NCBI RefSeq assembly: GCF_016918035.1
Contig: NZ_JAERWK010000021.1
Location: forward strand, 1 to 64,000
DNA length: 64,000 nucleotides
Reading direction: 5' to 3'
Source: Nakamurella leprariae
Lineage (GTDB): Bacteria; Actinomycetota; Actinomycetes; Mycobacteriales; Nakamurellaceae
The notes below the pieces were generated by a model. The model had not been told where the DNA came from and made no database searches. It worked only from the letters and a program-made list of their open reading frames with translations. The position numbers were made by a program, and so were the translations under genes. Positions 1-64,000 of the stretch are shown one piece after another; within the stretch, counting starts at the first letter, position 1; every line of letters starts with the position of its first letter.

Positions 1-16
1 GGCACTGACTATCGGT

Positions 17-40
17 ACACTGTTGAGTTCTCAAAGAACG
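17..40 (-). promoter_or_regulatory. rRNA operon leader (conserved processing/antitermination segment)
   Basis: Read on the minus strand this segment contains TTCTTTGAGAACTCAACA, which matches the conserved leader found just upstream of 16S rRNA in actinobacteria (compare the mycobacterial TGTTTGAGAACTCAATAG). It implies a 16S rRNA gene just beyond the left edge, transcribed leftward. The rRNA itself is not in the window. Confidence 0.75.
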
Positions 41-89
41 GACACACACCCACTCAGCCCTTCCAGGCCTCGCCGGGGCAACCCGAACA

Positions 90-118
90 ACATTACCAGA
101 CCCGAACCACAGCGTCAA
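90..118 (-). promoter_or_regulatory. rrn promoter, proximal
   Basis: On the minus strand the -35 is TTGACG (118-113) and the -10 is TAATGT (95-90), separated by exactly 17 bases. The -10 hexamer is identical to that of the distal promoter at 248-276. It lies about 50 bases upstream of the rRNA leader and fires leftward. Confidence 0.65.
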
Positions 119-247
119 ACCCGCTGCTTCAGTTCCGGCTCCCTCCGTCTCGTTCCCGGGCGCAGCAGCGCCCCAGTACGATCTGGTGCTTCAGGGATTG
201 TGTTGACCTTCCGGCCGCTCTCGCGTCCCGCGCTGGCAACTCCGAGA

Positions 248-276
248 ACATTACGGGCGGCTGCAACCACTGTCAA
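248..276 (-). promoter_or_regulatory. rrn promoter, distal
   Basis: On the minus strand there is a consensus -35 TTGACA (276-271), a 17-base spacer and a -10 TAATGT (253-248). It is the second of two leftward promoters placed in tandem 158 bp apart, the usual arrangement of multi-promoter rrn operons. Confidence 0.7.
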
Positions 277-447
277 ACGCCACCGCTCACCCGCGCTGAC
301 CTGCACGTTCTCCATCTGACCAAGCACCCCCTGTGCTCCCCACCTGGCTGTATGCCGGAGAGTGACCGCTCGATAACCTTGTGTTGTCGATCGAACTCGC
401 GGGATCACTCCGATCCCGGGGCGGTCGCTGCCCGATCGGGGGAAGTC

Positions 448-780
448 ATGACCTGGCTGTTGCTGGCCGGCGCCATCGTCGCCGAGGTCACCGCCACGGT
501 GTCGCTCAAGCTGTCCGACGGGTTCAGTCGGTGGCTGCCCACCGTCCTGGTCGTCATCGGGTACATCACCGCCTTCGTGTGCCTGGCCATGGCCCTGAAG
601 CGCGGCATGCCGCTGGGGATCGCCTACGGGGTGTGGGCGGCGTGCGGGGTGGCCCTGGTCGCCATCGTCGGCGCGGTCTTCCTGAACGAGCCACTGTCCC
701 TGGTGCAGGTCGGCGGGCTCGCCCTCATCGCCGGCGGGGTGCTCGCCCTCGAGCTGGGCGCCAGCCACCCCTCGTCCTGA
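448..780 (+). CDS. SMR-family small multidrug efflux protein
   Basis: This 110-residue protein has four hydrophobic helices spanning nearly its whole length. The membrane-embedded glutamate of the SMR family is present in helix 1 (AGAIVAEVTAT, E14), and helix 3 has the typical GIAYGVWAACG sequence. SMR proteins act as dimers in the cytoplasmic membrane and exchange protons for lipophilic cations or guanidinium-type compounds. The ATG at 448 is chosen because GGGGGAAG precedes it; an upstream in-frame ATG at 352 adds polar residues that do not fit the family. It is transcribed away from the rRNA promoters. The substrate cannot be decided from the sequence. Confidence 0.88.
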   Translation: MTWLLLAGAIVAEVTATVSLKLSDGFSRWLPTVLVVIGYITAFVCLAMALKRGMPLGIAYGVWAACGVALVAIVGAVFLNEPLSLVQVGGLALIAGGVLALELGASHPSS

Positions 781-948
781 CCGGACCGCGGGCATGCCCG
801 TCCCGTCCGACGGACGGTGCCGTCCTCGCGGCACGCGGTCGAGACGGGTCAGCTGCTGCACGGTGGGTGACCTGGAGATCTGCTGTCCGAGCCGGGGTGG
901 CGGCCGGCACCGTGCAACCTCCGGCGCACCGTGCCCCGTCCCACTCCC

Positions 949-2319
949 ATGACCGCATCCCGACTGTCCCGGCGCGACCTGCTGCTCACTGCGATGCTCG
1001 CCACCGGCGGCGCGCTGGTCGGCGGCCTGGCCGGGTGCGGGCGCACTGATCCGGCGCCCGACCCCACCGCCGGCAGCACGACCCCCACCACGACGACCGG
1101 CGCGCCGGTGGTGGCGGCCGGTCTGGTCGAGACCCTCAGCGGGACCCGGCCCCGCGCCGCCGGAGATCCGGCGGCGGCGCAGCCCGCGCTGGCCGGCTTC
1201 GGCGCTGCGATGTTGCGCGCCGTGGTGCAGTCGGACCCGGCCGCGTCCACGGTCATCAGCCCGTACTCGCTGTACTCGGTGCTGGCCATGGTCCGGGCGG
1301 GCGCCGACGGTCAGACCGCGACCCAGCTCGACCAGTTGCTCCATCTGGACGGCGAGCAGCAGGGCGCGGCCATGACGGCAGTCGATGCGGGCGTCGCCGC
1401 CGCACTCGACTCGGCCCGTCAGGCCGCGCCCGACGATCCGGACGGCGTGCTGGTGGAGACGGCTGACCAGTCCTGGCTCCAGCGCGGGTTCGACGTCCGC
1501 CCGGCTTTCCTCGATGCGTTGGCCAGCCGGTTCGGCGCCGATGCGGTCAGCGCCGACTTCACCGCCGATCCCGAGGCCGTCCGGGCCGCCGTCAACGGCT
1601 GGGTCGCCGAGCGCACCCGCGACCTCATCCCCGAACTGTTCCCGAACGGTTCGATCACCGACGCCACCCGGGTGGCCCTGGTCAACGCGCTGTACCTCAA
1701 GGCCGCATGGGCCAAACCGTTCCGGGCGCCGGTGGACGGCGACTTCACCACCGCGAGCGGCGAGGCCGTGACGGTGCCGGTGATGACCAGCGAGCGCACC
1801 GTCGCCGGCGTGGCCGGGTCCGGGTGGCGGTCGGCCACCATCCCCTACCTCGGCGCCGGACTGGCCATGACGCTGCTGGTGCCGGACGCCGGCACCTTCG
1901 ACGCCACGCTCGCCGGGCTCGACGCGGCCACCATCGCGGCGGCGGCCGCGGCCGACACCACCTCGGCCGCCCAGTGGACGCTGACCATGCCGACCTTCGC
2001 GATCGCGAGCACCCCCGACGTGCAGGCGGCCGCGCAGGCCGGTGGCGTGACCGACCTGTTCGACGCGACCACCGTCGACCTGTCGGGCATCGCGGGCGCC
2101 CCGGGCGACCTGGTCGTCGACGCCTTCCTGCACCAGGCGGTGATCTCGGTCGACGAGCACGGCACGGAAGCCGCTGCGGCGACCGGGGTCTCGATCGGCG
2201 TGACGTCGGCCGCCCCCGGTGAGCCGCTGGTGGTCGATCGGCCGTTCCTGTTCTGGATCGCCGACACCACCACCGGCGCGCCCCTGTTCCTCGGCACCGT
2301 CACCGACCCGCGGAGCTGA
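949..2319 (+). CDS. Serpin-family protease inhibitor, predicted lipoprotein
   Basis: The N-terminus has a twin-arginine-like SRRDLLL stretch followed by a hydrophobic segment and the lipobox LAGC, so the protein is probably exported and lipid-anchored. A Thr/Pro-rich linker follows, then a full-length serpin fold of about 380 residues: VNALYLKAAW (shutter region) and, near the C-terminus, DRPFLFWI. The reactive loop starts with the inhibitory hinge GTEAAAAT. Counting from that hinge puts Thr-Ser at the scissile bond, which suggests serine proteases that prefer small residues (inference). An in-frame GTG at 931 is an alternative start. Inhibitory serpins trap serine or cysteine proteases irreversibly. 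Neighbours give no clue to the target. Confidence 0.85.
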   Translation: MTASRLSRRDLLLTAMLATGGALVGGLAGCGRTDPAPDPTAGSTTPTTTTGAPVVAAGLVETLSGTRPRAAGDPAAAQPALAGFGAAMLRAVVQSDPAASTVISPYSLYSVLAMVRAGADGQTATQLDQLLHLDGEQQGAAMTAVDAGVAAALDSARQAAPDDPDGVLVETADQSWLQRGFDVRPAFLDALASRFGADAVSADFTADPEAVRAAVNGWVAERTRDLIPELFPNGSITDATRVALVNALYLKAAWAKPFRAPVDGDFTTASGEAVTVPVMTSERTVAGVAGSGWRSATIPYLGAGLAMTLLVPDAGTFDATLAGLDAATIAAAAAADTTSAAQWTLTMPTFAIASTPDVQAAAQAGGVTDLFDATTVDLSGIAGAPGDLVVDAFLHQAVISVDEHGTEAAAATGVSIGVTSAAPGEPLVVDRPFLFWIADTTTGAPLFLGTVTDPRS

Positions 2320-2343
2320 CCGGGTCGTCCTGGGCCGAGCCGG

Positions 2344-3462
2344 TCAGCCGGGAACGCTGTCCTCGAGCGGGAACTCGATCCGCACCCCGAGCAGCCGGAC
2401 CGGCCGGCCGGACTCGAACCGGTCGAGCACCCGCAGCGCGAGCTCGACGACCGCGTCCGGGTCGGTGGTCGGGGCGGGCAGTCTGCTGATCAGCGACCGG
2501 GTGAAGAAGGACGACGTCCGGACCGTCACGCCCACCCGGGCGGCCCGCCGTCCCTCGCCGAACACCTCGGCGGCCACCTCCCGGGCCAGCCGCGCCACCT
2601 GCGACCGGACCTCGTCCGGCTCGGTCAGGTCGGCGGCGAAGGTGACCTGGTGGCCGCGGGACCGCGGGTCCCGGGGTGTGGGCACCACCGTGGTGCCGAC
2701 CTCACCCGCGCCGGTGGCCCCCAGCCGTGGACCGGTGGTCGGCCCGAACCAGCCGGCCAGCACGGCCGGATCGGCGTCGGCCAGGTCGCGGACGGTGAGC
2801 AGCTCGTGGGCGGCCAGCCGCGCCGCGGTCCGCGTCCCGATGCCCCAGAGGGCATCGGTCCGTCGCTCGCCCATGACCGGCAGCCAGGTGTCGGCGGTCA
2901 GCGCGGCCACGCCGTCCGGCTTGCCGAACGACGTGGCCGTCTTGGCCCGCAGTTTGGTGTCACCGATGCCGACCGAGCAGGTCAGCCCGGTCCGTTCCCG
3001 CACCGTCGCCCGGACGGCCGTCGCCACCGCGGCGGGGTCGCTGGTGTGCACACCGACGAACGCCTCGTCCCAGCCCCACGCCTCGACGACCACGGGTCCG
3101 TCGGCGACCACCGATCGCAGCGCGGTCATCACCGCCTCGGAGGCCAGTTCACAGCTGGTCTGGTCGACCGGTAGCCACACCGCGTCCGGACACCGGCGAT
3201 GCGCCGTGCGCAACGGCATCCCGGAGCGGACGCCGTGCGCCCGGGCCTCGTAGGACGCGCAGGTGACCACGGTCCGCGGCTGGGTCGGGTCGCCGGCGCC
3301 GCCGACCACCACCGGCACGCCGACCAGCTCCGGGCGCCGCAGCCGCTCGACCGTCACCTGGAACTGGTCGAGGTCGACATGCAGGATCCAGGTGGTCCGA
3401 CGTCCGGCCAGCCCGGCCACGTCTCGCGGGGACGGCACCGGGATCGGGGCGGCGACGGTCAC
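2344..3462 (-). CDS. Y-family DNA polymerase, DinB2-like
   Basis: This 372-residue protein has the order of a Y-family polymerase: HVDLDQF with the first metal-binding aspartates near residue 30, then [25 protein letters not shown] with the second acidic pair, [13 protein letters not shown], helix-hairpin-helix DNA binding around [12 protein letters not shown], and a C-terminal little-finger domain. The sequence follows mycobacterial DinB2 rather than DinB1. The residue equivalent to the aromatic steric gate (F13 of E. coli DinB) is Gln (DLDQFQ), so discrimination against ribonucleotides may be weak. The GTG at 3462 is chosen to give a short N-terminus; GTG 3504 is possible. The gene is divergent from ynfA, 75 bp apart, and no LexA box was seen there. 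Confidence 0.85.
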
Positions 3463-3537
3463 CGCCCCATGCTCCGGCCCACGCGCCCGGACCGCCACCG
3501 TGACCCGGGGACCGGAGCCCTCCCGTACCCTCCGCCG

Positions 3538-3873
3538 GTGACCCTGCTCAAGTCGCTGCTGCTGTTCGTGGTGGCCGCCGTGGCCGAGATCGGCGGCGCT
3601 TGGCTCATCTGGCAGGGCGTCCGTGAACACCGCGGGCTGCTGTGGATCGGCGGCGGGGTCATCGCGCTGGGCCTCTACGGCTTCGTGGCCACCCTGCAGC
3701 CCGATGCGAACTTCGGCCGCATCCTGGCCGCCTACGGCGGCGTCTTCGTGGCCGGGTCACTGGCCTGGGCGATGGTGGTCGACAAGTTCCGCCCGGACCG
3801 GTGGGACGTCATCGGCGCGCTGGTCTGCCTGTTCGGCGTGGCCGTGATCATGTACGCGCCACGCAGCGCCTGA
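3538..3873 (+). CDS. YnfA/UPF0060-family small membrane protein
   Basis: The 111-residue protein has four membrane helices and the family's signature pieces: [43 protein letters not shown] and [16 protein letters not shown]. YnfA proteins are structurally SMR-like and belong to the drug/metabolite transporter superfamily; efflux has been reported for some members. The GTG start is assigned because helix 1 follows at once. It diverges from the polymerase gene on the other strand. Confidence 0.88.
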
Positions 3874-3931
3874 TCGGTCGCGTCCGACCCCGGCGATCGG
3901 CTGTCCCGGGTCCGGTGCTTGGGTGCTGACC

Positions 3932-4702
3932 ATGTCCGACGCGCTCACCGCTGAGACCGTGACCCTGCCCGGCGCCGACGGCGACCTCATCGAGGCCTAC
4001 CTGGCCAGACCGGCCGGAACGACCCGCCGCGGTGGGGTCGTGGTCATCCACCACATGCCCGGGTGGGACCGGGGCATGAAGGAGATCACCCGCCGGTTCG
4101 CCGAACTCGGCTACGACGCCATCTGCCCGAACCTGTACGTCCGAGAGGCGCCCGGCGCGGCGCCGGACGACGCCGCGGCCACCGCTCGTGCCTCCGGCGG
4201 CGTCCCGGACGCCCGGCTGGTCGGCGACGTGGCCGGCGCAGCCGCCCACCTGCGGGCGCTGCCGACGTCGAACGGCCGGGTCGGGGTGATCGGGTACTGC
4301 TCGGGTGGCCGCCAGACCGTCCTGGCTGCCTGCCATCTCGACGTCGACGCCGCCGTCGACTGCTACGGCGCGTTCGTGACCGGGACCCCGCCGGAGGGCT
4401 TCCCGCTGCAGGTGGGGAACCTGGTCGACCAGCTGCCCGAGCTGCGCACCCCGCTGCTCGGGCTGTTCGGCAACGAGGACCGCTACCCCTCGCCCGACGA
4501 CGTCGACGAGTTGGAGCGACTGCTCACCGCGCACGGCAAGACCTTCGAGTTCCACCGCTACGACGACGCCGGCCACGCGTTCTTCTCCAACGACCGTCCG
4601 TCCTACCGCGTCCACGCGGCCAACGACGGCTGGGAACGCGTCGCCGCCTTCTTCACCACCCACCTCGGGACACCGCGCACCACCGACCCCGCCGGGAGCT
4701 GA
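3932..4702 (+). CDS. Dienelactone hydrolase family protein
   Basis: This 256-residue alpha/beta hydrolase has the dienelactone-hydrolase triad. The nucleophile is Cys in GYCSGGR, the acid is Asp in GNEDRYPS and the base is His in DAGHAFF. VVVIHHMPGWD forms the oxyanion strand. Classical members open dienelactones in chloroaromatic breakdown, but many genomic members act on other esters or lactones, so the substrate is open. ATG 3932 is preferred over the in-frame GTG at 3923. A small gene starts one base after its stop, suggesting a two-gene unit. Confidence 0.85.
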   Translation: MSDALTAETVTLPGADGDLIEAYLARPAGTTRRGGVVVIHHMPGWDRGMKEITRRFAELGYDAICPNLYVREAPGAAPDDAAATARASGGVPDARLVGDVAGAAAHLRALPTSNGRVGVIGYCSGGRQTVLAACHLDVDAAVDCYGAFVTGTPPEGFPLQVGNLVDQLPELRTPLLGLFGNEDRYPSPDDVDELERLLTAHGKTFEFHRYDDAGHAFFSNDRPSYRVHAANDGWERVAAFFTTHLGTPRTTDPAGS

Positions 4703-4703
4703 C

Positions 4704-4970
4704 ATGTGCACCTACGCCACGATCCGGACCGAGATCGACGGCAGCGCCAAGGGTCCGGGGTCGTCCTGGACCCACGTCACCGACGCGACGGTCTACTTCG
4801 ACCACCCGGTGCACGCCGCGGCCGAGCACACGCTGAACATCGACTTCGTCGACCCCGCCCGCGGGCCCGGGTCACGGGTCGCGGTCGAACTGACGGCCGC
4901 GTCCGCGCGGGAGCTGGTCCGGGCCATCGAGGGCGCACTGGCCTCGGCCCCGGCCGAGCTCACCGTCTGA
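4704..4970 (+). CDS. Small conserved protein, DUF6295-like
   Basis: The 88-residue soluble protein begins MCTY and contains SAKGPGSSW, TVYFDHPVHA and HTLNIDF. This looks like the small actinobacterial family I know as DUF6295; the assignment is from memory of the pattern. The ATG follows the stop of the dienelactone hydrolase by one base, so the two are probably translated from one mRNA. No catalytic motif is evident and the function is unknown. Confidence 0.7.
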   Translation: MCTYATIRTEIDGSAKGPGSSWTHVTDATVYFDHPVHAAAEHTLNIDFVDPARGPGSRVAVELTAASARELVRAIEGALASAPAELTV

Positions 4971-5076
4971 TCGCGACCTGATCCCTTCCCGATCCGGCGC
5001 CGGCCCACCGATGAGTTGCCCTCGACCGCTCGGTCGACCCCGCTGACCGCCCCCGGAGCAGGAAGCAGGCATCCCG

Positions 5077-5637
5077 ATGCGCCCTCTGATCGTCACCGAG
5101 TTCGTCAGCCTCGACGGCGTGATCGACTCCCCCGGCGGGGGCTCGTACCCGCACGCCGGCTGGACGTTCCAGGACATCGAGTTCGACGAGGCGGCGTACG
5201 AGATCAAAGGTCGCGAGCAGCAGGAGGCCGGCGCCCTGCTGCTCGGCCGGATCAGCTACGACGAGTTCGCGCCCGTCTGGCCGACCATGGACGAGTTCGC
5301 CGAGTACAACGCCATGCCCAAGTACGTCGTGTCCAGCACGCTCACCGGCCCGACCTGGAACAACACCTCGGTGCTGCGGAGTCTGGAGGAGGTGGCCGCC
5401 CTCAAGGAGCAGGACGGCCAGGGCAGCATCCTGGTCCACGGCAGTGCCACCCTGGTCCAGGGTCTCGCCGCGGCCGGCCTGGTCGACCGGTACCACCTGC
5501 TGGAGTTCCCGGTGCTGCTGGGCAGCGGCCGACGCCTGTGGGCGAACGCCGACGCACCCAAGACCTCGCTGCGACTGGTCGAGTCCGCCTCCTACGGCAA
5601 CGGCATCCGGCTCGCGGTGTACGACGTGATCCGCTGA
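5077..5637 (+). CDS. Dihydrofolate reductase/RibD C-terminal family protein
   Basis: The 186-residue protein begins with the FVSLDGVI strand-loop of the RibD C-terminal fold. It continues with ALLLGRISYDEF and ends with LVHGSATLVQGL and LLEFPVLLGSGRRL, the nucleotide-binding part of the fold. These stand-alone proteins are widespread in actinobacteria. They are related to the NADPH-dependent reductase domain of riboflavin synthesis, but the reaction of this branch is generally not known. It ends just before a strong hairpin shared with the convergent Fe-S protein gene. Confidence 0.85.
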   Translation: MRPLIVTEFVSLDGVIDSPGGGSYPHAGWTFQDIEFDEAAYEIKGREQQEAGALLLGRISYDEFAPVWPTMDEFAEYNAMPKYVVSSTLTGPTWNNTSVLRSLEEVAALKEQDGQGSILVHGSATLVQGLAAAGLVDRYHLLEFPVLLGSGRRLWANADAPKTSLRLVESASYGNGIRLAVYDVIR

Positions 5638-5644
5638 CGTCCGG

Positions 5645-5676
5645 GCGACCCGGGAGCGACAACGCCCCCGGGTCGC
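5645..5676. terminator. Bidirectional hairpin terminator
   Basis: A perfect 10-bp stem GCGACCCGGG / CCCGGGTCGC with a 12-base loop fills the 43-bp gap between two convergent genes. No U-tract follows, as is common for actinobacterial terminators. Confidence 0.7.
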
Positions 5677-5680
5677 GCGG

Positions 5681-7954
5681 TCATCGCTTGACGCTGGCCA
5701 GCAGGAGCTGGGCGACGTCGAGGACCTCGACGTCCTCGGCGGTGCTGGTTGTCACAGTGGTGCCGCCCGTGCTGGTTTCAGGCGCGGGTTGGCTCTGCCG
5801 GGCGGTGAGGCCGTCGGTGAGCATGACGCGGCAGAACGGGCAGCCGGTGGCGATCGCTCCACCCTGAGCCTTCCCGCCATCCGCGCCTGCCAGGGTGGTG
5901 AGGGCTTCGTCAGTACGTTCCAGGTTGACCCGCTTGCCGATCTTCTCCTCCATCCACATGCGGGCGCCGCCGGCGCCGCAGCACAGGGCGCGTTGGGAGT
6001 TGCGGGGCATCTCGGCCAGTTGCAGGTTCGAGGCCTGCAGCAGCTCCCGGGGCGGGGCGTAGACGCCGTTGTGCCGGCCCAGGTAGCAGGGGTCGTGGTA
6101 CGTGACGTTCCGACCCGGAGCCTCGTCCGGGCGGCGCTGCGGCACCAGGCGCTTCTCGCGCACCAGCCGGTTCAGCAGCTGGGTGTGGTGGATGACCTCG
6201 TAGTTCCCGCCCAGCTGCGGGTACTCGTTCCCGAGGGTGTTCAGGCAGTGCGGGCAGGTCGTCACGATCTTCTTCGTGGGCCGGTCGCCGAACGCGGTGT
6301 TGATGGTCTCGACGGTCTCGGCGGCCATCATCTGGAACAGGAACTCGTTGCCGGCCCGGCGGGCCGGATCCCCGGTGCACGTCTCCGCCGTGCCCAGCAC
6401 CGCGTAGCCCACGGCCGCGGTGTGCAGCAGCTCGGCGGTGGCCCGGATGGTCCGCCGGGCCCGGTCGTCGAACGCGCCCGCGCAGCCGATGAAGAACAGG
6501 TACTCGTGATCGTCATCGATCACGTCCTGGACCACCGGCACCTCGAACGGCAGGTCCTTGGCCCAGTCCATCCGGGACGTCTGGTTCTGCCCCCACGGGT
6601 TGCCCTTGTTCTCCAGGTTCCGGAACAACCCGCCCAGCTCGGTGGGGAACTCGGACTCGATCATCACCTGGAAGCGGCGCATGTCCACGATGTGATCGAC
6701 GTGCTCGATGTCCACCGGGCACTGCTGCACGCACGCCCCACAGGTCGTGCAGTCCCACAACACCTCCGGGTCGATGATCCCGCCCGTCGCGCGGCCCAGC
6801 TCGTCGAACTCGGCCGGCCCGACCAGCGGCCGCCCCGCCTCCAGCACCGCCAGCGGATCCGAGTGCGCCAACGCCGCCAGATCCGCCTCGGACAGTTTCT
6901 CCTCGCCCTCGGCGGTGAGCCCACCGCCCGCGGCCAGGTACGGGGCCTTGGCGTGGGCGTGGTCGCGCAACGCCAGCACCAGCAGCTTCGGTGACAGTGG
7001 CTTGGCCGTGTTCCACGCCGGGCACTGCGACTGACACCGCCCGCACTCGGTGCAGGTGGAGAAGTCCAGCCAGCCCTTCCAGGAGAAGTCCTCGACCTTC
7101 CCGGCGCCGAAGGTGTCGGTCTCCGGGTCGGCCTCCTGAAGGTCCAGCACCTGCCCGTTCGACATCATCGGCTTGAGCCCGCCCAGGGCGGTCCGCTCCG
7201 GTTGCCGCTTGAAGTAGATGTTGAAGAAGGCCAGGAACCGGTGCCAGGCCACGCCCATGGTGATGTTCTGCCCGATCACCAACGCCCACGCCATCGACAC
7301 CGCCACCTTGACCAACGCGATCAGCGTGATCGCGGCCAACGCGAACCCACCGCCGGGCAACCACGAACCGAGCCAGGTCGACACCGGCGCCGCCCACGTC
7401 GGGAACGGCAGGAACCCCGCCGCCGACTCGAACCCGCGGATGGCCAGGATGCACACCGCGATCACCGCGATCACGGTCTCCACGAAGTACGCCTGAGCGA
7501 AGTTCGACCCCGCGAACCGTGAGCGCAGTCCGGCCCGGCGCGGGTGCGCCCGCTGCCGCACCACGATCAGGTACCCGATCCCCAGCAACGTGAGCACCGC
7601 CACCAGCTCGACCAGCAGCCCGTACCAGGCCTGATGACCCAGCCACGGGATCTCGAACCGCGGATTCCACGTCTGCCCGGCCGCCTGCACCAGGGTCAGC
7701 ACCAGCGCCCCGAAGCCGACCATCACCAGCCAGTGCGCGGCACCGACCACACCCCACTGCAGCATCCGGGTGTGCGCACCCACCTCGACCAGCACGGCCT
7801 TGAGCCGCTGCCCCGGCCGATCGGTCCGGGTCGGATCCGGCGCGCCCAACCGCAGCGTCCGCCAGATCCGCAGCGCGGCCCGACCCAGCCACCCGAACCC
7901 GGCCACCAGCAGCAGCACCGCCACCGGACCGCACACCCACTGCAGCGCGGACAC
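5681..7954 (-). CDS. Membrane-bound iron-sulfur (CCG-domain) reductase, Rv0338c-like
   Basis: The 757-residue protein has about six N-terminal membrane helices resembling a NarI/quinol-interacting module. Two ferredoxin-type 4Fe-4S motifs follow (CTECGRCQSQCP and CTTCGACVQQCP), then two cysteine-rich CCG domains of the heterodisulfide-reductase/GlpC type (CCGAGG and GCPFC near the end). This architecture matches the actinobacterial 'iron-sulfur-binding reductase' family exemplified by M. tuberculosis Rv0338c. It probably passes electrons between a membrane quinone pool and a soluble partner that is not known. GTG 7954 is supported by GGAGG eight bases upstream; the frame stays open further upstream, but that part is Arg-rich and not protein-like. 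Confidence 0.85.
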   Translation of the reverse strand: MSALQWVCGPVAVLLLVAGFGWLGRAALRIWRTLRLGAPDPTRTDRPGQRLKAVLVEVGAHTRMLQWGVVGAAHWLVMVGFGALVLTLVQAAGQTWNPRFEIPWLGHQAWYGLLVELVAVLTLLGIGYLIVVRQRAHPRRAGLRSRFAGSNFAQAYFVETVIAVIAVCILAIRGFESAAGFLPFPTWAAPVSTWLGSWLPGGGFALAAITLIALVKVAVSMAWALVIGQNITMGVAWHRFLAFFNIYFKRQPERTALGGLKPMMSNGQVLDLQEADPETDTFGAGKVEDFSWKGWLDFSTCTECGRCQSQCPAWNTAKPLSPKLLVLALRDHAHAKAPYLAAGGGLTAEGEEKLSEADLAALAHSDPLAVLEAGRPLVGPAEFDELGRATGGIIDPEVLWDCTTCGACVQQCPVDIEHVDHIVDMRRFQVMIESEFPTELGGLFRNLENKGNPWGQNQTSRMDWAKDLPFEVPVVQDVIDDDHEYLFFIGCAGAFDDRARRTIRATAELLHTAAVGYAVLGTAETCTGDPARRAGNEFLFQMMAAETVETINTAFGDRPTKKIVTTCPHCLNTLGNEYPQLGGNYEVIHHTQLLNRLVREKRLVPQRRPDEAPGRNVTYHDPCYLGRHNGVYAPPRELLQASNLQLAEMPRNSQRALCCGAGGARMWMEEKIGKRVNLERTDEALTTLAGADGGKAQGGAIATGCPFCRVMLTDGLTARQSQPAPETSTGGTTVTTSTAEDVEVLDVAQLLLASVKR

Positions 7955-8519
7955 TCGCGAGCCTCCAGTCCCGTGGCGGATCGCGGACGTCCGGACCGGC
8001 GCCGCCACGGCTGGGCCCGGTCGGGTCCCCCGGCGGCGATCGACCAGCGGTGACGCCGTCCGGCGTCGTCGGGACCGATCTCGGGAGGACGGGTCGAGGT
8101 TAACCGCGCACCGGCCGCCACCAGCACGATCGCCGTCGGGTGAGCCGACCGAGTCACCACGCACGGCCGCCGGAGATCCTTCTGGCCGCGACACGTTCGC
8201 ACGTCCGAACGGTCGGTAGCACATCCACACAGGGGGCGGAAACCGGCATCGTTCCTGTTCAAGGGTTCACAGACGTTCTTGACAAGCTTCCTACGAAGCG
8301 CTGAACATGTCGTCCGACCGACCAGTCGGTTCTGTTGTCCCGGGCGCCGCCGCCGGTCGTCGGCGCCCGTCCCGACGACAGCCGTGTCCATGCGTCCACC
8401 CAGCCCGACCGGGCTCCCGTCAGGCCTGCCGCACCGGTCGACCCCGGTCAGCGCCCCGAACCTGCAGCGCCGATCCGCGGCCTGCCGGCCCGCCGTGACC
8501 GTCCAACGGAGGATGATCA
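7955..8519. other. 565-bp divergent intergenic region
   Basis: No convincing gene is seen here. It separates the leftward Fe-S reductase from the rightward MFS gene. The right half holds a TTGACA hexamer and a palindromic site (annotated separately); the left part is uniformly GC-rich with no clear hairpin. Confidence 0.6.
8279..8330 (+). promoter_or_regulatory. Candidate promoter and palindromic operator upstream of the MFS gene
   Basis: A consensus TTGACA lies at 8279-8284, with only a weak -10 (GAACAT, 8303-8308) downstream. Directly after it is a perfect inverted repeat, ACCGAC-CA-GTCGGT (8317-8330), of the kind bound by TetR-family repressors. It sits where a transcription start would be, about 190 bases ahead of the MFS start codon. 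No regulator gene is adjacent. Confidence 0.4.
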
Positions 8520-9851
8520 ATGAGCCTCGCTGAACTACCACCCGCCCTCCGCAACGTGGGGGCCGGCAAACGCCGGTGGGTGCTGATCACGGTCCTGTGG
8601 ACCAACTTCGGCGTCTGGCTCGACAGCGCGAAGACCAGCCTGCTCACCCCGTACTGGGCCGGGGACCTGGGGCTTGACGCTGCGCAGATCGCCGACGTCT
8701 CCTCGGCCTACCTGCTCGGCTACTTCCCGACGCTGTTCGTGGCCGGCTTCCTGGCCGACCGCATCGGCCCCAAGAAGATGCTGATCATCTGTCTGACCGG
8801 CGTCACCGTCATGGGCTTCACCATGGCCGCGGTCCAGACCTACAACGAGATGTACGTCCGGAACCTGATCTTCGGCATCTTCTTCGGCTTCCTGTGGGCG
8901 CCGTGCCAGCGGATGCTCGCCGTGTGGTTCCCGGTCTTCGACACGCCTCGGGTGACCGCCCTGTGGGTCGGCTCGCAGATGATCACCGCGATCGTCGCGC
9001 CGCTCATCGCCCTGCCCATCGCGATCAACATCGACTGGCGCTGGTCGTTCGTGGTCATCTCGCTCATCGGCCTGCCCGCGCTGTTCCTGCTGATCTTCAA
9101 GACCAGTGACGTCCCGTCCCGGCTCAAGGGCATCAGCCAGGCCGAGGTCGAGCTGATCAACTTCGGCCGGTCCGAGGAAGCCCAGGCCAAGTTGCCGACG
9201 CGGGAGATCCTCGCGTTCTTCAAGCGCCCGTCGATCATCGCGATGTGCATCGCCGCCGGCCTGGCCACCACCCCGACCTGGTTGATCGGCACCTGGAGCT
9301 CCTACGGCGTCATCACTCTCGGCGGCGTGGACGGCAACATGTTCACCTACGTCGCGCCGCTGGCCTCGCTCATCCCCGTCGCGTACACGTTCCTGCACGG
9401 CAAGGCCGTCAACACGATCTTCAAGGGCCGGCTCAAGCCGCCGATGCTGCTGGGCGTCGGCATCGCCGCGCTGGGCTACCTGCTGGCGGCCGTCCTGGAC
9501 GTCCCGTGGTTCCTGTGGCTGCTGTTCATCAGTGCCTTCGGGTTCATGTCGAACCCGCTGTTCTGGGGATCGCTGAACACTTACTGGGTCCGCGCCGCCC
9601 GCCCCGAGGCCACCGGCACCTTGAACGGCATCGCCGCGGGCCTGCAGGTGGCGTTCGGCTACGTCCTGGTCAAGGTCAGCGCCGAGTGGTTGGACCCGAA
9701 CAAGCAGGGTCTGGGCCAGATCAGCACCATCTGGCTGGTCGGCGCGGCCGTCTTCGCCGCCGCCGCCATCCCGGTCCTCTTCGTCAAGGAACCGAAGTCG
9801 GACGGCAAGGACCTGCCGACCGGTCCCGCCGCCGGTGCCGCGGTGCACTGA
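8520..9851 (+). CDS. MFS transporter (anion/organic-acid symporter-like)
   Basis: The 443-residue protein has 12 predicted membrane helices. The loop between helices 2 and 3 reads LADRIGPKKM, the MFS signature region, and helix 4 has FLWAPCQRML. It reads like the major-facilitator branch of organic-anion and sugar-acid symporters, though substrate binding residues cannot be assigned. The ATG is preceded by ACGGAGGATGATCA, a good ribosome binding site. It stands alone behind a long regulatory region, so transport may be induced by its substrate. Confidence 0.8.
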   Translation: MSLAELPPALRNVGAGKRRWVLITVLWTNFGVWLDSAKTSLLTPYWAGDLGLDAAQIADVSSAYLLGYFPTLFVAGFLADRIGPKKMLIICLTGVTVMGFTMAAVQTYNEMYVRNLIFGIFFGFLWAPCQRMLAVWFPVFDTPRVTALWVGSQMITAIVAPLIALPIAINIDWRWSFVVISLIGLPALFLLIFKTSDVPSRLKGISQAEVELINFGRSEEAQAKLPTREILAFFKRPSIIAMCIAAGLATTPTWLIGTWSSYGVITLGGVDGNMFTYVAPLASLIPVAYTFLHGKAVNTIFKGRLKPPMLLGVGIAALGYLLAAVLDVPWFLWLLFISAFGFMSNPLFWGSLNTYWVRAARPEATGTLNGIAAGLQVAFGYVLVKVSAEWLDPNKQGLGQISTIWLVGAAVFAAAAIPVLFVKEPKSDGKDLPTGPAAGAAVH

Positions 9852-9884
9852 CCGTCCGCACGACGGCTCGGCCCGCATGATCTC

Positions 9885-9921
9885 GGCCGGTCCGGTGGTC
9901 CTCGAGACCGCCGGGCCGGCC
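9885..9921. terminator. Bidirectional hairpin terminator
   Basis: A 16-bp stem, GGCCGGTCCGGTGGTC with GACCGCCGGGCCGGCC, pairs throughout if two G-U pairs are allowed, around a CTCGA loop. It lies between the convergent MFS gene and dcd. Confidence 0.7.
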
Positions 9922-9967
9922 GTTCCGCGGTCCGGGCCGGATCAGCCCGGCGGATCCGGCGCCGCGC

Positions 9968-10558
9968 TCAGGCCGACGGACGCCGGGTGTCGTCGCGGCG
10001 GAAGTTCAGGTGGGCCCGGGACGGCGTCGGCCCGCGCTGCCCCTGGTAGCGGGAGCCGTACTCGGCCGAACCGTACGGGTGCAGCGATGGGGAGGTCAGC
10101 CGGAACAGGCAGAGCTGCCCGATCTTCATCCCCGGCCACAGGGTGATCGGCAGGTTGGCCACGTTGGACAGTTCGAGCGTGATGTGGCCGCTGAACCCCG
10201 GATCGATGAAGCCGGCGGTCGAGTGGGTGAGCAGCCCGAGCCGGCCCAGCGACGACTTGCCCTCCAGCCGGCCGGCCAGCCGGTCGGACAGCGAAACCAG
10301 CTCGAAGGTCGAGCCGAGCACGAACTCGCCGGGGTGGAGCACGAACGCGTCGTCGCCGGCCACCTCGACCAGGCTGGTCAGATCGTCCTGCTGCACCTGC
10401 GGGTCGATGTGGGTGTAGCGGGAGTTGTTGAACACCCGGAAGAACCGGTCGAGCCGGACGTCGATGCTCGACGGCTGCACCAGCGTCGCGTCGAACGGAT
10501 CGAGGGCCAACCCGCCGGCCTCGATCTCGGTGAGCAGGTCCCGGTCCGACAGCAGCAT
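9968..10558 (-). CDS. dcd: dCTP deaminase, probably bifunctional dCTP deaminase/dUTPase
   Basis: The 196-residue protein carries [21 protein letters not shown] and [20 protein letters not shown]. It forms homotrimers in the cytoplasm and deaminates dCTP for dTMP synthesis. The [14 protein letters not shown] form, rather than the enterobacterial HVTAHRIDPGWSG form, is that of the M. tuberculosis and Methanocaldococcus enzymes, which also hydrolyse the dUTP formed and release dUMP directly. The ATG at 10558 opens with MLLSDRDLL, the family's usual start. It is convergent with the MFS gene. Confidence 0.92.
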
Positions 10559-10728
10559 GCGCGTGAGGGTATCCGCGCAGGTCGCGCCGAGACGAACCGC
10601 CCGATCCGGGGGCCCGGGAGTCCCACCGCAGCGGCCGGCCGGACCGTGGGGTTGGATGGTCGGCGAGTGGGACGGGGCGTTCCGCGTCGCCGACGCAGTC
10701 GACGCCCCCGTGGACGGAGGGACACACC

Positions 10729-10887
10729 ATGAGCACACCGAACCCGGCACCGGAGCCGACCGGCCCCACCCCGACCGATCCCGACGACGACGCGGTGCCG
10801 AACCCGGAGACCGGCGTCGGCATCGGCGCGGACGAGGGTGACACCTTCGAGCCCGAGGAGACCGGCGCGCCCGCCGACGAGAGCTGA
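10729..10887 (+). CDS. Small acidic proline-rich protein (52 aa)
   Basis: ATG at 10729 follows GGACGGAGGG with good spacing and opens a 52-codon frame ending TGA at 10885-10887. The product is very acidic and rich in Pro, Asp, Glu and Gly, with no hydrophobic core, so it is probably disordered. Small proteins of this composition are common hypothetical genes in actinobacteria. It lies between dcd (divergent) and the tRNA-Gly gene. Function unknown; support is the ribosome binding site and GC-rich third positions only. Confidence 0.55.
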
Positions 10888-10966
10888 CCACACCCCGGCC
10901 GCCCGTGGGTCGGGAGCGGCCGCGGGGCGCGGACCGCGCCCGGCGTCGGGTAACATTCCCGGCACT

Positions 10967-11037
10967 GCGGGCGTAGTTCAGTGGTAGAACTTCAGCTTCC
11001 CAAGCTGATAGCGCGAGTTCGATTCTCGTCGCCCGCT
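10967..11037 (+). tRNA. tRNA-Gly (anticodon CCC)
   Basis: A 71-base cloverleaf: acceptor stem GCGGGCG/CGCCCGC, D arm with AGTTCAGTGGTAGAAC, anticodon stem TCAGC/GCTGA around the loop TTCCCAA (anticodon CCC, reading GGG), and T arm GCGAG-TTCGATT-CTCGT. The discriminator is T and CCA is not encoded. Confidence 0.95.
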
Positions 11038-11042
11038 CGTTC

Positions 11043-11080
11043 CGGAGCCCCGGTCCCTCCCTCGGAGGGCCGGGGCTCCG
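11043..11080 (+). terminator. Terminator after tRNA-Gly
   Basis: An 11-bp stem CGGAGCCCCGG / CCGGGGCTCCG, further closed by CCTCC/GGAGG inside, begins six bases after the tRNA. Confidence 0.75.
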
Positions 11081-11118
11081 TCCGTTGCAGGGGTCCGTTG
11101 CAGGGGTCCGTTGCGGGG
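11081..11118. repeat. Three tandem copies of a 13-bp unit
   Basis: TCCGTTGCAGGGG is repeated twice exactly and a third time with one base lost. It immediately follows the tRNA terminator hairpin, whose last bases it may have grown from by slippage. Confidence 0.7.
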
Positions 11119-11187
11119 CTGACCGCGCCGAGCCCGATCCGACGCCGTGTCCGGTCCTGAGCGCGTCGCCGACCCGGCGCGGCATCG

Positions 11188-13185
11188 GTGGTCGGTCACA
11201 CTCGGTCGGTGGAGACCCTGATCTACGCGCTCGTCGCCGTGCCGTACGCCTGGCTCGTCGCCGTCCTGACCCGCCGCTGGCTTGGTCGTCCGGTCGGCCG
11301 GATCCGGGCCGCCGTCGTCGGGCTGGCCGCGTTCGCCGCCAGCGTGCTGTTCACCGAGTCGACCAGCCGGGCCGCCGGCCTGGTCGACGCCGATGGCGAA
11401 CGCGCGGTGCCGCTGGCCGTCACATGGGCGTTCTCGCTGCTGGCCTTCGGCTGGGTGCTGGCCATCGGCATCGCCGTCCTGGTGACGCTGGAGGCGCTGT
11501 GGCCGAGCCACCGGTGGGCCAACCCGCTGACCGCGTACCGGTCGTTGCAGCGACGGAACCGCCGCACCCGCCGCTACCTCGACATCCTGCGCATCGGTTC
11601 GCGGCACGGGCTCGGCCAGATCATGCACGGCCACACCAACGACCCGTCGCTGAGCGCACCGGAACAGCGGGCGGCGGCCGTGGTGCGGGCCATCAACGAG
11701 GCCGGCGTCACCTTCGTCAAGCTCGGCCAGCTCATCTCCACCCGCCGCGACCTGCTGCCCGAGCCGTACCTCTCCGCCCTGGCGTCGCTGCAGACCCGGG
11801 CCGCGCCGCTCCCGTGGCCGGAGGTCCAGGCCGCCGTGGAGCGGGAGATCGGCGGCCCGCTGGACACCCTGTACGCCGAGGTCGACCCGGACCCGCTGGC
11901 GGCCGCGTCGGTGGCCCAGGTGCACACCGGCACCCTGCTGGACGGCACTCCGGTGGTGCTCAAGGTGCAGCGGCCGGCCGCCCGGGCCCAGGTCGAGGCG
12001 GACGTGGACATCGTGATGCGGATCGCCCGCCGGCTGGAGAACCGCACCAGCTGGGGCCGCGACTTCCGCACCGTCGACCTGGCCGAGACGTTCACCAGCT
12101 CGCTGCGCGAGGAGCTGGACTACCGGGTCGAGGCCGGCAACATGGACATGCTCGCGACCGCGCAGCGCCGCAGCGGGGCGGGCGTGACCGTGCCGGCGGT
12201 CTTCCCGCAGGCGAGCTCCCGCCGACTGCTGACCATGGAGCGGGTGGAGGGCACGCCGCTGGTCTCGGCCGGGGCGCTGCTCGCCGAGATGCCGATGGAA
12301 CAGCGCACCGCCATGGCCCGCGAGCTGCTCCGCACCGTGCTCGACCAGGTGCTGGTGCACGGCGTGTTCCACGCCGACCTGCACCCCGGCAACGTCCTGG
12401 TCCGGCCGGGCGGCACGCTCGGGCTGATCGACTTCGGCGCGGTCGGGATCATGGAACGCAGCCTGCGGGACGTGGTGGCCGGACTGCTGCTGGCGGTGGG
12501 TCAGGAGGACGACATCGCCGCCACCGACCTGCTGCTGTTGGCCGTGGACACCCCCGAGGACACCGACGTCGAGGCGCTGCGGCGCGGGGTGGGCGCAGTG
12601 CTGACCACGGTGTCCCTGCGCTCCGGGGCCGGAGTGTCGATCTTCGCGGCCATGCTCGACGTCATCCGTACGCACCGGGTCTCCGTGCCGCCGGCCCTGG
12701 GGCTGGCGCTGCGGACCCTGCTCGCCCTGGAGGGCTGCCTGCGGCTGCTGGACCCGGAGTACTCGTTCGTGGACGGTGCCCTGGACCTGGTGCCGGCGGT
12801 GTTCCGGCAGAAGCTGGGACCGGCCCGGCTCGCCTCCCAGGTCCCCACCCAGGCCGCGGTGCTGGGCGCGATGACCCGCCGCACCCCGGCGCAGCTGCAG
12901 GACTTCGTCGGTCAGCTGCTCGGTGGCCGGCTCGGGTTCCGGGTCAACCTGCTGGAGGACGAGAAGGAACGCAGCTGGATCAGCGCCCTGGTCGCCGAGA
13001 CGGTGGGGGCGGTGGCTGCGGTGGTGCTGCTGCTGGTGGCTGCGGTGCTGGCCGCCAGCGACACCGGCCCGCTCATCACCTCGCAGGTGAGCGCGCTGTC
13101 GTTCATCGGTGCGGTGATCGGGCTCGGTGGGTTCCTGCTGCTGCTCCGGTCCATCCGCCGCATGTGGGACATGCGGTCCCCCTGA
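11188..13185 (+). CDS. ABC1/AarF/UbiB-family atypical kinase
   Basis: The 665-residue protein has three N-terminal membrane segments, then the UbiB-type kinase-like domain. Seen are [14 protein letters not shown] (the KxGQ motif, where QLIS/T replaces the usual QxxS), ASVAQVHTG (the Ala-rich nucleotide loop), VVLKVQRP (VAVK-like lysine), [10 protein letters not shown] (catalytic loop) and LIDFG (metal-binding DFG). Two C-terminal helices close it. Family members are ATPases or kinases needed for quinone or lipid metabolism; the partner in actinobacteria is not settled. The start is uncertain: GTG 11188 or GTG 11209, and neither has a clear ribosome binding site. Confidence 0.85.
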
Positions 13186-13407
13186 ACGCATCGCCGGTGA
13201 TCATCCGGCGCGCACCCGCGACGACTCACCGTGCTCCCACCGCCGGCTGCCCAGACCGATCGCGGCGGAGCCGGGGGGCCTGCCGCGGGAAGGGGCCGGC
13301 ATGCCGGGCGCAGCAGCCGGACGCGGTCCGAGGCGGATCCTCGGCGACCACACCAAGTGGCGGATCCGGACGTCGGGATCCCCAGCCGGCCGGTCGCTGA
13401 CGCCGGG

Positions 13408-14097
13408 TCAACCGGACGCCGCGCCCGCTCCGGCCGTCGGGTCGGGTTCCTCGACCACGGTGAGGTCGAGGAACTGCTGCACGTCGATGACGCCGAGCAC
13501 CACCCGGGCCGGCGCCGGGATGCCGGCCCGGGTGCGGTCGACGACCAGCCGCGGATCGGTCAACGTGATCGTGCGACCGCGATGCACCACGGTGCACCCG
13601 CCGGCGGCGAGCACGTTGCGGACCCAGTCGGCGTCGGCGCCGTAGGTGAGTGCGATCCGGTACGCGGTCGGTCTGGTCGGAGCCCGCGCTCCCTCGTCCC
13701 TCGCTCGCGCGACTCCTCCGGTCGGTCTGGTCGCAGCCCGCGCTCCCTCGTCCCTCGCTCGCACGACTCCTCCGGTCGGTCTGGTCGCAGCCCGCGCTCC
13801 CTCGTCCCTCGCTCGCACGACTCCTCCGGTCGGTCTGGTCGCAGCCCGCGCTCCCTCGTCCCTCGCTCGCGCGACTCCTCCGGTCGGTCTGGTCGGAGCC
13901 CGCGCTCCCTCGTCCCTCGCTCGCGCGACTCCTCCGTCACCGAACGCGAAGAGGTTGATCGGCGTCCGGAACTCCCGCCCCGACCGGCGGCCCCGGTGCG
14001 TCAACAGCCCGAAGCCGGGCAGGGTCGGCGACACTCGACGCATCAGCTTGTTGAGTCCGACCCGGTTGGCCCGGGCCAGCGCGCGCGGCAACGGCAT
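13408..14097 (-). CDS. F420-dependent nitroreductase-family (DDN-like) protein with a repeat insertion
   Basis: Residues 1-56 (LPGFGLLTHRGRRSGREFRT) and the region after the insert (YRIALTYGADADWVRN, AGGCTVVHRG) make a standard deazaflavin (F420)-dependent nitroreductase-family protein of about 139 residues, with a split-barrel fold that binds F420. Between FGDG and YRI lie 90 extra residues: five 18-residue copies of an Arg/Ala/Gly-rich unit, encoded by 54-bp DNA repeats. The insert is exactly in frame and sits in what should be a surface loop. Whether the enzyme still works is unknown. ATG 14097 is supported by GAGGAG upstream. Convergent with the UbiB gene. Confidence 0.8.
   Translation of the reverse strand: MPLPRALARANRVGLNKLMRRVSPTLPGFGLLTHRGRRSGREFRTPINLFAFGDGGVARARDEGARAPTRPTGGVARARDEGARAATRPTGGVVRARDEGARAATRPTGGVVRARDEGARAATRPTGGVARARDEGARAPTRPTAYRIALTYGADADWVRNVLAAGGCTVVHRGRTITLTDPRLVVDRTRAGIPAPARVVLGVIDVQQFLDLTVVEEPDPTAGAGAASG
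13667..13936. repeat. Five tandem 54-bp repeats inside a coding region
   Basis: The unit begins GTCGGTCTGGTCG and ends GACTCCTCCG; copies start at 13667, 13721, 13775, 13829 and 13883. They are nearly identical. Copies 1 and 5 share GGAGCC, while copies 2-4 have GCAGCC, and copies 2-3 have CGCACGA against CGCGCGA, so the array is mosaic. Unit length is a multiple of three and keeps the host gene open. A diverged relative lies at 21409-21455. Confidence 0.95.
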
Positions 14098-14315
14098 GGC
14101 GGCTCCTCGGCTCACCGGCGGCACTACGCCGGTTCAGAGCACGATGCTGCCCAGGTCGGTGCGCCGCCGCCACCCCGCCGGCGCTCGCCACTCCCGCCCC
14201 GCCACGACGGCAGCGGCACCGCCTCGCCCGTCAGGAACGACGGGTCGTGCCGCTGCGCGTCGGACGAGGTCGGGGCGCAAGTCATGGCGTCGACCCCAGT
14301 GACGGGGGACGACAG

Positions 14316-15812
14316 TCACGCGGGGATGCGCTCGGCCCGATCGGTGACCGCGCCGGTCGTCCCCTCGTCCGAGGGCTCGCCGGTGCCCCGGCCCGCCGGC
14401 AGCAACAGGCCGACCAGCATGGCCAGCGCGACCGCGGCCGCGCCGACCAGGACGGCGGGGCGGGCCGCGTCGACGTAGCCGGTCGGGGTCAGCTCGCCGC
14501 CGGCCCCGGTGAACACCGCGGTCAACACGGCGATGCCGAGCGCGACGCCGACCTCGCGGAGCATGCTGTTGGTGCCGGAGGCCTTGGCGTGGTCCACCGT
14601 CGGCAGGCCGGCCAGCACCACCGTGGACGCCGGCGCGAAGATCAGCCCCATGCCCACCCCGGCCATCACGAACCCGGGCAGCATGGAGACGAAGGTCTGG
14701 TCGGGCGTCAGCGTGATGCCGATCCAGCCGATGCCCGCGGCCAACAGGGCGGTGCCGCCGACGATGAGCGCCCGGGTCCCGACCCGTGGGGCCAGCAGCC
14801 CGGCCAGCGGGGCCACCACCATCGGCGCCATCGTCCACGGCATGGTCATCACGCCCGCCTCCAACGGCGAGCGGCCCTGCACCACCTGCAGGAACTGGAT
14901 CAGGATGAACACCGCGCCGAACGCGCCGAAGGAGAAGGCCAGACCGACGACGTTGACCACGCTGAAGCCACGGTTGCGGAACAGCCGCAGCGGCAGCACC
15001 GGAGCGTCGGTACGGGTCTGTCGGCGCAGGAACGCACCGAGCAGCACCATGCCGCCGATCAGGGCGACCAGCACCTCGGCGCTGGTCCAGCCCGCCTCGT
15101 TGCCGCGCACGATGCCGTAGACCAGGCCCAGCACGCCGACCCCGGCCAGCAGCACGCCCAGCAGGTCGGCCCGGACCCGCTCGCCGAAGGTGTTGGGCAG
15201 CGCGCCGGCGGCCAGCACCGCGCCGAGCACGCCGATCGGCACGTTGATCCAGAAGATGGCCTGCCAGCTCCAGCCCTCGACCACGGCGCCGCCGATGAGC
15301 GGGCCGAGTGCCACCCCGAGCCCTGAGACTCCACCCCAGATGCCGATGGCCAGCGCCCGCAGCCGCGGCGGGACCGACTCCGCCAGCAGGGTCAGCGACA
15401 ACGGCATGATCATCGCTGCGCCGGCGCCCTGCACGGCCCGGGCGGCGATGAGTGTGCCGGGATCGGCGGCCAGCGCGCACCAGGCGGACGCCGCGGTGAA
15501 GAGCACGATGCCGGCGACGAAGAGCCGGCGGCGGCCGAATCGGTCCCCGAGGGTGACCGCGAGCAGCATGAGCGACGCGAAGCTCAGCGTGTAGGCGTTG
15601 GTGATCCACTGCAGGTCCTCGACCTGGGCCCCGAGATCGAGATGGATGACGGGCAGCGCGCTGGTCACCACCAGGTTGTCCAGCGTGGCCATGAACATCG
15701 GCACGGACGCGGCCAGCACGGCCATCCAGACCGGCACGACGAAGCGGCGGGACGGGCCGGCGCCGCCGCGCGCGGGGGCCGGCGGGTCGGCCGGCTCGAG
15801 GGACGTCGTCAT
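14316..15812 (-). CDS. MFS drug exporter, DHA2 (14-helix, EmrB/QacA) family
   Basis: The 498-residue protein has 14 predicted membrane helices. Motif D1 is present as MATLDNLVVTSALP, motif A as LGDRFGRRRLF, and the export motif C region as GIWGGVSGLGVALGPLIGG. This is the signature of proton-driven drug exporters. ATG 15812 follows GGAGGTTCCCGACC. The gene is divergent from a TetR regulator, and both operator copies lie in the 97-bp gap, so the regulator almost certainly represses it. Confidence 0.9.
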   Translation of the reverse strand: MTTSLEPADPPAPARGGAGPSRRFVVPVWMAVLAASVPMFMATLDNLVVTSALPVIHLDLGAQVEDLQWITNAYTLSFASLMLLAVTLGDRFGRRRLFVAGIVLFTAASAWCALAADPGTLIAARAVQGAGAAMIMPLSLTLLAESVPPRLRALAIGIWGGVSGLGVALGPLIGGAVVEGWSWQAIFWINVPIGVLGAVLAAGALPNTFGERVRADLLGVLLAGVGVLGLVYGIVRGNEAGWTSAEVLVALIGGMVLLGAFLRRQTRTDAPVLPLRLFRNRGFSVVNVVGLAFSFGAFGAVFILIQFLQVVQGRSPLEAGVMTMPWTMAPMVVAPLAGLLAPRVGTRALIVGGTALLAAGIGWIGITLTPDQTFVSMLPGFVMAGVGMGLIFAPASTVVLAGLPTVDHAKASGTNSMLREVGVALGIAVLTAVFTGAGGELTPTGYVDAARPAVLVGAAAVALAMLVGLLLPAGRGTGEPSDEGTTGAVTDRAERIPA

Positions 15813-15849
15813 GGTCGGGAACCTCCGGAGGCGGGACGGCAGTTTTCGG

Positions 15850-15864
15850 TAGTCATCGACTGAT
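15850..15864. promoter_or_regulatory. TetR-type operator, copy 1
   Basis: TAGTCATCGACTGAT contains the palindromic core AGTC-ATC-GACT. It is an exact repeat of the site at 15884-15898, 34 bp away, and lies just downstream of the exporter transcription start. Confidence 0.7.
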
Positions 15865-15879
15865 CACTTCCGCCGTCGG

Positions 15880-15908
15880 ACGCTAGTCATCGACTGATAA
15901 CCTGTCAA
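15880..15908 (-). promoter_or_regulatory. Promoter of the DHA2 exporter with operator copy 2 in its spacer
   Basis: On the minus strand TTGACA (15908-15903) and TAGCGT (15885-15880) are 17 bases apart. The second operator copy TAGTCATCGACTGAT (15884-15898) fills the spacer. On the plus strand GATAAC (15896-15901) lies about seven bases before the regulator's GTG, consistent with a leaderless regulator mRNA. Confidence 0.65.
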
Positions 15909-15909
15909 C

Positions 15910-16515
15910 GTGTCCGCTCCCCGCACCCGCATCCCGGCCGCCGAACGTCGTGAGCAGATCCTCGACGTGGCGGCAGACCTGTTCGGCAGCAACGGGTTCA
16001 CCGCCACGACCACCGATCAGGTGGCTCGGGCGGCGGGCATCAGCCAGCCCTACGTGATCCGGGTGTTCGGGTCCAAGGACGAACTGGTCCGCGCCACCGT
16101 GGCCCGGGCCGGTGATCGGGTGATGGCCGCGTTCCGGGCGGTCGTCGACGAGGCGGACGGCATCAGCGGGGACGAACTGGCCCACCGACTGGGCGAGGCG
16201 TACGTCGATCTCATCGCCGACCGCGGACTGCTGCGGGTGCTCATGCAGGCGTTCCTGGCCGGAGCCGATCCCGCGGTGGGGCCAACGGCACGGCACTGCT
16301 TCCTGAAGATCGCCGGCTTCATGCGCGACGCCGCCGGGATGTCCGCGGACCAGGTCGTCGGCTTCCTGGCCCACGGCATGCTCCTGAACACCCTGCTCGG
16401 CCTGGACCTCCCGGCCGCGACCGACAGCGGGACGCCCGACGACACGCTCGCCGCCTGGCTGGTCCAGTGCGCGCTGGGGCACAAGGCCGACCTGCTGCTG
16501 CGGCAGTCACCGTGA
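15910..16515 (+). CDS. TetR/AcrR-family transcriptional repressor
   Basis: The 201-residue protein has an N-terminal TetR helix-turn-helix: RREQILDVAADLFGSNGF, then TTTDQVARAAGISQPYVIRVFGSKDELV. The C-terminal ligand domain (residues 80-195) is variable, as usual. It is divergent from the DHA2 exporter with two identical operator copies between them, so it likely represses the exporter and itself until a toxic ligand binds. There is no ribosome binding site ahead of the GTG at 15910 and a -10-like GATAAC sits just upstream, so its mRNA may be leaderless. Confidence 0.92.
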   Translation: MSAPRTRIPAAERREQILDVAADLFGSNGFTATTTDQVARAAGISQPYVIRVFGSKDELVRATVARAGDRVMAAFRAVVDEADGISGDELAHRLGEAYVDLIADRGLLRVLMQAFLAGADPAVGPTARHCFLKIAGFMRDAAGMSADQVVGFLAHGMLLNTLLGLDLPAATDSGTPDDTLAAWLVQCALGHKADLLLRQSP

Positions 16516-16856
16516 CGGTCACCCGTGGGCGTGAACCGGACGATCAGGACGCAGCGGACGCGGCTGTTGATCTCCACTCCGCCCGGGTCAGCGCCGGCAG
16601 CACCACCGGTCCCACCACGACGTCCGGGACGGCGAATGCGACGGCCTCGTCCGATCGCGTCCATGTCCGAGCCGCTCAGCGCCACGGTGGTCGCCCACGA
16701 GGTGCCCCGCGGGCACGGTCCAACTGGGGCCACCTGGTGGTCGAGCACCTGCCATGGTTCGCGCTCGCCGACCTGGTTCACCGAGCACGTCACCATCGGC
16801 GACCGGTAGTCGCACCGGCAAGGCTGCCCGAGCACGAGGCGACAACGCTCGAGGAC
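16516..16856. other. 341-bp region without a convincing gene
   Basis: Open frames exist on both strands (for example plus 16525-16809) but none has a ribosome binding site or a recognisable protein. No clear hairpin or promoter was found. Confidence 0.5.
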
Positions 16857-17039
16857 ATGGGGTACGACCAGCAGCAGATCCTCGAACGTCTCCGGTCCGA
16901 GCCGCTCCAGGCGTTCCGGGACTCGGAGGCCTCCACCAACTTCGGGCTCACCGCCGCGGACGAGTCGGTGGCCGCGGCAGCGCCGGCGGTCACCGTCGAG
17001 TACTTCGACGAGGACGGCCTCGGCGCCTTCGCGCGCTGA
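16857..17039 (+). CDS. Small hypothetical protein (60 aa)
   Basis: ATG 16857 opens a 60-codon frame. The product has an amphipathic N-terminal half (QQQILERLRSEPLQAF) and an acidic C-terminal tail (VEYFDEDGLGAFAR). A 14-bp hairpin begins six bases after its stop codon, which is what one expects of a transcribed gene. No family is recognised and the ribosome binding site is weak. Confidence 0.5.
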   Translation: MGYDQQQILERLRSEPLQAFRDSEASTNFGLTAADESVAAAAPAVTVEYFDEDGLGAFAR

Positions 17040-17045
17040 CCTGCG

Positions 17046-17077
17046 CCTGGCCCGGACCGTCGGCGGTCCGGGCCAGG
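17046..17077 (+). terminator. Strong hairpin after the 60-aa gene
   Basis: A perfect 14-bp stem CCTGGCCCGGACCG / CGGTCCGGGCCAGG closes a four-base TCGG loop. It ends directly before ATG 17078 of the downstream polymerase frame, so it could also affect translation of that gene. Confidence 0.75.
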
Positions 17078-17086
17078 ATGGGGTCG

Positions 17087-18826
17087 ATGTCCGCCGCTGC
17101 TGGAACCGCGCCCGACCGGTGGTCGGTGACCGCCCTCGTTCCCGGTCCCCCCGGGCAGTGGTGGTGGCAGCGGCTGGACGAGGGCGGCACCCCGGTCGGA
17201 CCGGTCAGCACCGCCGACGTTCGGGCGCTCACCGGGATCGCCGACACCACCCCGTCCGGGCACCGGTGGCTGGTGGAGCGGGCGGACCGCACCTGTCCCC
17301 CGCTGGTCGCGGCCGGGCTCCGGCTGTCGCGGATGCACGACGTGGTGGCGACCGAGCGCATCCTGCTCGGCCGCACACTGCGGCACGGCGAACCCGCGTC
17401 GGTGGCCGCGGTGCTGGCCCGCCGGGACGGGACGTCCGTTCCCGATGACCCGGCGGACCCGTCCCCCGAGCACCCGGTCGAGGCACCGACGCTGTTCGAG
17501 GCGACCGCCCCGGCCGGCGGGCCGGGCTCCGTGCCTGACCTGGTGGCGGCCTGGATCGACCAGCGGAACCGCATCGGTGAGGACCGCGCGCTGCGCCTCC
17601 TGGTGGCGGCGGAGGGCGCCGGCGCGCTGGCCGCGGTGGAGATGAGCGCGGACGGGGTGCCGTGGCGCATCGACGTGCACCGGGAGCTGCTGGCCGAGTT
17701 GCTCGGACCCCGCCCCGAGCCCGGTGCCCGCCCCGAGCGCCTGCAACGGCTGGCCGAGCAGATCGGCGCGGCCTTCGGCGCCCCGGTCAACCCCGATTCC
17801 CCGGTCGAGCTGCGCGAGGCGTTCCATCGGGTCGGGTTCGCGGTCTCCTCGACCCGGGCCTGGGAGCTGCAGCGCGTCGACCACCCCGCCGTCGCGCCGC
17901 TGCTGCAGTACAAGGAACTGGCCCGGCTGTGGACGGCGAACGGCTGGAACTGGCTGGACGAGTGGGTCGCGCCGGTGCCCGGTCATCCGGGCCGGGGCCG
18001 GTTCCGTCCCGGGTACGTCCCGGCCGGCGTGGTCTCCGGCCGCTGGGCGGCCCGTGGCGGTGGCGCGTTGCAACTGCCCCGGACGGTGCGCACCGCCGTC
18101 CGATCCGATCCGGAGTTCCGGCTGGTCGTCGCGGACGCGGCACAACTGGAGCCGCGGGTGCTGGCCGCGGTGTCCCGCGATCCGGCGCTGCAGGCCGCCT
18201 CGGTCGCCCCGGACATGTACGCGACGATCGCCGCGGAAGGGTTCGGTGGCGACCGGGCGCGGGCCAAGCTGGCGCTGCTCGGCGCGATGTACGGCGCGAC
18301 CAGCGGGGCGGCCGGTCAGCTGCTGCCGGTGCTGCAGCGCCGCTACCCGTTGGCCATGGCGGCCGTGCAACGCGCCGCCGACGCCGGGGAGCTGGGCCGG
18401 AGCGTGTCGTCGGTGCTGGGCCGGACCTGTCCCGCACCCGATCCGGGCTGGCGGTCCCTGGTGGAGGAGGGTGCCCAGCCCGGCGCCGCCGAGGCGGCCG
18501 TGCGGCGGGCCCGGTCGGTGGCCCGGGACCGCGGGCGCTTCACCCGCAACTTCCTGGTCCAGGCGTCGGCGGCCGACTGGGCCGCGGTGTGGCTGTCCCT
18601 GGTCCGGCAGGAACTGCTCGCCGCGGCCGGGCCGATCGGCGAGACCCGGACCGTGCTGTTCCAGCACGACGAGCTGGTCCTGCACGCGCCGGCCGAGGTG
18701 GCCGACGACGTCGCGCAGCTGGTCGTCGACGCCGCCGACCGGGCCCGGTGCCTGGTCTTCCCGGGGTCGCCGGTCGAAACGCCGGTGCGAGCGGTGGTGG
18801 TGCAGGACTACGCGGACGCGAAGTGA
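17087..18826 (+). CDS. Orphan family-A (PolA-like) DNA polymerase
   Basis: The C-terminal half of this 579-residue protein holds the three motifs of a family-A polymerase. Motif A is VVADAAQLEPRVLAAVS (catalytic Asp, and the Glu that excludes ribonucleotides). Motif B is RARAKLALLGAMYG (Arg, Lys and Tyr-Gly). Motif C is QHDELVLHAP (His-Asp-Glu). The N-terminal 250 residues correspond to the exonuclease-like region of NCBI's 'bifunctional 3'-5' exonuclease/DNA polymerase' group, but I see no intact DxE or other exonuclease metal motif. It lacks a 5' nuclease domain and is distinct from housekeeping PolA. ATG 17087 is preferred because ATG 17078 abuts the hairpin. Confidence 0.8.
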   Translation: MSAAAGTAPDRWSVTALVPGPPGQWWWQRLDEGGTPVGPVSTADVRALTGIADTTPSGHRWLVERADRTCPPLVAAGLRLSRMHDVVATERILLGRTLRHGEPASVAAVLARRDGTSVPDDPADPSPEHPVEAPTLFEATAPAGGPGSVPDLVAAWIDQRNRIGEDRALRLLVAAEGAGALAAVEMSADGVPWRIDVHRELLAELLGPRPEPGARPERLQRLAEQIGAAFGAPVNPDSPVELREAFHRVGFAVSSTRAWELQRVDHPAVAPLLQYKELARLWTANGWNWLDEWVAPVPGHPGRGRFRPGYVPAGVVSGRWAARGGGALQLPRTVRTAVRSDPEFRLVVADAAQLEPRVLAAVSRDPALQAASVAPDMYATIAAEGFGGDRARAKLALLGAMYGATSGAAGQLLPVLQRRYPLAMAAVQRAADAGELGRSVSSVLGRTCPAPDPGWRSLVEEGAQPGAAEAAVRRARSVARDRGRFTRNFLVQASAADWAAVWLSLVRQELLAAAGPIGETRTVLFQHDELVLHAPAEVADDVAQLVVDAADRARCLVFPGSPVETPVRAVVVQDYADAK

Positions 18827-18844
18827 CCGACGCCGCGAGAGCGC

Positions 18845-19189
18845 TCAGTACTGGCCGCCGAAGTAGACATCGGTGGCAACCAGCCGACCGTCCCGAACCG
18901 TGCTGATCTCAGCGTTGCGGTGCCGGCTGCCGTCCCGCAACTCCTGCTCGTAGACCAGCAGAACGCGCTCGGCGTCGATGCCGGTCAGCACCAGGGTGCG
19001 CTGTGAGGTCAACCGGCCGGCGGTCGGGAAGCACCGGTCCAGGAACGCCGCGCGGTCGAGACGGTCGTCCTGTGGGCTGGTGAAGACGAAGTCCTCAGCC
19101 AGCAGGCGTTCCGCGGTGGGCTGGTCCTGGGCGAGGTAGGCCGCCACCGCGGCGCCGACCACCTCGGCCGGGGCCGGTGTCGTCGTCAC
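18845..19189 (-). CDS. SnoaL/NTF2-like protein
   Basis: The 114-residue protein shows the cone-shaped NTF2-like pattern: an N-terminal helix (VVGAAVAAYLAQDQPTAERLLA), EDFVFTSP, then AFLDRCFP, and a beta sheet ending AEISTVRDGRLVATDVYFG. Such proteins bind small hydrophobic ligands, and some are isomerases or hydrolases, but no catalytic residues can be assigned. The GTG start overlaps the stop codon of the upstream gene (GTGA), so the two are translationally coupled. Confidence 0.8.
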   Translation of the reverse strand: MTTTPAPAEVVGAAVAAYLAQDQPTAERLLAEDFVFTSPQDDRLDRAAFLDRCFPTAGRLTSQRTLVLTGIDAERVLLVYEQELRDGSRHRNAEISTVRDGRLVATDVYFGGQY

Positions 19190-19602
19190 GCGGGGCCGCC
19201 CTGCCGGTCCCGGTCCACGGCGGCGCGCAGTTCGGCCAACTTGTCGGCGGCGGCGCGCTCCCGGTCCCGCTGCCGCTCAGCCGCCCGCTTCGCCTCCGGC
19301 GTGTTCCCGGCCAGCTCGGTGGCGCCGAGCGCCCGCCCGAACCGTCCCTCGATGCGGTCACGGACGGCGTCCAGGGTCGGCACTCCCTGATCGGGATCAC
19401 CGAGGTCGGCTTCGAGCAGGTCAGGATCGACGAGTGCTGCGCCGGACACGGGCGCGCCGACACCCGGCTGCGCGTCGGTGGCGGTGGTCGCGTCGGAGCC
19501 GGGTGGTGCCGGCGACAGGCCGGGCAACGCCGGGTCCGGTGGCGGCACCTCGGGCGACTGGGAATCGGGCGACTGGGAATCGGGCGACGGAGGCTGGCTC
19601 AC
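19186..19602 (-). CDS. Hypothetical protein with disordered N-terminus and charged C-terminal helix
   Basis: The 138-residue protein begins with a low-complexity Ser/Pro/Gln/Asp stretch containing SPDSQ repeats. An acidic middle (DPDLLEADLGDPDQG) follows, then a long charged helix (KRAAERQRDRERAAADKLAEL) likely to form a coiled coil. The GTG start at 19602 has AAGGGG upstream; the frame is open further up but reads as Arg-rich non-protein. It is the first gene of a two-gene unit with the SnoaL-like protein. No family is recognised. Confidence 0.6.
   Translation of the reverse strand: MSQPPSPDSQSPDSQSPEVPPPDPALPGLSPAPPGSDATTATDAQPGVGAPVSGAALVDPDLLEADLGDPDQGVPTLDAVRDRIEGRFGRALGATELAGNTPEAKRAAERQRDRERAAADKLAELRAAVDRDRQGGPA
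19552..19588. repeat. Short tandem repeat (15-bp unit)
   Basis: GGGCGACTGGGAATC occurs twice in tandem, followed by a partial third copy. It encodes the SPDSQ repeats of the minus-strand hypothetical protein. Confidence 0.8.
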
Positions 19603-19896
19603 GGTGCTGCACCCCTTCGGTGGACGTCGCGGGCTGGCACGTCCGCGCCGTCCGAGCGGGTCGTGACCCTCCGGTCGGCGGGCCGGTGCCGCTGTCAACC
19701 GTACGAGCCCGCGCCGCGACGCGCCGTGGCGGCGGCGTCGCCCGGTCGGCGCGCACCGAGATCTTGCCGTGGTCACCGTGCGGTCATACCCTGGCCCTAC
19801 TCGTCGGTAACAAGAGCTGCGACGGCCACCGTCGCGGCCGGTGACACCGGCGTCCACCCCTGATCAGGGCATGTGCACGACGAGGGAGTTCCGGCC

Positions 19897-21816
19897 ATGG
19901 GCCACTACCGCAGCAATCTGCGCGACATCGAGTTCAACCTGTTCGAGGTGTTCGGCGCCGACACCCGGCTGGGCACCGGCCCGTTCGTCGAGATGGACGC
20001 CGACACCGCCCGCAACGTGCTGCACGAGCTGGAGGAGCTGGCCACCGGGACGCTGGCCAACTCCTTCGTCGACGGCGATCGGCATCCGCCCGTCTTCGAC
20101 CCGGCCACCTTCTCGGTCCGCATGCCCGAGTCGTTCCAGCAGAGCTACAAGATCTTCCACGACGGCGAGTGGTTCCGGCTGGAGCTGCCCACCGAGCTCG
20201 GCGGGTACGGCGCCACCCCGTCCCTGCGGTGGGCCTGCGCCGAACTGGTGCTCGGCGCCAACCCTGCCCTGTTCATGTACTCCAGCGGCCCCACGTTCGG
20301 TGTCGTCGTGCACAACAACGGCACCGAGGCGCAGCAGGCGATCGCCAGGCACATGATCAACCAGAACTGGGGCGCCACCATGGTGCTCACCGAGCCGGAC
20401 GCCGGGAGTGACGTCGGCGCCGGCCGCACCAAGGCGCGGCTGCAGGCGGATGGCAGCTGGCACTTGGACGGCGTCAAGCGCTTCATCACCTCGGGCGACC
20501 AGGACATGACCGACAACATCGTGCACCTGGTGCTGGCCCGACCGGAGGGTCCGGGCGTCGAGACCCGCCCCGGCACCAAGGGTCTCAGCCTGTTCGTGGT
20601 TCCCAAGTTCCTGTTCGACTGGGAGACCGGGGAACTCGGCGAGCGCAACGGCGTCTACGTCACCGGCGTGGAACACAAGATGGGCCTGAAGGTCTCGACG
20701 ACGTGCGAGGTGACGTTCGGGCAGCACGACCGCCCGGCGGTCGGCTGGCTGCTCGGCGACGAGCACAACGGCATCGCGCAGATGTTCCAGATCATCGAGT
20801 ACGCCCGGATGATGGTGGGCACCAAGGCGATCGCCACGCTGTCCAGCGGCTACCTCAACGCCCTGGAGTACGCCAAGGAGCGGGTGCAGGGCGCCGATCT
20901 CGCCAGGTCCACCGACAAGACCGCCCCTCGAGTGACGATCCTGCACCACCCCGACGTCCGGCGACTGTTGATGCAGCAGAAGGCGTATGCCGAAGGACTG
21001 CGGGCGGTGTACTCGTACACCGCGCAGTGGCAGGACCGGGTGGCGCTCACCGCGGCCGACCAGGGCGGCGATCCGGCCGCGCACGCCGTGGCCCGGGCAG
21101 TGAACGACCTGCTGCTGCCAGTGGTCAAGGGGGTCGGCTCGGAGCGGGCCTACGAGCAGCTCTCCCGGTCGCTGCAGGTCCTCGGCGGCTCCGGGTACAC
21201 CCAGGACTACCCCATCGAGCAGTACCTGCGGGACGCCAAGATCGACACCCTGTACGAGGGCACCACGGCGATCCAGGCTCAGGACTTCTTCTTCCGCAAG
21301 ATCGCCCGCGACCGGGGTCGCGCCCTCGGGGTGGTCGCCGCGGAGATCGCCGAGTTCATCGGGGCGGCGTTCGCGGCCCGGCCCTCGGCCGATCGACCGG
21401 CGTCCGATGGTCGGGGCCCGGACTCGCTCGTTCCTCGCTCGACCGACCTCTCCGGCGATCTGACCGCGCTGCGGACCGCGCTCGAGGACGTGCAGGCCAT
21501 CGTGCAGACCCTGTCCCGCTACGCGGCCGAGGCCGCCACCGACCCGACGTCGGTGTACCGGGTCGGCGAGCATGCCGTCTCCCTGCTGATGAGCGTCGGC
21601 GATCTGCTCATCGGCTGGTTGCTGCAGCGCCAGGCCGGCGTGGCCGAGCAGGCGCTGGCCGGACGGGTCAGCGATGCCGACCGCGACTTCTACACCGGCA
21701 AGTTGGCGGTGGCGCACTGGTTCGCTCGGAACGTGCTGCCGCAGTTGTCGACCCGCCGCGCCGTCATCGAGGCGGCCGACACCTCGCTCATGGCGGTGCC
21801 GGAGGCCGCGTTCTGA
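19897..21816 (+). CDS. fadE5: Acyl-CoA dehydrogenase, FadE5 type, with a short inserted segment
   Basis: The 639-residue protein matches mycobacterial FadE5 along its length: [41 protein letters not shown] (FAD/substrate loop), [39 protein letters not shown] and [15 protein letters not shown] (catalytic Glu region). It oxidises acyl-CoA to enoyl-CoA using FAD in beta-oxidation; FadE5 accepts a wide range of chain lengths. Around residues 500-525 there are extra residues ([16 protein letters not shown]) where mycobacterial FadE5 has a short linker; their DNA resembles the 54-bp repeats at 13.7 kb. ATG 19897 follows GAGGGAG. Confidence 0.9.
21409..21455. repeat. Diverged single copy of the 47-54-bp coding-region element
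   Basis: Aligned without gaps, 38 of 47 bases match the core of the repeat unit in the DDN-like gene (GGTCGG-GCCCG...CTCG-CCTCGCTCG...CTCCGG). It lies in frame inside the acyl-CoA dehydrogenase, in the opposite orientation relative to translation. Confidence 0.65.
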
Positions 21817-21991
21817 CAGCCGTTCCGAGAGCCGTCCCGTCTCCGACCCGTCCGACCGGCCGTCCGTCCCGAACCACCACCACCAGGTCCCGGCGACCGG
21901 GATTCACCCGATCACCGACCGGGTACCGCAGATCGGACATCGGACGAACAGGTCCGTCACCCGGGCGGACGACGAGGCGAGGAGACGCCGG

Positions 21992-22828
21992 ATGGCTGAG
22001 ATCACCGCGCACCAGGGCATCTTCAAGGACACCCACCTGCACGTGGAGGACACCGGCGGCTCTGGTCGCCCGGTCGTGCTGATCCACGGCTGGCCGCTGT
22101 CGGCCGAGTCCTGGAAGCTGCAGGTGCCGGCGTTGCGCGCGGCCGGGTACCGGGTCATCACCTACGACCGGCGCGGCTTCGGGCGCAGTGACAAGCCGCT
22201 GACCGGGTACGGCTACGACACCCTCACCGAGGACCTGCACACCCTGGTCACCGAGCTGGACCTGCAGGACGTGACCCTGGTCGGCTTCTCCATGGGCGGC
22301 GGCGAGGTGGCGCGCTGGTTCACCCAGTACGGTGCGGAGCGGCTGCACAGCGTGGTCTTCGCCTCGGCGGTGACGCCGTACCTGCTGAGGACGCCGGGCA
22401 ACCCGGACGGCCCGCTCGAGGCCTCGCTCGCAGCGAAGATGACCGCCCAGCTGACCGCCGACCAGGAGTCGTTCTACGACGACTTCACCACCGAGTTCTT
22501 CTCCGTCGACGGGGCGCTGAAGGTGACCGAGGCACAGCGGCAGGAGGCCCTCGCCCTGGCCCTGCAGTCGAGCAAGGTCGCCGCGTTGGAGGCCATGGCG
22601 TCCTGGGGCACCACCGATTTCCGCGACGACGTGGGCCGCGTGACGGTGCCGACGCTGGTCATCCACGGTGACGGCGACGGGACCGTGCCGTTCGAGGGAT
22701 CGGGCGAGCGCACCCACGAGGCCATCCCGGGCAGCCAACTGGTCGTGCTGCACGATGCCCCACACGGCTGCAACGTCAGCCACGCCGACGAGTTCAACGC
22801 GGCGCTGCTGGAGTTCCTGGCTCTCTGA
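21992..22828 (+). CDS. Alpha/beta hydrolase, cofactor-free haloperoxidase/esterase type
   Basis: The 278-residue protein has VVLIHGWPLSAESW (oxyanion His-Gly), the nucleophile elbow GFSMGGGEVAR (Ser), the acid in VIHGDGDGTVPF (Asp) and the base in DAPHGCN (His). This arrangement is that of the non-haem chloroperoxidase/arylesterase group, whose natural role is ester or perhydrolysis chemistry rather than halogenation. ATG 21992 follows GGCGAGGAGACGCCGG, a good ribosome binding site. It is 175 bp downstream of fadE5 and could be co-transcribed. Confidence 0.85.
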   Translation: MAEITAHQGIFKDTHLHVEDTGGSGRPVVLIHGWPLSAESWKLQVPALRAAGYRVITYDRRGFGRSDKPLTGYGYDTLTEDLHTLVTELDLQDVTLVGFSMGGGEVARWFTQYGAERLHSVVFASAVTPYLLRTPGNPDGPLEASLAAKMTAQLTADQESFYDDFTTEFFSVDGALKVTEAQRQEALALALQSSKVAALEAMASWGTTDFRDDVGRVTVPTLVIHGDGDGTVPFEGSGERTHEAIPGSQLVVLHDAPHGCNVSHADEFNAALLEFLAL

Positions 22829-23187
22829 CCCACGATCTCAGCCACCTCTCAGTCTCGTCCGAGCGCCGCCCGGTGTGCTCCTCGGGTCCCTGATCCCGGA
22901 CCTGAGAAGCACCCGTCCCGCCGCCAGAGTGCTGCTGGTCGGCCTGGAGCTGTTCGGCGCCCGGGCGGTGCTGGCTCCACCCCGTTCCACGACGACTTCC
23001 CCGGGGGTGCTGCAGTTCGGCTGGGTGGCGCCGGCCGGGCCGCAGGAACAGGAGATGAGTGATCTGGTGCGCCGGCTGGGCCGGTCTGCTCGGGCGGGTG
23101 GTCGTCGACCCCGATGATCGACGGGCGCGTCCGGTCCATCACGATGGTCCGGTTCACCCGGGGGGCCGAGTGGGCCGGAGGATCAGG
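22829..23187. other. 359-bp intergenic region
   Basis: It begins with the terminator hairpin at 22881-22906. The rest carries no supported gene; possible promoter elements for the downstream membrane protein were not identified with confidence. Confidence 0.5.
22881..22906 (+). terminator. Hairpin after the alpha/beta hydrolase
   Basis: CTCGGGTCC pairs with GGACCTGAG (one G-U pair) around an eight-base loop, 52 bases after the stop codon. Confidence 0.5.
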
Positions 23188-24069
23188 ATGACCGACGACG
23201 AGCCGACGCACGAACGCACCGAGCGCGCCTCGACCGACCCGCCCGGTGTGACCGCGCCGGGCGGACTGGCGTACCGGATCCGGCCGCGGGTGATGACCAT
23301 CCGCTGGGCTGCCGTCGGATCGGTCGTCGGGGCGGTGATCTTCGCCCTGCTGGTCCCCTTCGGTCGACCGGAGGCGTTCGCCCAGGTCATCGGCACGTCG
23401 ACGGCGGTGGACGCGGTCGTCGACTCGGTCACCCTGTCCGACGACCAACCGAGCGGCCGGGACGACGCTCCGCGGTGGGACGTCCGGATGCACTGGTCGG
23501 TCGACGGAGTCGGACGGACCGGGGTGGGGTGGACCCGAGCCGACGAGGTGCCGTACCAACCGGGCGACGCCGTCCGGATCCACGCGGGCGACGGGGACGA
23601 GCAGGTGTCACTGTCGACCGACGGTGAAGCCCGCGGCGTCGTGATCAGCTTCGCCGTGCTCGCGCTGGCGTTCCTGTTCGCCGCCCCGCTGATCTGGCGT
23701 CTCGGTCGACGCTGGTCCCGGCTGCCGCAGGTCGTCCGGCGCACCGATCCGGTCGGGGTCGTCGTGGTCGCGGTCGAGGCGTCGGCCGCCCGACGGTGGA
23801 GCCACTTCGTCAACCGAGGTCAGACCCGCGAGCTGCCCCTCCGGTACCGACCGGAGGACGCTGATGCCCGCGGCGGCTGGTTCGCCGTCGACCTCCGCGA
23901 GGACGGTACGGAGCCCCGGCCCGACGACCGGCTGCTGGTCTGGTCCAGCCGACCCGGGCGTCGCGGCCCGTTCGCGGTGCTCCGCCCCGAGGACGGCACC
24001 TGGTGGGTGGGCACCGGCGCCGACCCGGTGCCCTCGATGATCCGTCCACAGCGCCGGTTCCGACGCTGA
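23188..24069 (+). CDS. Two-helix membrane protein, DUF3592-like
   Basis: The 293-residue protein has a charged N-terminus, a membrane helix at about residues 38-58 (WAAVGSVVGAVIFALLVPF), a beta-rich domain of about 90 residues between the helices, a second helix near 150-172 (VVISFAVLALAFLFAAPLIW), and a cytoplasmic beta-rich C-terminal domain. The layout, with a HWSVDGVGRTG strand and YQPGDAVRIH turn, resembles DUF3592 proteins, but this assignment is tentative. No enzymatic motif is seen. ATG 23188 has GGAG seven bases upstream. It is followed by a strong terminator. Confidence 0.6.
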   Translation: MTDDEPTHERTERASTDPPGVTAPGGLAYRIRPRVMTIRWAAVGSVVGAVIFALLVPFGRPEAFAQVIGTSTAVDAVVDSVTLSDDQPSGRDDAPRWDVRMHWSVDGVGRTGVGWTRADEVPYQPGDAVRIHAGDGDEQVSLSTDGEARGVVISFAVLALAFLFAAPLIWRLGRRWSRLPQVVRRTDPVGVVVVAVEASAARRWSHFVNRGQTRELPLRYRPEDADARGGWFAVDLREDGTEPRPDDRLLVWSSRPGRRGPFAVLRPEDGTWWVGTGADPVPSMIRPQRRFRR

Positions 24070-24074
24070 GATCG

Positions 24075-24105
24075 GCCGGGCGGCGCTGACGATGCGCCGC
24101 CCGGC
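24075..24105. terminator. Bidirectional hairpin terminator
   Basis: A perfect 12-bp stem GCCGGGCGGCGC / GCGCCGCCCGGC with a seven-base loop fills the gap between two convergent genes. Confidence 0.8.
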
Positions 24106-24114
24106 ACGCACACC

Positions 24115-25404
24115 TCAGTAGGCCAGCAGGTTCTCGCGGAACGTCGGCTCCGTGTACTCCGAGCGGATCAGCCCGCGCTTGCGCAGGGCCGGGCCGAGCC
24201 CGTCGCAGATCTCGGTGATGTTCCGGCGGGTCACCGGCATCGCGATCAGGAAGCCGTCACCACCGGCCTCGACCATGTACTCGTCCATCTGACCGGCCAC
24301 CTCGTCCGGGGTGCCGACCAGCGGAGCTGACTCCTGCACGCGGTGGTTGCTGATCGCCTCGCGCAGCGTCTTCCCGGAGCGGGCGTAGTCGGCCACCGTG
24401 CTCTGGTGCCCGTTGTTGTTCAGCTCGGGGAACGGCGCGTCCAGGTCGAACTTCGAGAAGTCGGTGCTGGTGAAGTAGGACAGGCCGGCCAGCGCGCCCT
24501 CGACGTTCTCGGCCTGGGCGCGGAAGGATGCCTCACGCTTCTCGATCGCCGCCTCGCGGCTGTCGGCCAGGATCGGGTGGACCAGGTACAGCACCTTGAT
24601 GTCCTTGGGATCGCGGCCGTACGTGATGGCGCGCGCCGAGATGTCGTCCCGGTAGGCCTTCATCTCCTCGGGCCCCTTGACCGCGGCGATGATGGTGTCG
24701 GCGTAGTGGGCGCCGAACTCGCGCCCGGCGTTGGACCCGCCGGCCTGGCAGATGACCGGGTGGCGCTGCGGGCCGGGCGGGGTGTTCAGCGGACCCCGGC
24801 TGGCGAAGAACCGGCCCTCGTGATCCAGCGTGTGGATCTTGGTGTGGTCGGCGAAGATCCCCTTCTGCTCGTCCATCAGGACGGAGCCGGTCTCCCAGGT
24901 GTTGCAGAGTCCCTTGACCACCTCAACCCACTCGTCGGCCATCTGGTAGCGCTCGTCGTGCTCGAGATGCTGCTTGAAACCGTAGTTCTGGGCCGCCTGG
25001 TGCGGGCTGGCGGTCACCAGGTTCATGCCCACCCGGCCGCCGGTGAGGTGGTCCAGGGTGGTGAACAGCCGGGCGGCCAGGAACGGCGGGTAGAACGTGG
25101 TCGCGATGGTCGCGATGATGCCGAGGTGTTTGGTGTGCGCGGCCAGCAGCGGCACCAGTGGCACCGGGTCGAAGCGGATGGTGCCGCCGTTGTGGACCGA
25201 CGACTCGAAGGTGCCCTTGTAGATGTTGGGCAGGACCGACGAGTCCTCCATCATCATGTAGTCGAAGCCGGCCCGCTCCAGACCCTTGGCCATGTCGATG
25301 AACAGGCTCGGCTGCCCGACGTCGCTGCTGACGTTGCCGGACCACCGGTCGTTCCAGTTGTAGACGCCGAACCCGGTCCCCATGAACCAGCCCATGTGAA
25401 ACAT
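24115..25404 (-). CDS. NtaA/DszA-type flavin-dependent monooxygenase
   Basis: The 429-residue protein belongs to the NtaA/SnaA/DszA group of luciferase-like monooxygenases: GLERAGFDYMMMEDSS, HTKHLGIIATIATTFYPPF, GRVGMNLVTASPHQAAQNYG, HEGRFFASRGPLNTPPGPQ and QAGGSNAGREFG. These use FMNH2 from a separate reductase and oxygen to attack sulfones, nitrilotriacetate or related compounds. GGAGGCATCGC precedes the ATG. It is divergent from two LLM-class monooxygenases, with a dioxygenase and an XRE-cupin regulator nearby, which suggests a xenobiotic or organosulfur-use cluster. No flavin reductase gene was seen in the window. Confidence 0.88.
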   Translation of the reverse strand: MFHMGWFMGTGFGVYNWNDRWSGNVSSDVGQPSLFIDMAKGLERAGFDYMMMEDSSVLPNIYKGTFESSVHNGGTIRFDPVPLVPLLAAHTKHLGIIATIATTFYPPFLAARLFTTLDHLTGGRVGMNLVTASPHQAAQNYGFKQHLEHDERYQMADEWVEVVKGLCNTWETGSVLMDEQKGIFADHTKIHTLDHEGRFFASRGPLNTPPGPQRHPVICQAGGSNAGREFGAHYADTIIAAVKGPEEMKAYRDDISARAITYGRDPKDIKVLYLVHPILADSREAAIEKREASFRAQAENVEGALAGLSYFTSTDFSKFDLDAPFPELNNNGHQSTVADYARSGKTLREAISNHRVQESAPLVGTPDEVAGQMDEYMVEAGGDGFLIAMPVTRRNITEICDGLGPALRKRGLIRSEYTEPTFRENLLAY

Positions 25405-25511
25405 GCGATGCCTCCAGTGCTCGACCGGCGGCCTGCCCGTCCGGTGTTCCGACCTGCACGGAGTCAAGGCGACCGCCGTGTCGACGCCGTTTCGCGACCG
25501 TCGCGGATCCA

Positions 25512-25549
25512 TTGCGCCGGGGGCCATCTGGAGAGCGCCACCGGCGCAA
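25512..25549. promoter_or_regulatory. Inverted repeat between divergent monooxygenase genes
   Basis: TTGCGCCGG and CCGGCGCAA form a perfect 9-bp inverted repeat with a 20-base spacer, in the 252-bp gap between the NtaA-like gene and the first LLM-class gene. It could be an operator; -10/-35 elements are not obvious. Confidence 0.4.
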
Positions 25550-25656
25550 AGCACTGGAAACCCAGGCGATCCCGGGCAGGAACGCGGCGATGGTCCGATG
25601 ACGCGGCGCACCGGCCGATCCGCCGGTGGACGTCGGCGGACCTGGACGGAGACCAC

Positions 25657-26667
25657 GTGGGAGAGCTGCGCATCGGACTGACCATGGGCGGGGCCGGTGA
25701 CCTGCGCGGTCAGCTGGCGCTGGCCGCCGAGGCGGAGCGACGCGGCTTCGACCTGATCACCGCGGGCGACTCGAGTTCCGACGTGTTCACCATGCTCGGA
25801 GCGCTGGCCCACGGGACCGCGCGGATCGGGCTGGTCGCCAACATCGCCGGCTGGACCCGCACGCCCGCGACGACGGCGCACGCCGCGACCACCATCAGCA
25901 ACCTGTCCGGTGGGCGGTTCACCCTCGGTCTCGGCCCCACCCCCAAGGCATGGGTCGAGGGCTGGCACGGCATGGCCTTCGACCCGGTCGTCCCCCGGAT
26001 GCGCGAGTACGTCACCGCGGTGCGGGCCTGCCTCGCCGCCACGCCGGACGCGCCGACCGCCGTCGACGGCCGCTACTACCCGACCCACGGCTACACCAAT
26101 TGGGGCGTCGACGCGCCTCCCGTGCCGGTGGCCCTCGGTGTCACCCTGCCGCGGATGACCGAGCTGGCCGGCGAGGTGTGCGACGGCGCCATGCTCAACT
26201 CGATCGTCCCGTTCGAGACGATCGGCTCAGCGGTCCGGGACCGGCTGGACCAGGGGCGCGCGCGAGCCGGCCGGACCGGTGAGCCGTTCGACGTCGGCAT
26301 CCTGCGGTTCGTCGGCGTGCACGACGACCGGGCCACCGCCTACGACCTGTGCCGGGCTCAGATCGCCTTCTACTTCCCCATCCCCTACTTCACCACGGTG
26401 CTGCAGGGTCTGGGCTTCGAGGCCGAGCTGGCCGCCGGCACCGCCGCGGCCGCGACCGGCGACCGGGCCGCCGCGGTGGCCGCGGTCAGCGACCGGCTGG
26501 TCGACGCGCTGGGCATCGCCGGGACGCCGGGCGAAGCGCGCGAGCGGCTGCAGGCCTACGCCGGCCTGGTCGACTGGGTCGCGCTCGCGGGCACCCTCGA
26601 CCTCCCGCACGACCAGGCGAACGCCCACCTGGGCCGCATCCTCGACACGTTCGGTACGGGCCGATGA
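25657..26667 (+). CDS. LLM-class flavin-dependent oxidoreductase, tandem copy 1
   Basis: The 336-residue luciferase-like protein has LAAEAERRGFDLITAGDSSSD, GTARIGLVANIAGWTRTPAT, GRFTLGLGPTPKAWVEGWHG, PRMREYVTAVRACLAA and, near the end, DALGIAGTPGEARERL. LLM-class enzymes use F420 or FMN; the sequence does not settle which. It is followed 32 bases later by a paralogue of the same length and nearly the same sequence. The GTG at 25657 has GGAG upstream. Confidence 0.85.
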   Translation: MGELRIGLTMGGAGDLRGQLALAAEAERRGFDLITAGDSSSDVFTMLGALAHGTARIGLVANIAGWTRTPATTAHAATTISNLSGGRFTLGLGPTPKAWVEGWHGMAFDPVVPRMREYVTAVRACLAATPDAPTAVDGRYYPTHGYTNWGVDAPPVPVALGVTLPRMTELAGEVCDGAMLNSIVPFETIGSAVRDRLDQGRARAGRTGEPFDVGILRFVGVHDDRATAYDLCRAQIAFYFPIPYFTTVLQGLGFEAELAAGTAAAATGDRAAAVAAVSDRLVDALGIAGTPGEARERLQAYAGLVDWVALAGTLDLPHDQANAHLGRILDTFGTGR

Positions 26668-26699
26668 GCCGGCGTCCCAACGCCACGACAGGAGCGAGC

Positions 26700-27710
26700 A
26701 TGTCCGACGATCTCCGGGTCGGTGTCAGTGTGGGTGGGTCCGGCTCGTTCCGGGACCACGTCGTGCTGGCCCAGCAGGCCGAGCGACGCGGCTTCGACCT
26801 GATCACCACCGGTGACAACGGCGCCGAGACCTTCGCCCTGCTCGGCGCCCTCGCCGTGGCCACCGAACGGGTCGAGCTGATCGCCAGCATCGCCGGGTGG
26901 ACCCGGACCCCGGCCACCATGGCTCACGCCGCGGCCACGGTCAGCGCCCTGTCCGACGGACGCTTCACCCTCGGCCTCGGGCCGACGCCCAAGGCGTGGG
27001 TGGAGGGGTGGCACGGCATGGAGTTCGATCCCGTGCTGCCGCGGATGAAGGAGTACGTCACGGCCGTCCGGGCCTGCCTGGCGGCGACGCCGGACGCCCC
27101 GACCGACGTCACAGGACAGTGGTTCTCGACCCACGGATACACGAACTGGGGCATGCAGGCACCCCCGACCCCGGTCGCGCTGGGCGTGACGCTGCCCCGG
27201 ATGACCGAGCTGGCCGGCGAGGTCTGCGACGGGGTGATGCTCAATTCGATCGTGCCGTTCGAGGCCGTCAACACCGCGACCCGGGACCGTCTGGACACCG
27301 GGCGGTCCCGCGGACCGCTGGCCGACCGGCCGCTCCGGGTGGGCATCGGCCGGTTCGCCGGGGTCGACGACGACCGGGATCGCGCCTACGACCTGTGCCG
27401 CGCGCAGATCGCGTTCTACTTCCAGATCCCGTACTTCGCGACGGTGCTCGAGCCGTACGGCTTCGAGGCCGAGGTGGCCGCGGGGACGGCCGCGGCGGCC
27501 GCCGGGGACCAGCAGGCGATGGTGGCCGCGGTGAGCGACCGCCTGGTCGACGCCCTCGGGGTGGCCGGGACTCCCGCGGAGGCGCGGGAACGCTTGCAGG
27601 CCTACGCCGGTCAGGTCGACTGGGTGGTGCTGGCCGGCACCATGAACCTGCCGGCCGAGATGGGCCGGGCCCACACCGCCAGGATCCTGGAGGTCTTCGG
27701 ACGCTCCTGA
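26700..27710 (+). CDS. LLM-class flavin-dependent oxidoreductase, tandem copy 2
   Basis: This 336-residue paralogue of the preceding gene shares long identical runs such as LGLGPTPKAWVEGWHGM, FDP and TLPRMTELAGEVCDG. Differences cluster near the N-terminal active-site rim (TGDNGAETFALL against AGDSSSDVFTML) and in the loop after VRDRLD. That fits duplication followed by a shift in substrate range. ACAGGAGCGAGC precedes the ATG. The two genes clearly form one operon. Confidence 0.87.
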   Translation: MSDDLRVGVSVGGSGSFRDHVVLAQQAERRGFDLITTGDNGAETFALLGALAVATERVELIASIAGWTRTPATMAHAAATVSALSDGRFTLGLGPTPKAWVEGWHGMEFDPVLPRMKEYVTAVRACLAATPDAPTDVTGQWFSTHGYTNWGMQAPPTPVALGVTLPRMTELAGEVCDGVMLNSIVPFEAVNTATRDRLDTGRSRGPLADRPLRVGIGRFAGVDDDRDRAYDLCRAQIAFYFQIPYFATVLEPYGFEAEVAAGTAAAAAGDQQAMVAAVSDRLVDALGVAGTPAEARERLQAYAGQVDWVVLAGTMNLPAEMGRAHTARILEVFGRS

Positions 27711-27748
27711 TCCGGCGGGGCGGGCCCGGCCGGCGGCGCCACCCGCGG

Positions 27749-28870
27749 TCAGGACGAGGCGGACAGCACCCGGGCCGCGTCCCGCTCGGCGGCGGTGTTC
27801 CTCTCGCCGGCCCGCGACCCACGCAGCTTGGCCTGGATGTGCTCGCCGACAGTGATGGGAGGGAAGCCGGTCTCGCCCGCGGCCAGACAGGACGGGATGG
27901 TCTCGATCACCGCGTCGATGTCCCCGTCGTGGAAGAAGGCGGCGGACCGGCGGCGCCGGATGGTGCCGTCCACGATCGGCGGCTTGACCCGGTGCAACGT
28001 CGACATCCATCGCTCGTTGGTCCACCGGGCGGTGAGGTCGCCGAGGTTGATGAGCAGCGCACCGTCGGCCGGCATGACGTCGTGCCAGACTCCCGCGGTG
28101 TCCAGCACCTGGAGCCCGGCGACCTGATCGGCCCACAGCACGGTGACGATGCCGTAGTCGGTGTGCTCGCCCATCCCGGTGAGATCGCCGTCCAGGTGGA
28201 TGGTCCCGGGCGGCAGCGCGTAGTTGTTCATCCGCAGCACGTCGAGCGAGTGGCCGGTCCGGGCCGCGAAGAAGTCGGCCGGCAGGCCCAGCGCGTCGGC
28301 GAACACCCGGGTCAGGGTGCGCGCCACCCGGGCCGCCTCGGCGAAGTAGGCCTGCACCGCGGCCCGGTACCGCTCGGCGTCGAGACCGGGAGCGTCCGCG
28401 GGCCAGGTGTTCTCGGCGTAGTCGGACTCCGACCCGGCCGGCAGCTGGACGCCCGGATAGGCCGAGGCCCCGGCGCCGACGTTGAACGCCTCGAAGAAGT
28501 CGTTCATCCGGGAGGCCGCCTCGACCCCGAGTGACAGGCTCAGCGACTCGCTCTTGGGCGGGGCGTACCCGCGGTTGATCTCCGGCGGGGTCCGGTAGGC
28601 CTTCTTGGCCTCCAGGTCGAGGGCGAAGAAGGCATCCATGGCCTCGGCCAGGCCCGCCGTGATCGCGTCAGGGACGCCGTGGCCGACGATCTGCACGAAC
28701 CCGACGGTGCGGCAGGCCTCGTCCATGGCGGCCGCCACGGCGGCCCGGGCGGCTGCACCGTCAGCGCCGTCGACCGTGCCGTCGGGCGCGTCGGTGACGT
28801 AGGCGGAGATGTCCACGGTGGGCACCGAGAAGGGAGCGCCGGAACGGTTCTCGAGGGAGGTGGTCGACAT
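27749..28870 (-). CDS. 2-oxoglutarate/Fe(II) dioxygenase, isopenicillin N synthase family
   Basis: The 373-residue protein has the N-terminal DIOX_N part (VGFVQIVGHGVP, FFALDLEAKKAY) and the catalytic 2OG-Fe(II) domain. Iron ligands are His and Asp in GEHTDYG and His in STLHRVKPP, and RRRSAAFF carries the arginine that binds 2-oxoglutarate. It is a soluble oxygenase that hydroxylates or cleaves a small substrate. AGGAGTTCCC precedes the ATG. It converges on the LLM genes, and its upstream region carries a palindrome shared with a divergent lipoprotein and XRE-cupin gene. Confidence 0.87.
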   Translation of the reverse strand: MSTTSLENRSGAPFSVPTVDISAYVTDAPDGTVDGADGAAARAAVAAAMDEACRTVGFVQIVGHGVPDAITAGLAEAMDAFFALDLEAKKAYRTPPEINRGYAPPKSESLSLSLGVEAASRMNDFFEAFNVGAGASAYPGVQLPAGSESDYAENTWPADAPGLDAERYRAAVQAYFAEAARVARTLTRVFADALGLPADFFAARTGHSLDVLRMNNYALPPGTIHLDGDLTGMGEHTDYGIVTVLWADQVAGLQVLDTAGVWHDVMPADGALLINLGDLTARWTNERWMSTLHRVKPPIVDGTIRRRRSAAFFHDGDIDAVIETIPSCLAAGETGFPPITVGEHIQAKLRGSRAGERNTAAERDAARVLSASS

Positions 28871-28948
28871 GGGAACTCCTGCGGCAGCGACCGGCCCGGG
28901 GTCGCGTGCCGTTCGACGCCCCACCCCGGGGAGCACCGTCACCGGTGC

Positions 28949-28967
28949 TGATAAGCAGTGTCTATCA
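28949..28967. promoter_or_regulatory. Palindromic operator between dioxygenase and lipoprotein/regulator genes
   Basis: TGATAAGCAGTGTCTATCA has outer arms TGATA/TATCA and inner CA/TG pairs, mismatched only at two positions. It stands out by low GC content in a very GC-rich setting. The XRE-cupin regulator 0.4 kb away is the obvious candidate to bind it (inference). Confidence 0.55.
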
Positions 28968-29296
28968 CCCGATGGTCTCTGGCAAGACTGCGGCTCGGCC
29001 GAGCCCGTGGCCACCGCACCCGCACCCGCACCTGGATCACCGCGGTGGTGCTGGCCGGCAGCCTGACGGTGAGCGCCTGCGGCGCGGCCACCACCGCGGC
29101 GCCGATCGGCGCCACCCTGGCTCGGCCGGCGCGGACGTCGCCGGCGTCAGCACCTCCGGCCGGGGCGACGCACATCATCGACCGCGACCCGAGCAACGAC
29201 GACGCGGGCAGCGCGACCCAGCAGGAGGCCTCCGGCATGAGCGGCGGCCCCGGCGGGTCCGGTGGTCCGGGCGGCACCCCACCCACCGCCGGCTGA
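28958..29296 (+). CDS. Putative small lipoprotein
   Basis: This 112-residue frame has a basic N-terminus, a hydrophobic stretch and a lipobox-like SACG (TVSAC), followed by an Ala/Pro/Gly-rich disordered tail ending in GGSGGPGG. That is the shape of a short secreted lipoprotein. The only start in frame is a GTG inside the palindrome at 28949-28967, so the mRNA would be leaderless or the start is wrong. It precedes the XRE-cupin gene by 82 bases. No family recognised. Confidence 0.5.
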   Translation: MSITRWSLARLRLGRARGHRTRTRTWITAVVLAGSLTVSACGAATTAAPIGATLARPARTSPASAPPAGATHIIDRDPSNDDAGSATQQEASGMSGGPGGSGGPGGTPPTAG

Positions 29297-29378
29297 CCGC
29301 CGGGCACGCGACCGTTCAGTAGGGTCGGCCGCACCGTGGGCCGTCTGGAGTTCTCGGCACCGATCCGGGAGGAAGCCG

Positions 29379-30026
29379 ATGCCGCGCACCGACCGAGCCG
29401 CCGACCCGGACCTGGAACTGGCCGGCCGGATCGGCGCCCGGGTGCGCACGGTTCGGGAACAGGCCGGGCTGTCCATGCGAGCTCTGGCCGAGCGGGGCGG
29501 CGTCAGTCAGCCGTTCCTGAGCCAGCTGGAACGGGGACTGACCAGCCCGTCCATGGCCACCCTCTACCGGCTGGCCGCCGCGCTCGGGCTGCCGCCCGGC
29601 GACCTGCTGCCCGGCGCCGGCGCCGCGGAGGCCGGGCGGGTGGTCCTCACCCCGGCCGGGTCCGGACGGACGCTGGCCATCGGAGATGCGCCGGACGCCG
29701 CGCTCGGCCGGGCCCTGCTGTTGGAACCGGACGAGGCGCTCGAGGTGCTCGACTACGACATCGCCGCGGGCCAACAGGTCGGCGAATGGTTCGCCGGTCC
29801 CGGGCCCACCTGCGTGTACCTGCTCGCCGGCCGGCTGGACATCGAGTTCGACCCACCGACCACCCTGGACGGCGCCGCCGGGATGACCGACCGGCTGGTG
29901 GCGCCGGGCACCGTCCGGTTGCGCCCCGGCGACTTCCTCACCCACCCGGGCGCGGTGCCGCACCGCTGGTCCACCGTGCAGGGTGGCGCGGCCCGGGTCC
30001 TGCTCATCGCACGGCGGACCGGCTGA
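29379..30026 (+). CDS. XRE-family regulator with C-terminal cupin domain
   Basis: Residues 20-75 form an XRE helix-turn-helix: RVRTVREQAGLSMRALAERGGVSQPFLSQLERG, TSPSMATLYRLAAAL. A cupin_2 sensor domain follows (VLDYDIAAGQQVGEWFAGP, YLLAGRLDIEFD, RPGDFLTHPGAVPHRW). Regulators of this build sense small metabolites through the cupin and often control catabolic genes next to them. Here the likely targets are the dioxygenase and flavin monooxygenases. CGGGAGGAAGCCG precedes the ATG. Confidence 0.9.
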   Translation: MPRTDRAADPDLELAGRIGARVRTVREQAGLSMRALAERGGVSQPFLSQLERGLTSPSMATLYRLAAALGLPPGDLLPGAGAAEAGRVVLTPAGSGRTLAIGDAPDAALGRALLLEPDEALEVLDYDIAAGQQVGEWFAGPGPTCVYLLAGRLDIEFDPPTTLDGAAGMTDRLVAPGTVRLRPGDFLTHPGAVPHRWSTVQGGAARVLLIARRTG

Positions 30027-30068
30027 GCTCCCGCCGATCCGCCGCCCATCGGGGTCGGCGGGCGGTCG

Positions 30069-31013
30069 TCAGCCCTCGCCCACCAGCACCACGGCCTTGC
30101 CGGACAACCCGCCGGCGGCGGCGTCCGTGTGCAGCGCGGCCAGTTCGGCGAGCGGCACCCGGCGCGCGACGTCGATCCGCAACTCACCGGCGTCGACCAG
30201 GGTGACCAGCTGCGCCAACTGTCCGGCGTCACTGCGCACGAACAGGTCGACCCCGCGGACGCCGCGGGCGTCGTCGCCCGGAGCCGGCATCCACACCGTC
30301 GTGTTGACCAGCACCCCGCCGTCCTCGATCAGCCCCACCAGCCCGGCCAGGTCGTCCGGAGCCACCGGCGCGAGATTGACCACCAGGTCGACGGGGCCGG
30401 TGACCGCCGAGGCGACCACGGTGCTGGTGTGGTCGATCACCTCGACGGCCCCGGCGGCGCGCACCCGCGCCGCACTGCGCGGACCGGCCGTGGCGATCAC
30501 GTGCGCCCCGGCCCGATGGGCCAGCTGGACGGCGTACCCGCCGACGGCCCCGCCCGCCCCGTTGATGAGCACCCGCTGCCCGGCGACCAGCTGCCCCTGG
30601 TCGAACAGCGCCTGCCACGCCGTCAGCCCGACCACCGGGAGGGCGGCTGCGTCGGCCAGCGGGAGGCTCATCGGGGCCGCGACCAGGACGCCGGCCGGGG
30701 CGATCACGAACTCGGCGGCCGCCCCGTCGCCGACCATCGGCAGGAAACCGATCACCCGATCCCCCACCGCGACCGCCTCGACGCCCTCGCCCACCGCGTC
30801 GACCGTGCCCGCGACGTCCAGACCCGGGATGTGCGGCAGCACCACCGGGATCGGACCCTGCATGGACCCGGCCCGGATGGTGCCGTCGACCGAGTTGAAC
30901 GACGTGCCCGCCACCCGGATCCGCACCTCGCCCGGACCGGGTTCCGGCAACGCGACGTCCTCCAACCGCAGGACGTCCGGAGTGCCGAACTCGTGGAACC
31001 GCATTGCCTGCAT
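30069..31013 (-). CDS. Zinc-independent quinone oxidoreductase-like (MDR) protein
   Basis: The 314-residue medium-chain dehydrogenase/reductase has MRFHEFGTPDVLRLEDV, PHIPGLDVAGTVDAVG, GLTAWQALFDQGQL and the NADPH-binding loop INGAGGAVGGYAVQLA. Zinc ligands of alcohol dehydrogenases are absent, as in quinone oxidoreductases. It probably reduces quinones or enones with NADPH, a detoxification role. The ATG at 31013 has AGGCGAAGGCC upstream. It is divergent from a MarR regulator with two palindromic operators between them. Confidence 0.88.
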   Translation of the reverse strand: MQAMRFHEFGTPDVLRLEDVALPEPGPGEVRIRVAGTSFNSVDGTIRAGSMQGPIPVVLPHIPGLDVAGTVDAVGEGVEAVAVGDRVIGFLPMVGDGAAAEFVIAPAGVLVAAPMSLPLADAAALPVVGLTAWQALFDQGQLVAGQRVLINGAGGAVGGYAVQLAHRAGAHVIATAGPRSAARVRAAGAVEVIDHTSTVVASAVTGPVDLVVNLAPVAPDDLAGLVGLIEDGGVLVNTTVWMPAPGDDARGVRGVDLFVRSDAGQLAQLVTLVDAGELRIDVARRVPLAELAALHTDAAAGGLSGKAVVLVGEG

Positions 31014-31038
31014 GGCCTTCGCCTCTCTCGTGCCCGAT

Positions 31039-31058
31039 GTGCTTCGAACTCGAAGCAC
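31039..31058. promoter_or_regulatory. MarR operator 1 (perfect palindrome)
   Basis: GTGCTTCGAACTCGAAGCAC is a perfect 9-bp inverted repeat with a two-base centre. It lies eight bases downstream of the -10 (TACGGT, 31066-31071) of the leftward quinone-reductase promoter, so a bound repressor would block early elongation. Confidence 0.75.
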
Positions 31059-31065
31059 TTCGTCG

Positions 31066-31101
31066 ACCGTAGCATTGCTTTGAATTCGCAGCAAGTAGGA
31101 T
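31066..31101. promoter_or_regulatory. Overlapping divergent promoters with MarR operator 2
   Basis: Leftward: -35 TTGCTG (31094-31089), 17-base spacer, -10 TACGGT (31071-31066). Rightward: -10 TAGGAT (31096-31101), eight bases before the marR ATG, which implies a leaderless mRNA. The near-perfect palindrome TTGCTTTGAATTCGCAGCAA (31075-31094) occupies both, so one site could control both genes. Confidence 0.65.
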
Positions 31102-31108
31102 CGGAACC

Positions 31109-31618
31109 ATGTCCGAACCGCTGCTCGACCGGGATCAGCTCGGCGCCTACTTCGCCCTCATCGAGGTGGCCGGCCTGCTGCGGCACGCGGTCGAGCATCA
31201 GCTCCGGGACGCCGGCGACCTGAGCTACGTGCAGTTCCAGCTGCTGGCCACCCTCGGCGACCAGCCCACGGGCAGCGCGCGGATGACCGACCTGGCCGAC
31301 GGCGTCGTCTACAGCCGCAGCGGCCTGACCTACCAGGCCGGGCTGCTCGAGCAGGCCGGCCTGGTCACCCGGGGACCCTCGGCCGAGGACGAGCGGGTGG
31401 TCACGGTGAGCATCACCGACGCCGGCCGGACGCTGCTGGCCCAGGTGCTGCCCGGCCACGCCGAACTGGTCCGGGACCTGCTGTTCGAGCCGCTGTCCGG
31501 TCAGGACGTCCGCACCCTCGCCGGGCTGCTGACCCCCGTGCGCGATCACATGCGGGCGGCCCCGCCACGCTCCGCCGCCCCGCGTCGCCGGCGCAGCGCG
31601 CGATCGGAGCCCAGCTGA
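31109..31618 (+). CDS. MarR-family transcriptional regulator
   Basis: The 169-residue protein is a winged helix-turn-helix of the MarR type: VQFQLLATLGDQP, RMTDLADGVVYSRSGLTYQAGLLEQAGLV and the wing GPSAEDERVVTVSITDAG. The C-terminus is a basic tail (PRRRRSARSEPS). It is divergent from the quinone-reductase gene, and two palindromes lie between them, so it most likely represses both genes until an electrophile or phenolic ligand binds. Confidence 0.92.
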   Translation: MSEPLLDRDQLGAYFALIEVAGLLRHAVEHQLRDAGDLSYVQFQLLATLGDQPTGSARMTDLADGVVYSRSGLTYQAGLLEQAGLVTRGPSAEDERVVTVSITDAGRTLLAQVLPGHAELVRDLLFEPLSGQDVRTLAGLLTPVRDHMRAAPPRSAAPRRRRSARSEPS

Positions 31619-31709
31619 GCCGTGGCATGATCGCCCGCGGCCCGGGTCCACGGGGCAGGCGCATCGGCGCGCATGCCTGATCTCGATCGGGGCCGGCGAG
31701 GGAGCGGAC

Positions 31710-32330
31710 ATGCAACGACGTCAATGGCCGGTCGGGCTCCTGCTCGCGACCGGTCTGGTCCTCGCCGGTTGCGGCTCCGACACCGCCGACGAGCCGACCG
31801 GCGGACCCTCGTCCGGTGCGGCGACCAGCGTGCCGACGACCCGGACCCTCGACGGCGGCGCCGAGCTGGACGACCAGACGACCACCTGGTTCGCGACGTT
31901 CTGCTCGGGCGTCTCGGAGTTCCAGACCGCGCTCGGCTCGATGAATGCGGACACACCCGCCGAGGCCGGCCAGGGCATGGCGCAGACCGGTCAGCAGCTC
32001 ACGGAACTCGGAGAGCGGCTGGCCGACACCCCGCCGCCGACGTTCGACGGCGGCGCCGACTACGCCGCGCAGACCGCGACGGGGTTCCAGGAGCTCGGGC
32101 CCGCACTCACCCGGCTGGGACAGCAGGCCGGCGAGCTCGACCCGGACGACGAGGCGGCCGCGCAGGCCTGGGCCGCGCAGGTCGACCGGGAACTGACGCC
32201 GCTCGCGTCGTCCATGCAAGGGCTCGACGGCATCGACATGGCGCCGGACACCGAACAGGCGCTGCTGCGCATCCCGGAGTGCGCGGCGCTGTCCAACGCG
32301 GCCGACCCGCGCACCGCGCCCACCTCCTGA
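31710..32330 (+). CDS. Hypothetical lipoprotein
   Basis: The 206-residue protein has a clear lipoprotein signal (MQRRQWPVGLLLATGLVLAGC, Cys at 21). A Thr/Ser-rich linker follows, then an Ala/Gln-rich helical domain (FATFCSGVSEFQTALGSM, GLDGIDMAPDTEQALLRIPECAAL) with two cysteines that could form a disulfide. Such small helical lipoproteins are common in actinobacteria and their function is unknown. It converges on the permease gene six bases away. Confidence 0.75.
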   Translation: MQRRQWPVGLLLATGLVLAGCGSDTADEPTGGPSSGAATSVPTTRTLDGGAELDDQTTTWFATFCSGVSEFQTALGSMNADTPAEAGQGMAQTGQQLTELGERLADTPPPTFDGGADYAAQTATGFQELGPALTRLGQQAGELDPDDEAAAQAWAAQVDRELTPLASSMQGLDGIDMAPDTEQALLRIPECAALSNAADPRTAPTS

Positions 32331-32336
32331 CGCCGG

Positions 32337-33857
32337 TCAGCCGTCGGTCGGCGGCGGGACGGCAGCCGACCGCTGCGCGGCGATGGCCAGCACCCGCTCC
32401 CGGCACAGCCGCCATCCGACGGCCAACGCCGGCACGATGATCACCAGCGACGCGACGGTCCACGTCCCCACCGGGAAGTCGAACCCGATGAGCACCAGCA
32501 CCCCGGCCAGGAAGACCAGCGTCAGGTACGAGGTGAACGGCGCCCCGAACAGCCGGAACGACGGCCGCTCCACCAGTCCCCGTCGGGCCCACTGCTGCAG
32601 CCGGATCTGACACAGCACGATGGTCGCCCACGTCGACAGGATGCCGAGACAGGCGATGTTCAGTACGATCTCGAAGGCGTCCTCCGGCACGACGACGTTG
32701 AGTCCGACTCCCAGCAGGGTGACAGTGGCGGTGATGAGGATGCCGCCGTACGGCACCCCGGCCCGGCTCATCCGGGACGCGAACGCCGGCGCCGACCCGT
32801 TCACCGACATCGAGTGCAGGATGCGCCCGGTCGAGTACAGCCCGGCGTTCAGCGATGACAGCGCAGCCGTGAGCACGACGAGGTCCATCACGGCGTCGAT
32901 GCCCTGCACGCCGATGGAGCTGAAGAAGGTGACGAACGGCGACTCGCCGGCCTGGTAGGCGGTGTACGGCAGCAGCAACGCCAGCAGCAGCACGGACCCG
33001 AAGTAGAACACCGCGATCCGCAGCACCACCGTGTTGATCGCCTTGGGGATGACCTTCCGCGGCTCAGGGGTCTCGCCGGCGGCGATGCCGATCAGCTCGA
33101 TCGCCGCGTAGGCGAACATGACGCCCTGGATGATGACGATGGCGGGCAGCAGGCCGTTCGGCAGCCAGCCGCCGTGGTCGGCGATGAGCGAGAACCCGGT
33201 GGGTTGCCCGTCGACGGGCGTGCCGAACACCACGAACAGCACCCCGACGACCAGGAACAGCACCAGCGCGGTCACCTTGATGAGCGCGAACCAGAACTCC
33301 AGCTCGCCGAACACCTTGACCGACAGCAGGTTCACGCCGAGCACCAGGACGAGCGCGCCGAGTGCCCAGACCCACTGCGGCACGGCGTCCATCGGCGCCC
33401 AGTACTTCTTGAAGAAGTTGATGTACAACGCGGCGGCGGTCACGTCGACGACCGAGGTCATCGCCCAGTTCAGCCAGTACATCCAGCCGGCCACGAAGGC
33501 GGCGCGCTCACCGAAGAACTCGCGGGCGTACGACACGAACGACCCGGACGAGGGCCGGTGCAGCACCAGCTCCCCCATCGCCCGCAGCACCAGGAACGCG
33601 AAGAACCCGCAGATCAGGTAGATGAACGCGAGCGCCGGGCCGGCCTGGTTGAGCCGCCCGCCGGCGCCCATGAACAGACCGGTTCCGATGGCGCCGCCGA
33701 TCGCGATCATCTGGATCTGCCGCGGCTTGAGGCTCTTGTGGAACCCGGCGTCCTCGCCGGCCAGGGCGGTGGTCGCAGGAGTGGCCGCCGGGTCGACGGC
33801 CGGGCCCCGGCCTGGCGGCGCGGTCGCCGATGCCCGCGAAGTGTCCTCGGTCGTCAC
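32337..33857 (-). CDS. APC-family amino acid permease (AnsP/GabP-like)
   Basis: The 506-residue protein has 12 predicted membrane helices behind a disordered 40-residue N-terminus. [27 protein letters not shown] is the conserved first helix of the amino-acid transporter family, followed by [22 protein letters not shown] and [16 protein letters not shown]. The pattern is that of proton symporters for asparagine, GABA or related amino acids; specificity cannot be told. GTG 33857 has GGGGAGCC upstream. Confidence 0.88.
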
Positions 33858-34013
33858 GGCTCCCCCGATCACTGCTGCCCGCCGGCCAGCCCCCCGGCCC
33901 GGCGACCGACCACGCTCGGCCGGGCCGACGATCGGTCGGCCCAGTGTGGTCACTCAGCGCTGTCGAGACAATGCGGAGCGTGTTAACTTCCCGCGCATGC
34001 GGGGAACGACGGC

Positions 34014-34595
34014 ATGAGCTGGGACCCCTCGATGCTGCCGCGGCACGTGCTGGCCGCCGCAGTGCTGCTGCGTGACACCGCCGGGCGGGTGCTGCTGGTC
34101 GAGACGCCGTACCGGGCGGAGCCGGTGCTGCCCGGCGGCGTGGTGGAGGACGGCGAGTCCCCGGCGACCGCGGCCGGACGTGAGGTGCACGAGGAGACCG
34201 GGCTGACCATCCCGGTGGGACGGCTGCTGGTGGTGCAGGCGGTACCGGCGCGACCGGACCGCCCGGCCACGATCCAGTTCGTCTTCGCCACCCCGGCGGT
34301 CCCGGTCGACGGACCCCTGGTGCCGCAGCCCGGTGAGGTGGCCGCGCTGCGCTGGTGGACACCTGTGGACGCGGTACGACAGACCGCAGCCTGGGGCGCC
34401 GACCGGCTGGCCGCGGCCCTGCGGTGCGAAGCGGACGGATCGACCGCCTACCTGGACGGGCCGCCGGCCGACGTCGACGGGCTGATCGCCGGACTCCCCT
34501 GTGTTGTGGTCGGGTCGGCGGCCGTTCAGGTGCCGGGCGGCGGGAAGCCGGCCACCACCCGCGGGAACGGGCCGGCGGGCGTCGGCGGCGGCTGA
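34014..34595 (+). CDS. Nudix hydrolase
   Basis: The 193-residue protein contains a complete Nudix box (GGVVEDGESPATAAGREVHEETGL: GX5EX7REVXEETGL) at residues 42-65. It hydrolyses a nucleoside-diphosphate-linked compound with Mg2+; the substrate is not predictable. The last 25 residues are Gly/Pro-rich, and their DNA overlaps the 3' end of the convergent TerD-family gene by 70 bp, an unusually long convergent overlap. Confidence 0.87.
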   Translation: MSWDPSMLPRHVLAAAVLLRDTAGRVLLVETPYRAEPVLPGGVVEDGESPATAAGREVHEETGLTIPVGRLLVVQAVPARPDRPATIQFVFATPAVPVDGPLVPQPGEVAALRWWTPVDAVRQTAAWGADRLAAALRCEADGSTAYLDGPPADVDGLIAGLPCVVVGSAAVQVPGGGKPATTRGNGPAGVGGG

Positions 34596-35290
34596 CCACC
34601 CGGCGGCGGGAATCCGCCAGGCGCGATGGGCGGCGCGCTGACCAACGCCACGCTGGGCACCGTGGCGGGCGCGAACGCCGCGCGCCGCGCCGCCGGTCGG
34701 TCGTCCCGGGCCGGAGCTGCGACCGCCGCGCGCGGTGGGGCGGGCGGCTGGACGGGGCGCGGCGGCGGGACCGGCGCCGCCGGCTCCGGCGCCGCGTCGA
34801 CCTGGACGCCGTGCTCGGTGGCCAGCGCGGCGAGCCCACCGGCCCATCCCTGCGAGACGCAGCGCACTTTCCAGGCGCCGACCCGGCGGTACAGCTCGAG
34901 CAGCACGGCGGCCCGCTCGGTGGTGAGACCCTGTGCCGGAGCGTCGATCCCGCCGCCGGACCAGGACGTCCGGACGCCCAGGCCGGCGACGCCCGCCAGC
35001 GATCCGGGCTGGGCGTCATCGAGCGCGACGGCGACGGCGAGGATCTCGACGACCGACGGGACACGGCTCAGGTCGACGGTCAGCCGGTCTGAGCCGGCGA
35101 GCCGGACGGCCCCCTCGGGCGAGGCCGGCTGGTTGAAGAAGACGAAATCGGCGTCGTCGCGCACCGTCCGATCGGCGGTCAGCTGGAACACCATCACGTC
35201 CACCGCGCCGGGCGCGGCGCCGTGCACGGTCAGCTCGAGCCGGTCGGTCGGCAGCGGCGCGTTGGCGCCCCGGGTCAACGGTGCGGTCAC
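34526..35290 (-). CDS. TerD-family (tellurite/stress) protein with proline-rich tail
   Basis: Residues 1-165 form a TerD domain: LTRGANAPLP, VDVMVFQLTADRTVRDDADFVFFNQ, LSRVPSVVEILAVAVALDD, and LYRRVGAWKVRCVSQGWAGGL. These domains bind Ca2+ and are found in stress, tellurite-resistance and phage-inhibition gene sets. A Pro/Ala-rich tail of about 90 residues follows (PPPRPVQPPAPP, GGFPPPGG), whose DNA overlaps the Nudix gene. GTG 35290 is the likely start. No other ter genes are nearby. Confidence 0.85.
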   Translation of the reverse strand: MTAPLTRGANAPLPTDRLELTVHGAAPGAVDVMVFQLTADRTVRDDADFVFFNQPASPEGAVRLAGSDRLTVDLSRVPSVVEILAVAVALDDAQPGSLAGVAGLGVRTSWSGGGIDAPAQGLTTERAAVLLELYRRVGAWKVRCVSQGWAGGLAALATEHGVQVDAAPEPAAPVPPPRPVQPPAPPRAAVAAPARDDRPAARRAAFAPATVPSVALVSAPPIAPGGFPPPGGQPPPTPAGPFPRVVAGFPPPGT

Positions 35291-35309
35291 CCCGACATCA
35301 TCCCGTCCG

Positions 35310-36743
35310 TCACTCCGGCAGCGGCCGGAACTCACCGGAACCGGTCACCTTGGCCACCGCCCGGATCTTGTTCACCGCATCGAGGGCCGCGACCTTGTAC
35401 GACTCGGCCAGGGTCGGGTAGTTGAACACCGCGTCCACCAGGTAGTCGACGGTCCCGCCGCAGCCCATCACGGTCTGCCCGATGTGCACCAGCTCCGTCG
35501 CGTTCGTCCCGAACACGTGCACGCCCAACAACTCTCGCGACTCGCCGTGCACCAGCAGCTTGAGCATGCCGTAGGAGTCGCCGATGATCGCGCCGCGGGC
35601 CAGCTCGCGGTAGCGGGCCACGCCGACCTCGAACGGCACGTTCTCAGCGGTGAGCTGGTCCTCCGTGCGGCCGACGTAGCTGATCTCCGGGATCGTGTAG
35701 ATGCCGATCGGCTGCAGATCGCCCAGCTTGCTGCCGACCGGCTCGCCGAACGCGTGGTACGTCGCCCGGCGGCCCTGCTCCATCGCGGTCGCGGCCAGGG
35801 CCGGGAACCCGATGACGTCGCCCACGGCGTAGATGTGGTCGACCTCGGTCTGGAAGTGCTCGTTGACCTCGACCCGACCCCGGTCGCTCGAGGTGAGCCC
35901 GGCCGCGCCGATGTTGAGCCGGTCCGTGACGCCCTGCCGGCCCGCCGAGTACAGCACCGTGTCGGCGGGGATGCGCTTGCCCGACTCCAGCACGGTCAGC
36001 GTGCCGGCCGGGTGCCGCTGCACCTCCTTGACCGACTCGGAGAACCGGAAGGTCACCGCCCGGTCGCGCAGCTGGTACTGCAGCGCCTCGATGACCTCCT
36101 TGTCGCAGAAGTCGAGCATGGTCGGCCGCTTCTCGACCACCGTCACCCGGGTGCCCAGCGCGGCGAACATGGAGGCGTACTCGATGCCGATCACCCCGGC
36201 GCCGACGACGACCATCGACCCGGGGACCTGCTCGATGCCCAGGATCTGGTCGGAGTCGACGATGGTCGATCCGTCGAACTCGACGCTGGCCGGACGGGCC
36301 GGGCGGGTGCCGACGGCGATGACGATCTTGTCGGCGGTGAGCTCGCGGTGCACGCCGTCCTCGCCGACCACCTCGACGGTGTGCGGGTCGACGAACCGGC
36401 CGGTGCCCACGACCAAGTGGACGTGGTTGCGCGCCAACTGGTTCCGGATGACGTCGATCTCCCGGCCGATGACGTGCTGGGTCCGGGCCGACAGGTCCGC
36501 GACGGTGATGTCCTCCTTGACCCGGTAGGACTGGCCGTACAGCTCACGCTGGTTCATCCCGGACAGGTAGATCACGGCTTCGCGCAGCGTCTTGGACGGC
36601 ACCGTGCCGGTGTTGATGCAGACCCCGCCGACCATGTCGCGGCGTTCGATCACGGCGGCGCGGTGGCCCAGCTTGGCTGCGGCGATGGCCGCCTTCTGGC
36701 CGGCCGGACCCGAGCCGATCACGATCATGTCGTAGTGCTCCAC
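35310..36743 (-). CDS. sthA: Soluble pyridine nucleotide transhydrogenase (SthA type)
   Basis: The 477-residue flavoprotein has an FAD-binding [17 protein letters not shown], an NAD(P) fold [17 protein letters not shown], and [13 protein letters not shown] near the C-terminal FAD contact. In the usual disulfide position ([17 protein letters not shown]) the second cysteine is missing. That separates SthA from dihydrolipoamide dehydrogenase. It moves hydride between NADPH and NAD+ in the cytoplasm. CGGGGAGGCACC precedes the GTG. The bkd operon nearby lacks its own E3, but this protein has no active-site disulfide and is not a candidate. Confidence 0.9.
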
Positions 36744-36938
36744 GGTGCCTCCCCGTCGCGCGGACCCACCGGTCCCGACCGAGCGGCGGACCGTGGCACA
36801 CCCGAGCGGCGCCGGCACCGGCGTCACCGCGGGTCACACCCGCTCCGATGGTCGCACAGCCGAGGTCGGCGTGAGCCACCACGAGGTTCCCGGCAGATGA
36901 ACGTCGGCGTTCCGCACCCGGACGCGCGTCCGGCGGGC

Positions 36939-37268
36939 CTACAGGTACAGGCCGGTCCCGCCCCGCGTCGTCTCGTGCGCCACGGCCTGCAGGTCGCGCT
37001 CGCGCAGCACCAGGTAGGTCTCGCCACCGACCTCGACCTCGTACTGGTCGTCCGGGCTGAACAGCACCTGCTCGCCCTGCTTGACCGACCGCACGTGCTG
37101 TCCGACTCCGTGCACCTCACCCCAGACCAGCCGCTTGGCCACCGTCGCCGTGGCCGGGATGACGATGCCGGCGCGGGAGGTGCGCTCCCCGCCGCCGGAG
37201 GGCAGCTTGACCAGGATCCGGTCGTGCAGCATCTGGATGGCGAACGCGGAATCGGGCACGGCGGGCAT
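36939..37268 (-). CDS. GroES-like co-chaperonin family protein
   Basis: The 109-residue protein follows the Cpn10 pattern: HDRILVKLP, ERTSRAGIVIPATATVAKRLVWGEVHGVG, VKQGEQVLFSPDDQYEVEVGGETYLVLRERDLQAV. No groEL is next to it. The divergence from canonical GroES (no YGGTE; instead DQYEVEVGG) suggests a paralogue rather than the housekeeping co-chaperonin. It sits between sthA and the bkd operon, same strand. Confidence 0.85.
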   Translation of the reverse strand: MPAVPDSAFAIQMLHDRILVKLPSGGGERTSRAGIVIPATATVAKRLVWGEVHGVGQHVRSVKQGEQVLFSPDDQYEVEVGGETYLVLRERDLQAVAHETTRGGTGLYL

Positions 37269-37534
37269 CAGCGCAGGCTAGTCGCTCCGATCGACCGTCC
37301 GAGCCGGCCCGGGCCGGGACGTGAATGACCCCGGGCGGCTGCCAGGTCGGGGGTCCGGCAGCAACCCGGGGTCGCACGTGTCATCGGCGTCGACCGCGCC
37401 GGCGTTACAGACTCGAGCCGATCCGGATCGATCCGCCGACCTTTCACTCGCTCGGGGGATGTTCGGGGCCGGACCACGACCGGCCGTTCCGCCGAACGGG
37501 GAGGCCGGGCACCGGACCGAGCGACCGGCCCGGG

Positions 37535-39010
37535 TCAGTACGCCAGGGTCGACGCCGGATCCCCGAGCAGCGAGGCGACGTCGGCCAGGAAGATCGAGCC
37601 CTGCTGGCCGTCGACCACCCGGTGGTCGAACGACAGCGACAACTGGCAGACCTTGCGGACCGCCAGCTCGCCGTCCACCACCCACGGAGCGTCCTTGATC
37701 GACCCGACGGCCAGGATCCCCGACTCCCCCGGGTAGAGGATCGGAGTGCCGGTGTCGACCCCGAAGATCCCGATGTTGGTGATGGTGAAGGTGCCGCCGG
37801 CCATGGACGCGGGCGTGGTGCGGCCGGCCCGGGCCTCCTCGGTGAGCACACCCAGCTGCTGGGCCAGCTGCAGCACGTTCATCGCGTCGGCGTCCCGGAT
37901 CTTCGGCACCACGAGGCCTCGCGGCGTCGCCGCCGCGATCCCCAGGTTCACGTAGTCCTTGTGCACGATCAGCTGACGGTCGGAGTCCCAGCTGGCGTTC
38001 AGCTCGGGCGTGCGCCGCAACGCCAGGCAGACCGCGCGGGCCACGAAGGCCAGCGGCGTCAGCTTCACCGCGGCGTACTCGCCGCGCCGGCGCAGCCGAT
38101 CCCGCAACGCCATCAGCTCGGTGACGTCGATGGTGACGAACTCGGTGACGTGCGGCGCGGTGAAGACGCTGCGGACCATGGCGGCCGCGGTGGCCCGCCG
38201 CACCCCTCGGATGGGCAGGTACCGCTCCCGGGCCACCGGGTCGTACACACCCTCGTTGGGCAGGTCGGCCGCGACGATCTCCGCGGACGACCGGGCGCCG
38301 GCCGTGCCCTCGGACTCGGGGAGCAGCGGGACCACCGGAGTGTTCAACGACTCGGTCAGCCGCTCGGCCGCCGCCTGCACGTCGGCGCGGCCGATGATCC
38401 CGTCCGCCCGGGACGGGGCGACGGCGCTGAGGTCGACCCCCAGGTCCTTGGCCAGCTTGCGCACCGGCGGTGCGGCCAGCGGAGCAGCGGCACGAGCGGT
38501 GGGCACCGCGGCGGACACAGCGGGGCGCGGATCGGCGGCGGCGGCCGGTGCCGGTCCGGTGGCGGGTTCGGTGGACTCAGTGGGCCCGGTCCCCCGGCGA
38601 CCGTGCCGCAGCCGCCGCCGGGCGCCGTGCTCCGGTGTGCTCACCCCGACCAGCGTCACCACCCGTTCCCCCACCCCGTCGGCGGCGGTCCCGGTCGCCG
38701 CCGGCGCGGCGGCCGCCGCGTCGGCAGCTGCACCGGTGCGGATCGCGATGATCGGCGTGCCGACCGCGACCAGGGTGCCGGGGGGGACCAGCAGCTCGGC
38801 GACCTCACCGGCGTAGGGCGACGGCAGCTCGACCGCGGCCTTGGCCGTCTCGATCTCGACCAGCATCTGGTTCACGGTCACCTGGTCACCGACGGCGACG
38901 TGCCAGGTCAGCACTTCAGCCTCGGTGAGGCCCTCCCCGACGTCGGGCAGCGGGAAGACCTCGACGCCGGGAGTCGAGGACGCCACCGGGGCGGGCGGGC
39001 GGGCGGTCAT
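37535..39010 (-). CDS. bkdC: Branched-chain 2-oxoacid dehydrogenase E2 component
   Basis: The 491-residue acyltransferase has a lipoyl domain with the lipoylated lysine in EIETAKAAVELP (about residue 56), a Pro/Ala linker, a peripheral-subunit-binding domain (VRKLAKDLGVDLSAVAPSRADGIIGRADV would be the span, around 180-210), and a catalytic domain ending SFDHRVVDG with the catalytic His and Asp. It transfers the acyl group to CoA in leucine/isoleucine/valine breakdown. It is last of three genes, E1-alpha, E1-beta, E2, matching M. tuberculosis bkdABC. No E3 gene is adjacent. Confidence 0.92.
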   Translation of the reverse strand: MTARPPAPVASSTPGVEVFPLPDVGEGLTEAEVLTWHVAVGDQVTVNQMLVEIETAKAAVELPSPYAGEVAELLVPPGTLVAVGTPIIAIRTGAAADAAAAAPAATGTAADGVGERVVTLVGVSTPEHGARRRLRHGRRGTGPTESTEPATGPAPAAAADPRPAVSAAVPTARAAAPLAAPPVRKLAKDLGVDLSAVAPSRADGIIGRADVQAAAERLTESLNTPVVPLLPESEGTAGARSSAEIVAADLPNEGVYDPVARERYLPIRGVRRATAAAMVRSVFTAPHVTEFVTIDVTELMALRDRLRRRGEYAAVKLTPLAFVARAVCLALRRTPELNASWDSDRQLIVHKDYVNLGIAAATPRGLVVPKIRDADAMNVLQLAQQLGVLTEEARAGRTTPASMAGGTFTITNIGIFGVDTGTPILYPGESGILAVGSIKDAPWVVDGELAVRKVCQLSLSFDHRVVDGQQGSIFLADVASLLGDPASTLAY

Positions 39011-39061
39011 CGACCACCGCCTGCGGGCAGCGGTGCACGGCGAGTCATGCGGTCGGTCCTC

Positions 39062-40087
39062 TCAGGAGTCCAGCACCCGGTCGATCGCGTCCAGCACGCG
39101 GTCGACACCGGGAAGGTAGAGCGGTTCCACGCGACTGGGCGGGTACGGAGTGTCGGAACCGCCGACCCGCTGCACCGGCGCGGCGAGCGAGTAGAAGGCC
39201 TCCTCGGTCACCCGGGCGGCCACCTCGGAGGTGATCGACGCCTCCAGCGGAGCCTCGGACACCACCACCAGACGTCCGGTGTGGCGCACCGACTCCAGCA
39301 CCGGCCCCAGGTCCAACGGCGACAGGGTGCGCAGATCGATCACCTCGACGGCCACGTCGTCGGCCGCCGCCGCCTCGGCCGCGGCCAGCACCGTCTTCAC
39401 GCTGGGGCCGTACGTGACGACGGTGACGTCGCTGCCCGCACGCCGGACCAGGCTGGAGAACGTCGTGGGCACCGACCCGGACGACCGGGTGTCCCGCTGC
39501 ACGGGGGCCTTCTCCCAGTACCGCCGCTTCGGCTCGAAGAACACCACCGGGTCGTCGCAGGCGATGGCCTCGAGCAGCATGTCGTACCCGTCCTGCGGGG
39601 TGGCCGGGCTGACCACCCGGATCCCGGCGACGTGGCAGAAGATCGACTCGGGCGACTCCGAGTGGTGCTCCACGGCACCGATCCCGCCGCCGTACGGCAC
39701 CCGGATGACCATCGGGACCCGCAGCTTGCCCTGGGACCGGTACGACACCTTGGCCACCTGGGACACGATCTGGTCGAACCCGGGCCAGACGAAGCCGTCG
39801 AACTGGATCTCGGTCACCGGCCGGTACCCGCGGTACGCGAGACCCACTGCGGTGCCGATGATCCCGGACTCGGCCAGCGGGGTGTCGATGACCCGGTGCT
39901 CACCGAAGTCCTTCTGCAGGCCGTCGGTCACCCGGAACACACCGCCGAGCCGGCCGACGTCCTCACCCAGCACGAGCACTCGGTCGTCCCGCTCCATGGC
40001 GGTGCGCAGGGCGTCGTTCAGCGCCTTGGCGAAGGTGCTCGGGGCGACGTCCGACTGCGGGTCCCCGGCGGTCACGATGCTCGTCAT
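39062..40087 (-). CDS. bkdB: Branched-chain 2-oxoacid dehydrogenase E1 beta
   Basis: The 341-residue protein is a transketolase pyrimidine-binding and C-terminal domain pair: ALNDALRTAMERDDRVLVLGEDVG, DTPLAESGIIGTAVGLAYRG, EIQFDGFVWPGFDQIVSQ and VIRVPYGGGIGAVEHHSESPE. It forms the alpha2-beta2 E1 with BkdA. Its ATG overlaps the BkdA stop codon (ATGA), and GCAGGGAGGGCACCG lies upstream, so the subunits are made in step. Confidence 0.93.
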   Translation of the reverse strand: MTSIVTAGDPQSDVAPSTFAKALNDALRTAMERDDRVLVLGEDVGRLGGVFRVTDGLQKDFGEHRVIDTPLAESGIIGTAVGLAYRGYRPVTEIQFDGFVWPGFDQIVSQVAKVSYRSQGKLRVPMVIRVPYGGGIGAVEHHSESPESIFCHVAGIRVVSPATPQDGYDMLLEAIACDDPVVFFEPKRRYWEKAPVQRDTRSSGSVPTTFSSLVRRAGSDVTVVTYGPSVKTVLAAAEAAAADDVAVEVIDLRTLSPLDLGPVLESVRHTGRLVVVSEAPLEASITSEVAARVTEEAFYSLAAPVQRVGGSDTPYPPSRVEPLYLPGVDRVLDAIDRVLDS

Positions 40088-41316
40088 CGGTGCCCTCCCT
40101 GCGTCGACACGTTCATCGGCACGGCCTCGTCCAGCGCCACGAACCGTCGGTCGTCGGCCAGTTGTCGTTCCAGCTGCTCGGTCGGCTCGACGAACACGTG
40201 CGAGTAGATCCGCTCCAGCGGCGGATCGGCGAGCGTCAGGCAGTGAGCCCGGAACCGGGCGGCCAGCTCGTCGGCGTCCCGGTCGACCTGGTCGAAGAAC
40301 TCCCGGTCGGCCTGGCCGGTGCGACTGAGGTGGACGCGGACCCGCTCGATCGGATCGAGCAGCTTCCAGGCCTCCTGCTCGTCGGCCAGCCGGTACCTGG
40401 ACGGATCGTCGGAGGTGGTGTGCGCGTCCATCCGGTAGGTGAACGCCTCGATCATCACCGGGCCGTTGCCGCTGCGGCACTCCTGCAGCGCCCACCGGGT
40501 CACCGCCAGCACGGCCAGCACGTCGTTGCCGTCCACCCGGATGCCCGGGAAGCCGTACCCGCTCGCCCGCCGGTACAGCGGGACGCGCGACTGCCGTTCC
40601 ACCGGGTGGGAGATGGCCCACTGGTTGTTCTGGCAGAAGAAGACGATCGGGGCGTCGAAGGACGCGGCGAACACCATGCCCTCGTGCACATCGCCCTGGC
40701 TGGTGGCGCCGTCCCCGAAGTAGACGACGGTCGCCTCGCCGGAGTCGGCATCGTGGTCGTGCCCGAGTGCCCCGTCGAGCCGCTGACCCATCGCGTACCC
40801 GGTGGCGTTGAGCACCTGGTTGCCGATGACGATCGTGTACGGCCAGAAGCCGGTCGCCCGCGGATCCCAGCCGCAGTGCTCGGTGCCCCGGAACAGGCTG
40901 AGCAGCTCGGTGGGGTCCACGCCCCGGCACCATGCCACGCCGTGCTCCCGGTAGGACGGGAACGCCACGTCGCGGGGCCTCATGGCCCGACCGGAGCCGA
41001 CCTGAGCCGCCTCCTGACCGAGCAAGGGCGCCCACAGGCTGAGCTGGCCCTGCCGTTGCAGCGCGTTGCCCTCCCGGTCGAACCGGCGCACCAGGACCAT
41101 GTCCCGGTACAGACCGCGCAGCTCCTCGGCGCTGATGTCCAGCGCGAAGCGCGGGTGCTCGACGCGTTCGCCCTCCGGGGAGAGCAGCTGCACCGACTCC
41201 ACGTCCGCGGCCACCGCCCGCAGCCCGGACATGACCGCGGTGCCGGGCACGCCGGCGACCTCCACCCGCCGCGAGGCCTGCTGCACCGCTTCCACTGCCG
41301 TCGTCTTCGCCTGCAC
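40084..41316 (-). CDS. bkdA: Branched-chain 2-oxoacid dehydrogenase E1 alpha
   Basis: The 410-residue protein carries the thiamine-diphosphate motif GDGATSQGDVHEGM...CQNNQWAIS, preceded by GQEAAQVGSGRAMRPRD and followed by EAFTYRMDAHTTSDDPSRYR (the phosphorylation-loop region of this enzyme class). It decarboxylates 2-oxoacids of the branched-chain amino acids. GTG 41316 follows GAGGAG at short spacing; GTG 41328 or 41331 are alternatives. First gene of the bkdABC operon. Confidence 0.92.
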   Translation of the reverse strand: MQAKTTAVEAVQQASRRVEVAGVPGTAVMSGLRAVAADVESVQLLSPEGERVEHPRFALDISAEELRGLYRDMVLVRRFDREGNALQRQGQLSLWAPLLGQEAAQVGSGRAMRPRDVAFPSYREHGVAWCRGVDPTELLSLFRGTEHCGWDPRATGFWPYTIVIGNQVLNATGYAMGQRLDGALGHDHDADSGEATVVYFGDGATSQGDVHEGMVFAASFDAPIVFFCQNNQWAISHPVERQSRVPLYRRASGYGFPGIRVDGNDVLAVLAVTRWALQECRSGNGPVMIEAFTYRMDAHTTSDDPSRYRLADEQEAWKLLDPIERVRVHLSRTGQADREFFDQVDRDADELAARFRAHCLTLADPPLERIYSHVFVEPTEQLERQLADDRRFVALDEAVPMNVSTQGGHR

Positions 41317-41380
41317 CGGACTCCTCACCACGTCGATCGTCCCGATGGTGGCACGAACCGGGCACCGACGTGACCCAGGC

Positions 41381-41401
41381 CACCTCCTACTGTCGGAGGT
41401 G
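41381..41401. promoter_or_regulatory. Inverted repeat upstream of bkdA
   Basis: CACCTCC-TACTGTC-GGAGGTG is a perfect 7-bp inverted repeat 65 bases upstream of bkdA, in the 213-bp gap shared with the divergent CoxG-like gene. It may be an operator; no adjacent regulator gene is present. Confidence 0.35.
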
Positions 41402-41529
41402 CGACAGTCGGCCCCGGAGCTGCCCGACCGCCGCCGCGGGCGGTCGTCGGGCGGTCCCGCCGTCCGCCTACGATCGGTGAGCGGCCGGATGCAGCGGCCG
41501 ATCGACTCGGACGGACCGTGGAGGCTGTC

Positions 41530-42261
41530 GTGGAGCTGGAGCACCGGTTCGAGCTGCCGGTCGGCATCGACCGGGCCTGGGACACCCTGTCGGACATCGG
41601 TCAGGCGCTGCCCTGCCTGCCGGGTGCCACGGTGGACAAGGTCCAGGGCTCCGCGTTCCAGGGCTCGCTCAAGGTGAAGTTCGGGCCGGTGCGGCAGACG
41701 TTCCGTGGCGAGGGCCGGGTCGTCGAGCACGACGCCCAGACCCACCGGGTCCGCGTCGAGGCCACCGGCACGGCCGGCGCGGCGACCGAGGCGGTCGTGC
41801 TGGTCCGGGCGTCGGCCACCGCACTGGCGCCGAACCGGACGGCGATCGACCTGGTCACCACCCTGTCCCTCACCGGCCGGGCCGGCCGCATCACCGGCCC
41901 GATGCTGGTCCGCGCGAGCAACCAGCTGATCGGCCGCTTCGCCGACTGCCTGTCCAACAAGCTGGTCGGCCGGGCCGCCGGCGGTGCCGAGCTCGTCGAT
42001 GTCGTCGACCCCAACGAGGTCGCGGCCCGCATCGCCGCCCAGGAGCGGGCCGCGGCCGAGCGGGCCGCACACCACCCGACGCACACCTCGCGCGCCCTCG
42101 CCGGGCATCGCGCCCCCGCGCTGTCGCACGCCCCAGAGGGCCCGTCCCTGCTCTCCGTGGTCGTCCCGGCCGTGTCGGCCGTCGTCGGCGCACTGCTGCT
42201 GCGCAAGCTGTTCAAGCGCTCGTCCCGCACAGCCGGCGGGACGGACGAGCTGCAGGACTGA
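41530..42261 (+). CDS. CoxG-like SRPBCC protein with C-terminal membrane anchor
   Basis: Residues 1-150 form the SRPBCC (START-like) fold of the carbon-monoxide dehydrogenase subunit G family: DRAWDTLSDIGQALPCLPGA, GSLKVKFGPVRQTFRGEG, AIDLVTTLSLTGRAGRI. An Ala/Glu-rich linker leads to a single C-terminal hydrophobic helix (LLSVVVPAVSAVVGALLL) followed by basic residues. CoxG recruits CO dehydrogenase to the membrane, but no cox genes are here, so its partner is unknown. GTG 41530 is chosen for GGAGG five bases upstream. Confidence 0.83.
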   Translation: MELEHRFELPVGIDRAWDTLSDIGQALPCLPGATVDKVQGSAFQGSLKVKFGPVRQTFRGEGRVVEHDAQTHRVRVEATGTAGAATEAVVLVRASATALAPNRTAIDLVTTLSLTGRAGRITGPMLVRASNQLIGRFADCLSNKLVGRAAGGAELVDVVDPNEVAARIAAQERAAAERAAHHPTHTSRALAGHRAPALSHAPEGPSLLSVVVPAVSAVVGALLLRKLFKRSSRTAGGTDELQD

Positions 42262-42333
42262 ACGCGTGGACCGGACGCCCGGTCCTGACCGCGGTCGGTC
42301 CTGATCGCGGGGAGACCACACCGCGCAGACGGG

Positions 42334-42373
42334 TCCGGCCCGCCGGGACGCCGGAGCGTCCTGACGGGCCGGA
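42334..42373. terminator. Hairpin between CoxG-like gene and pckG
   Basis: TCCGGCCCG pairs with CGGGCCGGA around a 22-base loop, 15 bases before the pckG stop codon on the other strand. Confidence 0.55.
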
Positions 42374-42388
42374 TCACCGGTCGCGAGG

Positions 42389-44275
42389 TCAGCCGCGCGG
42401 GGTGGCCTCCGCCAGCCGCAGCTTCAGCGCGTCGAGCTCGTCGCGCAGCGAGCTGGGCACGCTGTCGCCGATCTTGGCGAACCACTCCTCGATCAGCGGG
42501 AGCTCCTGCCGCCACTCCTCCGGCTCCACGGCGAGCGCGGCGGCCAGCTGATCGGGGGTGACGTCGAGACCGTCGATGTCCAGGGCGCCCTCGGCCGGAA
42601 CGTAGCCGATCGCGGTCTCCTCGGCCGTGGCGGCACCGTCCAGCCGCTCGATGATCCACTTCAGCACGCGCGAGTTCTCGCCGAACCCCGGCCACAGGAA
42701 CCCGCCGTCGGCGTCCCGCCGGAACCAGTTCACGTAGAAGATCTTCGGCAGCTTGGTCGCGTCCGCGCCCTTGCCGACGTTGATCCAGTGCTGGAAGTAG
42801 TCACCGGCGTTGTAGCCGATGAACGGCAGCATGGCCATCGGGTCGCGCCGGACCACACCCACCGCGCCGGTGGCCGCGGCGGTCGTCTCGCTGGACAGCG
42901 TGGCACCCATGAAGACACCGTGCTGCCAGTCGCGGGCCTCGCTGACCAGAGGGATCGTCGTCTTGCGGCGCCCGCCGAACAGGATGGCCGAGATCGGGAC
43001 ACCGACCGGCTCGAAGTACTCGTCGGCCAGGATCGGTACCTGGGTGATCGGGGTGCAGAACCGCGAGTTCGGGTGGGCCGCCGGCTGCCCGGCGGACGCC
43101 AGCTCGTTGCCGTCGGCGTCCACGCCGGACGGGGTCCAGTCGCGGCCCTTCCAGTCGGTCAGGTGGGCCGGCGGCTCGTCGGTCATGCCCTCCCACCACA
43201 CGCCACCGTCATCGGTCGCGGCGACGTTGGTGAAGACCGAGTTGCCGGCCTCGATGGCCCGCATGGCGTTCGGGTTGGTGTTCCAACCGGTGCCGGGGGC
43301 GACGCCGAACAGGCCGGCCTCCGGGTTCACCGCGTAGAGCCGGCCGTCCTTGCCGAAGGTCATCCAGGCGATGTCGTCGCCCAGGGTCTCGACCTTCCAG
43401 CCCGGGATGGTCGGCTCCAGCATGGCCAGGTTGGTCTTGCCGCAGGCGCTCGGGAAGGCGGCCGCGACGTAGTGCGTGGTGTTCGACGGCGAGGTCAGCT
43501 TGAGGATGAGCATGTGCTCGGCCAGCCAGCCCTCGTCGCGGGCCATCACCGAGGCGATGCGCAGCGAGTAGCACTTCTTGCCGAGCAGGGCGTTGCCGCC
43601 GTAGCCCGACCCGTACGACCAGATCGACCGCTCCTCGGGGAAGTGGACGATGTACTTGGTCTCGTTGCACGGCCATGCCACGTCGGCCTGGTCGGCCTCG
43701 AGCGGAGCGCCGAGCGAGTGCAGGCCCTTGACCCAGGTGTGGCCCTTGTTGATCAGGGCCAGCGCCCGGTCACCGACGCGGGTCATCACGCGCATCGAGG
43801 CGACGACGTACTCGGAGTCGGTGATCTCCACGCCCAGCTTGGGGCTGGCGGCCGTCTCCGGGCCCATGCAGTACGGCATCACGTACATGGTCCGGCCGCG
43901 CATCGCACCGCGGAACAGCGGCGTCAGCAGCTCCTTCATCTCGGTCGGGTCCATCCAGTTGTTGGTGGGACCCGCGTCCTGCGGACGCTCGGAGCAGATG
44001 AAGGTGCGGTCCTCGACCCGGGCGACGTCCGCCGGGTCCGACAGCGCGTGCCAGGAGTTCGGCATGCCGGCCACCGGGCGGAACGTGCCCGCCGCGACCA
44101 GCTTCTCGGTCAGTTCCTGCCACTCGGCGTCCGAACCGGTGACGAACACGATCCGGTCGGGAGTGGTGAGCGCCGCGACCTCCTGGATCCAGGCCAGCAG
44201 ATCGGGCGCCAACGGATCCGGACGATCCTGGGCCGCGCGGTCGTCCTGGGTGGCCCCGGAGAGCACGGACGTCAT
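42389..44275 (-). CDS. pckG: Phosphoenolpyruvate carboxykinase (GTP)
   Basis: The 628-residue enzyme has the GTP-type PEPCK motifs: the P-loop [15 protein letters not shown], kinase-2 GDDIAWM, the ARD-like [21 protein letters not shown] and NWFRRD. It decarboxylates oxaloacetate to PEP with GTP, the first step of gluconeogenesis in actinobacteria. Several starts are possible (TTG 44284, ATG 44281, ATG 44275); 44275 has the best spacing (nine bases) from AGGAG. It is preceded by a low-GC regulatory stretch with an inverted repeat. Confidence 0.95.
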
Positions 44276-45191
44276 GGACATCAACTCCTGCGTGGTCTGG
44301 CGGCGGATCCGGGTCCACGGGTTGCGCGGAGGAAGCGGACCGTCGCCTGGGAAGGGACGGACCTGGCCACGCGTCGTTGCGGGATCAGGGAATGCCAGAG
44401 ATTAACCAGATCAGCGCGCCGCGTCGCCCCCGGAAGTGAGTAAGCCAGGCCACAGAATCGTGAAAGTTGAGCACTTGCGATGTGGTTCATCGCACCTCGT
44501 GTTGAGAAATGTTGGCCACTGCTCGTGGGCGGGTGAACGCGTCGGATCATGATCCGGCTGGTTGACCACTCATGAACTCGAGTTGAACGGCCACCGGGGA
44601 CGGGCCGGCCGACGGACGGACCCCGAGTGACGGAGCACGCCGCGACCTGCCCCGATCCGACGGGCAGGCCGATCGCGGCGCCGGCCGGGGACGATCCGCC
44701 GGCCGCACCGCGCTCCCGCCGGGCGCGACCGGGACGATCCCCGATCACCGGGCAGGGATTCCGCCCCGCGACCGACTGGTCGACCACATCGGCTCGGGGT
44801 TGCCGAGATCATCGATCCGCGCCGGTGAATGCGGAATGCATTCCCGGACGGGCACCGGTCATTTCCGGCGCGCATTTCCGGCCGCCCCCGAGCCAGGTCG
44901 GCGCGCCCGGGGACGGTCGCACCCGGGTGCCCGTCGGACGGCGCCGGTAGCGTGCTGACCGCGCACGTCGCCGATCGGGGGACGACCCCGAGTCGCGTTC
45001 CGGGTGCATTCCGGGGCCGGTCAGGGGAACGGACTGACGCTGCACCGACGGCGACCAGGACACAGTGATCGCACGCCCGGACCGTCCGGTGCGTCGCAGC
45101 GAGCACCGGCCTGCGGGCCGGGGAAGGAGCGCACCGTGTCGCTGGCACCACCGGGACTCCCGGTCGGTCGGGTCGGTCAGGGGGGAGCGCC
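44276..45191. other. Gene-poor 0.9-kb region upstream of pckG and the ABC exporter
   Basis: The part at 44400-44620 is visibly lower in GC than its surroundings and probably holds the pckG promoter; it contains the palindrome GGATCATGATCC (44544-44555) and the repeat at 44476-44494. The remaining 570 bp has open frames (for example plus 44627-44950) whose codon third positions lose GC bias and whose products match nothing I know. No hairpin terminator or RNA gene was recognised. Confidence 0.5.
44476..44494. promoter_or_regulatory. Inverted repeat upstream of pckG
   Basis: TGCGATG-TGGTT-CATCGCA is a perfect 7-bp inverted repeat about 200 bases ahead of pckG in a lower-GC stretch. It could bind a regulator of gluconeogenesis. 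Confidence 0.45.
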
Positions 45192-46148
45192 GTGATCGAG
45201 GTGAACGGCTTGACCAAGGTGTACGGACGGACTGTGGCCGTCGACGATCTGACCTTCCGGGTCGAACCGGGGACCGTCACCGGCTTCCTCGGTCCCAACG
45301 GCGCGGGCAAGTCGACGACGATGCGGATGATCCTCGGGCTGGACAACCCGACCCGGGGCACGGCGCTCATCGACGGGCAGCCGTACTCACAGCTCCGGCG
45401 GCCGCTGACCAAGATCGGCGCTCTGCTCGACGCCAACTGGATCCACCCGAACCGCTCGGCCCGCGCGCACCTGCAGTTCCTGGCCGCGTCCAACAAGCTG
45501 CCCCGGGCCCGCGTCGGTGAGGTGCTCGACCTGGTCGGGCTGACCCAGGTGGGCAAGAAGAACGCCGGCCAGTTCTCCCTCGGCATGAAGCAACGGCTCG
45601 GCCTGGCCTCGGCGCTGCTCGGCGATCCGCAGGTGCTGCTCTTCGACGAGCCGGTCAACGGCCTCGATCCCGAGGGCATCCACTGGATCCGCACGTTCAT
45701 GAAGAGTCTGGCCGCGCAGGGCCGGACGGTGCTCGTCTCGTCCCACCTGCTGTCCGAGATGGCACTCACCGCCGATCATCTCGTGGTCATCGGCCGCGGC
45801 AAGCTGATCGCGGCGATGAGCACGGCCGACTTCATCAGCCGGTCCACCGAGTCGACCGTCCGGGTGCGGAGCCCGCAGCTGGCCGACCTGGCCGCGCTGC
45901 TGCAGCGCAACGGCGCCACCGTGGTGCCCGACGGCGAGGCGGCGTCCGTCCGCGGTCTGCCCATCGAGCAGATCGGCGAACTGGCCGCCGGTGCCGGCGC
46001 CGTGCTGCACGAGCTGGCGTCGCAACAGGGCTCGCTCGAAGAGGCGTTCATGCAGATCACCGGCGAGTCGGTGGAGTACAGCACCGACCGTCCCCCGGCC
46101 GCCCCGACCGCCCCGGCGGTCCCGACCCCCGGACCGGTGACCCGATGA
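45192..46148 (+). CDS. ABC transporter ATP-binding protein
   Basis: The 318-residue protein has Walker A GPNGAGKST, Q-loop region, signature FSLGMKQRLG, Walker B VLLFDEPVNGLD and the switch His in LVSSHLLSE. A C-terminal domain of about 90 residues (VRVRSPQLADLAALLQRNG) is typical of DrrA-like exporters. CAGGGGGGAGCGCC precedes the GTG start. It overlaps its permease gene by ATGA. The substrate is unknown; bacitracin-, antibiotic- or lipid-type exporters share this build. Confidence 0.93.
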   Translation: MIEVNGLTKVYGRTVAVDDLTFRVEPGTVTGFLGPNGAGKSTTMRMILGLDNPTRGTALIDGQPYSQLRRPLTKIGALLDANWIHPNRSARAHLQFLAASNKLPRARVGEVLDLVGLTQVGKKNAGQFSLGMKQRLGLASALLGDPQVLLFDEPVNGLDPEGIHWIRTFMKSLAAQGRTVLVSSHLLSEMALTADHLVVIGRGKLIAAMSTADFISRSTESTVRVRSPQLADLAALLQRNGATVVPDGEAASVRGLPIEQIGELAAGAGAVLHELASQQGSLEEAFMQITGESVEYSTDRPPAAPTAPAVPTPGPVTR

Positions 46149-46900
46149 CCCTGATCAACGTCGAACGCATCAAGCTGTTCACGACCCGCTCGCCGTACTG
46201 GTGCCTGGCGCTGATCCTGGTCGCCGCCGTCGGCTTCGCGCTGATCTTCGGCCTGGCCGAACAGGGTCGTGAGGCGACGGTCTTCCTGTCCCAGATCGGA
46301 CTGCAGCTCGGCCTGTCCGTCTTCATGGTGCTGGCCGTGCTGGCGGTGACCACCGAGTACCGGTTCGGCACCATCCGCACCACGTTCCTGGCCGTGCCGC
46401 AGCGAGTCCGGACCCTCGTGGCCAAGACCGTGCTGCTGGTCGTGCTCGGCGCGGTGGTCGGCCTGATCGCGGCCTTCCTCGCCTTCTTCCTGACCAAGAC
46501 GCTGGCCACCTTCCCGGAGGAGCCGCTGGTCCTGGAGACCGGCGAGCAGTGGCGGATGGTGGCCGGACACGCCGCCCTGTTCGCCATCGGCGCGATCATC
46601 GCGGTGGCGGTCGGCATCCTGGTGCGGCAGTCGGCCGGGGCGATCGCCATCGTGCTGCTCTGGCCGCTGCTCATCGAGTCGCTCATCCAGCTGATCCCGA
46701 ACATCGGGCCGGACATCCAGCCGTGGATGCCGTTCACCGCGGGGGCGAAGTTCGTCTCGCCGACCGACGGCGGCGCCGGTGGCATGTTCAACATCGGCCA
46801 GAGCGGGCCCACGGCGGTCCAGGGACTGCTCGTCTTCCTGGCCACCGGCATCGTGCTGTGGGTGATCAGCCTGATCGTGCTGAACCGTCGGGACGCCTGA
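46145..46900 (+). CDS. ABC transporter permease (ABC-2 type)
   Basis: The 251-residue protein has six predicted membrane helices in the ABC-2 arrangement. It begins NVERIKLFTTRSPYW, the cytoplasmic amphipathic start of this family, and has TTEYRFGTIRTTFLAVPQR, the coupling-helix region that contacts the ATPase. The ATG overlaps the stop of the ATPase gene. Together they make a two-component exporter. Confidence 0.9.
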   Translation: MTLINVERIKLFTTRSPYWCLALILVAAVGFALIFGLAEQGREATVFLSQIGLQLGLSVFMVLAVLAVTTEYRFGTIRTTFLAVPQRVRTLVAKTVLLVVLGAVVGLIAAFLAFFLTKTLATFPEEPLVLETGEQWRMVAGHAALFAIGAIIAVAVGILVRQSAGAIAIVLLWPLLIESLIQLIPNIGPDIQPWMPFTAGAKFVSPTDGGAGGMFNIGQSGPTAVQGLLVFLATGIVLWVISLIVLNRRDA

Positions 46901-46907
46901 CCTCTGG

Positions 46908-47501
46908 TCAGGAACCGATCAGCCCGGTCATCCAGCGCACCACGGCGTCCGCGACGGCAGCATCCTGCCCGCGGACGTCGTGGGCGCCGGGCAGCCACTG
47001 CTGCGTCACCGGCCCCGGGATGGCCGGGACACGGGCGTCGAACTCGGCCGGGCTGCCGAACGGGTCCCGGTCCCCGCCCACGAAGAGCACCGGCACCCGC
47101 AGATCTCCGAAGTGCTCGACCCGCAGCCGGTCCGGCTTGCCCGGCGGGTGCAGCGGGTAGCTGAGCAGGGCCAGGCCGGCGGCCGGCAGACCCTGGGCCA
47201 CGGCCATCGAGCACATCCGGCCACCGAACGAACGGCCGCCGAGCACCAGGTGCTCCACCCCACAGCCCCACTCGTCGGCCAGCCGCCCGGCCTCGGCCTC
47301 GAGGTGGGCGATCGCCACCGGCGGACGGTCGGGCGCCCGCCGTCCGGCCAGCCGGTACGGGAAGTCGATCCTGGCCACCGGCAGTCCGATGGCGTCGAGG
47401 ACGGCCCGCTCCACCGCCAGCAGCGTGTGGTGGTGCCGGTCCGCGCCGGCACCCGGGGTGAGCAGCAGTCCTCTCGGTGGAGGCACACGCTCGGTCGTCA
47501 T
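46908..47501 (-). CDS. Alpha/beta hydrolase of the KANL3/Tex30 type
   Basis: The 197-residue protein is a compact alpha/beta hydrolase: LLLTPGAGADRHHHTL (oxyanion loop), GGRSFGGRM (Ser nucleophile), FVGGDRDPFGS (Asp) and PGAHDVRG (His). The short length and GGRSxGG elbow place it with the dienelactone-hydrolase-related KANL3/Tex30 family, whose substrates are not known. It converges on the ABC permease with only seven bases between stops. Confidence 0.82.
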   Translation of the reverse strand: MTTERVPPPRGLLLTPGAGADRHHHTLLAVERAVLDAIGLPVARIDFPYRLAGRRAPDRPPVAIAHLEAEAGRLADEWGCGVEHLVLGGRSFGGRMCSMAVAQGLPAAGLALLSYPLHPPGKPDRLRVEHFGDLRVPVLFVGGDRDPFGSPAEFDARVPAIPGPVTQQWLPGAHDVRGQDAAVADAVVRWMTGLIGS

Positions 47502-47599
47502 CGGACTCCCTCCGTCAGGCCCGCCCGATCATCACACCGCCCCGGGGATCGCCCGCCGAGCTGACCGGATCGCTCCCGGCCGGCCGATACCCTTCGGCG

Positions 47600-48337
47600 G
47601 TGCAGGACGCCCGTATCCATCCCAGCAGCATCGCGCTCGCCGACGGCCGCCCCCCGGAGTTCCGGCGGGTGGTCAGCTTCCACCCGCGGGGTGGCCGGCT
47701 GAACGACGTGCAGCGGCGCGCCTTCGACGCGCACGCCGACCGCTGGTACCGCGAGGCCGCCCAGTTCGACCGCCCGCTGGACGAGGCCGACCAGGTCGAG
47801 CTGTTCGGCCGCCCGGCGCCGCTGGTGCTGGAGATCGGCTCGGGCATGGGCGAGTCGACCGCAGCCATGGCCGCGGTCCGGCCGGACGTCAACCTCCTGG
47901 CCGTCGAGGTCTACAAGCCGGGCGTGGCCCAGACCATGCACCACCTGGCGCGGGCCGGTGTCGACACCGTCCGGATCATCCGCGGCGACGGCGTCGCGGT
48001 GCTCACCGACCTCATCCGGCCGGACTCGCTGTTCGAGGTGTGGCTGTTCTTCCCGGACCCCTGGCCGAAGACCCGGCACCTGAAGCGCCGGCTGGTCACG
48101 CCGGACTTCACCGAGCTGGTGGCCTCCCGCCTCGCGCCGGGCGGCACCTTCAGGCTGGCCACCGACTGGGCCCCGTACGCCGCCCAGATGCTCGCCGCCT
48201 GCTCGGCCACCGACGAACTGCGCAACGCCGCCTCGGGCTGGGCGCCGCGCCCGACCTTCCGACCGCGCACCCGGTTCGAGCGCCGCGGCCTGGCCGAGGG
48301 CCGGGAGATCTTCGATCTGGAGTTCGTCCGCCGCTGA
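47600..48337 (+). CDS. trmB: tRNA (guanine-46-N7)-methyltransferase
   Basis: The 245-residue protein contains the SAM-binding LVLEIGSGMGESTAAMA and the TrmB hallmark FFPDPWPKTRHLKRRL, followed by LAPGGTFRLATDW. It methylates G46 in the variable loop of tRNA. GTG 47600 gives a start close to the conserved RVVSFHPRGGRL. It is divergent from the small hydrolase gene, 98 bp apart. Confidence 0.93.
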   Translation: MQDARIHPSSIALADGRPPEFRRVVSFHPRGGRLNDVQRRAFDAHADRWYREAAQFDRPLDEADQVELFGRPAPLVLEIGSGMGESTAAMAAVRPDVNLLAVEVYKPGVAQTMHHLARAGVDTVRIIRGDGVAVLTDLIRPDSLFEVWLFFPDPWPKTRHLKRRLVTPDFTELVASRLAPGGTFRLATDWAPYAAQMLAACSATDELRNAASGWAPRPTFRPRTRFERRGLAEGREIFDLEFVRR

Positions 48338-48675
48338 TCGTCGTCCGCACCCCCGCCGGTTGCGTCGTCGTGATGATGGTCACCGGCGGACGATCACTCT
48401 CACCGTTCTCCCATGGCCGCTTGACCACTGTTTGACCATCGGTCGACTTTCCGATGACGGTCGTCGCGACCGAACCGTCGGCGGCGGGGCCGTCCGGAGC
48501 GGTTGTCCGACAACGACTCCCGCCCCGTGGATGCGTGCCGAGCCGGGACGGGAACGGCACCGTCCCGCCGCACGCGCCGCCGGACACCGAGGTCCTCCGG
48601 CATTCCTGGTCGTTCTCTCCCGCATCGTCTCGAATTGGTCAAGCGTTCCCGGGAAGAATTCGCACGAATGTCACA
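48338..48675. other. 338-bp intergenic region
   Basis: No gene is supported. Near its left end TTGACCA occurs twice 11 bp apart (48421-48427 and 48432-48438), a spacing used by OmpR-family response regulators. The right end is lower in GC and probably carries the promoter of the GT87 gene. Confidence 0.45.
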
Positions 48676-50037
48676 ATGGCCGACGTGACGACCCTGGAAC
48701 GCGCTGCCTCAGCACCGTTGGCCCGGCTGTCGGGCTGGTGGACCGGGCTGTCCCGACCGGGCCGGGTGTCGGTCACCGTGCTCACCACCGCGCTGGCCGC
48801 GCTGGCCGTCTACTGGTGGGCGCACGTCGTCGTCGGACCCCACCACCACCAGTTCGACCTGGCCATCTACTACCGAGCCGTCAACTTCTGGACCGCGGGC
48901 AACGAGCTGTACGACTACGCCCAGCCGGACCCGGTCAACATCTCGCTCGGCTTCACCTACCCGCCGGTGGCCGCCGTCCTGATGGCACCGATGGCCGCCC
49001 TGCCGTTCGACGTGGTGTCGGCCATCACCGTGACGCTCATCGTGCTGGCCACCGCAGCGTGTGTCGGGCTGCTGCTGCGCGAGCGGATCAGCCTGCCCCG
49101 TGGGCTGTGGCCGATGGTGATCGGCCTGGTCACCGCGGTCGCGTTCCTGCTCGAGCCGATGCGGCAGACGATCGGGTTCGGTCAGGTGAACGCCTTCCTG
49201 ATGCTGCTCGTGCTGGTCGACCTGCTGGTCCTGGTGCCCCGCGGCAGCCGGTTCGCCGGCATCGGGGTCGGACTGGCGCTGGCCATCAAGCTGACCCCGG
49301 GCATCTTCCTGCTGTACCTGTTGCTGGGCCGGCACTGGCGACCGCTCATCACCGCGGTCGTCAGCGCGGCGGCGGTCACCCTGCTGGCCGCCGCGGTGGC
49401 CTCGGCCGAGTCGTGGCGGTTCTTCACGTCCCTGCTCTTCGACAACGGCCGCGTCGGGTTCGTCGGCTCCAGCGCCAACCAGTCCATCAACGGGTTGCTG
49501 GCGCGCTTCACCGCGCCGGAGCCGCCGAGCACCGCGGTGTGGATCGCGCTGTCGCTGCTGGTGCTGGCCGTCGGCGCCTGGCGGATCCGCCTCGCGATCG
49601 CGGCGGACGACCGGCTGCTGGCGATCACCCTCACCGGCCTGGTCGGCGTGCTGATCAGCCCGGTGAGCTGGCCGCACCACATCGTCTGGGCCCTGCCCGC
49701 GGTGATCATCCTGGGCGCCTGGCTCGTCCGGTCGGCCGTCGACCTCGCCGCGCAGCGGCAGGCCGGGCGTGGCCCCACCGGGCGGCAGCTGCGCGGGCTA
49801 GCCGGTCCGGTCGCGTTGGTGCTGACCGGGGTGCTGATCTGGGGGTGCGACACCCGGATCCTGTTCCACCTCCCGGACGTGGACTACTCCGACCGGGGGC
49901 CCGTCGCCATCCTGCTCGGCAGCCTGCCCATGTTCTGGGTGCTGGCCGCCGTGCTGCTGCTGCCGACGGGGACCCGGGCCCGGGTCGAGCCGGCGATCAG
50001 TCCCGCGCGGTCGGCTGCGGTTCGGCCAGCCAGCTGA
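48676..50037 (+). CDS. GT87-family (DUF2029) mannosyltransferase-like membrane protein
   Basis: The 453-residue protein has about 10-12 membrane helices. The first periplasmic loop carries the family's acidic site, HHHQFDLAIYYRAVNFWTAG, followed by GFTYPPVAAVLMAP. Helix 5 has FGQVNAFLMLLVLVDLL, and later ANQSINGLLARF and PVSWPHHIVW. This matches GT87 polyprenyl-phosphate-mannose-dependent alpha-mannosyltransferases that build phosphatidylinositol mannosides or lipomannan in actinobacteria (for example PimE). Its 3' end overlaps the convergent CoA-transferase gene by 41 bp. Confidence 0.85.
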   Translation: MADVTTLERAASAPLARLSGWWTGLSRPGRVSVTVLTTALAALAVYWWAHVVVGPHHHQFDLAIYYRAVNFWTAGNELYDYAQPDPVNISLGFTYPPVAAVLMAPMAALPFDVVSAITVTLIVLATAACVGLLLRERISLPRGLWPMVIGLVTAVAFLLEPMRQTIGFGQVNAFLMLLVLVDLLVLVPRGSRFAGIGVGLALAIKLTPGIFLLYLLLGRHWRPLITAVVSAAAVTLLAAAVASAESWRFFTSLLFDNGRVGFVGSSANQSINGLLARFTAPEPPSTAVWIALSLLVLAVGAWRIRLAIAADDRLLAITLTGLVGVLISPVSWPHHIVWALPAVIILGAWLVRSAVDLAAQRQAGRGPTGRQLRGLAGPVALVLTGVLIWGCDTRILFHLPDVDYSDRGPVAILLGSLPMFWVLAAVLLLPTGTRARVEPAISPARSAAVRPAS

Positions 50038-51259
50038 GCACGGCCTCGGTGTGCTGCCCCAGCATCGGTGGGGCGGTGTGCCGGCGGGTCCACTCACTGC
50101 CGTCGCTGTCGAAGAACCGCAGCGGCGGACCGGGCAGCTCGACCGGACCCAGGGTCGGATGGTCGACCTCGATGACCAGCCCCTGCGAGCGGGTCTGGTC
50201 CCACTCGTAGACCTGCTGCAGGTTCTTCACCTCCCCGCTGGGCACGCCCACCTCGTTGAGCCGGGCCAGCAGTTCGGCGGTGGTGAACCGACCGAAGGCG
50301 TCCTCGACGGCGGCGCGGACGGCGATCTTGTTGGCCACCCGCTGGCTGTTGCTGGCGAAGCCCGGCGCGTCCACCGGCAGGCCGAAGGCCGGCGCGAACC
50401 GCTGCCACAGCCCCTCGGACCCGACGGCGATCTGCACGGTGCCGTCCGAGGAGTGGAACAGGCCGTACGGGCAGATGGCCGGGTGGTGGTTGCCCTCGGC
50501 CACCGGGACCTCCTTGGCCACCGTCCACCGGGTGCCCTGGTAGGCGTGCACGCCGACGACGCCGGCCAGCAGCGAGGTGCGCACCACGCGTCCTCGGCCG
50601 GTCCGGGCCCGCTCGTGCAGGGCGGCCAGCACGCCGTAGGCGCCGTACATGCCCGACACCACGTCGGAGATCGGCACGCCGACCTTGGTCGGTTCGTCGG
50701 CCGCCGGGCCGGTCATCGACATGAGCCCGGCCTCGCCCTGGGCGATCTGGTCGTAGCCGGCGCGGCCGCCCTGCGGCCCGTCGTGCCCGAAGCCGGAGAT
50801 CGACAGCACGACCAGGCGCGGGTTGAGCTGGTCCAGCACCTCCATCGGGAAGCCCAGCCGGTCGAGCACGCCCGGCCGGAAGTTCTCCATGAGCACGTCG
50901 CTGCGTCGGATGAGCTCGGTGAGCGCGGACTTGCCGGCCTCGCTCTTGAGATCGAGGGTGATCGACTCCTTGTTGCGGTTGCAGGACAGGAAGTACGTCG
51001 CGACCAGGTCCTCCGGCGAGGTGCCGTCCTCGGCACGGGTCAGTTCGCCGGTGGCGCCCGGCGGGCCGACGAACGGCGGTCCCCAGCCGCGGGTGTCGTC
51101 CCCGTTGCCGGGGGTCTCCACCTTGATCACCCGGGCACCCAGGTCGGCGAGCATCATGGCCGCGTGCGGGCCGGCGAGGGCCCGGGTCAGGTCGACCACC
51201 GTCACGTCGCTCAGCGGTCCGCTCCCGATCACCGGAGCCTGGTCGTCCACTGCTGTCAC
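49997..51259 (-). CDS. CaiB/BaiF-family CoA transferase
   Basis: The 420-residue class III CoA transferase has VVDLTRALAGPHAAMMLADLGARVIKVE, SITLDLKSEAGKSAL, ENFRPGVLDRLGF, SISGFGHDGPQGGRAGYDQIAQGEAG (the Asp here is likely the one that carries the acyl group) and GVPISDVVSGMYG. It moves CoA between carboxylic acids, usually in catabolism of organic acids, bile-acid-like or carnitine-like compounds. GGAGGACAGC precedes GTG 51259. Confidence 0.9.
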   Translation of the reverse strand: MTAVDDQAPVIGSGPLSDVTVVDLTRALAGPHAAMMLADLGARVIKVETPGNGDDTRGWGPPFVGPPGATGELTRAEDGTSPEDLVATYFLSCNRNKESITLDLKSEAGKSALTELIRRSDVLMENFRPGVLDRLGFPMEVLDQLNPRLVVLSISGFGHDGPQGGRAGYDQIAQGEAGLMSMTGPAADEPTKVGVPISDVVSGMYGAYGVLAALHERARTGRGRVVRTSLLAGVVGVHAYQGTRWTVAKEVPVAEGNHHPAICPYGLFHSSDGTVQIAVGSEGLWQRFAPAFGLPVDAPGFASNSQRVANKIAVRAAVEDAFGRFTTAELLARLNEVGVPSGEVKNLQQVYEWDQTRSQGLVIEVDHPTLGPVELPGPPLRFFDSDGSEWTRRHTAPPMLGQHTEAVLSWLAEPQPTARD

Positions 51260-51678
51260 GCTGTCCTCCGCACCTGCTGGAACGCCCACCGAACACGATT
51301 CGGCGGGCGTTGCCGGATGGCCCCGCGGAACGGTCGCCGAGCTGCGCCGTCGCGGGTTCGGCCCGGGTCCGGGCCTGGGTGAGTGCGGCCACGCCGCCGC
51401 GTCCCGTCGTGGGGCTCCGATCCTGCCAGGTCCGTCGTCACGATCGGGCCCCGGTGTTTGCCGCCGGGCGCGCGGGGCACTGGCACAGTGAGAAGGTGAT
51501 GCCCGAGGGGCGCGGTCGCCCGGGGTCGCGGCACGCCCGCGGCCCGGGGGACGTCCCCGATGGACAGCACCGACGAACCGACACCGTCGAACACCACCGT
51601 CGCCGCATCGTGTGGCACGGGCGCCCCCGGGCCGTCCGGCCCCGGCGTCAGGCGAGCACTCGAGGAGGACATCCCGTC
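51260..51678. other. 419-bp divergent intergenic region upstream of dps
   Basis: No gene is supported. It must hold the promoters of the CoA-transferase (leftward) and dps (rightward), but no good -35/-10 pair stood out. Confidence 0.45.
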
Positions 51679-52299
51679 ATGGCCAAGCGACAGCCGCTCC
51701 CCCGCTACACCGTCCCGTCCCTGACCCCCGAGGTCGGCGGCAAGGTGGCAGCCATCCTGCAGCAGCGGCTCAACGCGATGAACGACCTGCACCTGACCCT
51801 CAAGCACGTGCACTGGAACGTGGTCGGGCCACACTTCATCTCGGTGCACGAGATGATCGACCCGCAGGTCGAGGTGATCCGCGGCTACGCCGACGAGATC
51901 GCCGAGCGGATCGCCACCCTGGGCCTCTCGCCCAAGGGCACCCCCGGCGCCATCGTCGAGGGCCGCACCTGGAGCGACTACTCCATCGACCGGGCCGACA
52001 CCATCGCCCACCTGGGCGCGCTGGACGTCGTCTACCAGGGCGTGATCGAGGACCACCGCAAGGCGGCCGAGGACACCGAGGAGTCCGACACCGTCACCAA
52101 CGACCTGCTGGTCGGGCAGCTGCACCAGATCGAGCTGTTCCACTGGTTCATCCGGGCCCACCTGGAGTCGGCCTCGGGCTCCCTGGCCACCGCCGGGTTG
52201 ACCACCGAGTCCGACGCGGCCGTGGCCGGCGAGGAGTTCAGCGACGAGTCGGCCGGCGTGAACGGCCAGGACTCGACGTCGGCCTCCTCCACCAGCTGA
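51679..52299 (+). CDS. dps: Dps-family ferritin-like protein
   Basis: The 206-residue protein is a four-helix Dps: LQQRLNAMNDLHLTLKHVHWNVVGPHFISVHEMID supplies the ferroxidase histidines and Asp, and EVIRGYADEIAERIATLG supplies the Glu, at the dimer interface. It stores iron and shields DNA during starvation or oxidative stress as a dodecamer. The tail after residue 170 is Ser/Asp-rich and probably flexible. GAGGAGG precedes the ATG. A strong hairpin follows. Confidence 0.93.
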   Translation: MAKRQPLPRYTVPSLTPEVGGKVAAILQQRLNAMNDLHLTLKHVHWNVVGPHFISVHEMIDPQVEVIRGYADEIAERIATLGLSPKGTPGAIVEGRTWSDYSIDRADTIAHLGALDVVYQGVIEDHRKAAEDTEESDTVTNDLLVGQLHQIELFHWFIRAHLESASGSLATAGLTTESDAAVAGEEFSDESAGVNGQDSTSASSTS

Positions 52300-52346
52300 C
52301 CCATCGGTCCGGGGCGGCGTCGGTCGTTCCGGACTCCCGGCACGAC

Positions 52347-52715
52347 TCAGCCGGTCGACCCCGAACGGGTCGACCGGCTGGCTCGCGTCGAGGCCAGGTG
52401 ATCACGCAGCTCGAGCAGCCGCACGCGGGCGGTCAACAGATCGCCGAGCTGTTCACCGACGGTGCGGCCGCCCAGCAGGGTCTGCCAGCGGTCGTACCGC
52501 TCGGCCTCCAGCGCCGGCAACGACGGCGGACCGGGCAGGTCGGCGATCAGCGCGATGGCCGCGTCCGTGACCTCGGCGCGGGTGGTGTCGTCAACACGGT
52601 CGAGGACGGTGAGCATCCGGCTGCGGGCCACGACCGGGGGCAGCCGCCGCTCGGCGCAGTCGATGGCCGACGCGGCCAGCCACCGCATGATCGAGTCTTG
52701 ACGCTTCTTCCTCAC
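52347..52715 (-). CDS. Hypothetical helical protein
   Basis: The 122-residue protein begins with a basic stretch (RKKRQD) and is mostly helical (MRWLAASAIDCAERRLPP, SRMLTVLDRVDDTTRAEVTDAAIALI, LGDLLTARVRLLELRDHLA). The last codons are encoded by the terminator hairpin shared with dps, giving a Ser/Thr/Arg tail. GTG 52715 is suggested by AGGA upstream; ATG 52757 and ATG 52688 are alternatives. No family recognised. Confidence 0.55.
   Translation of the reverse strand: MRKKRQDSIMRWLAASAIDCAERRLPPVVARSRMLTVLDRVDDTTRAEVTDAAIALIADLPGPPSLPALEAERYDRWQTLLGGRTVGEQLGDLLTARVRLLELRDHLASTRASRSTRSGSTG
52348..52380. terminator. Strong hairpin downstream of dps
   Basis: A perfect 14-bp stem CAGCCGGTCGACCC / GGGTCGACCGGCTG with a five-base loop lies 48 bases after dps. 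It also overlaps the last codons of the convergent gene. Confidence 0.8.
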
Positions 52716-52738
52716 TTTTTCATCCTGCGTCTGAAAAA
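52716..52738. promoter_or_regulatory. AT-rich inverted repeat at the start of the hypothetical gene
   Basis: TTTTTCA and TGAAAAA form a perfect 7-bp inverted repeat around nine bases, directly abutting GTG 52715 on the minus strand. The A/T tracts are striking in this GC-rich DNA; it may be an operator or hide the ribosome binding site. Confidence 0.5.
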
Positions 52739-52850
52739 CCGGCAGATCGTGTCGCATCGGTGTGACCTGGAACGGGCCGGCACAGATCACACGCCGAGAG
52801 ATCGACTCTCAGTCATGGCCTGGTCACTGTCCGCCGTCCACACTGACCGC

Positions 52851-54341
52851 ATGCCTCTGCACAGCGCCGAACCGCCGGCCGCCGCGAGACCCACAGCGAC
52901 GTCCGGGTCGTCCGGGTCCGGTGTCCCGCCGTTGCCCGCCGCCGCACCGCGGGTCAACCCGATCATCGGGCTCGGCGATCCGGCCGGGGCCGCGCGGATC
53001 CGGCCACCGCACCACCGGCTGGCCGATGACCCGGTGCCGGCCGACGTCGCCTACCAGGTCGTCTCGGACGAACTCATGCGCGACGGCAACGCCCGGCTGA
53101 ACCTGGCCACCTTCGTCACCACGTGGATGGAACCCCAGGCGGCTCGGCTGATGGCGGAGTCGGCCGACAAGAACATGATCGACAAGGACGAGTACCCGCA
53201 GACCGCCGCGATCGAGCAGCGCTGCGTGGCCATCCTCGGCGACCTCTGGCACGCGCCCGACCCGCACCGTGTGGTCGGTTGCTCGACCACCGGCTCGAGC
53301 GAGGCCGGCGTGCTCGCCGGGCTGGCCCTCAAGCGGCGGTGGGCCGCCCGCCACGGCATCGGGCCGGGCGGCGGTGGGCCTGACCGGGTGCCGAACCTGG
53401 TGATGGGCGCCGACGTGCAGGTCTGCTGGGAGAAGTTCTGCCGGTACTGGGACGTCGAGCCCCGGATCGTCCCGATGGAGGGCGACCGGTTCCACCTGGA
53501 CGCCGCCACCGCGGCCGCGGCCTGCGACGCGAACACCATCGGGGTCGTCGCCGTGCTCGGCTCCACCTTCGACGGCAGCTATGAACCGGTCGCCGGGATC
53601 TGCGCCGCACTGGACGCCCTCGCCGCCGGCGGCGGCCCGGACGTCCCCGTCCACGTGGACGGAGCGTCGGGCGCCATGGTCGCCCCGTTCCTGGACCCGG
53701 AGCTGGAGTGGGACTTCCGGCTGCCCCGGGTCGCGTCGATCAACACCTCGGGCCACAAGTACGGCCTGGTCTACCCGGGAGTCGGCTGGGTGCTGTGGCG
53801 GGACACCGACGCACTCCCGCACGAGCTGGTGTTCGACGTGAACTACCTGGGTGGCAGCATGCCCACCTTCGCGCTCAACTTCTCCCGGCCCGGCTCCGAG
53901 GTGATCGCGCAGTACTACAACTTCTTCCGCCTGGGCCGGCAGGGCTACCGGCAGGTGCAGCAGGCGGCCCGGGACGTGGCGACCTCGCTGTCCGCCTCGA
54001 TCGAGCAGATGGCGCAGTTCCGGTTGCTCACCCGGGGCGACGAGCTGCCCGTCTTCGCGTTCACCACCGGCGACGACGTCCGGGGCTGGGACGTGTTCGC
54101 GGTGTCCCGGCGGCTGCGTGAGCGCGGCTGGCAGGTGCCGGCCTACACGTTCCCCGAGCACCGGGAGGACCTGGCCGTGCTCCGCGTGGTCTGCCGCAAC
54201 GGCTTCACCCGGGACCTGGCCGAGTCGTTCCTGGACGACCTGCGAGCCGTGGTGCGCGAACTGGACGCGGACGCCCGGTCGATCGGCGGCGGGGCCGCCA
54301 CCGGCGCGACGATGAGCGGGCCGAGCGCATTCCGGCACTGA
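52851..54341 (+). CDS. gadB: Glutamate decarboxylase
   Basis: The 496-residue PLP enzyme has RLNLATFVTTWMEPQA, DEYPQTAAIEQRCV, GCSTTGSSEAGVLAGLALKRRW, HVDGASGAMVAPF and the PLP lysine in NTSGHKYGLVYPGVGW. It converts glutamate to GABA and uses up a proton, supporting acid tolerance or GABA metabolism. It has a Ser/Pro-rich N-terminal extension of about 35 residues. ATG 52815 is an alternative start; neither has a clear ribosome binding site. No antiporter gene adjoins it, though an AnsP/GabP-like permease lies 19 kb away. Confidence 0.92.
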   Translation: MPLHSAEPPAAARPTATSGSSGSGVPPLPAAAPRVNPIIGLGDPAGAARIRPPHHRLADDPVPADVAYQVVSDELMRDGNARLNLATFVTTWMEPQAARLMAESADKNMIDKDEYPQTAAIEQRCVAILGDLWHAPDPHRVVGCSTTGSSEAGVLAGLALKRRWAARHGIGPGGGGPDRVPNLVMGADVQVCWEKFCRYWDVEPRIVPMEGDRFHLDAATAAAACDANTIGVVAVLGSTFDGSYEPVAGICAALDALAAGGGPDVPVHVDGASGAMVAPFLDPELEWDFRLPRVASINTSGHKYGLVYPGVGWVLWRDTDALPHELVFDVNYLGGSMPTFALNFSRPGSEVIAQYYNFFRLGRQGYRQVQQAARDVATSLSASIEQMAQFRLLTRGDELPVFAFTTGDDVRGWDVFAVSRRLRERGWQVPAYTFPEHREDLAVLRVVCRNGFTRDLAESFLDDLRAVVRELDADARSIGGGAATGATMSGPSAFRH

Positions 54342-54446
54342 TCGCCGCGGGTATCCAGGACGGTGCCGGTCCGGCATCCTGACCGGCAGGAACGGCCCAC
54401 GGGGCCGACGATCGCCCGGCGGGACGCCGGAGGAGGGTGCGGCCAC

Positions 54447-54659
54447 GTGCACGCAGGTGATCGCACGACCGAGGAGATCCGCCAGCTGCTCGTTGAGGTC
54501 CGCCGGGAGGCGGATCGGGCCTCCCCCGCCCGGCACCGGCAGCTCGTCGACGAGCTCGACGAGCTCGCCGAGTCGCTCGTCGGCCGCGGCGCCGAGGACG
54601 ATCGCGCGGTCAAGCGCGAGATCGCCGAACTGGTCCGCACGCTCGCTCCGGAGCGCTGA
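54447..54659 (+). CDS. Small charged helical protein (70 aa)
   Basis: The 70-residue protein is almost entirely charged helix: TTEEIRQLLVEVRREADRA, HRQLVDELDELAESLVGRG, VKREIAELVRTLAPER. The heptad-like spacing of Leu suggests a coiled-coil or helical hairpin. GGAGGAGGG lies 12 bases upstream of the GTG, slightly far. Function unknown. Confidence 0.55.
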   Translation: MHAGDRTTEEIRQLLVEVRREADRASPARHRQLVDELDELAESLVGRGAEDDRAVKREIAELVRTLAPER

Positions 54660-54770
54660 CGCCGCGAGCCCGCGAGCCTGCGACGCGGCGGGAGGCCCGG
54701 GACCGGATGCGCAGGTCGATCACCGCGTCGTCCCGCGATCCGGTGGCTCCTGCTCGTTACCCTGAGATCC

Positions 54771-55460
54771 ATGGGGTCCGTCCGACTTCCGGTGTTCCCG
54801 CTGGGCATGGTGCTGTTCCCCGGCACGCTGCTGCCGCTGCACGTCTTCGAGCAGCGGTACCGGCGGATGATCACCGAGCTGCTCGAGCAGCCCGAGGGAA
54901 CGCGCTGGTTCGGCATCGTCGCCATCCGGGCCGGCCGGGAGGTCGGCGACCTGGACGGGCACACCGACCTGTTCGACACCGGCTGTGTCGCCGATCTGCG
55001 CCGGGTGGTCGTCCGGCCGGACGGCCGGTTCGACATCGTGGTGGGCGGACGGTCGCGGTTCCGGCTCCGCGCGGGCACCCATGAGGTCGCCCCCGACGGG
55101 CTGCTGAGCGCGCAGGTCGACATCCGCGTCCCGGACGGCGCCGCCGGCCCGGCCGCGCACGCCCTGGTGCCCCAGGTGGTCCGACTGCTGGCCGACTACC
55201 GGGAGGCGCTCGGCCGGGCCGAGGGCGTGAGCGGCGACACCGGTCCGCATCCGCCGACCGAACCGGAAGCGCTGGCCTGGGCGGTGGCCCGGGCCCTGGT
55301 GGTCGACGTGACCGACAAGCAGCAGATGCTGGCGACCGGTACCGTCGACGAGCTGCTGCACCTGCAGGTCCGGCTGCTGCGCCGGGAGATCGGCCTGCTG
55401 CGGCACCTGGGCGCGCGGGCCGGCGTCGAGCTGCCGCGGGTGCACTACAGCGCCAACTGA
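54771..55460 (+). CDS. LON substrate-binding-domain protein
   Basis: The 229-residue protein is a free-standing LON N-terminal domain: RLPVFPLGMVLFPGTLLPLHVFEQRYRRM, GCVADLRRVVVRPDGRFDIVVGGRSRFRL and a helical C-terminus (QMLATGTVDELLHLQVRLLRREI). It lacks the AAA+ and protease parts of Lon. Such stand-alone proteins are common in actinobacteria; a role in protein quality control is inferred from the domain only. It lies 60 bases upstream of the Kiwa-like pair, same strand. Confidence 0.88.
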   Translation: MGSVRLPVFPLGMVLFPGTLLPLHVFEQRYRRMITELLEQPEGTRWFGIVAIRAGREVGDLDGHTDLFDTGCVADLRRVVVRPDGRFDIVVGGRSRFRLRAGTHEVAPDGLLSAQVDIRVPDGAAGPAAHALVPQVVRLLADYREALGRAEGVSGDTGPHPPTEPEALAWAVARALVVDVTDKQQMLATGTVDELLHLQVRLLRREIGLLRHLGARAGVELPRVHYSAN

Positions 55461-55520
55461 CCCGGCCGGGGCTGGTCCGGACCGGGCCGGCTGTCGGGGG
55501 TGCCGCCTACCGTTCCCGGT

Positions 55521-56081
55521 GTGCGACGAGCCGCCTTCCGCCCCTCCTTGGCCGTCCGCCTGCTGATGCTGGCGGCGGCCTACGCCCCCCTGCTCCTGCT
55601 CCTGGCCATCCTCGACTCGTTCCAGCAGCCGGTGGTGCGGTGGGCGATGGCCGCGGTGTGCGTGGCCGGGGTGGGGTTCACGGTGCTGTTCATCTTCGTG
55701 GTCATCCCCCGTCGCAACGCCACCCCGGAGCAGGTCTACGAGGCCAAGCCGCGCGAAGGTGAGGCATTGCGGTTCTTCGCCACCTACGTGGTGCCGTTCT
55801 TCGTCAGCGAGACCGCGCCGCCGACCCACCGCTGGGCACTGGCCGTGTATCTGGTGCTGATCGCGGCGCTGTACCTGCGCAACGACCTGTACTTCGCCAA
55901 CCCGCTGCTCGCCCTGCTCGGCTTCCGGGTCTTCGAGCTGACCCGACGCGACCGCGGGATGGTGCTGGTGCTGAGCCGGGCGTGGCACCTGGCGCCGGGC
56001 CAGGTGATCGACCTGGTGCTCCTCGGCGGCTGGATCGCCGTCCAACGACCCACCCGCCGCATCACCCGGGAGGCAGCATGA
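55521..56081 (+). CDS. kwaA: KwaA-like four-helix membrane protein (Kiwa system)
   Basis: The 186-residue protein has four predicted membrane helices (LLMLAAAYAPLLLLLAIL, MAAVCVAGVGFTVLFIFVV, WALAVYLVLIAALYL, VIDLVLLGGWIAV) and the landmarks ATYVVPFFVS and YFANPLLALLGFRVFEL. The ATG of the DUF4868 gene overlaps its stop codon. Size, topology, order and the 'TYxxPF...NPLLxLxGxR' pattern fit KwaA, the membrane component of the Kiwa anti-phage system. KwaA works with KwaB at the inner membrane, where it senses infection. The match is from memory of the family. Confidence 0.62.
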   Translation: MRRAAFRPSLAVRLLMLAAAYAPLLLLLAILDSFQQPVVRWAMAAVCVAGVGFTVLFIFVVIPRRNATPEQVYEAKPREGEALRFFATYVVPFFVSETAPPTHRWALAVYLVLIAALYLRNDLYFANPLLALLGFRVFELTRRDRGMVLVLSRAWHLAPGQVIDLVLLGGWIAVQRPTRRITREAA

Positions 56082-57151
56082 CCGACCTGGTCGCGTCCAC
56101 GCCGGACGCACCGAGCCGACCGACCGCGCCGATCCCGGAGTCGTCCGACGCGCGCACCCCGCCCGCGGCCCGACTCCCCGACGTGCCCTCCGAGGACCTG
56201 GCCGCGGACCGGCTGCAGGCCGCCCTGGCCGAGCTGACCGGACCGGACGCCGATCGCCTGGCGGTGACCCTGCTGCTGGTCACCGACCACCGGACCGCGG
56301 ATCCCCGGGTGTTCGAGGCTCCGATCGACGCCCAGTTCGCCGCGCAGTTGCGGGAGGTGGTCATCGAGACCGGCGCCGACGCGGCCGGCGCCGAGCTGGT
56401 GCCGGCCCGACCGGGGTTCGCGCCGTCCGGCGGACAGTGGGTGTTCGCCCCGCTCGATCCGGCGGTGGCGGCGCTGGACGAACGCACCCGGGCGGACAGC
56501 ACGGCCCAGTACGACCGGAACCTGGAGTTCGGCCGGCGCAACCTGCTGGTGGTCCGCATCCGGTCCGCCTCGGGGGCCGACATCGCCCGGCTCTACCAGG
56601 GTTTCGCACCCGAGCAGGCGCTCACCTCGTCGCGCCGGCTGGTCGCCTTCTGGTCGGGTGAGCGGTTCGACGGGTTGACCGGCGACCCGCTGATCGTCGA
56701 CCGGTCGTTCCGGGTCATGGTCACCGGGGGCACCGCGCTGATGTCGTCGGCCACCGCCTACGAGCGGCTGTTCGGCGCACTCGAGCAGCTCCGGGCCAGC
56801 GCGGCGGCGGTCTACGAGGCCACCTTCGCCCGCCTGCCCATCATCGGCGCCGAGGCGCTGCAGGCGGCATGCCTGTCCGACCTGAACATGATGCGCAAAC
56901 TCACCAGCATCGGCGCCAAGCTGGCCGAACCGCGGTTCGCCGACGCGATGCGGATCGAGCGGATCCTGGTCTTCCTGCACGCCAATCCACACATCGACGT
57001 CCTGGTCGACCGGACCGGGCCGGCTCCGCGGCTGGTCTTCGACCCCGGGGCGCAGCAGCGGTGGTCACTGCTCAAGCTGCTCGACGACGACTACCTTCAC
57101 TCGCGGCTGACCGACACCGACTACGAGGCCAATTCCAAGACGGCGCTGTGA
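56078..57151 (+). CDS. kwaB: KwaB-like DUF4868 protein (Kiwa system)
   Basis: The 357-residue soluble protein starts with a disordered Pro/Ser-rich 40 residues. A variable domain follows, then the DUF4868-like C-terminal region: VTGGTALMSSATAYERLFG, LSDLNMMRKLTSIGAKL, and the end LLKLLDDDYLHSRLTD with YEANSK. KwaB is the cytosolic effector subunit of Kiwa and works with the membrane protein KwaA. GGGAGGCAGC precedes the ATG, which overlaps the kwaA stop (ATGA), so both are made from one mRNA. It is about 40 residues longer than the E. coli protein, mainly at the N-terminus. Confidence 0.7.
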   Translation: MTDLVASTPDAPSRPTAPIPESSDARTPPAARLPDVPSEDLAADRLQAALAELTGPDADRLAVTLLLVTDHRTADPRVFEAPIDAQFAAQLREVVIETGADAAGAELVPARPGFAPSGGQWVFAPLDPAVAALDERTRADSTAQYDRNLEFGRRNLLVVRIRSASGADIARLYQGFAPEQALTSSRRLVAFWSGERFDGLTGDPLIVDRSFRVMVTGGTALMSSATAYERLFGALEQLRASAAAVYEATFARLPIIGAEALQAACLSDLNMMRKLTSIGAKLAEPRFADAMRIERILVFLHANPHIDVLVDRTGPAPRLVFDPGAQQRWSLLKLLDDDYLHSRLTDTDYEANSKTAL

Positions 57152-57157
57152 GACAGG

Positions 57158-58213
57158 TCAGCCCTCGCCGGGTGGGGCCGAGCCGTCGGTCGCGGCCCGC
57201 CGGGCGCGGGCGCGGCGCTTGCCCTCGTGCATCGCCTGCACCCGGGCGACCGGGATGGCCCGGCCCTCGGTGACCACCTCGTCCGGGATCCGCTGCGGCG
57301 CCGGCATCAGCTCGGCCCACGGGTCCCCGCCGTGCGCGGCGACCCGGGCCGGGGCGGTCGCGACGGTGAAGTCGGCCGGGGTGATGCCGTCCAGCTCGGA
57401 CCACGACACCGGGAACGACACCGGCAGCCCCGGGCGGCCCCGCGGGCTGTAGACGGCGGCGACGGTCGCCCCGCCGGACCGGGTCGCGTCGATGAAGACC
57501 TTGCCGTGCCGTTCGGTCAGGACGTAGGCGGTGGTGCACGCCTCCGGATCGATCCGCTCGGTGCGAACGGCCAGGGCCCGGGTCGCGGCCGCCGCAGCCT
57601 CGGCGTCGAGGGTGCCGTCGAGCGGGACCACCACGTGCACCCCGGAGGAGCCGCTCGTCTTCACCGCGGCGGCCAGCCCCACCTCGTCCAGCGCGGCGTG
57701 CACGGCGTGCGCCGCCCGCACCACCGCGGCGAACGGCGCACCGCCCGGCGGGTCCAGATCGAGCACCAGTTGGTCGGGCGTGGGCGGCCAGCCGGCGTCC
57801 GGCACGGCTGCGGTCGCCGGTTCGTCCACCCGGTACAGCGGCACGTGGTACTCGATGGCCCGCTGGTTGGCCAGCCAGCGCAGGGTGCTGCGGTCCTGGC
57901 AGAGCGGGAACCGGATCTCCCGGCGGGACGCCTGCGCCCACTGGGCGTGGGTGACGATCCAGGCCGGGGCCGACGCCGGGGTGTTCTTCTGCATGAACGG
58001 CGGCTGCCCCGGACGGGCCCGGATCACCGACAGCGGCCGGTCCCGCAGCACCGGCAGCAGCACGTCGGCCACCGCGTCGAGGTAGTCGACGAGCCCGCCC
58101 TTGGTCACGTCCGCACCGTCGAACAGCGGCGCGTCCAGGCTGGTGAGCGGGACCTGGTCGGGATCGGGCACGGTGGTGCCCGACGTCCCGGGTGCATCGC
58201 GGCGGCCGGCCAT
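57158..58213 (-). CDS. Stand-alone LigD-type polymerase (primase) domain protein
   Basis: The 351-residue protein resembles the polymerase domain of DNA ligase D: KGGLVDYLDAVADVLLPVLRDRPLSVIR, QKNTPASAPAW, REIRFPLCQD, the catalytic aspartates in LVLDLDPP, KTSGSSGVHVVVPL (His and Lys contacts) and HGKVFIDATRSG. In mycobacteria related polymerases add ribonucleotides and fill gaps during Ku-dependent end joining. No ligase or nuclease domain is fused and no ku gene is in view. ATG 58213 is the likely start though no ribosome binding site is evident. Converges on kwaB, six bases apart. Confidence 0.85.
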   Translation of the reverse strand: MAGRRDAPGTSGTTVPDPDQVPLTSLDAPLFDGADVTKGGLVDYLDAVADVLLPVLRDRPLSVIRARPGQPPFMQKNTPASAPAWIVTHAQWAQASRREIRFPLCQDRSTLRWLANQRAIEYHVPLYRVDEPATAAVPDAGWPPTPDQLVLDLDPPGGAPFAAVVRAAHAVHAALDEVGLAAAVKTSGSSGVHVVVPLDGTLDAEAAAAATRALAVRTERIDPEACTTAYVLTERHGKVFIDATRSGGATVAAVYSPRGRPGLPVSFPVSWSELDGITPADFTVATAPARVAAHGGDPWAELMPAPQRIPDEVVTEGRAIPVARVQAMHEGKRRARARRAATDGSAPPGEG

Positions 58214-58221
58214 GGTGGGAG

Positions 58222-58743
58222 TCAGTTGAGCGTCGGGCCGAGGGGCGCCCGCCGCCACCGGTGCAGCGCGATCCGGTCGGCCGCGTCCAGCCCACTGACG
58301 ACCACCGGGACGCCGGTGCCGGCGACCCGACGGTCGACCTCGGCCAGCCAGCGCAACGCCTCGTCCGACCAGGTGGCGACCGGCGCCACGTCGATCAGCA
58401 TCCGGCGCACCCCCGGGAGGTCCAGCCGGCGCATCGCCGTCTCCCACGGTCCTCGGACCGCGTCGATCCGCGTCGCGTCGCCGCGCAGCACGACGGTGAC
58501 GGTGCCGTCCCGGACCTCGACGTCGGCGCTGGCACCGGACCCGGCAGCACCTCCGGGCAGGCCGTCGGTGGCGTCCGCAGGCAGGGTGCGGCCCGCATCG
58601 TCGACGGTGTCGTCGGACGGTCCGTCGGCCGGCGACCGGTCCGGACCCGGAGCCGCGGCCGGGAGATCGAAGAGCATGAGCGCCGGCTCCGCGTCGGCCG
58701 GGGTGCGCTGCGCCGTCCGGACCGATGACCGACCGACGTCCAC
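58222..58743 (-). CDS. STAS-domain-like protein
   Basis: The 173-residue protein has a low-complexity Asp/Pro/Ala-rich first half and a C-terminal alpha/beta domain resembling STAS (VTVVLRGDATRIDAVRGPW, RRMLIDVAPVATWSDEALRWL, VPVVVSGLDAADRIAL). STAS proteins act as anti-anti-sigma factors or sensory adapters, but the usual phosphorylatable Ser is not obvious here. GAGGAG six bases before GTG 58743 sets the start. It lies eight bases upstream of the LigD-type polymerase gene on the same strand. Confidence 0.6.
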   Translation of the reverse strand: MDVGRSSVRTAQRTPADAEPALMLFDLPAAAPGPDRSPADGPSDDTVDDAGRTLPADATDGLPGGAAGSGASADVEVRDGTVTVVLRGDATRIDAVRGPWETAMRRLDLPGVRRMLIDVAPVATWSDEALRWLAEVDRRVAGTGVPVVVSGLDAADRIALHRWRRAPLGPTLN

Positions 58744-58877
58744 CCAGCGCTCCTCACCGTGCGTCGTTCCCTGCCCGGGGCGGCGCCGCCCGGGCGAGCC
58801 GGACGGTACCTGCGGCCACCGACAGCAGCAACCGACCCGCACCGGCCGGGAACGGGCGCGGCGCAGGAACGGCCACA

Positions 58878-58906
58878 GCCCCGGCCGGAGGTCGTCCGGT
58901 CGGGGC
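58878..58906 (-). terminator. Hairpin downstream of the pit operon
   Basis: GCCCCGGCCGGA pairs with TCCGGTCGGGGC (one G-U pair) around a five-base loop, 49 bases beyond the last gene of the phosphate-transporter operon. Confidence 0.65.
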
Positions 58907-58955
58907 CGTGGTCATCGCGGGCAGCCGGTCACGGGCGAACCGCGGCCGGCAGGGT

Positions 58956-59189
58956 TCACTGGTGGAAGTACGGGATGATCAGCCACAGGCCGAACAGCAC
59001 GATGAGCGCGCAGACACCCATGCAGAGCGCGGAGGCGAATCTGGCGGCGCCTCCGCGCTGGCCGGCGGCGACGCGGCCGTCGGCCACGTTGGCCGCGCCC
59101 ACGCCGATGGCGTAGATCCCGACGACGACCACGGTGACCGCGATCGTGACGATGGCGACGACGCCCAGGGCGCCCCAGTCGATGGTCAT
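58956..59189 (-). CDS. Small two-helix membrane protein linked to the Pit transporter
   Basis: The 77-residue protein has two membrane helices (ALGVVAIVTIAVTVVVVGIYAIGVG and FASALCMGVCALIVLFGLWLII). Between them is a short basic loop (RVAAGQRGG). GCGAGAGGAACCGTC precedes the ATG. It is 25 bp downstream of the phosphate-transporter gene, and similar small proteins are found in that position in other actinobacteria, so a helper role in phosphate transport is inferred. Confidence 0.72.
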   Translation of the reverse strand: MTIDWGALGVVAIVTIAVTVVVVGIYAIGVGAANVADGRVAAGQRGGAARFASALCMGVCALIVLFGLWLIIPYFHQ

Positions 59190-59214
59190 GACGGTTCCTC
59201 TCGCTGGGCTCGGC

Positions 59215-60354
59215 TCAGACGCCGGCCGGCACCTCGGGCCTGGCGGAGAGGGTGACGTCGCGACCCTCGTTGACGTTGTCGGCCGAGACCGAGTTGCGGC
59301 GGGCGACCTGCCAGATGCCGAGGACGGCAGCCGCCAGGACGGCGATGACGACGACGGTGCCGAAGACGCCGGTGTCGGCCACGAACGCGGCAGCCGCGCC
59401 GACCAGCGCGGCGGCCGGCAGGGTGAGCAGCCAGGCGTAGACCATCTTGCGGGCGGTGCTCCAGCGGACCTCGGCCATCTTCCGACCGAAGCCGGAGCCG
59501 ACGATCGACCCGGAGCAGACCTGGGTGGTGGACAGCGCGAAGCCCAGGTGCGAGGACGCGAGGATCGCCGTGGTGGACGCGGTCTCGGCGGCGAAGCCCT
59601 GCGGCGCCTGGATGTCGACCAGGCCGCGGCCCATGGTCCGCATGATCCGCCAGCCACCGGAGTAGGTGCCCAGACCGATGCACAGGCCGGCGGCCAGGAT
59701 GACCCACAGCTGCGGGTCGGTGCCCGAGGCCTGGTAGCCGGCGGTGATGAGCACCAGGGTGATGACGCCCATGGTCTTCTGGCCGTCGGAGGTGCCGTGG
59801 GCCAGGGCGACCAGCGAGGCGGAGACGGTCTGGCCGTGTCGGAAGCCGGCCTCGGTCCGCTCGTTCTCCCGGTGGGCGGCGATCTTGTAGGCGATGAAGG
59901 TGGCGCCCGCCGCGGCCAGGCCGGCCACCACCGGGGCGACCAGCGCCGGCAGCAGCACCTTGGACACCACCGTGCCGAAGTGCACCCCGGAGAGTCCGGC
60001 GCCGACCAGGACGGCGCCGATGAGGCCGCCGAACAGGGCGTGCGAGGAGCTGGACGGCAGACCGAGCAGCCAGGTCAGCAGGTTCCAGATGATGGCCCCG
60101 ACCAACCCGGCGAAGACCATGAGCGGCGTCACCACCGAGTCCTCGACGATGCCGCCGGAGATGGTGGCCGCCACCTCGGTGGACAGGAAGGCGCCGGCGA
60201 CGTTCAGCACCGCGGCGATCAACACGGCGACCTTGGGCTTGAGCGCACCGGTGGCGACCGAGGTGGCCATGGCGTTGGCGCTGTCGTGGAAGCCGTTGGT
60301 GAAGTCGAAGAACAGCGCAGTGACGATCACGAGGATCACCAGGAAGAGCGTCAT
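59215..60354 (-). CDS. pit: Inorganic phosphate transporter (Pit family)
   Basis: The 379-residue protein has about ten membrane helices and the two inverted Pit signatures: FDFTNGFHDSANAMATSVATGAL near the N-terminus and VALAHGTSDGQKTMGVITLVL in the second half. GLPSSSSHALFGGLIGA is also typical. It imports phosphate, usually as a metal-phosphate complex, with protons. The start is ATG 60354 (GTG 60360 possible). A PHO-box-like direct repeat and a -10 lie upstream, so phosphate starvation may induce it. Confidence 0.92.
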   Translation of the reverse strand: MTLFLVILVIVTALFFDFTNGFHDSANAMATSVATGALKPKVAVLIAAVLNVAGAFLSTEVAATISGGIVEDSVVTPLMVFAGLVGAIIWNLLTWLLGLPSSSSHALFGGLIGAVLVGAGLSGVHFGTVVSKVLLPALVAPVVAGLAAAGATFIAYKIAAHRENERTEAGFRHGQTVSASLVALAHGTSDGQKTMGVITLVLITAGYQASGTDPQLWVILAAGLCIGLGTYSGGWRIMRTMGRGLVDIQAPQGFAAETASTTAILASSHLGFALSTTQVCSGSIVGSGFGRKMAEVRWSTARKMVYAWLLTLPAAALVGAAAAFVADTGVFGTVVVIAVLAAAVLGIWQVARRNSVSADNVNEGRDVTLSARPEVPAGV

Positions 60355-60498
60355 GTCCACGGGACGAGGACCCCTTGTGAGCAGCGGACGACACCGGTCC
60401 CCGACGGACCGGTGCTGATCGAGGAACGCTCCGGGAGACGACGGCACAGCCCCCGTTGGCCCACTGCTGCTCAGTCGTTGCGACCCGGTAACACACTG

Positions 60499-60542
60499 AG
60501 AGTAGGGGCGCAGGCCCGCCGCGTCATGAACGAGAGACGAAC
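60499..60542 (-). promoter_or_regulatory. PHO-box-like promoter of pit
   Basis: On the minus strand GTTCGTCTCTC and GTTCATGACGC are 11-base direct repeats (60542-60532 and 60531-60521), like PhoP half-sites. TACTCT (60504-60499) forms a -10, placing the second repeat over the -35, as expected for a PhoP-activated promoter. Confidence 0.6.
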
Positions 60543-60710
60543 ACCACGTGACGGTCCGAGCGGTCGCTCAGGGCGTGCGGGTGATCGGGGGCCCGACCGC
60601 CGCGTGGCAGTGCCTCGTACAGCGAACGGAGTGCACCCGCGCTGGTCCGTCCGGGCACGTCGGGCTCGTCCGGCCCCGTTCGCGCCCCCGCTCGATGGAC
60701 CGGTCGGGGA

Positions 60711-62018
60711 TCAGCGCAGGAAGCGGAACGCCGCCGAGTCGGGATCGATCCGCTCGACCTTCATCGGCGCCGCGTCGATCCGGTCGAGCAGCCCCTGCAG
60801 ACCGGCCGCTTCGCCGAGCTCGATGCCGACCAGCGCCGGGCCGGTCTCCCGGTCGTTGCGCTTGACGTACTCGAAGAGGGTGACGTCATCGTCCGGGCCG
60901 AGCACCTCGTCCAGGAACCGGCGCAGCGCCCCGGGCTCCTGCGGGAACTCGACCAGGAAGTAGTGCTTCAGGCCCTCGTGCACCAGGGAGCGTTCCAGGA
61001 TCTCGCCGTAGCGGGAGACGTCGTTGTTGCCACCGGAGACCAGGCACACGACGGTCGAGCCCGGCGCCACCCCGAGCTCGGACAGATGGTCGAGTGCGGT
61101 CACCGACAGCGCACCGGCAGGCTCGGCGATGATGCCCTCGTTCTGGTACAGGTCCAGCATCCGGGTGCACACCGCGCCCTCGTCCACGGTCCGCACCAGC
61201 GGCGGTCGGGACGCCAGGGTCCGGTAGGGCAGCTCGCCGATGCGCCGCACCGCCGCACCGTCGACGAACGGGTCGATCTGCTCGAGCTGGACCGGGCCGC
61301 CGGCCCGCAGGGCCGCGGTGAGCGAGGCGGCCCCGGCCGGTTCCACCCCGATGAGCCGGACGCCGGGGGCTCGTTCGGCCAGGTAGGCGGACGTGCCCGC
61401 GATCAGTCCGCCGCCGCCCACCGGCACGATCAGCGCGTCGGGCGCCCGGCCGAGCTGTTGCAGCACCTCACGGGTCACCGTCCCCTGGCCGGCCATCGTG
61501 CGCAGGTCGTCGAACGGCGGCACCGGGACGGCGCCGGTGCGTTCCGCGTCCAGGGCCGCCGAGGCCGCGGCGTCGTCGTAGGTGTCGCCGACCAGGACCA
61601 GCTCGACCCGGTCCCCGCCGTGGGCGCGGATCCGGTCCCGCTTCTGCCGTGGGGTGGTCCGCGGGAGGTGGATCCGCCCGTTGATGCCGAGCGCGCGGCA
61701 GGCGAAGGCCACTCCCTGGGCGTGGTTGCCGGCGCTGGCGCACACCACACCGCGGGCGCGCTCGGCCTCGTCCAGCTGCGACATCAGGTTGTAGGCGCCC
61801 CGGACCTTGTACGACCGGACGACCTGCAGATCCTCACGCTTGAGGTGGACCTGCATGCCGGTGACCGCACTGAGTCGCTCGCTGACCTGCAACGGCGTCC
61901 GGGCGACCACCGACTGGATCCGGGCGGCGGCCTCGTCGACGGACGCGGCGGCCAGCAGCGAACGGGGACGCTCCGCCCGCTGGGCAGCGGTCGAGCGCGA
62001 GGCGGGAGCGGCGGTCAC
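60711..62018 (-). CDS. ilvA: Threonine deaminase
   Basis: The 435-residue PLP enzyme has the PLP lysine in VRSYKVRGAYNLM, CASAGNHAQGVAFA, the phosphate-binding GGGGLIAG, VSGGNNDVSR, and a single C-terminal ACT-like regulatory domain (HYFLVEFPQEPGALRRFLDEVLG). It deaminates threonine to 2-oxobutanoate for isoleucine synthesis. The short one-ACT form is the one seen in actinobacteria and Bacillus. Its GTG start at 62018 lies inside the reading frame of an upstream lipoprotein. Confidence 0.93.
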   Translation of the reverse strand: MTAAPASRSTAAQRAERPRSLLAAASVDEAAARIQSVVARTPLQVSERLSAVTGMQVHLKREDLQVVRSYKVRGAYNLMSQLDEAERARGVVCASAGNHAQGVAFACRALGINGRIHLPRTTPRQKRDRIRAHGGDRVELVLVGDTYDDAAASAALDAERTGAVPVPPFDDLRTMAGQGTVTREVLQQLGRAPDALIVPVGGGGLIAGTSAYLAERAPGVRLIGVEPAGAASLTAALRAGGPVQLEQIDPFVDGAAVRRIGELPYRTLASRPPLVRTVDEGAVCTRMLDLYQNEGIIAEPAGALSVTALDHLSELGVAPGSTVVCLVSGGNNDVSRYGEILERSLVHEGLKHYFLVEFPQEPGALRRFLDEVLGPDDDVTLFEYVKRNDRETGPALVGIELGEAAGLQGLLDRIDAAPMKVERIDPDSAAFRFLR

Positions 62019-62250
62019 CCCTCGATCTTGTCACCGCGAACGGGTTGCTCCGCTCGGAGGTCCCGCTGGTCGACGCCGTCGAGCTGGGGGGCTGCGAGGC
62101 CGAGCCGGCGTTGTCGGCCCCGGACTGCTGGTCGCCGCAGCCGGCCAGCAGCAGACCGGCGACCGCGGTGGCGGCCACCGTGCCCACCAGCCGGGAGCGC
62201 AGGATCCGGCGGCCGCCGGGACGGACGTCGGTCGACAGCTGGGGGAACAT
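61834..62250 (-). CDS. Putative lipoprotein overlapping ilvA
   Basis: ATG 62250 has AAGGAGCACCG upstream, among the best ribosome binding sites in the window. The product begins with a basic N-terminus and a lipoprotein signal (LVGTVAATAVAGLLLAGCG, Cys near 37), then a Ser/Gln/Thr-rich linker of mature-lipoprotein type up to about residue 70. From there the frame reads through ilvA's first 185 bases in another frame and turns Arg/Gly-rich, which is not protein-like. The gene is probably truncated or frameshifted near 62030; alternatively it is a short peptide with a long overlap. Confidence 0.5.
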   Translation of the reverse strand: MFPQLSTDVRPGGRRILRSRLVGTVAATAVAGLLLAGCGDQQSGADNAGSASQPPSSTASTSGTSERSNPFAVTRSRGDRRSRLALDRCPAGGASPFAAGRRVRRRGRRPDPVGGRPDAVAGQRATQCGHRHAGPPQA

Positions 62251-62528
62251 CGGTGCTCCTTGGTCCGGCACCCGGGAGAGGGCGCCCGTCGGGTCGGGTC
62301 GGCGGGCCAGCTGTCCGAGGGCACCGCCGGGGTCGAAGCTGATCTGCGCACCCCAGGGACCCAGGGGGGACGGGTCCGTACCGCGCGTGCGGCGTCCATC
62401 ACCGGCACAGGCGACTAGGCTCGCGCGGTCGACACCGCGAAGCCCTGGTGTCCCCCGCCCGGCCGAACGCCGTCGACCGGGCATGTCCACTCCGTTCACC
62501 GATGCCGTCGAGTCGAGGAGGCCCTGTC

Positions 62529-63371
62529 GTGTTGGCTGCCATGCGCCGGGCGAAGATCCTCGAGGAGGTCCGCCGGACCGGCGGGGCCAAGGTCGCCGAC
62601 CTGACCGCCATGCTCGGGGTGTCGGACATGACCGTCCGCCGGGACCTGGAGCTGCTGGACCGCAAGGGACTGCTGGCCAAGGTGCACGGTGGCGCGACTG
62701 CGGTGGAGACGGCCGGGGCGATCGAACTCAGCTTCGAGATCACCAGCCAGCGCGAGGTGCCGGAGAAGGAGGCCATCGCCGCCCGGGCGGCCACCCTCAT
62801 CCGGCCCGGCATGGCCATCGCCATCACCGCGGGCAGCACCACCTGGACGCTGGCCCGGCACCTGGCCGACATCCCCGACCTGACCGTCGTGACGAACTCG
62901 CTCAAGGTCGCCGAGGTGCTGCACGCGCAGCAACGGCCCGACCTGACCGTGGTGCTCACCGGTGGGCTGCGCACCCCGTCGGACGGCCTGGTCGGCCCGA
63001 TCGCAGTGCAGGCCATCCGGTCGCTGCACGTCGACATGGTGTTCATGGGCGTGCACGGGCTGGACGAGCGGGCCGGGCTCACCACGCCCAACCTGATGGA
63101 GGCGGAGACCAACCGCGCCCTGGTCGACTCGGCGCGTCAGCTCGTCGTGGTGGCCGACCACACCAAGTGGGGCGTCGTCGCGCTGGCCCACATCGCGCCG
63201 TTGAGCGCGATCGACACCCTGCTGACCGACGACCGGCTCAGCGAGGAGGCTGCCGAGGTGCTCACCGAACAGGTGGCCGAGATGATCCTGATCCCCGCCA
63301 TCGGCGAGTTCACCCCGGCGCTGGACGGTGGACCGACGGCGCTGCCCCGGGCCGACGCCCCCGCGTACTGA
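62529..63371 (+). CDS. DeoR/GlpR-family transcriptional regulator
   Basis: The 280-residue protein has the N-terminal DeoR helix-turn-helix (AKILEEVRRTGGAKVADLTAMLGVSDMTVRRDLELLDRKG would be the span, residues 8-45) and the DeoRC sugar-phosphate-sensing domain (AITAGSTTWTLARHL, VVTNSLKVAEVL, VDMVFMGVHGLD, VVADHTKWG). It likely represses a sugar or nucleoside catabolic operon. AGGAGG seven bases before GTG 62529 sets the start. It is tail-to-tail with deoC, 40 bp apart. Confidence 0.92.
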   Translation: MLAAMRRAKILEEVRRTGGAKVADLTAMLGVSDMTVRRDLELLDRKGLLAKVHGGATAVETAGAIELSFEITSQREVPEKEAIAARAATLIRPGMAIAITAGSTTWTLARHLADIPDLTVVTNSLKVAEVLHAQQRPDLTVVLTGGLRTPSDGLVGPIAVQAIRSLHVDMVFMGVHGLDERAGLTTPNLMEAETNRALVDSARQLVVVADHTKWGVVALAHIAPLSAIDTLLTDDRLSEEAAEVLTEQVAEMILIPAIGEFTPALDGGPTALPRADAPAY

Positions 63372-63411
63372 CGTCGGCCGGATCCTGACGGTGCGCCCGC
63401 GGCCTTGCCCG

Positions 63412-64000
63412 TCAGTAGGAGTACAGCGATCCGCTGGAGCGGGTCCCGTTCACGATCGACAGCCCGAACGACGTGCCGATCAGGTCGGCCCCGGCGACCA
63501 GCAGCGAGCGCACCTGCTCGATGGTCTGCACCCCGCCCGAGGCCTTGACGCCCACCGACGCGGGCGCCTCGTGCCGCAGGAAGGCGATGGTCGCCGGATC
63601 GGCGATCCCCACGCGGCCGCTCGAGGCCGGGGTCAGGAACGCGGCGCCGGCCTCCACCGCCGCGTGCACCGCGTGCACCCGCAGCCGATCCGACAGCAGG
63701 GGCAGTTCGAGCATGAACTTGACCCCGACCGGACTGGCTGCGGCCACCACGGCGGCCAGGTCGGCGGTGAACTCACGGTGGCGACCGGACAGCAACAGTC
63801 CGATCGGCACGGTGCAGTCGAGCTCGTCGACGCCCTCGTCGACCAGGGAGCGGACCTGCCCGACCCGCCCGGCGGTGGTGCCGGTGCCGTCCGGGAAGTC
63901 GACGATGGATCCCAGCCGGATGTCGCTGCCGCGCAGCTCCTCCCGCGCCACCGCCACCCAGAGCGGCGGGACCATCACCGCGTCGAACCCGAAGTGCTCG
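63412..64000 (-). CDS. deoC: Deoxyribose-phosphate aldolase, partial (5' end outside window)
   Basis: The visible 196 residues cover most of the TIM barrel: FDFPDGTGT-like strand (IVDFPDGTG), DELDCTVPIGLLLSG, VKFMLELPLL, and GVKASGGVQTIEQV with the Schiff-base lysine. The frame continues past the right edge with no start codon required inside the window. It cleaves 2-deoxyribose 5-phosphate to acetaldehyde and glyceraldehyde 3-phosphate in deoxynucleoside breakdown. The DeoR-type regulator next door may control it. Confidence 0.9.
   Translation of the reverse strand, partial: EHFGFDAVMVPPLWVAVAREELRGSDIRLGSIVDFPDGTGTTAGRVGQVRSLVDEGVDELDCTVPIGLLLSGRHREFTADLAAVVAAASPVGVKFMLELPLLSDRLRVHAVHAAVEAGAAFLTPASSGRVGIADPATIAFLRHEAPASVGVKASGGVQTIEQVRSLLVAGADLIGTSFGLSIVNGTRSSGSLYSY

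Follow-up and report, generated by a model that had tools for sequence, protein, structure and literature searches.

The question raised by this locus is why a FadE5-like acyl-CoA dehydrogenase gene of Nakamurella leprariae and a gene of the deazaflavin-dependent nitroreductase (DDN) family should carry the same short sequence, and what kind of element this sequence is. Both genes lie in the window, by which we mean the whole 64,000-nucleotide stretch analysed here (contig NZ_JAERWK010000021.1, positions 1 to 64,000). The initial annotation had pointed to a match between positions 21409-21455, inside FadE5, and the repeat at 13675, and we reproduced it: 38 of 47 positions are identical, without gaps, on the + strand. 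The next best score in the window outside the array is 27 (+ strand) or 28 (− strand), and the best match in 60 simulated 64-kb windows is 32, with a mean of 29.3. A profile made from the five DDN units alone recovers the FadE5 copy among the own-genome loci then collected (18.8 bits, E = 2e-4), while a blastn search with the whole DDN array does not list it. Under a covariance model of the element, in which this copy was itself one of the 54 training rows, it scores 70.8 bits. The features are collected in Table 1.

Table 1. Positions of the element and of its two host genes in the window
Feature	Position	Strand	Basis or remark
FadE5-like acyl-CoA dehydrogenase gene	19897..21816	+	ATG at 19897 aligns with relatives; ORF opens at 19873
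Element copy in FadE5	21404..21456	+ (sense with gene)	Covariance-model match, 53 positions
Parts of the FadE5 copy	Tag GATGGTC 21406-21412; hairpin 21413-21450; tail TCCG 21451-21454	+	
Net insertion in FadE5, 54 bp (18 codons)	21397..21450	+	Alignment against commonest congener linker length; position uncertain by a few bases
Head-to-tail array of five 54-bp units in DDN-like gene	13665..13936	+ (antisense to gene)	Covariance-model matches
Units of the DDN array	13670-13722, 13724-13776, 13778-13830, 13832-13884, 13886-13938	+	Covariance model
DDN-like ORF, array in-frame	13408..14124	−	TIGR00026

The FadE5 host is identified by its acyl-CoA dehydrogenase domains and by solved relatives such as 6kpt. 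In our alignment (L039 with L040-L054 and L055-L068), the stretch is missing from 15 aligned congeners of 16 and from 14 aligned, more distant relatives; the sixteenth congener (G008) was omitted, its match being in two pieces. The excess over the congeners is about 18 residues (54 bp), a figure that is the difference from the commonest congener length, because the FadE5 linker is length-variable among relatives. The copy thus sits where extra FadE5 residues had been noticed earlier and, as judged from the aligned orthologues, is a derived insertion rather than an ancestral segment.

A dispersed family had been supposed from the two copies, and the genome-wide search bears this out. The central motif CTCGTCCCTCGCTCG occurs 59 times in the genome with at most one mismatch, against 5 for the reversed control. 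The covariance model, built from 54 copies (alignment A1, 54 rows, which omits several tandem copies, the L087 units and the poor copy L090), gives 88 matches at E up to 1. All counts here use the 78 matches with E < 1e-4; the ten omitted have E above 1e-4 and include a diverged 51-bp array in L087. The 78 copies fall into 55 loci, namely 42 single copies and 13 head-to-tail arrays of two to five units, and one of the single copies (C37:28415) is accompanied by an adjacent, poorly matching unit with E > 1e-4. No oppositely oriented neighbours within 2 kb are found in the 78-copy set. Nine of the 13 arrays have a period of exactly 54 bp; of the 23 intervals, 16 have this length and the rest are 52, 53, 55 or 56 bp. 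Since the units of one locus share their spacer nearly exactly and spacers differ between arrays, the arrays most likely grew in place. One three-unit array is found about 760 bp from a tmRNA gene (L012, 358-736 and 1497-1657). The 51-bp tandem array (L087 1413-1616; G000:C29:92413-92616) is separate and below the cut; it has the same CTCGTCCCTCGCTC loop with other flanks, and is perhaps a second subfamily in the same genome.

The unit is about 54 bp long and comprises a 5' tag (GATGGTC), a 38-nt stem-loop and a TCCG tail. Conservation is strong from the tag through the stem-loop to TCCG and then fades, and the core first noticed is a part of this 53-position element. The stem-loop has an outer stem (GGAG/CTCC), an inner stem of five pairs of free but matched sequence, and a conserved loop, TCGCTCGTnCCTCGCTC; neither the co-varying hairpin nor the wide occurrence of the loop belonged to the initial annotation. 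Standard pairs occupy 91.2% of the cells of the nine-pair stem, and compensated changes are seen in eight of the nine pairs. None of 500 shuffles was as high on any measure, and sliding the partners abolishes the signal; the copies used for this test are those from which the stem had been drawn by eye. When each locus contributes a single copy (45 copies), there are 38 compensated cells, against at most 17 in 1000 shuffles. RNAalifold, unaided, recovers 7 of the nine pairs and adds two in the loop, with a weak consensus energy (−2.27 kcal/mol). As RNA, the consensus has fold z-scores of −0.5 and −1.9 on the two strands, and the FadE5 copy 0.55 and 0.15. Because folding energy alone is unremarkable for such GC-rich sequence, it is the covariation that carries the structural argument. 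The FadE5 copy keeps 8 of 9 pairs, with one G-T, and an A-T pair of its outer stem is changed to G-C; in the isoleucyl-tRNA synthetase (IleS) copy, both stems have mostly new sequence and pair completely. Mismatches of the wobble type are seen in either sense, so that DNA and RNA are not separable as the selected form. Rfam families were searched against 11 loci of the own genome and 12 other loci that carry the loop: at E up to 1 none matched the element in the former, and at E up to 0.1 none matched any part of the latter.

Fifteen genes were recognised as hosts. Four congeners have a homologue of the DDN-like gene at E ≤ 1e-10. None of them has the array, which by comparison adds about 89 residues, some 3 bp less than 5 x 54. 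The array-bearing protein has no Pfam or PDB match and scores 43.5 bits against TIGR00026, which is under the NCBIfam cut-off of 46.35, so such inserts may hide genes from annotation. The same ORF has, at window positions 13501-13534, a perfect 13-nt inverted repeat with an 8-nt spacer, separate from the element. In IleS, 18 residues are added at one point and are absent from 16 of 16 congeners, three of which have a separate short insertion just beyond the element site. The 12 further hosts encode ResB, Maf, a luciferase-like protein, ornithine cyclodeaminase, UgpC, an MDMPI protein (a relative of mycothiol maleylpyruvate isomerase), an MFS transporter, FbiB, GluQRS, a non-ribosomal peptide synthetase (NRPS; thioesterase region), an SGL protein and an alpha/beta hydrolase; they are assigned by protein-family matches that span the insert, or begin or end at it, the congener alignments covering FadE5, IleS and the DDN-like gene. 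The family match ends near the insert in the SGL protein and the hydrolase, and the best thioesterase stretch of the NRPS starts right after a four-unit array. Two other ORFs (L015 and L028) carry copies and have no family match, and are not among the 15. PDB alignments were examined at residue level for six hosts: for FadE5, IleS, UgpC and Maf the homologue is gapped at the insert or close to it, the GluQRS match is merely split there, and the best FbiB chain covers the C-terminal domain only. The FbiB insertion (L153, residues 237-276) looks like a dimer with a diverged second unit.

All six reading frames are used across the 15 hosts. As had been noticed from the sequence, the orientation relative to the gene is sense in FadE5, antisense in the DDN-like gene, with both frames open, and the tolerance of coding regions for either orientation extends over all 15 genes. 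No stop codon interrupts any of the six frames in 45 of the 55 cores; the same holds for 40% of 45-mers drawn at random from own-genome loci and for 32% of cores after shuffling. Since both controls are lower, GC-richness is a part, but not all, of this openness. The open frames and the presumed essentiality of IleS suggest that the host proteins are still made and active. One short element can thus be read in six frames without closing those of its hosts. It clearly exemplifies a protein-coding hairpin repeat in an actinobacterium of high GC content, and its empty sites are clean in conserved genes, for example that for IleS.

We also investigated where the copies lie relative to genes. A simple codon-usage caller, crude for copies outside recognised families, places 25 of the 78 copies inside, 9 at the edge of and 44 outside predicted genes, the five DDN copies being misplaced as outside. 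All nine edge copies are at gene 3' ends, and in five of them the TCA of the tail is a TGA stop when read from the opposite strand. Between convergent genes, six loci are separated from one or both stops by 0-21 bp.

Several known repeats invite comparison. Repetitive extragenic palindromes (REPs), of which Di Nocera et al. (2013; PMC3733652) treat the GTAG and CGTC super-families, are described in the sections used here as short, scattered stem-loops that carry an unpaired tag at one of their ends and a short tail, and that lie close to the 3' ends of genes; some are intragenic, with tRNA synthetases among the hosts. REPs sometimes supply stop codons (in GTAG repeats, through the TAG of the tag), and CGTC repeats are described as having no dedicated transposase (PMC3733652). 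The words 'Actinobacteria' and 'Mycobacterium' are absent from the main text of that paper. With REPs so described, our element (38-nt stem-loop, 78 copies, 55 loci) has in common the short palindromic stem-loop in many dispersed copies, the unpaired tag, the short tail, and some copies inside genes, again including a tRNA synthetase gene; the nine copies placed by crude gene calls at predicted 3' ends may be a further likeness, and the TGA supplied by its tail at gene edges recalls the TAG of GTAG repeats. It differs in its consensus tag, GATGGTC, which is neither GTAG nor CGTC, in its head-to-tail arrays, and in a loop that is conserved while the stem drifts. Unlike GTAG REPs, it has no RAYT (Y1) transposase found in its genome, in which it resembles the CGTC repeats as described. 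Because both the tag and the search for a RAYT speak against membership, we do not file the element under the published REP super-families.

The Rickettsia palindromic elements (RPEs), in the portion of PMC2229807 on which we draw, are palindromic repeats of 105-146 bp that lie in-frame in conserved protein genes, with frames open; a target duplication is not established there. In-frame insertion into conserved genes, absent from orthologues, is common to RPEs and to the present element (the FadE5, IleS and DDN alignments), but our unit adds 54 bp, is GC-rich and actinobacterial, and is read in all six frames. In Corynebacterium diphtheriae, Cod-2 is a genic stem-loop of 32 bp with 43 members, read in different frames and likened to RPEs by its authors (Cozzuto et al. 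2008; PMC2267715), and on that partial account it is an earlier actinobacterial case of a protein-coding hairpin repeat. Set beside it by description only, our unit is longer (54 bp against 32 bp). Mycobacterial interspersed repetitive units (MIRUs) are actinobacterial tandem repeats of about 50-100 bp near gene ends, mainly intergenic and with a role in small ORFs. In general description, which is the sole basis of the comparison, they resemble our element as actinobacterial tandem repeats near gene ends and differ in being mainly intergenic; they are also named in PMC2267715. In the published literature covered (REPs, in-frame and intragenic palindromes, interspersed repeats, MIRU and Nakamurella, with most subscription journals outside this scope), we recognised no account of this element.

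Our preferred reading, with a probability of about 0.78, is that the element is a species-specific, non-autonomous mobile hairpin of the REP/RPE kind, which tolerates coding sequence and has inserted at about 55 places. Its units would spread as hairpin-forming single strands, and a putative enzyme supplied in trans would recognise the conserved tag and loop. Insertions into genes may survive for two reasons: 54 bp is a multiple of three and usually stop-free in all frames, and the added length can fall in a length-variable loop of the protein. Many other copies would settle beside stop codons, as REPs do. As to the helper enzyme that the initial annotation had proposed to look for, a search for the RAYT/IS200 type (PF01797) gave nothing in this genome; PF01797 matches one of 17 genus genomes and 5 of 14 control genomes. 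The sole match within the genus (L165; G016:C9:135685-135969) has an internal stop.

Alternatively, the element might be a functional RNA (a 3'-end stabiliser, terminator or processing hairpin) selected beside stops, the gene-internal copies being by-products. This is possible but clearly less probable. It would fit the nine of 78 copies that overlap a predicted gene 3' end, the six loci near convergent stops, the co-varying stem, and the presence of the same loop inside large terminator-like hairpins of other genera. It is hard to reconcile with gene-internal copies in both orientations and all six frames; moreover, the aligned copies show no T-run behind the stem, the folding of either strand does not stand out clearly from that of shuffles, and the congeners are without a comparable family.

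The flanks were examined for target duplications, which the initial annotation had suggested looking for. A miniature inverted-repeat element (MITE) of a cut-and-paste (DDE) transposon with nine-base duplications (45 + 9 = 54) would account for array spacers of mostly 9 nt, for three loci in which 7-8 of 9 flank bases agree, and for the agreement of flanks that the 42 single copies show in the 54-bp register (151 vs 131.5; 4 of 1000 permutations). The signal is confined to the nine single copies whose left flank starts with TC, the element's own tail (54 vs 40.5; 0 of 1000), as expected of shrunken arrays, and we interpret these nine as remnants of arrays. The other 33 show no excess (97 vs 92.6; 252 of 1000 permutations as high), and the copies nearest the consensus (L024, L026 and L032) agree at 1-3 of 9 flank bases. 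No long terminal inverted repeats are seen, only the short GGAG/CTCC stem. A general nine-base duplication is thus absent from most single copies, and a MITE is improbable. Because there is no general target duplication, single-stranded hairpin mobility of the REP kind is probably the likelier route.

It is about equally improbable that a small ancestral set of copies spread without transposition, through gene conversion or recombination among repeats. The units of an array are almost alike at one locus and unlike those at other loci, which is consistent with this, and local recombination therefore probably acts within them; but conversion requires homology at the target, and the FadE5 and IleS genes of the congeners show none at the site. 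Chance similarity of GC-rich coding sequence, or local slippage only, might be entertained in a GC-rich genome with an internally repetitive loop, but is refuted by the simulated windows (38 vs a maximum of 32), by the reversed-loop control (51 exact loop matches in this genome vs 0) and by the aligned orthologues lacking the segment.

We looked for the element in other genomes. With blastn (array as query, E up to 0.01, at most 17 candidates scored per genome), no match was among those listed for 15 of the 16 congeners, and at least three weak ones were found in G014. Under stricter filters, the covariance model matches weakly in 6 of the 16 congeners, the best (2.9e-4) being a tandem pair in G012. 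In G012 and G014 the loop is the same and the stems are different; of two matches in G013, one (L138) has the tag GATGGTC and a GCGG/CCGC outer stem with a longer, irregular middle, and those in G004, G005 and G008 look like chance coding sequence. Remote relatives may therefore exist within the genus, and no comparable family was seen in the 16 congeners. A consensus pattern with an exact fit to 27 of the 78 own copies, which would let diverged families escape, had no match in viral contigs, nor in a collection of 84,980 species with own and very near genomes excluded.

The loop reaches further. As a fixed 16-base sequence (CGCTCGTnCCTCGCTC), it is found in 67 of 394 genomes of the class, mostly on other stems, and in 13 of 296 of the phylum, the own genome included in both. 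Another class genome has up to 42 copies, and the reversed control gives 0-1 per strand in class genomes. A longer loop pattern occurs in 40 stretches, 36 of them in Microbacterium, Arthrobacter or Pseudarthrobacter. Of 63 loci, taken at roughly one per genome, four were dropped for short flanks; over the other 59, loop flanks pair better than mismatched flanks (mean −21.7 vs −19.2 kcal/mol; 0 of 200 permutations). These 59 are not independent cases because related genomes are included, and some are chance matches. Tentatively, and with real doubt, the loop could be a class-wide recognition module for one putative machinery, around which stems would have been replaced repeatedly to give lineage-specific hairpin families (in this species, Microbacterium, Pseudarthrobacter and further families); here, unit length and six-frame openness would permit entry into genes as conserved as that for isoleucyl-tRNA synthetase. 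What seems new is the family itself, its 54-bp unit arranged in head-to-tail arrays, and a loop that stays conserved on exchangeable stems throughout the class. The shared 16-base loop is a handle for finding what moves REP-like elements without a RAYT. In two other class members, the loop is found in tandem arrays with periods of 83 bp (L092, G123) and 62 bp (L168, G628), and in several genomes (L179-L188) it lies within a large terminator-like hairpin (GGGGGATGCCGG...CCGGCATCCCCC).
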